From the NCBI GenBank assembly GCA_001788095.1, contig MFZX01000039.1, positions 1 through 32,135 of the forward strand: a DNA stretch of 32,135 nucleotides, in the 5' to 3' direction. This DNA comes from Candidatus Roizmanbacteria bacterium RIFCSPHIGHO2_12_FULL_37_23. Its GTDB lineage: Bacteria > Patescibacteriota > Microgenomatia > UBA1406 > HO2-37-13b. Below, piece after piece: positions 1 to 32,135 of this stretch (position 1 is the first letter of the stretch; each line of letters begins with the position of its first letter). The notes under the pieces were generated by a model. That model saw nothing but the letters and a program-made list of their open reading frames with translations, did no database searches and was not told the origin of the DNA. The position numbers were made by a program, and so were the translations under genes.

Positions 1-1
1 T

Positions 2-208
2 TATAGTGGTTGGGGTGGCTTTGGTTGGATATTTATGATAGTTTTTTGGGTTCTTATTATTCTGGGAGTTGTTGCTTTAGTTCGTTATCTTGGAAGGTCA
101 GGACAACAGCAAGAGCATAGAACACCTCTTGATATTTTGAAAGAACGGTATGCTCGTGGGGAAATTAACAAAAAGGAGTTTGAAGAGAAAAAGAAAGATT
201 TACGGTAA
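2..208 (+). CDS. SHOCT-domain small membrane protein, 5'-truncated by window edge
   Basis: Open frame 2 reads YSGWGGFGWIFMIVFWVLIILGVVALVRYL...TPLDILKERYARGEINKKEFEEKKKDLR*: one TM helix plus a typical SHOCT motif. Confidence 0.75.
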   Translation, partial: YSGWGGFGWIFMIVFWVLIILGVVALVRYLGRSGQQQEHRTPLDILKERYARGEINKKEFEEKKKDLR

Positions 209-217
209 AACTTCCCT

Positions 218-403
218 TTATGCTTTTACCTCATAAAGGTTTGCTCCAGCGTGGAGCTTCTTTATCTCCAGCCATCGTTGCTTCATCTCACCAAAGTACC
301 GCACATCCTGTAATGTGCTCAAAAATGCGTTAAAATAATCCTGCAATGGAGGCACCCTCAGGTGTTGAGGCTCAGGGAGCCCAAGAACCTTAATTTGCCC
401 TAA
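218..403 (-). pseudogene. Open-frame remnant LGQIKVLGLPEPQHLRVPPLQDYFNAFLSTLQDVRYFGEMKQRWLEIKKLHAGANLYEVKA*, likely C-terminal fragment of an unidentified protein
   Basis: 61-codon open frame with protein-like composition; no ATG (GTG at 355 possible); stop immediately upstream. Confidence 0.35.
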
Positions 404-614
404 TTACCGTCTGATAACCGTGAAAATACCCTATTTTTACCCTCTTTTTCACGTTTATGTTGACAAAACCGTGAAAAAAATGTATGGAAGATCGGCGTTG
501 ATGCGTTGTAGTGGTCGCAAGATAGTCATAAAGATGAGTTCTAAGTGTGCTAACATTAGGAAGCAAATTTGGATTACCATTCATAAAACGTGATTCACTT
601 TATATAATCTTTAT

Positions 615-1184
615 ATGGAGACATGGGAAGGATTGAGAAATTATCCTATACAAGCTGAATTTAATCGTCGTTACCATCCTGAAGGTTACGATTTTAAAAA
701 TGGTTTTAATAGATATGTCGAATCAATTCCTCCTTACGGAGGAAAAAATTTACGACAAGTTGTAGAAACTCTATTACGCGATCGTCGAAATATAAGCGTT
801 CTTGATCTTGGTTGCGGTGCTGGAAACGCCCTCCTTGATATGAGATTGAAATATTTTGGTAATGTGCATGGACATGGTATAACTGCCTCAGAATTTAGAA
901 GCCCTTTAATGAAGGTTCTTCAAGACTTGCTTGGTATTAATATTATTGTTGGAGACGCTCACGAAATGGAAAGTAAATTCAACAAAGAAAGTTTTGATTT
1001 GATATTTAGTTTTTTTGGTCTTGAATATATGGATCCAGAAGTAGTTTTACCCCAAGCTGTGGATTTATTAAGTTCGGGAGGTGTAGCCATGTTAACTGGA
1101 ACGAGTTTTTTAAATGCTCATTTAAAACCGAGGCTAGTAAATATCGAATCAAATCATAATAGCATCAGTTTTACTAAAAAATGA
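615..1184 (+). CDS. Class I SAM-dependent methyltransferase
   Basis: Motif I VLDLGCGAGNALLDM; later FDLIFSFFGLEYM; TATAAT at 603-608. Confidence 0.75.
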   Translation: METWEGLRNYPIQAEFNRRYHPEGYDFKNGFNRYVESIPPYGGKNLRQVVETLLRDRRNISVLDLGCGAGNALLDMRLKYFGNVHGHGITASEFRSPLMKVLQDLLGINIIVGDAHEMESKFNKESFDLIFSFFGLEYMDPEVVLPQAVDLLSSGGVAMLTGTSFLNAHLKPRLVNIESNHNSISFTKK

Positions 1185-1203
1185 TTAATATATAATTTCA
1201 GAT

Positions 1204-1602
1204 ATGAAAACTATTTTAGTTGACGCTGTAGACGCTTTTGTAATTGAGGAAAACGGAACGTTCAAGATGTTTGAGGAAATGAAAAACTTGCTTGATATGT
1301 ACTCCAACAGAAAGATTATATTAACTGGGGCAAATGACGAGCGATTGAAGGAGTTCGGTTTAAATAAAATGCCCTATGAGGTTTTTACTCTAAAACATAA
1401 TCCGGAAAAAACTGATCCAAGCTATTATGAGACGATGCTTAAACATTTTGGCTTGAGCAATAAGGATACCATTTATTTTGAGCATAATCCTGAGGCGGTT
1501 AAAAGCGCACAATCGGTAGGAATCATTTCGTATCACTATGATCCGGAGAAAAAGGATTTGGAAAGTCTGAAAGTTTTCTTGGACAAAAATTTGTCAATAT
1601 AA
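1204..1602 (+). CDS. HAD-superfamily-like protein with atypical catalytic motifs
   Basis: HAD-like layout: ILVDAVDAF, IILTGAND, IYFEHNPEAVKSAQSVGI; TATAAT at 1191-1196. Confidence 0.5.
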   Translation: MKTILVDAVDAFVIEENGTFKMFEEMKNLLDMYSNRKIILTGANDERLKEFGLNKMPYEVFTLKHNPEKTDPSYYETMLKHFGLSNKDTIYFEHNPEAVKSAQSVGIISYHYDPEKKDLESLKVFLDKNLSI

Positions 1603-1988
1603 ATACAAGCCCATATTCCTCCCCAGCCTATAAAAAATGCGTTCAAAGTCACTAACGTTGGGGAGCAAATAATTGTTTAGATGTTAATACAATCTAAAGT
1701 AACACAATTTATGCAATATGCGTCACTCATTTGTGGATAGCTGCACTGCTGTGTATACGATTTAATAATGATAGTCTAGAAGTAATCAAGTTGAGGGCAG
1801 ATACTTAACCCATTAATAACGACTAATTCTTCTCGCCTGTCACAACTTGGAATATTATGAAATATTCACGAATCATATTGACCAAACTATTAAGAGGAAG
1901 TATTTTTGATTACTTCTGGTTAGTATTGAGATCTTAAACAACTTAAAACACTGGGTTACAATTCAGATTTGAAAGGAGGTGAAACAAT

Positions 1989-2111
1989 ATGACAAACACA
2001 CAAGATGCTAAAAATGAAGAAGTGAAACAAGAAGCTGTTGAAACAACTGAGAAAGATGAGAGCACAGTAATAAAGGATGCTTCTTCTGAAGTACAAGAAG
2101 ATGCAAAGTAA
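1989..2111 (+). CDS. 40-aa acidic small protein MTNTQDAKNEEVKQEAVETTEKDESTVIKDASSEVQEDAK
   Basis: Strong SD AAAGGAGGTG just upstream; hairpin just downstream. Confidence 0.55.
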   Translation: MTNTQDAKNEEVKQEAVETTEKDESTVIKDASSEVQEDAK

Positions 2112-2128
2112 CATTTGCGTGCTATATT

Positions 2129-2159
2129 AACCAGCAGTGTTTTGCTATCACTGCTGGTT
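2129..2159. terminator. Perfect 11-bp stem hairpin AACCAGCAGTG/CACTGCTGGTT
   Basis: Perfect inverted repeat between the small ORF and the Crp/Fnr gene; no good T-tract, so terminator function is uncertain. Confidence 0.4.
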
Positions 2160-2185
2160 GAAAAAGCATTTCAAAAAATCAATAC

Positions 2186-2215
2186 ATTGTATATGAACAG
2201 CTTCTTTTGTATAAT
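2186..2215 (+). promoter_or_regulatory. Sigma70-like promoter of the Crp/Fnr gene
   Basis: TTGTAT - 17 bp - TATAAT, 11 nt before ATG at 2227. Confidence 0.5.
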
Positions 2216-2226
2216 TACCTAGTAGG

Positions 2227-2907
2227 ATGCTCACAAAAGTAAATTCTCATCTAAATACAAAAAAAGAATTCGAAACGTTTTATAACCAATTTGCAATCCG
2301 CAAATATAAAAAGGGTGAAATGCTCATTCGAGCAGACGACGACCCGCAAGGTATTTTTTGTTTAACCAAGGGGTACGCCCGGCAATATACCATATCTAAA
2401 GCAGGTTTTGAACTCACGCTACATATTCTTAAGCCAATTTCATACTTCCCTATGGTATGGGCAATTAACGGCACACCAAATATTTATTTTTTTGAGGCAT
2501 TAACTGCAGTCGAAGTTGGCCGCGCGCCTCGCGATCAGGTGGTCAATTTTATTAAAGATAAACCGACAGTTATTTTTGAATTAATGAGCGAATTGCTTGA
2601 AGATTACGCTGAAACACTCACTCGAGTTGAACATTTAGTTTTCAGCGACGCACATCGAAGAGTTATTTCAGTGCTATTGTATATAGCTAAACATTTTGGA
2701 AAAGATCATAAAAGAGGCATTATTGTTCACCACCGTTTTACTCAGCAAGATATTGCAACACTTGTTGGTATAGCACGAGAGACTGCAAACAATGAAATGG
2801 TCAAACTTGAAAAAAAGGGTTTTATCACGTATATCAATCACTCTATTTTGTTTGAAAATATTCATGAATTAAACACTGAATTAACCTCAACTCACACAAA
2901 ATCGTAG
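2227..2907 (+). CDS. Crp/Fnr-family transcriptional regulator
   Basis: N-terminal cNMP-binding-like fold (IRKYKKGEMLIRADDDPQGIFCLTKGYARQYTIS) and C-terminal HTH FTQQDIATLVGIARETANNEMVKLEKKGFI. Confidence 0.85.
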   Translation: MLTKVNSHLNTKKEFETFYNQFAIRKYKKGEMLIRADDDPQGIFCLTKGYARQYTISKAGFELTLHILKPISYFPMVWAINGTPNIYFFEALTAVEVGRAPRDQVVNFIKDKPTVIFELMSELLEDYAETLTRVEHLVFSDAHRRVISVLLYIAKHFGKDHKRGIIVHHRFTQQDIATLVGIARETANNEMVKLEKKGFITYINHSILFENIHELNTELTSTHTKS

Positions 2908-3002
2908 TCAAGTATACAGAAATATTGTTATCCAGATTACAGAAAAAACATTATATACGTTGCTGTACTTATCATAAGTCCCATTTATACTACTAATAAT
3001 AT

Positions 3003-3455
3003 ATGAATGATCCAGATACTACCCAAGAGGTAACAACAATACATGAGCAGGCTCCGCAACAGGTTATTACAAAAACTATAAGACATTCAGAGCCGCAAGC
3101 AAAAGGAGAAGCTCCGCAAGGAGTTTATGAAACAAAAAAAACCATCATTAGATTTAATCAAATTATTTGGTATATTTTGGGCTTGATAGAAGTCTTACTC
3201 TTATTTAGAATTATCTTAAAAACATTGGGTGCAAACCCTTATAGTGGATTTACTAGTTTTATTTACACTCTTACCTCACCACTCGCACTTCCTTTTAGTG
3301 GAATATTGCAACCCTCAGTAACAGGCAACTCTATAATTGAGTTATCAACAATTATCGCTGGTATTGTTTATCTTTTTGTTGCATGGGGATTTATTTATCT
3401 TTTGGATCTTATTTATCCAATTACACCGAAGGATGTTGAAGCGCAAGCACAATAA
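3003..3455 (+). CDS. YggT-family integral membrane protein
   Basis: IWYILGLIEVLLLFRIILKTLGANPYSGFTSFIYTLTSPLALPFSGILQP resembles YggT. Confidence 0.65.
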   Translation: MNDPDTTQEVTTIHEQAPQQVITKTIRHSEPQAKGEAPQGVYETKKTIIRFNQIIWYILGLIEVLLLFRIILKTLGANPYSGFTSFIYTLTSPLALPFSGILQPSVTGNSIIELSTIIAGIVYLFVAWGFIYLLDLIYPITPKDVEAQAQ

Positions 3456-3458
3456 ATT

Positions 3459-3767
3459 ATGTTAATCGCAATAATAGTTATACTCATTATTCTCTGGTTT
3501 CTTGGATATGCACCTATATCGAGCATTTCTATTCCAGATCTTGTTCTTTTTTCAATTAATAATCACCAAATTACCTTGTGGGATATTTTTGTACTCGCTG
3601 TCATTGTTTGGGCTATAGGTATTTTACCCCGTCCTTTTCAGATAATTGCATCTGTGCTTCTTTTATTGTGGATACTTTCAGTTCTGGGCATTTTTGCAAT
3701 TGCAGGTCTTTCCAATATTCTTGTCATTGCAATTATTATTGCTCTTATTCTCTCAGTACTTCTTTAA
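3459..3767 (+). CDS. Small hydrophobic membrane protein
   Basis: 102 aa, almost entirely TM; 3 nt after the previous gene. Confidence 0.65.
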   Translation: MLIAIIVILIILWFLGYAPISSISIPDLVLFSINNHQITLWDIFVLAVIVWAIGILPRPFQIIASVLLLLWILSVLGIFAIAGLSNILVIAIIIALILSVLL

Positions 3768-3814
3768 AGTTCGATTCTATTAATTTATTGGTAATCGAAG
3801 GTAGGTGAATATAT

Positions 3815-4033
3815 ATGACAACAACAATAATCAATCCGGCACCAACAAATAATTCAACTACAAGCAGTGGTATGGGTTTTTTAATAGGCGTTATTACATT
3901 AATTGTATTTGGATTTGTTTTTTTTGTTTACGGTCTTCCGCTGATTAAACAAGGTTTAAGTGGATTAGGTAGCGGTGGAATTCAAATTACTCTACCCAAA
4001 ACAATAGATGTAAATGTACAACAAGAGAAATAA
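3815..4033 (+). CDS. Small single-TM hypothetical protein
   Basis: SD-like GAAGGTAGGTGA upstream; MGFLIGVITLIVFGFVFFVYGLPLI TM segment. Confidence 0.65.
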   Translation: MTTTIINPAPTNNSTTSSGMGFLIGVITLIVFGFVFFVYGLPLIKQGLSGLGSGGIQITLPKTIDVNVQQEK

Positions 4034-4042
4034 TCATATTTT

Positions 4043-4669
4043 ATGATAAGATCAAATACAATATACTCAAGATTGTCTGCACTCTCGCTCCAACAAAAAG
4101 AGAGTAGCAAAGTAAGTTACTGGTTGGAAAAACTATTCTATCAGGAAAAAGAGAGAAATAGTAGGTTGCATAATGGTAGAAAAGATGATAATCAGTTATC
4201 TCACAATTCAGAGTGGCAGAATTTAAATAAAAATCATGTTAAGAAAGATGGAGATGATAAATTAACAATAAAAGACATGGTTCATAATTCTAACACCATA
4301 TTAACGAGTGTCTCTTCCGTTTTTCCTTTTGACTTATTTCCAAAAACTATCAATGTTGAAGCAACTAGAATAACAATAATCACACGTCAATTATTTTCCT
4401 CACAGGTGCACAGCATTGATATCGAGGATATTTCTAGTGTATTCATAGAAACGAGTATTTTATTTGCAGCAATATCACTTATTTCAAAAACGTATGATCA
4501 GAAAAAATTTGTTGTAAATAATTTATGGAAGAATGAAGCTATTTTAATACGTAGAGTTATTGAGGGTTTAAGAATGTTTAAAAAAAATGGAATTAATATT
4601 ACAAGTTTTTCAAAAATAGAGCTCCTAGGCAAACTAGAAGCACTAAGCGCAACAGAGATTGTCTTATAA
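4043..4669 (+). CDS. Hypothetical protein, possible PH-like domain
   Basis: VFPFDLFPKTINVEATRITIITRQLFSSQVHSIDIEDISSV pattern; same strand and cluster. Confidence 0.5.
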   Translation: MIRSNTIYSRLSALSLQQKESSKVSYWLEKLFYQEKERNSRLHNGRKDDNQLSHNSEWQNLNKNHVKKDGDDKLTIKDMVHNSNTILTSVSSVFPFDLFPKTINVEATRITIITRQLFSSQVHSIDIEDISSVFIETSILFAAISLISKTYDQKKFVVNNLWKNEAILIRRVIEGLRMFKKNGINITSFSKIELLGKLEALSATEIVL

Positions 4670-4726
4670 TTTTTTTAAAAAGAACGATTAAGTTTTATGA
4701 TAACAGGTTGTTACATCTTCTACTTT

Positions 4727-4747
4727 GGGGAGCCAAGCTTGACGATC
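4727..4747. repeat. 21-bp repeat GGGGAGCCAAGCTTGACGATC, copy 1
   Basis: Identical to 6099-6119. Confidence 0.8.
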
Positions 4748-4767
4748 CTATTTCATAACGCTATAAT
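4739..4767 (+). promoter_or_regulatory. Promoter of the asparaginase gene
   Basis: TTGACG - 17 bp - TATAAT, 6 nt before ATG 4774. Confidence 0.65.
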
Positions 4768-4773
4768 TCAAAC

Positions 4774-5997
4774 ATGGTAGCTTCAAAAAGTACAGGGGGT
4801 TCTTCGGCAATGGAAAGCTCTAATGTTATACACAAACCTATGAAAGTCATATGGCCCGATTTGGCTATAGGACAAATTGGTTTAGTTTTTACAGGAGGTA
4901 CACTTTCTATGGCTCCTGATCCAAAGACTGGCGCTTTACGACCTGCAGTTAGTGGAACAGAAATTGTGGATGCCACTGGACTACGAACTATTAGGGACCA
5001 TTTTTCTGTAGAAACAATGAGGCAGCCATTTAATTTAGACAGTTCAGATTTAACGCCACCCGGTTGGGTTGCCATTAATAATGCTTTGCTGGAAGTATTA
5101 GGCGACTCTGACGGAGCAGCGGTCTTCCACGGAACAGATACATTAGCATATTCTGCTTCTGCAACGGCTATGGCTCTAGCTCATTCTCTTAGTAAACCTG
5201 TTGTATTTACTGGAGCCCAAGTCCCCTTAGGTACAGCTGGTGAAGATGCCAGTGCAAATATAACGCGTTCAGTAAAGCTTTTAGATACGTTACATCGACA
5301 GAATGCGGCAGGTGTATATGTCTATTTTGGTGATTTAGGAATTATAGGAACTCGAGCAACAAAAGTCTCCGATGTTAGATTTCAAGCATTTGAGGATGTA
5401 AGTCGTTTATCAGCCTATTTTTGTACTGCAGAAGAAATTCAACCCGCCCGACCTCCTAGAACGACTATGGATGTAGAAAGATCTAAGGCTGAATGGGCAA
5501 ACGTGGTAGGAGAACCATTAGAAGCTAGATTTGCCCCAAATGGTGTACTCTCAATAGAGTTAAATCCAGGAACAACAGCAGATTCGCTTGTTTACTCTGC
5601 AGAAAATCCAAGTGTTCGCATCCTTATATTAAGATCTTTAGGAGCTGGTAATGTCCCGGCACAAGAAGATAATTCTCAATATAATATCCCCAACGCAATT
5701 GCCGAAATAACTAGCAAATTATCTAAACCAGTTATTATAGTATCCCCTATTGTTGGTGGTAGTATAAGATCTATTTACGAAGGAAATTTAAAAGCACTGA
5801 AAGCTGGAGCAATTAGCGCTGGTTCTATGTCGGCAGAAGCGGCGTGGGTAAAAGCTCTTTTATTATTAGGTCAACCAAAATTATCAGAAGGAGCATTCAA
5901 TACAAGGCCAGAAGAAACAATGGATCTCTTTAGGAAAACATTTGTTTTAGATTTAGCTGGTGAAACCGGCAAACAATTTGATGCATTTAATAACTGA
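4774..5997 (+). CDS. L-asparaginase/glutaminase family (type I-like)
   Basis: FTGGTLSM, HGTDTLAYSA, FTGAQVPLG motifs. Confidence 0.85.
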   Translation: MVASKSTGGSSAMESSNVIHKPMKVIWPDLAIGQIGLVFTGGTLSMAPDPKTGALRPAVSGTEIVDATGLRTIRDHFSVETMRQPFNLDSSDLTPPGWVAINNALLEVLGDSDGAAVFHGTDTLAYSASATAMALAHSLSKPVVFTGAQVPLGTAGEDASANITRSVKLLDTLHRQNAAGVYVYFGDLGIIGTRATKVSDVRFQAFEDVSRLSAYFCTAEEIQPARPPRTTMDVERSKAEWANVVGEPLEARFAPNGVLSIELNPGTTADSLVYSAENPSVRILILRSLGAGNVPAQEDNSQYNIPNAIAEITSKLSKPVIIVSPIVGGSIRSIYEGNLKALKAGAISAGSMSAEAAWVKALLLLGQPKLSEGAFNTRPEETMDLFRKTFVLDLAGETGKQFDAFNN

Positions 5998-6098
5998 AAA
6001 ATTTAGACAAAGTTTTCTATTAATTTTGCAAACAGGAGCAATCGTATTTGATTTAAGGATCCCGATTGTATAAATAATTCAAATCCAATTTCCGCCAG

Positions 6099-6119
6099 GG
6101 GGAGCCAAGCTTGACGATC
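6099..6119. repeat. 21-bp repeat GGGGAGCCAAGCTTGACGATC, copy 2
   Basis: Identical to 4727-4747. Confidence 0.8.
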
Positions 6120-6203
6120 GGCGTAAAAGAAGATCTGATAAGGAGGAAACCAAAATTGGGCTTGAAAAATTCAACTGATCTTGCATAATCTAATTACTAA
6201 TCC

Positions 6204-6241
6204 CCCCTGTGAGGGCGCAAGCCATTTGCAGGGGTTTTTTT
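6204..6241 (+). terminator. Rho-independent terminator
   Basis: CCCCTG...CAGGGG followed by TTTTTTT; inner GGC-GCAA-GCC with GNRA-type loop. Confidence 0.7.
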
Positions 6242-6275
6242 GTGTTTTTGAGCTATAATTTGTTATACCATTCCT

Positions 6276-6563
6276 ATGACTAGAACAATTGCAGATATCA
6301 AAAAAAAAGCAATTCCAGTGCTTATTGAAGCAGGTATTTCACGATCTGCCATCTTTGGATCATACGTTCGTGGAGAACAACACAAAAATAGTGACATTGA
6401 TTTACTGGTTGACTTTCCAGATGGCTTAAGTCTTTTTGATGTGGCAGAAATAAAATACAAACTGGAGGATGCGCTAGGAAAAAAAGTTGACCTTGTTAGT
6501 TACGACAGAATCAAGCCACGCCTTAAATCATACATTCTCTCTGAACAGATCAAGATTTTATGA
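6276..6563 (+). CDS. mntA: MntA-type minimal nucleotidyltransferase antitoxin
   Basis: [21 protein letters not shown] (GSxxRG...SDxDLxV). Confidence 0.85.
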
Positions 6564-6832
6564 AAAAAGATGTGCTTGTATATCTTGATGACATTATTGC
6601 AAGTAGTGAAAAGATTGCTAAATATATCAAAGATAAAAGTAGGGAGGAATTTGAGGAAGATTCAGAGCTTCAAGACGCTGTTATCAGGAGACTTTCTGTT
6701 ATTGGCGAGGCAGTAAAAAGGTTATCTCAAGAATTTCGTGAACAATGTCCTGAGGTAGCATGGAAAAAAGCAACAGGAATGAGAGACATATTAATTCATC
6801 AATATGACGAAATAGAAGTTGATCAAGTGTAG
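6560..6832 (+). CDS. hepT: HEPN-domain toxin HepT, apparently truncated by TAG at 6830-6832
   Basis: DUF86/HepT pattern ...[17 protein letters not shown]...[21 protein letters not shown] overlap with mntA; frame continues after TAG to 6907. Confidence 0.8.
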
Positions 6833-6930
6833 CGTACTATAACAGAGGTCTTGCCGGCATTCAATAAACAAATCGAGGATCTATCTAAATCGTTGAGTAA
6901 TGATTAAAAAGTGCTCAACTGTTAAATTCT

Positions 6931-7608
6931 ATGCAGCTTAATAAACACTCATATCTATGCTTTATTGGAGCTATTGTCCTTGTAATTCTTACTTTTGCAT
7001 TGGGCTTTATGGCTGGAAAAAACCAAATATCACCGACGCAATCTAGATCTATTCGACAGGAAATATCTGAAACCGTTCAAACACCAACACTCATACCTTC
7101 TCCAACACTTTTCTCAACATACACCCCTTCACAGGAAGTATCTCAACTATATACTTTTTCAGAATTTAATAAATTAGAAGATATTCTATTTGGGAAGACA
7201 AATAGTGAACAACAAGTTAGGCTCATTATTGATAGACAGCATCCTTTATCTGAAGAGGGTCATAACTTATTTATCGCACATATATATTCTGAAGTCATTT
7301 CATCAGAGTCAGTAAATAGGGAAGAGCTTATTAAGATTGCTCGATCGATATTGAGTATTGACTCAGATCCATCTTATTATGAGGAATTTAACCTTGCCTT
7401 TTTACCTTACTCGAGTAAAGATACGATTGGTTCCACTTGGGACAAATATATTGGATCGACACCTATCGCGTGGTATAACTACAGCACTATAGGAAATCTT
7501 GCTGGCTGTAGTGGAACTGAAACTATTAACATTTATTTCAATGGGATCAGATCAAGAGTAGCACCAGCAGATGAAAGTATTTGTATACCTTACTATTATT
7601 TTCATTAG
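6931..7608 (+). CDS. Hypothetical membrane-anchored extracytoplasmic protein
   Basis: N-terminal TM (YLCFIGAIVLVILTFALGFMAG) then a Thr/Pro/Ser-rich linker. Confidence 0.6.
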   Translation: MQLNKHSYLCFIGAIVLVILTFALGFMAGKNQISPTQSRSIRQEISETVQTPTLIPSPTLFSTYTPSQEVSQLYTFSEFNKLEDILFGKTNSEQQVRLIIDRQHPLSEEGHNLFIAHIYSEVISSESVNREELIKIARSILSIDSDPSYYEEFNLAFLPYSSKDTIGSTWDKYIGSTPIAWYNYSTIGNLAGCSGTETINIYFNGIRSRVAPADESICIPYYYFH

Positions 7609-7665
7609 TAACGAGTCCGGACTTGGTCCAGTTTTTGGAGCTAAATGGACTCGAACTTTTGAATC

Positions 7666-8544
7666 TTACGATTTTTGATATGTGGTTAGATAAACAATGC
7701 CTCCAAGAATGAACATAGAGCCAACTAAAGCAGTCAAACCTGGAACTTCACTAAAGAAAATAAGTCCGTACATTACTGCGCTGAGAGGTTCAAACAAGCT
7801 TAAAATACTACCCATACTTGCTTTGATTTTCCCCAGCCCATAATTCAAGAGTGCGTATCCGATAAAGACTACAGCTCCAGCACCCACAACAGGTAGCCAT
7901 TCCTGTATTGTATGCGTAAACTGGAACTTATTGTCAAACAAATATATAAGCGGAAATAACCCAAGTGAACCAATAAACTGTGTCCAAAAAGTCACTATAG
8001 GAGATGAATAGAATCTTCTTAAAATGCCCGTAATGACAAAATACGAACCAAATGCTATCCCAACTATGACACCAAATACATTGCCGAGCAGGTTGCCGTA
8101 AATGTCAGATGGATTGAAAAGCAAAAATAAACCCGTAAGGCTTACTGCAATAGCAATGAGTGTACTCGGGTGAATCTTTTCTTTTAGAAATATATAGCTC
8201 AATATAACAACCCAAACAGGAGCAGTATAGAGTAGAAAGTACGTATTCGCAATGCTTGTATAGAGCACAGAAAGAGTAAATGCTGCTGCCATAGCTGAGA
8301 AACCCACTAACCCATTAAGAATAAACAACCCGTAATCTTTACTCTTTATCTTAAAAATTTCAAGCGATCCTTTATTTTTTATAAGATTGTAGATCGTGAT
8401 AAAGATAAATGCGAAGAATATTCTTCCAAAAGACTGCATCATTGGCTCTATTGAAGATCCAGCATATCGTACGAAGATTCCAATACTCCCAAGAAAAATA
8501 GACCCGACTGATACAGCAACAATACCTTTCGTTTTATCACTCAT
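7666..8544 (-). CDS. EamA/DMT-family transporter
   Basis: About 10 TM helices, two EamA-like repeats; -10 TATACT 6 nt before ATG. Confidence 0.85.
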   Translation of the reverse strand: MSDKTKGIVAVSVGSIFLGSIGIFVRYAGSSIEPMMQSFGRIFFAFIFITIYNLIKNKGSLEIFKIKSKDYGLFILNGLVGFSAMAAAFTLSVLYTSIANTYFLLYTAPVWVVILSYIFLKEKIHPSTLIAIAVSLTGLFLLFNPSDIYGNLLGNVFGVIVGIAFGSYFVITGILRRFYSSPIVTFWTQFIGSLGLFPLIYLFDNKFQFTHTIQEWLPVVGAGAVVFIGYALLNYGLGKIKASMGSILSLFEPLSAVMYGLIFFSEVPGLTALVGSMFILGGIVYLTTYQKS

Positions 8545-8729
8545 TCACATAGTATATCACGCATAAAATTTTGAAACCGTCACTTCATCATGCACATTCT
8601 TTTAGCTAGGAAACATCAATCTCAAACTCGATCATCCTGTTGAGGAAAGAGTCAATCAGTCTGAGCCAAAGTGGAAGAAAAAAGAAATGATAAGTAGATA
8701 TAAGCTCACCTTAGAGGTAAAATAGGAGT

Positions 8730-9182
8730 ATGGCAGATACCAAAAGCAAAAAAGCGGTTACCGGAGGATTCACAGACGAGGAACGAACCGCGATGAAGGA
8801 GCGCGCCTTAGAGCTTAGAGCTGAAGCACGTGCGAGTAAAAACAAAGCAGAAGGTGAAAAAACAGTGCTTGCAGCAATCGCCAAAATGCCAGAACCGGAT
8901 CGCTCTATGGCCAAACAGATCCACGCAATTATTAAAAAAACCGCACCAGACCTTTTCTCGAAAACTTGGTATGGAATGCCCGCATACGCCAACAAAGATG
9001 GCAAAGTTATCTGCTTCTTTCAAGCTGCAAGCAAATTTAAGTACAGATATGCAACCCTTGGTTTTCAAGAAGATGCACATATTGATGAGAGTGATATGTG
9101 GCCGACCTCATTTGCGCTGAGGAAGTTAACTGCCGTTGAGGAGGCGAGGATCGTGGCACTTGTGAAGAAAGCAGTAAGCTGA
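8730..9182 (+). CDS. DUF1801 domain protein
   Basis: IHAIIKKTAPDLFSKTWYGMPAYANKDGKVICFFQAASKFKYRYATLGF. Confidence 0.7.
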   Translation: MADTKSKKAVTGGFTDEERTAMKERALELRAEARASKNKAEGEKTVLAAIAKMPEPDRSMAKQIHAIIKKTAPDLFSKTWYGMPAYANKDGKVICFFQAASKFKYRYATLGFQEDAHIDESDMWPTSFALRKLTAVEEARIVALVKKAVS

Positions 9183-9198
9183 GAATCAGCTATCTCGA

Positions 9199-9477
9199 TT
9201 AAACCTTATGATCTTTTACAGATTCTTTTACAGACTCGAAAGCATATTTATGCAGTGTTATCACTTGAGCTTTCTGCCTCAAGGACGGGGGAACAATAAA
9301 TAAAACGTCTTCTTTATTGTCTAAATCAACTGTTATCCAAGCCTTATGAACATCATCCGAACAACCCCAGTCGGCGTTGGTCAAAAAATGTGAACCGGTC
9401 ATTTTGAAAATTCTGACTGCCTCATCACAGGCTTGCTTAGTATTTTCATGTGAAACTTCGATTAAATATTTAGACAT
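9199..9477 (-). CDS. Conserved-looking hypothetical protein
   Basis: 92 aa; TATACT 7 nt before ATG. Confidence 0.6.
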   Translation of the reverse strand: MSKYLIEVSHENTKQACDEAVRIFKMTGSHFLTNADWGCSDDVHKAWITVDLDNKEDVLFIVPPSLRQKAQVITLHKYAFESVKESVKDHKV

Positions 9478-9608
9478 GTTAATAAGTATAACATTTTTTT
9501 CTTAATGTTAAGTTTTTGTATGCTCTTTTCAAATTTTCATGAAGTACACAGAAACTTGAACTCTATTCCTCGCTTGACAAACTACCATTTGTATAATACA
9601 GTATATAC

Positions 9609-9905
9609 ATGAAGATCTTGCCTAAACCTATTGAGTTTATTTGGGATAAGGGCAATATTGACAAAAATTTATTAAAACATACAGTAACAAACGAGGAAAC
9701 AGAAGAATGTTTTCTGGATAAGGAGAAAGTCATTTATGAGGATGTATTTCATTCTCGAAGTGAGGAACGATATATTCTCCTTGGGAAAACAAAGTGGAAA
9801 CGATTGCTATATATAATTTTTACAATGCGAAATAAAAAAATAAGAATTATTTCCGCTCGTGATATAAACAAAAAGGAGGTGTACTTATATGAAAAAAAAA
9901 CTTAA
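9609..9905 (+). CDS. brnT: BrnT-family toxin
   Basis: FIWDKGNIDKNLLKHTVTNEETEECFLD...RYILLGKTKWKRLLYIIFTMRNKKIRIISARDINKKE. Confidence 0.85.
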   Translation: MKILPKPIEFIWDKGNIDKNLLKHTVTNEETEECFLDKEKVIYEDVFHSRSEERYILLGKTKWKRLLYIIFTMRNKKIRIISARDINKKEVYLYEKKT

Positions 9906-10155
9906 ACTACCAAAATTTAAAAATGAAGATGAGGAGAGGGACTTCTGGGCAAAACTGGACTTGTCGGAATATTTCGAACCAGAAGATTTTGTACCCGTAA
10001 GCTTTCCAAACCTGAAACCGTCGTCACGTCCAATATCGATTCGCATTCCTAATTATTTACTTAATCGGGTTAAGGAAAGGGCGAATGAGCTAAACATACC
10101 CTATCAGTCGCTTATTAAACAGTATATTCAAAAGGGAATTATTGTATCAAAATAG
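9889..10155 (+). CDS. brnA: BrnA/CopG-like antitoxin
   Basis: SRPISIRIPNYLLNRVKERANELNIPYQSLIKQYIQKGI ribbon-helix-helix; 17-nt overlap with brnT and internal SD AGGAGGTG. Confidence 0.8.
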   Translation: MKKKLKLPKFKNEDEERDFWAKLDLSEYFEPEDFVPVSFPNLKPSSRPISIRIPNYLLNRVKERANELNIPYQSLIKQYIQKGIIVSK

Positions 10156-10253
10156 GTTTTTACAACCCTCGGGGTTGGAAAATGCCAATCCTTATAAAGT
10201 TGAATGAGGAAGTAGTTTAGGAGTGAATTTTAATTAGTATCGATACTTGATTA

Positions 10254-10877
10254 TTATCCAACATCTGTCATGTCCCATCTGATAGGAACTGTAAAAGGGT
10301 CACTATGTAATGTAGCAACATATAATCTTTCATCATCTTCTGCAATTCTGACTTCAAGATCACCTTGGCGTCTTACAAAATCAGCAACTATTCTATCTGG
10401 AGATGGTATTTCAATAAGTGCTGTAGGATTTGACCAATCAGAATTTATTACCAACTCAGGCATATTTCCTTCTGGCGTAGCTGATACTTCAGCCAATCTA
10501 AATACTTTTCCAGAACCATCATAACGGCATCTTACAAATACTGGATTTTCACTTCTTAACCCAGGTCGACTAGTTGTTATTCTTTTGCGCATGGCGTTTC
10601 CATCTATTTGCCAGATAACAGTTGGCAATATCCCTCTTCCATGATCAATTACTAACTTTGCAGTAAATCCATCATCCGCTTCTTCATCTTTGAGGCGAAT
10701 AAGTCTTTTTGCATCGTCATCTAATAAATATACTGGATCAACTAATTCTGCAAGTAAGTCTCTTGGCCATTGCTGAGGAAAATGTCTATCCGCAAATCTT
10801 CGAAGCTGATATGTGATTGGACCAGATGATGAAAAGGTGTTTTCTAATGTTGCACCCTTTTCTATTCTTGTTGTCAT
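10254..10877 (-). CDS. Hypothetical protein
   Basis: 207-aa ORF; TATAGT about 10 nt before ATG. Confidence 0.6.
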   Translation of the reverse strand: MTTRIEKGATLENTFSSSGPITYQLRRFADRHFPQQWPRDLLAELVDPVYLLDDDAKRLIRLKDEEADDGFTAKLVIDHGRGILPTVIWQIDGNAMRKRITTSRPGLRSENPVFVRCRYDGSGKVFRLAEVSATPEGNMPELVINSDWSNPTALIEIPSPDRIVADFVRRQGDLEVRIAEDDERLYVATLHSDPFTVPIRWDMTDVG

Positions 10878-10955
10878 ATGGTTCTAAACTATAGCATATG
10901 AATGATTATTTTGCAATGTGAAATTAAAAAAATATATTCTTGATATAATTTCCTT

Positions 10956-11297
10956 ATGGAGACAGTCAAACTAGTAGTTTTTGTTCCTGTGACTCATACA
11001 CACGTTGTGAGAGAAGCCATGGGAAAAGCCGGTGCAGGGCAAGTAGGTGATTATAAATACTGTAGTTTTTCAGTGAAAGGGACTGGAAGATATATACCAC
11101 TTGAAACAGCACATCCATATAAAGGTGAAATAGGTAAATTAGAAGAAATAGAAGAAGAGCGTATAGAAACAGTCTGTTATAAAAAAGATTTGGAGAAAAT
11201 AATATCGGCGATAAAAAAAGTTCATCCTTATGAAGAGGTAGCACTTGATGTGTATCCTTTAGTCTTAAATCCCCACGAAACTACATATAAAAAATAA
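10956..11297 (+). CDS. YqfO/NIF3 CutA-like domain protein
   Basis: KLVVFVPVTHTHVVREAMGKAGAGQVGDYKYCSFSVKGTGRY...HPYEEVALDVYPL. Confidence 0.75.
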   Translation: METVKLVVFVPVTHTHVVREAMGKAGAGQVGDYKYCSFSVKGTGRYIPLETAHPYKGEIGKLEEIEEERIETVCYKKDLEKIISAIKKVHPYEEVALDVYPLVLNPHETTYKK

Positions 11298-11400
11298 GTT
11301 TAGACTTGATAATCTTCAAGATTAGAAGACTGCTGATTTTCCTCTTCGATTATAAATTAACTTGATTTCAGTTTTCACTTGAATTACACTGCTTATTAGA

Positions 11401-12366
11401 ATGCCGGATGATGAACAATCGCTTGGAGCAGGTGGTCGAATTTCGTTGCAGGAACCTGTATTACCCGATCCTAACACGGATGTTATTGGCAGTATATCTT
11501 TTAAGGCATTCCAAATACCAGACCCCTCTGCTCAAATTCAACTAGATGAAGGAAATGGTAAAACCACGATCACGTCGGTGCAAACAGCAGATGGTGATAC
11601 AAATATTACTTTAGCATTTAGTCCCACAGAGGGATCTGTGCCCTTAGCAGGACAGCCATTTGTCCTTCACAGTAAAAGAGAGTTAACATACGATGGTCTT
11701 AGACCTCAGCAATCTCCAGATCCAGAACCCTATTTCTATGGAACATTAAATACTGCACAACAAGCAACAGTCAATGCTGTTGGTGCGGTTGGAAGAGACT
11801 TCATTTTTACTCATCCTGATGATTATTCGCAATCAATGTTACCGCGTGTTGATGGTGAAAGAGGAGTTATTGCGCTTCCCCCAGTGAGTCGAAGCGGCAT
11901 GCTAGGAGATTCGAAGCCTATGCATGAGGTTTTTGCACTTTGTGATGGTACCTTAGTAGTCACTTTATTGGAAAATGCAGGCTATCCGAACGGATCAGTT
12001 ATTATAGATGCTTCACCCGCATGGGATGGGAAATTAGTTCCTTTAACCTATGCTGTACAGAGAGGAGATAGAGAACCAACTATTGTTCAATATTATGCGT
12101 TAGCTTCATACAGTTCTCTTTATCAATCAGCCACTGCTGTAATTCAAGTGGCTAAACCTTCAACGAGAGTTCAGCTAGGTTTACCTATCAATCAAAAAGA
12201 CCCATCAAGCCTAACGGATGAAGATGCTGATGTTGTGTTGCGATCAGTTAAAGCATGTGAGTCTGATCATAATCGTAAAGCTTGGAGACAGCTTTTAGAA
12301 ACACACCAGCTTCCTGATTCAGTACAACAAGCTATTGAAGAAGGCTTAGCAGATTCGCGCATATAA
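11401..12366 (+). CDS. Hypothetical protein
   Basis: 321-aa ORF, no recognised domain. Confidence 0.6.
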   Translation: MPDDEQSLGAGGRISLQEPVLPDPNTDVIGSISFKAFQIPDPSAQIQLDEGNGKTTITSVQTADGDTNITLAFSPTEGSVPLAGQPFVLHSKRELTYDGLRPQQSPDPEPYFYGTLNTAQQATVNAVGAVGRDFIFTHPDDYSQSMLPRVDGERGVIALPPVSRSGMLGDSKPMHEVFALCDGTLVVTLLENAGYPNGSVIIDASPAWDGKLVPLTYAVQRGDREPTIVQYYALASYSSLYQSATAVIQVAKPSTRVQLGLPINQKDPSSLTDEDADVVLRSVKACESDHNRKAWRQLLETHQLPDSVQQAIEEGLADSRI

Positions 12367-12519
12367 AGATTGGTTACCAGATATTTATAGGATTAACCTC
12401 AGATAGTTTACGAATACTTTTCAGTGTACCCGTCTTTTTATTTTATGTATAATCAATGTTGCATTTAATTTTGTGATTCGATGATGAATAAATTAAAAAT
12501 TGAGAGGAGGTGATTGTGA

Positions 12520-12723
12520 ATGTTAGATGATGCTACAAAACAAAAAATAAGAGAACACATTGCAACACACCACGATGGATTTCCTACAACAAAAGCAAAA
12601 TTAGTAGAGGCTTGTAACGATATGTCCGATTTCTCAGAAGATGATAAAAAATGGTTTATGGATACGCTTCCTGATGGTGATTACAATTCAGCCGAGGAAG
12701 TAACAACCGCTTTAGGCCTTTAG
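12520..12723 (+). CDS. DUF2795-like small protein
   Basis: SD GAGAGGAGGTGA; FPTTKAKLVEAC...MDTLPDGDYNSAEEVTTALGL. Confidence 0.55.
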   Translation: MLDDATKQKIREHIATHHDGFPTTKAKLVEACNDMSDFSEDDKKWFMDTLPDGDYNSAEEVTTALGL

Positions 12724-12740
12724 GTTGTGCAGGTAAAAAA

Positions 12741-13307
12741 TTATTCTTTGGTAACGCTTCCGCTTTCTGGAAGTTGAATTGGTGATGATCCAGCAGTATT
12801 TGGTAATTGTATTGATGCAGCAGTCCTCGCTATAATTTCATCTATACCATTAATTGCCTCATCTCGAGTAACACCGCTGTCTTTCATAATCGCTACAATC
12901 AATCCTTCAACTCCTTCATGTGCTTGAGCGTCATGTGCTAGTCTTTCAAATGGAGTCATTTTATCAAGTTCAGCTTGATGTTTATCCATTTCGCCTCTCA
13001 CAAATTGTCTTTGGTCCGCACTTGCTCTGAGAAGCATTGCACCTGTGATAACAATACCATGTCTTTTCAGCTCATCTAGTGCTTTGTTAATAAACGCCTG
13101 GGTTCTTGGGTTTTTTTTATCAGTCCATAGACTTCCGTCTGCCAACTCCTCCATCAAATCGGGTACCAGTAAAGCAATACGGTCATGAAGTATGAGAAAT
13201 GAGGCAATACCATCAACTACGAGACTTGGTGGCATAACGTCTAACGATCTAGATCCCAAATCAATGGGTTTTGAGGGTCCTTCTTGAAGACCTTCATCTC
13301 CTACCAT
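12741..13307 (-). CDS. Hypothetical protein (start MVGDEGLQ preferred)
   Basis: TACAAT 6 nt before ATG 13307; the longer 13355 start would overlap the divergent gene. Confidence 0.6.
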   Translation of the reverse strand: MVGDEGLQEGPSKPIDLGSRSLDVMPPSLVVDGIASFLILHDRIALLVPDLMEELADGSLWTDKKNPRTQAFINKALDELKRHGIVITGAMLLRASADQRQFVRGEMDKHQAELDKMTPFERLAHDAQAHEGVEGLIVAIMKDSGVTRDEAINGIDEIIARTAASIQLPNTAGSSPIQLPESGSVTKE

Positions 13308-13345
13308 ATAAACATTGTAGCAAATAAAACATGTATAATTTCTGC

Positions 13346-13789
13346 ATGGATACACAGCATCATACGCTTCGTTGTGCTGCTTATGCTTTTGTTATTAAAG
13401 AACATAAGATTCTCCTTATATTAAGAAAAAACACGGGGTGGATGGATGGTAAATACGGACTTCCAGCAGGTCATCTGGAAAAAGATGAGACCATAAAAGA
13501 CGCTTTGATACGAGAGGTGCAAGAAGAAATTGGTCTGAAGATACGGTCTACCGATTTAACTTTCTATCATGTTATGCACAGGCATGAAAAAGCCATTGGT
13601 AATTTTGAATACATCGATTTTTTCTTCAAACTAGAATATTGGCAAGAGGAGCCCATAAATAACGAGCCTGAAAAAGCCGAACATATCAAATGGTTTGATT
13701 TGGACTCTTTGCCTGAAAATATTATCCCAAACGTAGAAGCGGCAATTAAGAATTATAGAGGAAAACTAGTATTTTCAGAATTTAGTTAG
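13346..13789 (+). CDS. NUDIX hydrolase
   Basis: Nudix box GLPAGHLEKDETIKDALIREVQEEIGL; TATAAT 6 nt before ATG 13346. Confidence 0.9.
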   Translation: MDTQHHTLRCAAYAFVIKEHKILLILRKNTGWMDGKYGLPAGHLEKDETIKDALIREVQEEIGLKIRSTDLTFYHVMHRHEKAIGNFEYIDFFFKLEYWQEEPINNEPEKAEHIKWFDLDSLPENIIPNVEAAIKNYRGKLVFSEFS

Positions 13790-15617
13790 CTCCTTTTTTT
13801 CTCCCTGCTACGCGCCTTTCTGTTAGTGTAAGAAATTTTTTCCGTAATCTTAAGCTCTTTGGAGTCACTTCTAAAAGCTCGTCATCACCAATCAAATCAA
13901 GATACTGCTCCAGACTTAATAGTGTTGCAGGTTCTAGAATATCCTTTACTCCTTCACCGGATGATCTGTTATTCGTGAGTTTTTTTGCTTTACACACATT
14001 AATTTCAATATCTTTATCAGATGAGTTTAATCCCACCACCATACCTTCATACACTTTCACTCCAGGTCCATAAAAGAGCGTTCCACGCTGTTGGGCATTT
14101 GCTAATCCATATGTTAAGGTCACACCATTTTCGCTGGCGATTAATGCACCATTTCTTACGCTATCTTTATAAGTTCCTAAAGGTTCATAACCGAGTAGAT
14201 AACTATTTATTGTTGCTGTGCCTCGGGTAGTGGTCATTAAAATAGATCGTATTCCGATAAGATTGCGACTGGAGATTTTATAAATCAACCGTATTCCATC
14301 ATGATTAGTAGGATGCATATTAATGAGTTTTCCTTTTCTTTTGCCAATTTCCTCAGCAATATTTCCTAAATATTCTTTATTAATATCTATGGTTATTTCT
14401 TCAAATGGTTCGCATGTCACACCATCGATTTCTTTATATATTACCTGTTGTTTAGAAATTTCAAGCTCAAAACCTTCCCGTTTCATTGTTTCAATAAGTA
14501 TGGCTAAATGGAGCTCACCCCGGCCATAAACCGTATAGGAATTTGATGATGCATTATCGGATAATCGGAGTCCCATGTTTGTCTCAAGTTCTTTTTCAAG
14601 TCGCTCTTTAATTTGTCGCGATGTAAAAAAAGTGCCTTCACGCCCAGCAAAAGGACTTGTGTTGGGGCCTATTTTTATTTTGATAATTGGTTCTTCAACG
14701 TGTATTGGTGGCAATTTTTCTGGTTTTTCAGGATCGGTAACTGTTTGTCCTATTGTTAACTCAGGAATTCCAGCAAGCGCAATGATATCACCAGCATATG
14801 CTTCGGAGACTTCTTTCTTTTTTAAACCAATACTTGTAAATATTTTTGTAGCAACATAATTTTTTTCTGAAGTATCACCATTTAGTAGTCTGATTTTATC
14901 TCCTTTCTTCAAAGTGCCGCGATTGATTTTTCCAATACAAAGTTTTCCTACATACGGATCAAAGTCTAAAGTTGATATGAGCATTTGAAAAGGTTCCTGT
15001 ATGTTGGTATTACTATTTGGTATTTCTGCCACAATTGTTTCAAAGAGTGGATCTAAATTTCCGGTTAGTTCGGGAGTGTAATGATCCGGTAATTCGTAGA
15101 AAGCTTTTCCATGACGTCCTACACCATATAAAATTTTGAAATTTAAAGCATCTTCATGCTCGGCAAGTTCTAAAAATAAATTTTCAACTTCGTGTTTAAC
15201 TTCCAGTGGTCGTGCATCCTTCTTATCAATTTTGTTAATAAATAAAATTACTTTTAACTTTGCTTCAATAGCCTTTTTTAGCACAAATCTTGTTTGTGGT
15301 AAAGGTCCTTCAGCCGCATCAACCAGGAGTAAAGCACCACTTGCCATATTTAATACTCTCTCGACTTCACTACCAAAATCAGCATGACCTGGAGTATCAA
15401 TGATATTTATCTTTTCATTTTTATAAGAAACCGAAGTATTTTTTGCTAGTATAGTGATACCTTTTTCGCGCTCTAAATCATTGGTATCCATAAGTAACTC
15501 TTGGGTCATTTCTTTCTGATTGTCGCGAAAAGAATCGGTTTGTTTTAAAATACCGTCTACTAAGGTAGTTTTACCGTGGTCGACATGGGCAATAATGGCA
15601 ATATTTCTGATGTTCAT
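13782..15617 (-). CDS. typA: Translational GTPase TypA/BipA
   Basis: IIAHVDHGKTTLVDGIL, DTPGHADFGSEVERVL, FINKIDKKDARP, full length 611 aa. Confidence 0.95.
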   Translation of the reverse strand: MNIRNIAIIAHVDHGKTTLVDGILKQTDSFRDNQKEMTQELLMDTNDLEREKGITILAKNTSVSYKNEKINIIDTPGHADFGSEVERVLNMASGALLLVDAAEGPLPQTRFVLKKAIEAKLKVILFINKIDKKDARPLEVKHEVENLFLELAEHEDALNFKILYGVGRHGKAFYELPDHYTPELTGNLDPLFETIVAEIPNSNTNIQEPFQMLISTLDFDPYVGKLCIGKINRGTLKKGDKIRLLNGDTSEKNYVATKIFTSIGLKKKEVSEAYAGDIIALAGIPELTIGQTVTDPEKPEKLPPIHVEEPIIKIKIGPNTSPFAGREGTFFTSRQIKERLEKELETNMGLRLSDNASSNSYTVYGRGELHLAILIETMKREGFELEISKQQVIYKEIDGVTCEPFEEITIDINKEYLGNIAEEIGKRKGKLINMHPTNHDGIRLIYKISSRNLIGIRSILMTTTRGTATINSYLLGYEPLGTYKDSVRNGALIASENGVTLTYGLANAQQRGTLFYGPGVKVYEGMVVGLNSSDKDIEINVCKAKKLTNNRSSGEGVKDILEPATLLSLEQYLDLIGDDELLEVTPKSLRLRKKFLTLTERRVAGRKKGAN

Positions 15618-15735
15618 AATAAATACTTAAATATCTCAAAGAAGCACATATTATATCAGGTAATACTAAAATAAGCCATCCTACTCTATATGATTCTTGA
15701 TTTTTGGAAAATGCTTTGATACTATTATTTTTAGT

Positions 15736-16206
15736 ATGAATCAAACAACAGAACCAAAAAACGATGGTTATGCAAAAAGACCTTTATGGCAGTGGGTAGT
15801 TGTTTATGCTGTAATCGGAGGAATTATCTACGCAGGTATTTATTATTTCTTTTTAGCTAAAAAGGGTGGATATAATGAGACAGTCTCTACAACCCCTACC
15901 CAAACAGCAGAAACAACCCAACAAGCTCCAGCTACGATCACATATAGCTCGTCTGGATTCTCACCTTCAACAGTTACAGTAAAAAGCGGTGGAACAATTA
16001 CGTGGATAAACACAAGCGATAAGGAAGTTCAGATTGGCGCTAACCCTCACCCTGCTCATTCAGGTAATCGGGAAGTTTCAGGAGGAGAATTCACTTTGAA
16101 TTTACAGCCTGGTGAGGAAAAGAGCGTTGTTGTATCAAAAGTCGGTACTTTTGGTTTCCATAATCATGGTAATTCTTTAGAAGAGGGAACGATTGTAGTG
16201 GAATAA
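15736..16206 (+). CDS. Membrane-anchored cupredoxin-like protein
   Basis: TM anchor, Thr-rich linker, FSPSTVTVKSGGTITWINTSDKEVQIG...HPAHSG...VGTFGFHNHGN; internal start MNQTTEP preferred. Confidence 0.75.
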   Translation: MNQTTEPKNDGYAKRPLWQWVVVYAVIGGIIYAGIYYFFLAKKGGYNETVSTTPTQTAETTQQAPATITYSSSGFSPSTVTVKSGGTITWINTSDKEVQIGANPHPAHSGNREVSGGEFTLNLQPGEEKSVVVSKVGTFGFHNHGNSLEEGTIVVE

Positions 16207-16276
16207 TTTTACTGCCAAAAAATTTATTTAGTGCTTTTTCCTATACTAGTTTTTAAAATGTTTGTTTAAACGAACA

Positions 16277-17206
16277 ATGAAATTAAAAAAAATCTTGTGT
16301 CTTAATTATAACGGCGATGAACTTGAAGATAATTATTGGAAAGAACTTAGTGTTCTTGGGGCAAAAAGAGTATTGGTCGTAGAAGCTGATGCTAAAAATC
16401 ATATCGATGCGGATGCTTTACTAGTTAAACTCGGAGCAAAAATTGACAGAAAATTAATTGATAATTTTTCTCATCTCAAATATATAGGCATGTTGGGAAC
16501 AGGTTATGGGGGTATAGATGTCAAGTATGCTGCTTTAAAAAATATCACCGTTACAAATATTGCTGATTATGCAATTGAAGGGGTCGCTGAATTTACTATT
16601 GCAATTCTCCTTGAGTATTTAAGGTCAGTTGCACAAGCAAAGGCTCAAGCAAAACAAGGAAATTTTTCTGATAATTTTAGTGGAATAGAAATAAAAGGTA
16701 AGACTTTTGGTGTTATTGGTTTAGGACATATTGGTGCACGAACAGCAGAACTTGCTCAAGCATTTGGAGCACATGTAATTTATTGGTCAAAAAATCGTAA
16801 AAAGGAAATAGAACAAAAAGGTATAAAGTTTTCAGATAATCTGTTTTCTCAAGCAAATATTATAACCATTAATCTTGCTCTCAATCCTGAAACCGAAAAT
16901 TTTCTGAATGCAGATCGTATTGCATCTATAAAAAAAGGAGCAATTGTCATAAACCCGAGTCCTATGGAGTTGTTAGATTTTCATGCCCTAATTAGTCGAT
17001 TGAAAAAAGGTGATATTACTTTTATGCTAGACCATAGTGATGAAATGACAAAGGAGCAACTTGAAGCTTTAAAACCGTTTGATAACTGTATTATTTATCC
17101 ACCTATTGCTTATCTTACTGCTGAAGCGAGTAAACGTAAAAAACGTATTTACATCGATAATCTCAAAAATTTCATAGTTGGCAAACCTACTAATAAGGTT
17201 AGTTAA
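16277..17206 (+). CDS. D-isomer-specific 2-hydroxyacid dehydrogenase family protein
   Basis: GKTFGVIGLGHIGARTAELAQAFGAHVIYW NAD-binding motif; start MKLKKILCL preferred. Confidence 0.8.
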   Translation: MKLKKILCLNYNGDELEDNYWKELSVLGAKRVLVVEADAKNHIDADALLVKLGAKIDRKLIDNFSHLKYIGMLGTGYGGIDVKYAALKNITVTNIADYAIEGVAEFTIAILLEYLRSVAQAKAQAKQGNFSDNFSGIEIKGKTFGVIGLGHIGARTAELAQAFGAHVIYWSKNRKKEIEQKGIKFSDNLFSQANIITINLALNPETENFLNADRIASIKKGAIVINPSPMELLDFHALISRLKKGDITFMLDHSDEMTKEQLEALKPFDNCIIYPPIAYLTAEASKRKKRIYIDNLKNFIVGKPTNKVS

Positions 17207-17230
17207 CTGATTCATATATCCTACTTACTC

Positions 17231-18160
17231 TTATTTCCGCCGAAGTTTTATTCTGATTATAAATGCTCCAATGCCAAGTAAAGTAAGTACGAAAGCTATC
17301 ATTAATAAAATATTACGTTTATTCCCTCGGGTGAGTTCTAAATTTACCTCTTTAGCACCATTTAAATCAACATTTTGAGTAATGGTTTTACCACCATATT
17401 CTATGGTTACTGCCTGAACCCCTAAATCAAAAAGTGTGAAGAAAATTCTTCCAGTTTTATCAGTGAGTCCTTCTTTACCTGCTAACTTAACCTTTGCTCC
17501 TTCAATAGGTTTATTATCTTTTGTGATGCTCAGTGCAAGGTCATATGCCTTTCTGTTTTTTTTAAGCTCGCTATTTTTCTCTTCCTCAGGACTTTGTGTT
17601 GTCGAGATAGTATTACCATAATATTTCGTCTTTTGTTGTGTCGTAGAAGTGGTAGAAGTTCCACCACTACTTGAATTTGATGAAGATGATGAGCTTGAGG
17701 AACTTGATGACGAACTCGATGAACTCGATGAAGAGGTCGTTGTAGGAACTGTTGTTGGTGTAGGTGTAGGAGTTCGTGTTGGTATTGGAGTGGGTGTTGA
17801 CTGAGTAGTATTTACTGTTATTGTACCTGTTTCATCGGTAAACCCTTCGTTATGATATCCATAAGTACCTATTGATGAAAAAGTAAGCGATCCATCTCCT
17901 CCCGGTGATATGTCTGAGAGATTAAGACTTGAAAAATCATCATGAGTATCATGAGGATCCGATCGTATTTCAAGAATTGTATTAGATAGATTTATCCATT
18001 TTACCGAATCTCCAGTTCCAATTGTTAATGAGGATGTATCAAAACCAGTTTCAGAATAGATGACTTCATATGTATAACTCAATATATCTCGAGGAGTAGT
18101 AAGAATTATGAGGAGTAGACACGTAGGAATTAGTGTTCGAGAGACCCAACGTTTAAGCAT
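17231..18160 (-). CDS. Surface protein: cupredoxin-like domain, Thr/Pro and poly-Ser linker, Ig-like domain, C-terminal TM
   Basis: [35 protein letters not shown]...[9 protein letters not shown]; S-rich tract; [23 protein letters not shown]; C-terminal TM plus RIKLRRK; start MLKRWVS preferred. Confidence 0.75.
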   Translation of the reverse strand: [309 protein letters not shown]

Positions 18161-18267
18161 AGCATTATTGAAATTATAGGAGTATATGCTGAAATAATAA
18201 ACTATTTCAATGCAAGGTTCAAATATGATGTTAAAAAGCATTGACCAGATTTATTTATAGATATACA

Positions 18268-20916
18268 ATGTTTCTGTTTATGAAATTGTCTCTGATATTA
18301 TTCTGTGGTTTTCTTTTTTTTACGATCGTTCCCCATGCTTATGGTATTGCAACACATGATCTTTCAACTACATCGGAATACAATATTCGAGTAGATGGAG
18401 CTGGAGCTTCTCAAAGTCTCTCTTTGGCAACCCGACATAGGACAACTGATATTGACAGAGATGGAGTAAAAGAATTACTCATAGGCGGTCTAGCACCGAG
18501 CAGTGATACGAGCTATATTTATGCTGTTCCTGTAAACCTATTAGATGAGGTTGCAAGCTCCGGTCAAACACTTGATTTAGGTGATACGAGCAATTATTTA
18601 GTTAGATTTTCCATAGGGAATTATCGATCGATTAATTACGGATATGTGACAGACGACATTGATGGAGATGGGTATGAGGATATAATGTTTACTATCTGGA
18701 GTGGTGATGTTGGAGGTACAGATAGAGGATCGATTTATATCGTATATTCTGATATGCTCACGAGCATCTCAGGTACGGGTAATACTTATAGTCTTGATAG
18801 TTCTGGTAAATGGAACATTAGATTTGATGGAGAATTTAATCTCAAGCGTCTTGCGAGCATGATCCAATCTGTAGATGTTGATAATGATGGTAATAAAGAC
18901 CTGATTTTTTCGGCAGCTGCAACAGCCCCAACATATACCTATATTGTCTCATCCGATATATTTGGCGGAATCTCCAAGACAAGCACGGGAAATGTCTTTT
19001 CCATGACATCTTCATCCAGCTATACAGTGCGCATTACAGATGCATATGTTCCAACAGGCAGCTTATATGATGATCTTGCAGATCTTGACGATGATGGGTA
19101 TCCTGAGCTTGCGCTGGTTCGCAATCTGACGATTGATAGTATTGGAGGTAGGGGAGTTACTTTTATCATCAGAGGAAGTCTTCTGAAAGATTTTACGGGA
19201 ACGGGAGATACACTTGACCTTTCAACAAGCACAAACTACTGGTTTAGGATTATAGGACCTGCTGTTACCAATGCTTACTGTTTTTACCCTTTCCTACAGG
19301 AGAGCTATAACTCATTCGGGGACACTATTCTTATGAATTGTCTTTTTGGAGGAGACTATAACAACGCTCCGGATTCAGGAGGATATTATATTATCGGAGA
19401 AAATATTTTTTCAGATATAGTAGATGGAACAGATATAGATTTAAGTAATAGTACAAGTTACTCTGTCCGTCTTGATGGTCCGGATTCAGGAGGTCGGTGG
19501 TATACACTATCCGGACATATAAATGACCATAATGGAGACGGCTATACGGACATTCTTGCTCTTACATATAATTCCACAGACTTAACGACTACGACATATG
19601 TTGTTTCTGGAAAAAGCTTAGATACTCTTACCTCAGGAAGCAGTGTAGATTTAATCAGCAATCGTACCCCTCTGCTCGCAAGCTGGACGATCCCGTCAGG
19701 AGGAACCGGAAGTTTTATGTATGACTTTAATGGGGATGGAAGGGTTGACATCTTTCTTAATGCCCCGACATCAGACTTTAACTCACGAACCAATTCAGGT
19801 TCAATGTATATTGTGCATAATTTTCCTCATACCCTTTCTGTGACGGATACGAGCTTGTCAACTTCAAGCAGTCAGCAAATCATTACAGGGAGCGTGACAG
19901 CATCAAGTCCTATAACAACTATTGCTGGTGTGGAATATAATATCGATTCAAATGCCCCTGGGGCGACATGGTCAGATTGCGATGCAGTGGATGGGTCTTT
20001 TAATTCAGTATCAGAAGAATTTAGTTGTACTGTGACTGGGCTTACCAACGGCACGAGAACAGTATATATGCGTGCGCGAGATGAAAATTCATCTTATACC
20101 ATTCAAGCGAACTACGGTTCGGCAACAGTTATAGTATCAATTCCTTCAACGTCGTCATCGGGAACATCTTCGTCACAAAGTTCATCTAATCCTCAAATTG
20201 TGAAAAATGGAGGAGGAGCATTTTATTCTGTTACATCAGGTGGTTTAGAGCAAAAAATTATAGCTGTTATAGAACCTGGAACAATGATATTTGACGCGTA
20301 TTTCAGTGCTTCTCCACAGTCTAGTGCGAATCTACCAACCTTAACTTCTTCGACTTCTCAAGGTAATAGTTTAACTGCCGGCCCCTCAGAGAAGCCAGTT
20401 ATTGGGGTAAAAAATTTTGGAAGGATTGACTGGCAGATAGGAAATATTTATGAGGTATGGTTCAAAGATTTCTATAATGGAGCCAAAATATTACCTAAAA
20501 TTCAATCAAAGCCATCAATTGTAGCGTTATCGTTTAAGAATGCTGACCTCATCATCTCGGGAAAACCTGGAGAAATATTTGATACTAAGTACTTAAGATT
20601 AGCACATTCTGAGGATGGTGTTACCTGGAGGATTCTATCAACATCAGTAGTTGATACAGTAAATAAAACTGTTGCTGCACTTCATAAAGTAGGAGGCTAT
20701 TACATGATAGTTGCCGGAGGTCCCCAGGCAGCGAGGCAGTCTGCAATTAATTCCGCATCGGTCCGGGGAGTAAAATCACATGAAGAATTTGAAGAAATTG
20801 AGCAGGATGATCAACCTAATGAAGTGATTGAGCTAGAACTTGCTTTACCTCAAGACTCTAATCATATACAGAATATTATTGAGTCTATTAGTGATCTTTT
20901 TCGCCTTGGCCAGTAG
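18268..20916 (+). CDS. Secreted FG-GAP repeat surface protein
   Basis: Signal peptide MKLSLILFCGFLFFTIVPHAYG and repeated DxDxDG units. Confidence 0.8.
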   Translation: MFLFMKLSLILFCGFLFFTIVPHAYGIATHDLSTTSEYNIRVDGAGASQSLSLATRHRTTDIDRDGVKELLIGGLAPSSDTSYIYAVPVNLLDEVASSGQTLDLGDTSNYLVRFSIGNYRSINYGYVTDDIDGDGYEDIMFTIWSGDVGGTDRGSIYIVYSDMLTSISGTGNTYSLDSSGKWNIRFDGEFNLKRLASMIQSVDVDNDGNKDLIFSAAATAPTYTYIVSSDIFGGISKTSTGNVFSMTSSSSYTVRITDAYVPTGSLYDDLADLDDDGYPELALVRNLTIDSIGGRGVTFIIRGSLLKDFTGTGDTLDLSTSTNYWFRIIGPAVTNAYCFYPFLQESYNSFGDTILMNCLFGGDYNNAPDSGGYYIIGENIFSDIVDGTDIDLSNSTSYSVRLDGPDSGGRWYTLSGHINDHNGDGYTDILALTYNSTDLTTTTYVVSGKSLDTLTSGSSVDLISNRTPLLASWTIPSGGTGSFMYDFNGDGRVDIFLNAPTSDFNSRTNSGSMYIVHNFPHTLSVTDTSLSTSSSQQIITGSVTASSPITTIAGVEYNIDSNAPGATWSDCDAVDGSFNSVSEEFSCTVTGLTNGTRTVYMRARDENSSYTIQANYGSATVIVSIPSTSSSGTSSSQSSSNPQIVKNGGGAFYSVTSGGLEQKIIAVIEPGTMIFDAYFSASPQSSANLPTLTSSTSQGNSLTAGPSEKPVIGVKNFGRIDWQIGNIYEVWFKDFYNGAKILPKIQSKPSIVALSFKNADLIISGKPGEIFDTKYLRLAHSEDGVTWRILSTSVVDTVNKTVAALHKVGGYYMIVAGGPQAARQSAINSASVRGVKSHEEFEEIEQDDQPNEVIELELALPQDSNHIQNIIESISDLFRLGQ

Positions 20917-20970
20917 TATTTACTACAATATAGTTTTGTGTGCTTCTAATTTCTTGTTATAATCCAATTA

Positions 20971-21837
20971 ATGTTATCTACAGGTATATTTTTTGGACTC
21001 GTATCAATGATTGGTTTTGGTATTAATAATGCCATGGCCCAATCAATCTCAAAAAAATACGGAAGTTTGGGAGCAATAATCTATCGTAATGCAATTATTG
21101 TGATGCTGCTTTTTATTACGACATTATTTTATTATTCTGGAAATAAATTTCCTCTATACCACATATTATTTTCCGTTGGGATTGCTTTCGTTGGTTATGT
21201 ATCGCTCGTTTCGTTTATGCATGCAGTAAAAATTGGAAAGATTGGAGTTGTTGTGCCCATAGCAAATTCTTCTTCCATTTTTACTGTTCTATTTGCAGTG
21301 CTATTCTTTTCTGAAATTCTAACTTTAAATAAGTTAATCGCTATTGCGATCATAATTACAGGAGTCGTTTTAATATCAGTAAATATTAAAGATTTTAAGA
21401 GATCAGAACTATTTGTACTATCAAGCGGGATTCCATATGCGTTTCTTACGATGATTTTATGGGGATTAGTATTTGCTCTTTTCCGTATACCTGTTAAATC
21501 GCTTGGTCCATTTTTTACAACTCTCATTATTGAATTAAGTATACTTATTTTTTCGTGTGTTCATTTATTTTTGATAAAGAAAGAATCATTGAAAAAACCT
21601 GTAAAATCCATGATCCCTTCTCTTTTAATGTTTGGATTATTTGGCTACCTTGGATCATTGTTTTTTAATCTTGGAATACAGGTGGCTGAAGTGAGTATAG
21701 TTGCCCCCATTGCGTTTTCTGCACCTGCGATATCTGTACTATATGCTCGACTTGTGTACAAAGAGAAATTGCTCTTGAGGCAATATATTGCTGTTGTTTG
21801 TATTATTTTTGGGATTATTTTCATGTCTGCTATATAA
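20971..21837 (+). CDS. EamA/DMT-family transporter
   Basis: About 10 TM helices; TATAAT 7 nt before ATG. Confidence 0.85.
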   Translation: MLSTGIFFGLVSMIGFGINNAMAQSISKKYGSLGAIIYRNAIIVMLLFITTLFYYSGNKFPLYHILFSVGIAFVGYVSLVSFMHAVKIGKIGVVVPIANSSSIFTVLFAVLFFSEILTLNKLIAIAIIITGVVLISVNIKDFKRSELFVLSSGIPYAFLTMILWGLVFALFRIPVKSLGPFFTTLIIELSILIFSCVHLFLIKKESLKKPVKSMIPSLLMFGLFGYLGSLFFNLGIQVAEVSIVAPIAFSAPAISVLYARLVYKEKLLLRQYIAVVCIIFGIIFMSAI

Positions 21838-21863
21838 GTTTTTTATAGTGTACAATTAAAGCT

Positions 21864-21986
21864 ATGGCAAAAAGAGCTACTGGGGTGGGGAAAATGAGAA
21901 AAACCCACTCACACAAAACCAAGAAAAGGCTTGCAATCAAACGTGAAATGCTCGCGCAAAAAGCTAAAAAGCGACGACATAGATAG
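21864..21986 (+). CDS. 40-aa strongly basic small protein
   Basis: MAKRATGVGKMRKTHSHKTKKRLAIKREMLAQKAKKRRHR*; TACAAT 7 nt before ATG. Confidence 0.55.
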   Translation: MAKRATGVGKMRKTHSHKTKKRLAIKREMLAQKAKKRRHR

Positions 21987-22000
21987 GCAATAGATAGAAT

Positions 22001-22417
22001 ATGTTTAAGAACTTAACGGATTTTACATACAAGAGAAATAGGAAAGAAGCGATTGGTTTTTACATTGCCTATTTTATTTTGATTGTATTACTTGGCGGTC
22101 TTTCTGGTGGTATAGTTGGTTTGATTATTAATCAGCAAGATAGCTATGCGGTTGGTTTTAGAGTGGGAAATATTGTAGCGATTATCTCTACTCTCGTTTT
22201 TTCTTCTGTAATATTAAAACAGAAAAATCTTACAAACAATTTTAAATATATTGTATTAATTCCGTTATCTGGTCTCCTTGCATATTTTGGAGGTGCTCTC
22301 TTGGGTTTAATTTTTGTTACCTATCTTACTACACGAGACAATCAAGTAAATTTAGTAGCAACTTCTGGTAAAACAGAGTCTCCTCAGCCATTTGCAAAGA
22401 TATTTAAGTCTAGTTAA
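22001..22417 (+). CDS. Hypothetical membrane protein
   Basis: Several TM segments. Confidence 0.65.
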   Translation: MFKNLTDFTYKRNRKEAIGFYIAYFILIVLLGGLSGGIVGLIINQQDSYAVGFRVGNIVAIISTLVFSSVILKQKNLTNNFKYIVLIPLSGLLAYFGGALLGLIFVTYLTTRDNQVNLVATSGKTESPQPFAKIFKSS

Positions 22418-22420
22418 GAT

Positions 22421-23203
22421 TTATAATCTTTTGAGTGTTTTAGCTACGTGATTCCACAAAAATTCAAACATTTGTATATACGATTTGACAAGTAGATCGT
22501 CTCTTATCTCTATGCCATATTGATCACTATCTGTTTTTAAACTACACACAGTAAGAATATCTTTATATATGAGAATCATTCGATCAAATTTAATCTTTTT
22601 TTCATCTAATGTTTTAGCCTCTACATTTTCTTCTAAAAAATTAGGAATATCAGACCATGTAAGTGGGGCAGGTTTATTAAAGATTATTTTATTGTGCATG
22701 TTCAAATTTCGAAATTCTTCTCGCCACTTTTCAGCAAAATCTCTGTCAGTCACGTGCTCAAGTTGTCCTGGGCTAAAACCAATCACAAGATCTGCTTTTG
22801 AAATAATTATGTTCCAAAGAAGCTGTTTGATTCCTGCTTGGCCTTTATAGATATTGATTGTTTTTTGTGTATTTTTTGCAACCTCAAATTCTTTGATGCT
22901 TTCGCTAAATGTATCCAAATTTTGAGTAAGAAATTGAAGTTTTTCGTTTTTTTCCTCCAAAATCAGTCTCAGTATCTTAGGGTTGCTAATTCTATAGAAA
23001 GTAGATTTGCCAACTTTTTTTGAAATAACATAGCCATTGTCGATGAGACGCTCTAGTTCAAGATATATTGAGCTTCGTGGTAGTTGAATCCTTTTGTGTA
23101 TGTGAACAACTGTGGATTCAGGATATGTTGCTAGATCAAGATAAATCTTAACTTGTTTTTTAGATAAGCCAAGCTTGGTTAAATAGTCGATTGGTGTCAT
23201 CAT
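22421..23203 (-). CDS. TrmB-family-like transcriptional regulator
   Basis: N-terminal wHTH LTKLGLSKKQVKIYLDLATYPESTVVHIHKRIQLPRSSIYLELERLIDNGYV. Confidence 0.75.
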   Translation of the reverse strand: MMTPIDYLTKLGLSKKQVKIYLDLATYPESTVVHIHKRIQLPRSSIYLELERLIDNGYVISKKVGKSTFYRISNPKILRLILEEKNEKLQFLTQNLDTFSESIKEFEVAKNTQKTINIYKGQAGIKQLLWNIIISKADLVIGFSPGQLEHVTDRDFAEKWREEFRNLNMHNKIIFNKPAPLTWSDIPNFLEENVEAKTLDEKKIKFDRMILIYKDILTVCSLKTDSDQYGIEIRDDLLVKSYIQMFEFLWNHVAKTLKRL

Positions 23204-23263
23204 GTGTCAACAATTATGACATCAGTTTGGCCTCTTGTCAAGTGCTTGATATAATGCTCCCAT

Positions 23264-23974
23264 ATGAATAATTATAAGAAAATTGGCATTATTGGTGGTC
23301 AAGGTCCAGCCTCAACTATAGCGTTTTATGATCTTATTGTAAAATATTTTCAGGATAATTTTGGAGCCAGACATGTAGCAGATTACCCTCCTATGATTAT
23401 TTATAGCGTGCCAACTCCAAGCCTGGTTGAAGGGGTTGAAAACGAAGAAAAAACATTCTATTTAATCGCTGATGCTATTTATGGACTGGAGCGAGAGGGG
23501 GCTGATTTTGTGATTATTACGTGTATTTCACTCCAGTATTTTATCGAAAAACTACAACCTTTAGTAAAAATTCCAATTATTCCTATCACCCCAATACTGG
23601 CAGAATATGCAAAAAATAGAAGATATAAAACTCTCGGTATCCTTGCTACAGAGGCTACCTTAGAGAAAAAAGTTTGTCATACGCTTTTTGAAAAAGAGAA
23701 GATTAATTTAATTAGGCCTAAAAAGTCTGACCAGAATGAAGTAGGTGAGGTGATTTTAGACGTGATTGGTGGCAGAATTACTCTTAGGGATTCTGAGATA
23801 GTAAAGAAGGTAATCGGAAATTTACAAAAAAATGGAGCTGAAGCTATTTTACTTGCTTGTACTGAGTTGCCATTAGTTTTAAAACAGTCCGACGTATATA
23901 TACCCTTAATCAACTGTAATGAATTGTATCCCAAGGCAGTTGCCGAATATGCGTGTGGAAGGATTCGGTTATGA
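23264..23974 (+). CDS. Aspartate/glutamate racemase family protein
   Basis: KIGIIGGQGPASTIAFYDLI, FVIITCISLQYF, AILLACTELPLVL. Confidence 0.85.
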   Translation: MNNYKKIGIIGGQGPASTIAFYDLIVKYFQDNFGARHVADYPPMIIYSVPTPSLVEGVENEEKTFYLIADAIYGLEREGADFVIITCISLQYFIEKLQPLVKIPIIPITPILAEYAKNRRYKTLGILATEATLEKKVCHTLFEKEKINLIRPKKSDQNEVGEVILDVIGGRITLRDSEIVKKVIGNLQKNGAEAILLACTELPLVLKQSDVYIPLINCNELYPKAVAEYACGRIRL

Positions 23975-24010
23975 ATTAAGTATTATAATTACACTAGTAA
24001 TATAGTTAAA

Positions 24011-24391
24011 ATGAAAACCAAGGTTGAAACCACTAAAGCTCCTCAGGCAGGAACGAGTCCTCATTCGCAGGCAATTATTGCAAATAAATTTGTTTTCACA
24101 CAAGGATGCATTTGTTTGACTCCAGAAGGCCAACTCCTTGAAGGAACTATAAAAGAACAAACACACCAGATCATGAAAAATCTTCAAGCGATTCTGGAAG
24201 CTGCTGGAACATCTTTTGCCAATGTGGTTAAAACGACAATTTATGTTACAGATATATCAGCTTACAGTGAGATTAATGAAGTGTATGGAAGTTATTTTTC
24301 TGCTCCATATCCTGCAAGAGAAACTGTTTGTGTCAAAGAACTCCCCCTTGGGGTAAAAGTTGAAATAAGCATGATTGCTGTTAAAGACTAA
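24011..24391 (+). CDS. RidA (YjgF/YER057c/UK114) family protein
   Basis: PHSQAIIANKFVFTQGCI...NVVKTTIYVTDISAYSEINEVYGSYF..PARETVCVKELPLGVKVEISMIAV. Confidence 0.9.
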   Translation: MKTKVETTKAPQAGTSPHSQAIIANKFVFTQGCICLTPEGQLLEGTIKEQTHQIMKNLQAILEAAGTSFANVVKTTIYVTDISAYSEINEVYGSYFSAPYPARETVCVKELPLGVKVEISMIAVKD

Positions 24392-24404
24392 AACAAGAAG
24401 GATT

Positions 24405-24830
24405 ATGAGATTTTATACTTCGAAGGGAAAAAATAAAGAGATGGTTGCATTTAGTGATCGAGAATGGTCTATTGCTGACAAAAATCATTTCGGGAAATCG
24501 GGAAGATGGATAGAAGATGTTCATTATATTCGTGCCGTTGATGATAACGTTATTTTGGGCATATTACATTATTGTATAAAAGCAGGAGTAATGGAGATAG
24601 TATCTATCGTCGTGAGCCACTCAATGCATCGACAAGGCATTGGAAGAGCTCTTATTGAAAAAGCAGAAAAAATAGCAAAGCAAAAAGGAGTACACAAAAT
24701 ATTTTTAACCACTGGAGTAGGTTGGGATGCTATCAATTTCTATGAAAAACTTGGATATCAAAATACCGGAGAATTAAAAAAACATTATTTAATGCAAGAT
24801 TGGCTTATTTTTAGCAAAGAACTAAAATAA
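24405..24830 (+). CDS. GNAT-family N-acetyltransferase
   Basis: VVSHSMHRQGIGRALIEKAEKIAKQKGVHKIFLTTG; start MRFYTS preferred. Confidence 0.8.
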   Translation: MRFYTSKGKNKEMVAFSDREWSIADKNHFGKSGRWIEDVHYIRAVDDNVILGILHYCIKAGVMEIVSIVVSHSMHRQGIGRALIEKAEKIAKQKGVHKIFLTTGVGWDAINFYEKLGYQNTGELKKHYLMQDWLIFSKELK

Positions 24831-24837
24831 AAATAAG

Positions 24838-24880
24838 CTAGCAGTAATTCTAGAATTTTTTTACTAAAAATTACTGCTAG
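24838..24880. terminator. Bidirectional terminator-like hairpin
   Basis: CTAGCAGTAATT / AATTACTGCTAG perfect 12-bp arms, extended by AATAAG/CTTATT, between convergent genes. Confidence 0.6.
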
Positions 24881-24901
24881 ACTTATTATTACGATTCGAG
24901 A

Positions 24902-25213
24902 TTAATATTTGTTTCTGCGGCCACCACCAAAACGGTTTTCATTTCTTCTAAAACCTCCATTATTTTCACGTGGTTTTGCAACATTCACCACAATTGATCT
25001 ACCATCGATTTCTTTTCCACTCATTTCCAATGCTTTTTGAGCATCGTTTGCATTTGTAAAGGTTACAAATCCAAAACCTTTTGATTTACCGGTATCTCTA
25101 TCATTGATGATGATTGCTTCTTTTATCTCGCCATATTGAGCAAAGAGTTCTTTCAAACTTTCGCTTGTAACTGACCATGGGAGTCCGCCTACAAATAGTT
25201 TATTTTGATCCAT
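24902..25213 (-). CDS. RRM-type RNA-binding protein
   Basis: LFVGGLPWSVTSESLKELFAQYG (RNP2), KSKGFGFVTF (RNP1), Gly/Arg-rich tail. Confidence 0.9.
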   Translation of the reverse strand: MDQNKLFVGGLPWSVTSESLKELFAQYGEIKEAIIINDRDTGKSKGFGFVTFTNANDAQKALEMSGKEIDGRSIVVNVAKPRENNGGFRRNENRFGGGRRNKY

Positions 25214-25250
25214 ATTTTCTCACCTACCTTCCATATTTTGAGTAAGAAAC

Positions 25251-26297
25251 CTAATTAGTTTGCCTTACAATGTGTAAATGTGTATTTTCGAAAGGGACCA
25301 GAATGTCTTGAGGAATGATTGTATCTTCATTTTTGGAAATGAGATATTTTATGACATCTCCTGCAACATTTTGTGAATCACCTATAACCGGAAAATGATG
25401 TATATCAATTCCCGGGCAATCGTTAACTTCTATTACATATGATTTCTTTGTCTGATTATCATACATTATATCAACCCCGCAAAATTCCATACCAAGTACT
25501 TGCGCCGCTTTTATGGCTAAAGCTTTAGAATCTGGGTTTATAGTGCGTGTGACATCCCTGCTTATTCCGCCAGCACTGATATTGGCATTTTGTTTTAGAA
25601 AAACAGTTCTTTTTTGTCTAATAATACTTTGTAGCGTAAGACCGTTTTTTTTAAGAGTTCTTGATAACTCGAAATTTATACGTATTTTGCACATTGGTTT
25701 TTCGTATTTTTTACCAATTAAAGGATTTGTATTAAATTTCCTAATAAGTTCCTTTATGGTACTTCGTCCATCACCAATAACATGAGCAGGAATCCTTTTT
25801 GTAACGGCCGAAATCATATCACCAATCACGAGAATTCTATAATCAGTGCCTTGTATATGTTCCTCAATAAGAATATTATCATGAGGTTTTTTTGAGAAAT
25901 CATGGAGAACTTGATCAAGCTCTTGAGATGTCTCTATATTTGCATAGACTTCATTGCCATGGGCTCCAGAAATTGGTTTTATAACACAGGGGAAAATATT
26001 TCGTTTTACGATAAGTTTTCGTGCTTTTGTTATAGACGAAACCAACCAGCTTTTAGGTGTTGAAATTTTATTCTGTTTAAATATTTTCTTTGATAGAAAT
26101 TTGTTGTTTGCTATTATGCATGAGCTTTGAGGATTGATAGGCATATTTGTTCCTTTAATAAAGATTTTTTTATGTCCGATTACAACCGAAAATAGATTAA
26201 ATCGAGTTGATTCAATTTTTACCTCAAGGCCTTGTGCAAGAGCCGCCTGATATATGAGTTGTGTGCTCGTTGAACGAAGCACGCGTTTTTTTACCAT
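25251..26297 (-). CDS. ATP-grasp protein related to cyanophycin synthetase/GshF/RimK ligases
   Basis: FPCVIKPISGAHGNEVY, VIGDGRSTIKELI, NISAGGISRDVT, GVDIMYD...YVIEVNDCPGI. Confidence 0.8.
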   Translation of the reverse strand: MVKKRVLRSTSTQLIYQAALAQGLEVKIESTRFNLFSVVIGHKKIFIKGTNMPINPQSSCIIANNKFLSKKIFKQNKISTPKSWLVSSITKARKLIVKRNIFPCVIKPISGAHGNEVYANIETSQELDQVLHDFSKKPHDNILIEEHIQGTDYRILVIGDMISAVTKRIPAHVIGDGRSTIKELIRKFNTNPLIGKKYEKPMCKIRINFELSRTLKKNGLTLQSIIRQKRTVFLKQNANISAGGISRDVTRTINPDSKALAIKAAQVLGMEFCGVDIMYDNQTKKSYVIEVNDCPGIDIHHFPVIGDSQNVAGDVIKYLISKNEDTIIPQDILVPFENTHLHIVRQTN

Positions 26298-26459
26298 ATG
26301 AATTGGGGGATACGAAGATAGAGGTTATGATCTTGAAGAAAAATATCCTAGAATCTTAATATCTACGCATATTATACCATAGTAAGTATGTTTATGTTCT
26401 TTTTGTTACAATAACTTACATAATCGCGAGGTAAGATTAAAGCTTCTCAATAATCGAAT

Positions 26460-27242
26460 ATGCATATCCAAACTCAAGATGGCTTCATATTAGATGCTGT
26501 TTATAACAAAGTTAATGATTCTCATACTGCTATAGTTTTTGCACACGGCATGACTGTAGATAAAGAAAATGAAGGTATTTTTGTACGCGCCGAGGATGAA
26601 CTAAATAATGCTGGATATTCAACATTTCGATTTGATTTTAGAGCGCATGGAGCAAGTTCAGGGAATTCTATAACTGATTTTACTATCTCTGGGGAGCTCC
26701 AGGATATGCGTGATGTAATGACCTTTTTAAAAAACGAAAAAAATGAGAGGATTGGATTAGCAGCAGCAAGTTTTGGAGGCAGTATAGCTGCGCTATATAC
26801 ATCAGATAATCTTGAAAAAATTGACGCCTTACTACTGGCTAATCCTGTTATGAACTACAGGCATGCATTTTTAGAACCCATAACACCGTGGGGAAAGCAG
26901 TATTTCAGCAACCTTCCTGCTCGTTTAGAGAAAGATGGTTTTATCAAGGTGGGCTCTCACGATTTTGCACTTGGCAAAACATTGTTTGAAGAAATGGAAA
27001 AATATGCTCCTTGTGAAGCACTGAAGAAATATTCGAATCCTTTACTTGTTATGCACGGAACAGGGGATACAAAAGTACCATATCAAGACGCTTATGATTG
27101 TTATGAAGTACTACCAAATAAACATAAAAAGTTTGTACCCATACATGGCTCAGAACACGGATTTCACGAAGAACCGCATGAAAGCATGGTGACTAAGTTA
27201 GTCGTCGATTTTTTTAAAGAAGTATTTCATGACTTGGTATAA
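26460..27242 (+). CDS. Alpha/beta hydrolase (serine aminopeptidase S33-like)
   Basis: VFAHGMTVDKENEG, AAASFGGSIA, LLVMHGTGDTKVPY, HGSEHGF. Confidence 0.85.
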   Translation: MHIQTQDGFILDAVYNKVNDSHTAIVFAHGMTVDKENEGIFVRAEDELNNAGYSTFRFDFRAHGASSGNSITDFTISGELQDMRDVMTFLKNEKNERIGLAAASFGGSIAALYTSDNLEKIDALLLANPVMNYRHAFLEPITPWGKQYFSNLPARLEKDGFIKVGSHDFALGKTLFEEMEKYAPCEALKKYSNPLLVMHGTGDTKVPYQDAYDCYEVLPNKHKKFVPIHGSEHGFHEEPHESMVTKLVVDFFKEVFHDLV

Positions 27243-27251
27243 TTAGCTTCT

Positions 27252-27746
27252 ATGGAAGGGTTTATAAAAAAAGCAGCTCAAGTCATAAAAGATATTTTAT
27301 ACATAAATATTGCTTCTATTACTCCAGATGGAAAGCCATGGAATACGCCGGTATATTGTGCATTTGATGAAAACCTAAATTTTTATTGGCTTTCCTGGAA
27401 ATTAAATCAACATTCTGAGAATGTACGCAATAATCCGCATGTATTTGTCACAATTTATGATTCCATAGTACCGGCAAGTACAGGTTTTGGCGTATATTTT
27501 GAAGGAAAAGCATATGAGTTACATAATCCCAAAGATATTTTAATTGCCATAAAACACATATATAAAAGAGAAAAAAGAAAACCAAGAGATGTGATCAATT
27601 TCTTAAAGAAATATCCTCGACGAGCATATACATTTGTTCCAGAAAGAGTTTGGGTGAACGGAGAAGGGGAGATTGAAGGAAATTACATTGATAACAGGAC
27701 CGAATTAGACCTATCGAAACTAAAAACATACATTTCTGCGAAATAG
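27252..27746 (+). CDS. Pyridoxamine 5'-phosphate oxidase-family protein
   Basis: LYINIASITPDGKPWNTPVYCAFDENLNFYWLSWKLNQHSENVRNNPHVFVTIYD. Confidence 0.75.
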   Translation: MEGFIKKAAQVIKDILYINIASITPDGKPWNTPVYCAFDENLNFYWLSWKLNQHSENVRNNPHVFVTIYDSIVPASTGFGVYFEGKAYELHNPKDILIAIKHIYKREKRKPRDVINFLKKYPRRAYTFVPERVWVNGEGEIEGNYIDNRTELDLSKLKTYISAK

Positions 27747-27766
27747 CTTATTCCTTGAGAAGGTCC

Positions 27767-28510
27767 TTAATGGCCAAGATACGTCTGAAAAACATACATT
27801 ATTACAATGCCGATCAGAAATGTAATCGATTGAATCCAACTTATGTATTTCCCTTTCTCTTTTTGGACCTCAGGGATTAGATCGACGCATGCTATATAGA
27901 TAAATACTCCAGCTGTCATTGCGATAATTATGTAATTGATTTTTTCAAAGAAATTAATGAAAAAATACCCCAATAATCCACCTAGTACGGCAGATAAAGC
28001 CGAGAGAAAATTATAAAATAGTGCTCTCATTCTCGAAAGTCCACCATGAATAAAGATACTAAAATCTGCAATTTCATGAGGAATTTCATGGGCAATAATA
28101 GCAATAGTTACCACCAATCCCAGACTTGGGTTAACAAGAAAACCTGCAGCAATTGCCAATCCATCGAAAAAATTATGGAAGGTATCTCCAATCATGACTA
28201 AAGAAACAGTCGGTTTAATAATCGGTTTCCTGTTGTCATGGTGATGTAGAAGCCTAATAACTTTCTCCAGAAGAAAAAAAATAACAATTCCCACCAGAAC
28301 AAAAACAAAGGTAGAACGTTTATTTTCCATCTCAAGAGTTTCAGGTAAAAGGTCTAAAAAAGCTGTTGAGAGCATTACTCCTGCTGCAAAGCTGAAAAGA
28401 TAGTCGAGAAGTCTTTTTTTTACCGACTGATTAATTATCAAAACTCCGACAAACGAAATAAAGCTAGTTGCTAAGCTGGCAATAAGAATATAGTAAAGCG
28501 TGGGATTCAT
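27767..28510 (-). CDS. ZIP-family metal transporter
   Basis: DTFHNFFDGLAIAAGFL and AIIAHEIPHEIADFSIFIHGG metal-site helices; start MNPTLYY overlaps an upstream stop (TAATG). Confidence 0.85.
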   Translation of the reverse strand: MNPTLYYILIASLATSFISFVGVLIINQSVKKRLLDYLFSFAAGVMLSTAFLDLLPETLEMENKRSTFVFVLVGIVIFFLLEKVIRLLHHHDNRKPIIKPTVSLVMIGDTFHNFFDGLAIAAGFLVNPSLGLVVTIAIIAHEIPHEIADFSIFIHGGLSRMRALFYNFLSALSAVLGGLLGYFFINFFEKINYIIIAMTAGVFIYIACVDLIPEVQKEKGKYISWIQSITFLIGIVIMYVFQTYLGH

Positions 28511-28638
28511 TACTGGCATGTGGCACAAAGGCCATAAAATTCTAAATGATGATTATCTATTGAAAGAGAGATGTCTTCTATATCACCGCAATTATTGCAA
28601 ATTATGTGCAATAAATCAAGAATGTAAGAAATCCACAC
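28510..28638 (-). pseudogene. Fur/Zur-family C-terminal zinc-site fragment (possibly a micro-ORF)
   Basis: VWISYILDLLHIICNNCGDIEDISLSIDNHHLEFYGLCATCQ* matches the CxxC...GLCxxC pattern of Fur C-termini. Confidence 0.6.
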
Positions 28639-28818
28639 GTATTAGCGGGTTACTCAATGATTTTATCATTATTGTTATATAATGATTAAGATTCCAGCTT
28701 TACTTTGATGGGAAGAAGAAAAATTCCATAAATCTTTTTCTACAAACTGTAGCTTATTTTGGCCTTATTACTGCTTTAATGCTTTTCCTTCTTTTTTCCG
28801 GGATGGTTATTTAAGCAC

Positions 28819-30120
28819 TTAGAAGCTCAATACGTTTTCTGGAGTTAATTTTTTTATCTCACCTGTTTGTATGTTAATACTCACCAGATAATTATTCGCA
28901 TTTATACCGTCTGGCATGGTATAGACTAATGTTACAAATGTATCGTTATTTGTCCAAACTCCTCGTGCATCATATGAGACCGCATTGGAGCTTGGGGTGA
29001 TCTGACGTACAGATTTATCTGTAAGTGAGACAAGGTTCAGACTACCATATTGGAAACCATCAATATGAGCCGTTCGCTCGTACATGAAATATTTTTCATC
29101 TGGGCTTATTGCTATAAATGGCTGAATATCAGCCCATTTTCCTTCGTCCAAAATCATTTCTTCATCTGTATCGAGGTTAGATATAACGACGCGGCTAAAA
29201 GACGTTGTTCCAGGTGTGTCGCCAGTACTCCCCTCAGTTTTTATAAGTATATTTGATGTTGATAAAGGATAGGCTGAATAACCAAAATATTTTGCTGCAT
29301 CAATTTGTTTTATCTCACCAGTCGCGAGACTAATCGTATTCAATCCTGTTTTCTGATACGTATTATCGACATAATAGAGGATTTTTTTATCAAGGTCCCA
29401 TTTAATACCATAAATAAAGTCAGCAAGATATATGTTTTTTTGGGTTTGCATATGGTGAAAGTAGTAGCCAGATGTAAAATCGGGAGCAGGAGATGGTTCG
29501 CATGGGCCGTAACCACCCTCAAAATCTGGAGGAAATGTGATGGGAGGGCAGTCTACAGTAAAGTAAGTTGAAAAAACAATATATGAGCCATCTGGAGATA
29601 TATTCTTCACATTTTGTATATCTGTATTTGAGTGAGTATTAGGTTCTGGATGCTTGATAAGGGTATATTCTTTAATCGTGTTTGTAATGATATTTTTGAC
29701 AAACAACTTTGAGTTGTCGTTTGGTGTTATAAAGAAGACTTGCGCGCTATGCGGATACTTGAATGCTTGTGAGAAAGTAGGGAGCTCAATCTGTTCTTCT
29801 CGTCCGTCTGGATACAAAACCCATGCTTGATAGTCATTATATGCTTGAGGATCAGGATCTCGTATAAAAAGTAGTCTATTTTGTGCATCAAGAACATTTA
29901 GTTGCATGGTTGGCGTTGAAATTACCTCTGTTATTTTTGGTGTTTGAGATGGTGTAATCGATGGCGATTGATTTTTTGAGCTCGTTTTGCGGTTTAATAA
30001 TAGAAATACACCTAATACAATTACGACGAAAAGCAGTCCTGTGAACAGAGCTACTTTGTAAATGCGAACAGTTTTTTTTGGAGAGTGTTCCTGTACGAGG
30101 GGTGTAGAATCTTGTTCCAT
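28819..30120 (-). CDS. Membrane-anchored TolB/WD40-like beta-propeller protein
   Basis: N-terminal TM, TPSQTPKIT linker, SPDGSYIVFST and SPDEKYFMYE propeller motifs; start MEQDSTP preferred. Confidence 0.7.
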   Translation of the reverse strand: MEQDSTPLVQEHSPKKTVRIYKVALFTGLLFVVIVLGVFLLLNRKTSSKNQSPSITPSQTPKITEVISTPTMQLNVLDAQNRLLFIRDPDPQAYNDYQAWVLYPDGREEQIELPTFSQAFKYPHSAQVFFITPNDNSKLFVKNIITNTIKEYTLIKHPEPNTHSNTDIQNVKNISPDGSYIVFSTYFTVDCPPITFPPDFEGGYGPCEPSPAPDFTSGYYFHHMQTQKNIYLADFIYGIKWDLDKKILYYVDNTYQKTGLNTISLATGEIKQIDAAKYFGYSAYPLSTSNILIKTEGSTGDTPGTTSFSRVVISNLDTDEEMILDEGKWADIQPFIAISPDEKYFMYERTAHIDGFQYGSLNLVSLTDKSVRQITPSSNAVSYDARGVWTNNDTFVTLVYTMPDGINANNYLVSINIQTGEIKKLTPENVLSF

Positions 30121-30183
30121 ACCTGTATTTATCGTAGTTAAATTGTGGAATAAAATCAAGTGTTAGGGGATGATAATCTTAGT

Positions 30184-30232
30184 GGTGTGTGAGCCTCATC
30201 ACACATGCGGTGTGTGATGTACTTCACACACC
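30184..30232. promoter_or_regulatory. Tandem CRP-type operator sites
   Basis: TGTGAgcctcaTCACA (30188-30203) and TGTGAtgtactTCACA (30213-30228). Confidence 0.65.
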
Positions 30233-30253
30233 TATTTCTACTTATATCCTTGA

Positions 30254-30282
30254 TTGAAAATTTTGGATGCGTATGATATACT
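30254..30282 (+). promoter_or_regulatory. Sigma70-like promoter directed toward the GC-rich block
   Basis: TTGAAA - 17 bp - TATACT. Confidence 0.6.
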
Positions 30283-30371
30283 ATAGGGCATATATGAGTG
30301 TTTTTCTGTGCCTTTTGCGTGTGCAGAAAAATACCAAAGCACTTTAAAATATCGCTCGCTACATAAAAAAG

Positions 30372-30426
30372 GAAATACGGACGCATTAGTACTATAGGCT
30401 TATAGTATTTGATGTGTCCGTATTTC
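30372..30426. repeat. Long imperfect hairpin
   Basis: GAAATACGGACGCATTAGTACTATA-ggct-TATAGTATTTGATGTGTCCGTATTTC; departures are G.U wobbles plus one bulge. Confidence 0.75.
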
Positions 30427-30486
30427 TACTAGACCCGCCCAGGGGAATAGCTGGGATAGCGCTTGAAAGGAGCGCGAACGAAGCTC

Positions 30487-31128
30487 ATGAAGCATCAGCT
30501 GTGGCTCAGGCCGGCGACGCTCTTCGTCGCCATCGTCGCTCTCGTGTTGGTCGGCTTCGCCGCCAACACCCACACTGCCTCGGCGCAAGTCGGTGCCGGA
30601 TGCCCGAAGGGGTCCTCCTGGCAGTGGATCGACAACGTGATGTGGTGTGTCCCCAGCGGCGTGGCAGTCCAGCCGCCGGTGGAGGCCTACTACCCGAGGC
30701 CGAACTGTTACGGTCTCACCAACGCCTCGTGTCCGGTCAACGACCTGGACACGAACAAGATCTCGCCCGACAAGTCGCGCCAGATGACGTACGTCGGCAA
30801 GGACACTACGGTCTCAATCTGGGGTGACACCGGTGGTAGGTACCGATCCACGGGCGTGGATGTCGATGGAGTACCCTTCGACGGGTGGATCAAGAGCTCG
30901 TGTCTGACAACCTACGGTGACTGCAGCAAGACCGGGACTCTCTGGTCCGGTAACACCTATCGCTCCCAGCAGCCGGCCTACCCCGGCTACGACTACTCCT
31001 CGGCCGGCATCGGTGGTCACCAGACCACCACGACGCCTTCGTCGGCGGCAACCGGCGTGAGCTGCCCCCCGGGCTCGACCTACGTCAACGGCCGAGGCTG
31101 TATGACGTCGGCCTACTGGGGTCGGTAG
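30487..31128 (+). CDS. Secreted Cys-containing hypothetical protein in a GC-rich block
   Basis: SD GAAAGGAGCG; signal peptide MKHQLWLRPATLFVAIVALVLVGFAANTHTASA; CPKGSSWQWIDNVMWC and CPPGSTYVNGRGC motifs. Confidence 0.75.
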   Translation: MKHQLWLRPATLFVAIVALVLVGFAANTHTASAQVGAGCPKGSSWQWIDNVMWCVPSGVAVQPPVEAYYPRPNCYGLTNASCPVNDLDTNKISPDKSRQMTYVGKDTTVSIWGDTGGRYRSTGVDVDGVPFDGWIKSSCLTTYGDCSKTGTLWSGNTYRSQQPAYPGYDYSSAGIGGHQTTTTPSSAATGVSCPPGSTYVNGRGCMTSAYWGR

Positions 31129-31144
31129 TCGCTAGCGAGCGAGA

Positions 31145-31243
31145 GGGGGCAGGGATTACCTGCGTTTGATAACTGATGTGACGGTTCGCCGCCACCTCTT
31201 TTTATCGGACGTTTGTCGTCTCTGCCCCCATGCTTGTTTTTTT
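31145..31243 (+). terminator. Long structured 3' element followed by a T-tract
   Basis: GGGGGCAG (31145-31152) pairs with CTGCCCCC (31222-31229), stem extends inward with wobbles, apical GTGACGG-TTCG-CCGCCAC, then TTGTTTTTTT. Confidence 0.6.
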
Positions 31244-31473
31244 ATAATAAGAATAAATTCCTATTATGGGGACTTCTCAAACCACATCTTAAAGGTGACG
31301 AAATACACAAGGCATTACATTTTGCAAAAATCTATTTTATTATCGCTACCATTCCGGGTATGTTTATAACATACACGAGTTTTCAAGTATCGCTTCCTAT
31401 GGTATTATTGTGGACAATTACAGGGTATATCGAAGTCTTTGTCGCTGGATACATATTTGCCAAGGTTAAATAA
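31234..31473 (+). pseudogene. Membrane-protein C-terminal fragment (N-terminus missing)
   Basis: Open frame LFFYNKNKFLLWGLLKPHLKGDEIHKALHFAKIYFIIATIPGMFITYTSFQVSLPMVLLWTITGYIEVFVAGYIFAKVK* without a convincing start at the GC/AT junction. Confidence 0.4.
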
Positions 31474-31566
31474 TATGTAAGTAAAATTACATCAATGTAA
31501 GATTCTTTGTGTTATATATTGAATAATAATTATGAAAATGCGTCCTGTGATTCATTAAATATCTAC

Positions 31567-32094
31567 ATGAAACACGAAACTGCAGTATTTGGTGGCGGGT
31601 GTTTTTGGTGTGTGGAAGCAGTGTTTACAAAACTCAAAGGAATAACTTCTGTTACTTCAGGTTATGCAGGCGGAACAACAGAAAACCCAACATACGGGGA
31701 CGTAAGTGATGAAAAAACAGGTCATGCTGAAGTTATTAAAATTGAATTCGATCCCACAGTTATCACATATAATGATTTACTTGAAGTATTTTTTGCAGCC
31801 CATGATCCAATCACACTTAATCGTCAAGGAAATGATGTTGGTACACAATATCGATCTATTATTTTATTCACAACAGAGGAGCAGAAGAAAATTGCTGAAG
31901 AAATGATTAAAAAAATGACGAAGAAATATTCAGACCATATTACTACACAATTACAAAAACTTGATACTTTTTATTCCGCAGAAGACTACCACCAAAAATA
32001 TTTTGAGAAAAATCCCGATAATCCTTACTGTCAAGTTACAATTCCACCGAAGTTAAAAAAACTAGAAATGCAGTTTGGGCACTTACTCAAATAA
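31567..32094 (+). CDS. msrA: Peptide methionine sulfoxide reductase MsrA
   Basis: GGGCFWCVEAVFTKLKGITSVTSGYAGG; start MKHETAVFGG preferred. Confidence 0.95.
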   Translation: MKHETAVFGGGCFWCVEAVFTKLKGITSVTSGYAGGTTENPTYGDVSDEKTGHAEVIKIEFDPTVITYNDLLEVFFAAHDPITLNRQGNDVGTQYRSIILFTTEEQKKIAEEMIKKMTKKYSDHITTQLQKLDTFYSAEDYHQKYFEKNPDNPYCQVTIPPKLKKLEMQFGHLLK

Positions 32095-32135
32095 TTTCCC
32101 ACTTATTTATACCTATTTGTCCTGTGTGTCCGTTT

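Follow-up and report, generated by a model that had tools for sequence, protein, structure and literature searches.

GC-rich, hairpin-bracketed genes with boxA-like leader motifs recur in an AT-rich Candidatus Roizmanbacteria genome

How does a markedly GC-rich gene come to stand in the AT-rich DNA of a Candidatus Roizmanbacteria genome, and what keeps it that way? The question is raised by the window, by which we mean the whole stretch of 32,135 nucleotides analysed here, part of a 1.09-Mb draft genome in 45 contigs. A sequence-only reading had placed a sharp jump in GC content at 30428-31232, and maximum-likelihood segmentation finds it at 30432-31233. The rest of the window has a GC content of 0.359 and its next-richest 805-bp stretch reaches 0.43, while the tetranucleotide distance of the block is 0.99 against a window mean of 0.33 (sd 0.04). 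The contig ends at base 32135, so the right flank of the block is just 0.9 kb long. An asparaginase-family gene (PF00710) at 4774-5997 lies in a stretch with a slightly raised GC of 0.43. The block comprises:

30432-31233, plus strand: GC-rich body, GC 0.632 (maximum-likelihood segmentation)
30466-30472, plus strand: Shine-Dalgarno-like AAAGGAG, 14 nt before the ATG (sequence)
30487-31128, plus strand: open reading frame for a predicted exported orphan protein of 213 aa with 8 Cys (sequence, composition, fold test)
30487-30585, plus strand: putative signal peptide, MKHQLWLRPATLFVAIVALVLVGFAANTHTASA then Q, cleavage after TASA (inspection only)

GC at the three codon positions of the reading frame is 0.51/0.57/0.84, which, together with the open frame, indicates that 30487-31128 is protein-coding in a GC-rich style; native reading frames of the window have a GC3 of 0.19-0.33, against 0.84 here. 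The frame proposed as a signal-peptide gene is indeed open and its start resembles a signal peptide by inspection, and a Shine-Dalgarno-like sequence is there, as had been claimed, rather far ahead of the ATG. Two cysteine motifs had been described as CPxGS-x(6-8)-C; both are present, but that spacing does not hold, the actual forms being CPKGS-x10-C and CPPGS-x7-C. The eight cysteines lie at residues 39, 54, 74, 82, 139, 146, 193 and 205. A single-sequence AlphaFold model reached a pLDDT of 44 and was set aside. The 3' end is structured, as had been proposed (fold energy of 31126-31245, -55.3 kcal/mol; z = -6.2), and the picture of a single gene that forms a complete unit, alien in composition and with a predicted exported product, is borne out. 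What that picture lacked is a leader hairpin, promoter-like and boxA-like motifs, a truncated gene downstream and the recurrence of this type of block. The leader and the 3' end contain:

30254-30282, plus strand: predicted sigma-70-type promoter TTGAAA-17-TATACT, extended -10, then ATAGGG (score 10.5; AT-rich, host-type DNA)
30298-30334, plus strand: small hairpin GTGTTTTTCTGTGCC...GCAGAAAAATAC in the predicted leader (RNA fold)
30338-30349, plus strand: boxA-like antitermination motif AGCACTTTAAAA, 1 mismatch to the gamma-proteobacterial consensus GYTCTTTAANA
30371-30427, plus strand: leader (5') hairpin, 57 nt, GC 0.37, with G.U pairs (fold, inverted-repeat search)
31137-31239, plus strand: 3' hairpin, GC 0.54, at the right edge of the block, T-rich sequence next (RNA fold)
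31178-31205, plus strand: inner stem GTGACGG-TTCG-CCGCCAC, then CTCTTTTTAT, a putative intrinsic terminator (sequence)

The leader hairpin is the single ungapped inverted repeat of the window that scores at least 14; in a gapped self-complement search it scores 21.2 and the 3' hairpin 18.8. The boxA-like motif lies 55 nt past the -10 element. Rfam gave no match in the window at gathering score. At 30184-30232 stands a tandem palindrome, GGTGTGTGAGCCTCATCACACA/GGTGTGTGATGTACTTCACACACC, with two perfect TGTGA-N6-TCACA sites, and a Crp/Fnr-type regulator gene is present at 2227-2907 of the window. Similar copies of the palindrome are found at L113 12070, L098 6295 and 7812, and L109 5078. It is either an interspersed repeat or an operator; since it recurs in the genome, we treat it as a repeat and have dropped its reading as a CRP site. 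A near-perfect, REP-like palindrome, TTAGCCTCAAATCCCACCTCGGGAGTGGGATTTGAGGCTAA, is also interspersed (L098 5127, L143 263, L145 7248, L151 14813).

The sequence-only reading took the block for a recent acquisition, but an isolated recent event is not supported. We surveyed stretches totalling 964 kb of the same genome by GC segmentation, setting aside rRNA and tRNA islands, and found GC islands on many contigs, among them ~14 GC-rich, hairpin-bracketed protein-coding units with an ORF GC3 of roughly 0.72-0.92. Their common anatomy is a predicted AT-rich sigma-70-type promoter, a boxA-like motif (in most), a long leader hairpin, a Shine-Dalgarno sequence, a GC-rich gene and a long GC-rich 3' hairpin. 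By inspection, nearly all of the products have a signal peptide or membrane segments, and some carry VWA or LVIVD domains. Two convergent units separated by an AT-rich spacer make up L134. Several units are present in a second genome of the same family, G003 (two of them in tandem in L249), and none in about 495 kb sampled from six other family members or in samples of further members of the order and class. Two islands without strong edge hairpins were left out of the class and are candidates for ordinary transfer: L142 6213-7279, with a fatty-acid desaturase gene, and L145 2212-3098, with a PlsY-like gene. A weaker version of the architecture, at L107 18344 (minus strand), has a promoter, boxA and hairpin (16.2) ahead of an AT-rich exported-protein gene and is possibly an AT-rich member.

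Next to four units (L098 ~10227-9902, L131 8301-7952, L134 6556-6228 and L148 ~10929-11253) lies a pair of genes whose products, about 65 and 40 aa long, are tiny membrane proteins. Of 373 genomes of the class, 71 contain the family of the ~65-aa member, in up to 7 copies each; it was matched here to no known family. As the family is common across the class in the absence of GC islands, we do not count the pair as part of the element.

On the right, the block of the window abuts a damaged gene:

31261-31473, plus strand: remnant of a 5'-truncated gene for a ~140-aa membrane protein, residues 72-140 (comparison across the class)

The family has members elsewhere in the class, in about a dozen genomes and mostly at full length. 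Only residues 72-140 are left here and the N-terminal half was found nowhere in the assembly, which indicates that the right junction interrupts a gene. In an empty-site comparison, the truncated gene showed no synteny to msrA in relatives. A broken gene with its other half missing, a contig end so close by and the runs of N inside some units are what one might expect if GC-rich DNA of another organism had been misjoined to the contig, the alternative that the sequence-only reading had itself raised. A simple chimera of this kind, however, would have had to recur ~14 times in independent, AT-flanked units of the same anatomy, with a hairpin at both joins, and the same kind of unit is found in G003; we regard it as extremely improbable.

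The hairpins at the edges of the islands were assessed by RNA folding and by gapped self-complement search, with 60 random windows for comparison. A 5'-edge hairpin is present in 13 of the 16 first-listed islands, with scores of 15.6-31 against a random-window median of about 12 (n = 60), and is absent at L131 8387, L142 and L145; most islands have a long hairpin at the 3' edge. The islands and their flanks, roughly 3.3% of the sequence, hold 27 of the 68 strong hairpins of the 964 kb (p about 1e-22), and only 15 of the strong hairpins outside them are intergenic, several of these being repeats or terminators. Leader hairpins, 55-207 nt long, share the AT richness of the host and 3' hairpins the GC richness of the body; the sequences are unalike between units. 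On the sense strand of the leader hairpins, non-Watson-Crick pairs are more often G.U than A.C (42 vs 19, p = 0.004), which suggests that selection acts on the RNA; the 3' hairpins show no such bias.

Hairpins at both composition edges, host-like in GC on one side and donor-like on the other, could also be single-strand recombination sites, attC-like as in integrons or IS200/RAYT-like, between which promoterless cassettes are swapped. Two RAYT-type Y1 transposase genes (L117 18110-18796 and L106 7577-8299), one of them 0.5 kb from a unit, would fit such mobile cassettes. We nevertheless find this improbable. The units share no hairpin sequence and form no array, inspection revealed no GTTRRRY/RYYYAAC boxes, and no integron integrase was recognised in the 964 kb, where a motif search returned only one XerC-like tyrosine recombinase. 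RAYT genes are found in relatives without units as well, and the G.U bias points to a leader hairpin that acts as RNA.

The part of the leader ahead of the hairpin is also recurrent. A promoter score of at least 10 was obtained for 12 of 16 unit leaders, against 3% of random windows of the genome, and a boxA with at most two mismatches to GYTCTTTAANA for 11 of 14, against 9.9% of control windows (p = 3e-9), both enrichments being higher than they would be against true intergenic DNA because the comparison windows are mostly coding. The consensus in this independent test is the published gamma-proteobacterial one (PMC5725501). The boxA-like motif lies past the promoter, as a rule 12-34 nt ahead of the hairpin; it is weak in L118, L098 and L131 4708. 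The genome's own rRNA leaders contain the same motif, CGCACTTTGACA (23S) and AGCTCGTTGACA (16S). A genome-wide scan for promoter plus boxA returned 16 sites, nine of them with a hairpin of at least 18.9, and all nine are class units; the scan pattern was drawn up after the leaders had been seen, that of L242 in G003 included, so the scan gauges specificity rather than discovery. Across 1.2 Mb of relatives, two promoter and boxA sites have a hairpin of at least 16; one belongs to L242, a GC-rich exported unit of G003, the other to an AT-rich gene.

The coding RNA of the units is folded as well. We compared each gene with shuffles of its own synonymous codons, which keep codons and protein while local composition varies, and the resulting scores can also mirror uneven base composition; 7 of 10 units have z <= -2.5 (the unit of the window, -4.0), and the other three show no excess structure. 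Six native genes of the window range from -1.2 to +1.4, none at or below -2.5, and 26 GC-rich control genes of other organisms average -0.4, with one at or below -2.5; the excess of the units over these controls has p = 1e-4. A second comparison took in 12 GC-rich ORFs, a biased sample partly picked after the first fold test (nine genes of this genome, with z <= -2.5 or previously untested, and two of G003, one with stops in the stretch); sense z is <= -2.0 in all of them and the sense strand folds more strongly than the antisense in 11.

Where did the GC-rich bodies come from? The sequence-only reading proposed acquisition from a high-GC source, which stands in so far as synonymous codon usage is nearest that of actinobacterial loci, but no donor or homologue was found. 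The protein of the block has no match in Pfam, NCBIfam, PHROGs or PDB, and no homologue in phages, plasmids or viral contigs, in 57 relatives or 380 genomes of the same phylum, in 397 genomes of the phylum to which an Acidimicrobiaceae genome belongs or in 399 of the order to which a Rhodococcus genome belongs; pattern searches of GTDB, by peptide and by motif, gave chance matches only. The closer homologue in a distant high-GC taxon that a recent transfer calls for is thus missing from the collections searched, although the donor may be unsampled. In composition and codon usage the bodies point to a style that is high in GC and perhaps actinobacterial. Selection for RNA structure alone would likewise raise GC, and we consider the chances that the bodies first derived from a high-GC donor to be evenly balanced.

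The units could be ordinary horizontal acquisitions, that is, exported-protein genes from high-GC neighbours that came with 3' terminator hairpins of their own and were placed behind host promoters, in which case the boxA-like motif and the coding structure would be incidental. Sharp composition edges, a GC3 of up to 0.92-0.95, the actinobacterial-like codon usage, VWA or LVIVD domains that are widespread elsewhere, the lack of islands in the samples of six other family genomes and a right-flank gene truncated as expected of insertion with deletion all agree with this. It does not account for the hairpin-boxA leader, nor for coding structure beyond that of the 26 control genes, and a donor or homologue of the window protein is missing from every collection tried. 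We think it rather unlikely, if clearly less so than mobile cassettes.

In our view, the units are probably transcription units with an rRNA-like antitermination leader, which give highly folded, probably durable mRNAs for exported proteins. In the window, RNA polymerase would start near 30290, and boxA in the nascent RNA may attract Nus factors to form an antitermination complex, the role it plays in rRNA and lambda nut RNA. For both rRNA and lambda, Nus complexes bound to boxA are known to shield the transcript from pausing at hairpins and from Rho (PMC7819879). The modified polymerase could then pass a GC-rich body otherwise prone to hairpin pausing and to Rho or intrinsic termination, and the 3' hairpin would stop transcription. 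With hairpins at its ends and folding in between, the mRNA would be durable and resemble rRNA, and its product would be a secreted protein, probably disulphide-stabilised. We propose that the need of the RNA to fold is at least part of the reason why GC stays high. More tentatively, and at somewhat less than even chances, a lineage of ultra-small bacteria may keep an 'rRNA-like' class of mRNAs for surface proteins, GC-rich, globally folded, provided with antitermination leaders and closed by hairpins, in which folding is selected against AT bias.

These results turn an oddity of sequence into a genome-wide rule, namely that exported-protein genes of alien composition share one expression architecture, which may have been copied from, or be convergent with, that of rRNA operons. 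If our reading is right, it offers a testable answer to how GC-rich genes are expressed in AT-rich, reduced cells, and a natural case of RNA-structure selection across bacterial coding sequence. The combination of promoter, boxA, hairpin and GC jump could then serve as a search signature for candidate surface or host-interaction proteins of episymbionts.

Several known systems resemble the units in part. A survey of genetic exchange among groundwater Patescibacteria reports genomic islands and single-gene transfers, which are likewise composition anomalies in small CPR genomes, but its main text mentions neither 'hairpin' nor 'cassette' and describes no common leader (PMC12455944). No such units were found in the literature on integron or hairpin cassettes and processive antitermination in Patescibacteria/CPR that lay within our scope, which took in few subscription journals. 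Like integron cassettes, the units are single genes of alien composition with a terminal folded element. The attC site of a cassette carries core sites at the base of its hairpin, R'' (RYYYAAC) and R' (GTTRRRY). The units, in contrast, have no core boxes at the hairpin ends inspected, stand outside arrays and bear hairpins at both ends. Copies of an IS200/IS605 (Y1) element share element-specific subterminal hairpins and come with TnpA, whereas the hairpins differ among units and only one of the two Y1 genes lies near a unit.

Closer likenesses are found among antitermination systems. Transcripts with lambda nut (boxA-boxB) or LoaP-type signals begin like those predicted for the units, with a boxA and then a hairpin. 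Lambda boxB is a 15-nt hairpin bound by an N-type protein. The leader hairpins of the units are far larger, are distinct in every unit and do not match a short boxB. The units resemble most directly the boxA/Nus leaders of rRNA operons and of boxA-controlled protein-coding genes such as suhB (PMC5725501), in that a predicted promoter is followed by boxA in the leader, with a match in the rRNA leaders of the same genome. They differ from these in being ~14 dispersed GC-rich genes for exported proteins, each with a large leader hairpin, preceded by boxA in most, and a long hairpin at the 3' end.
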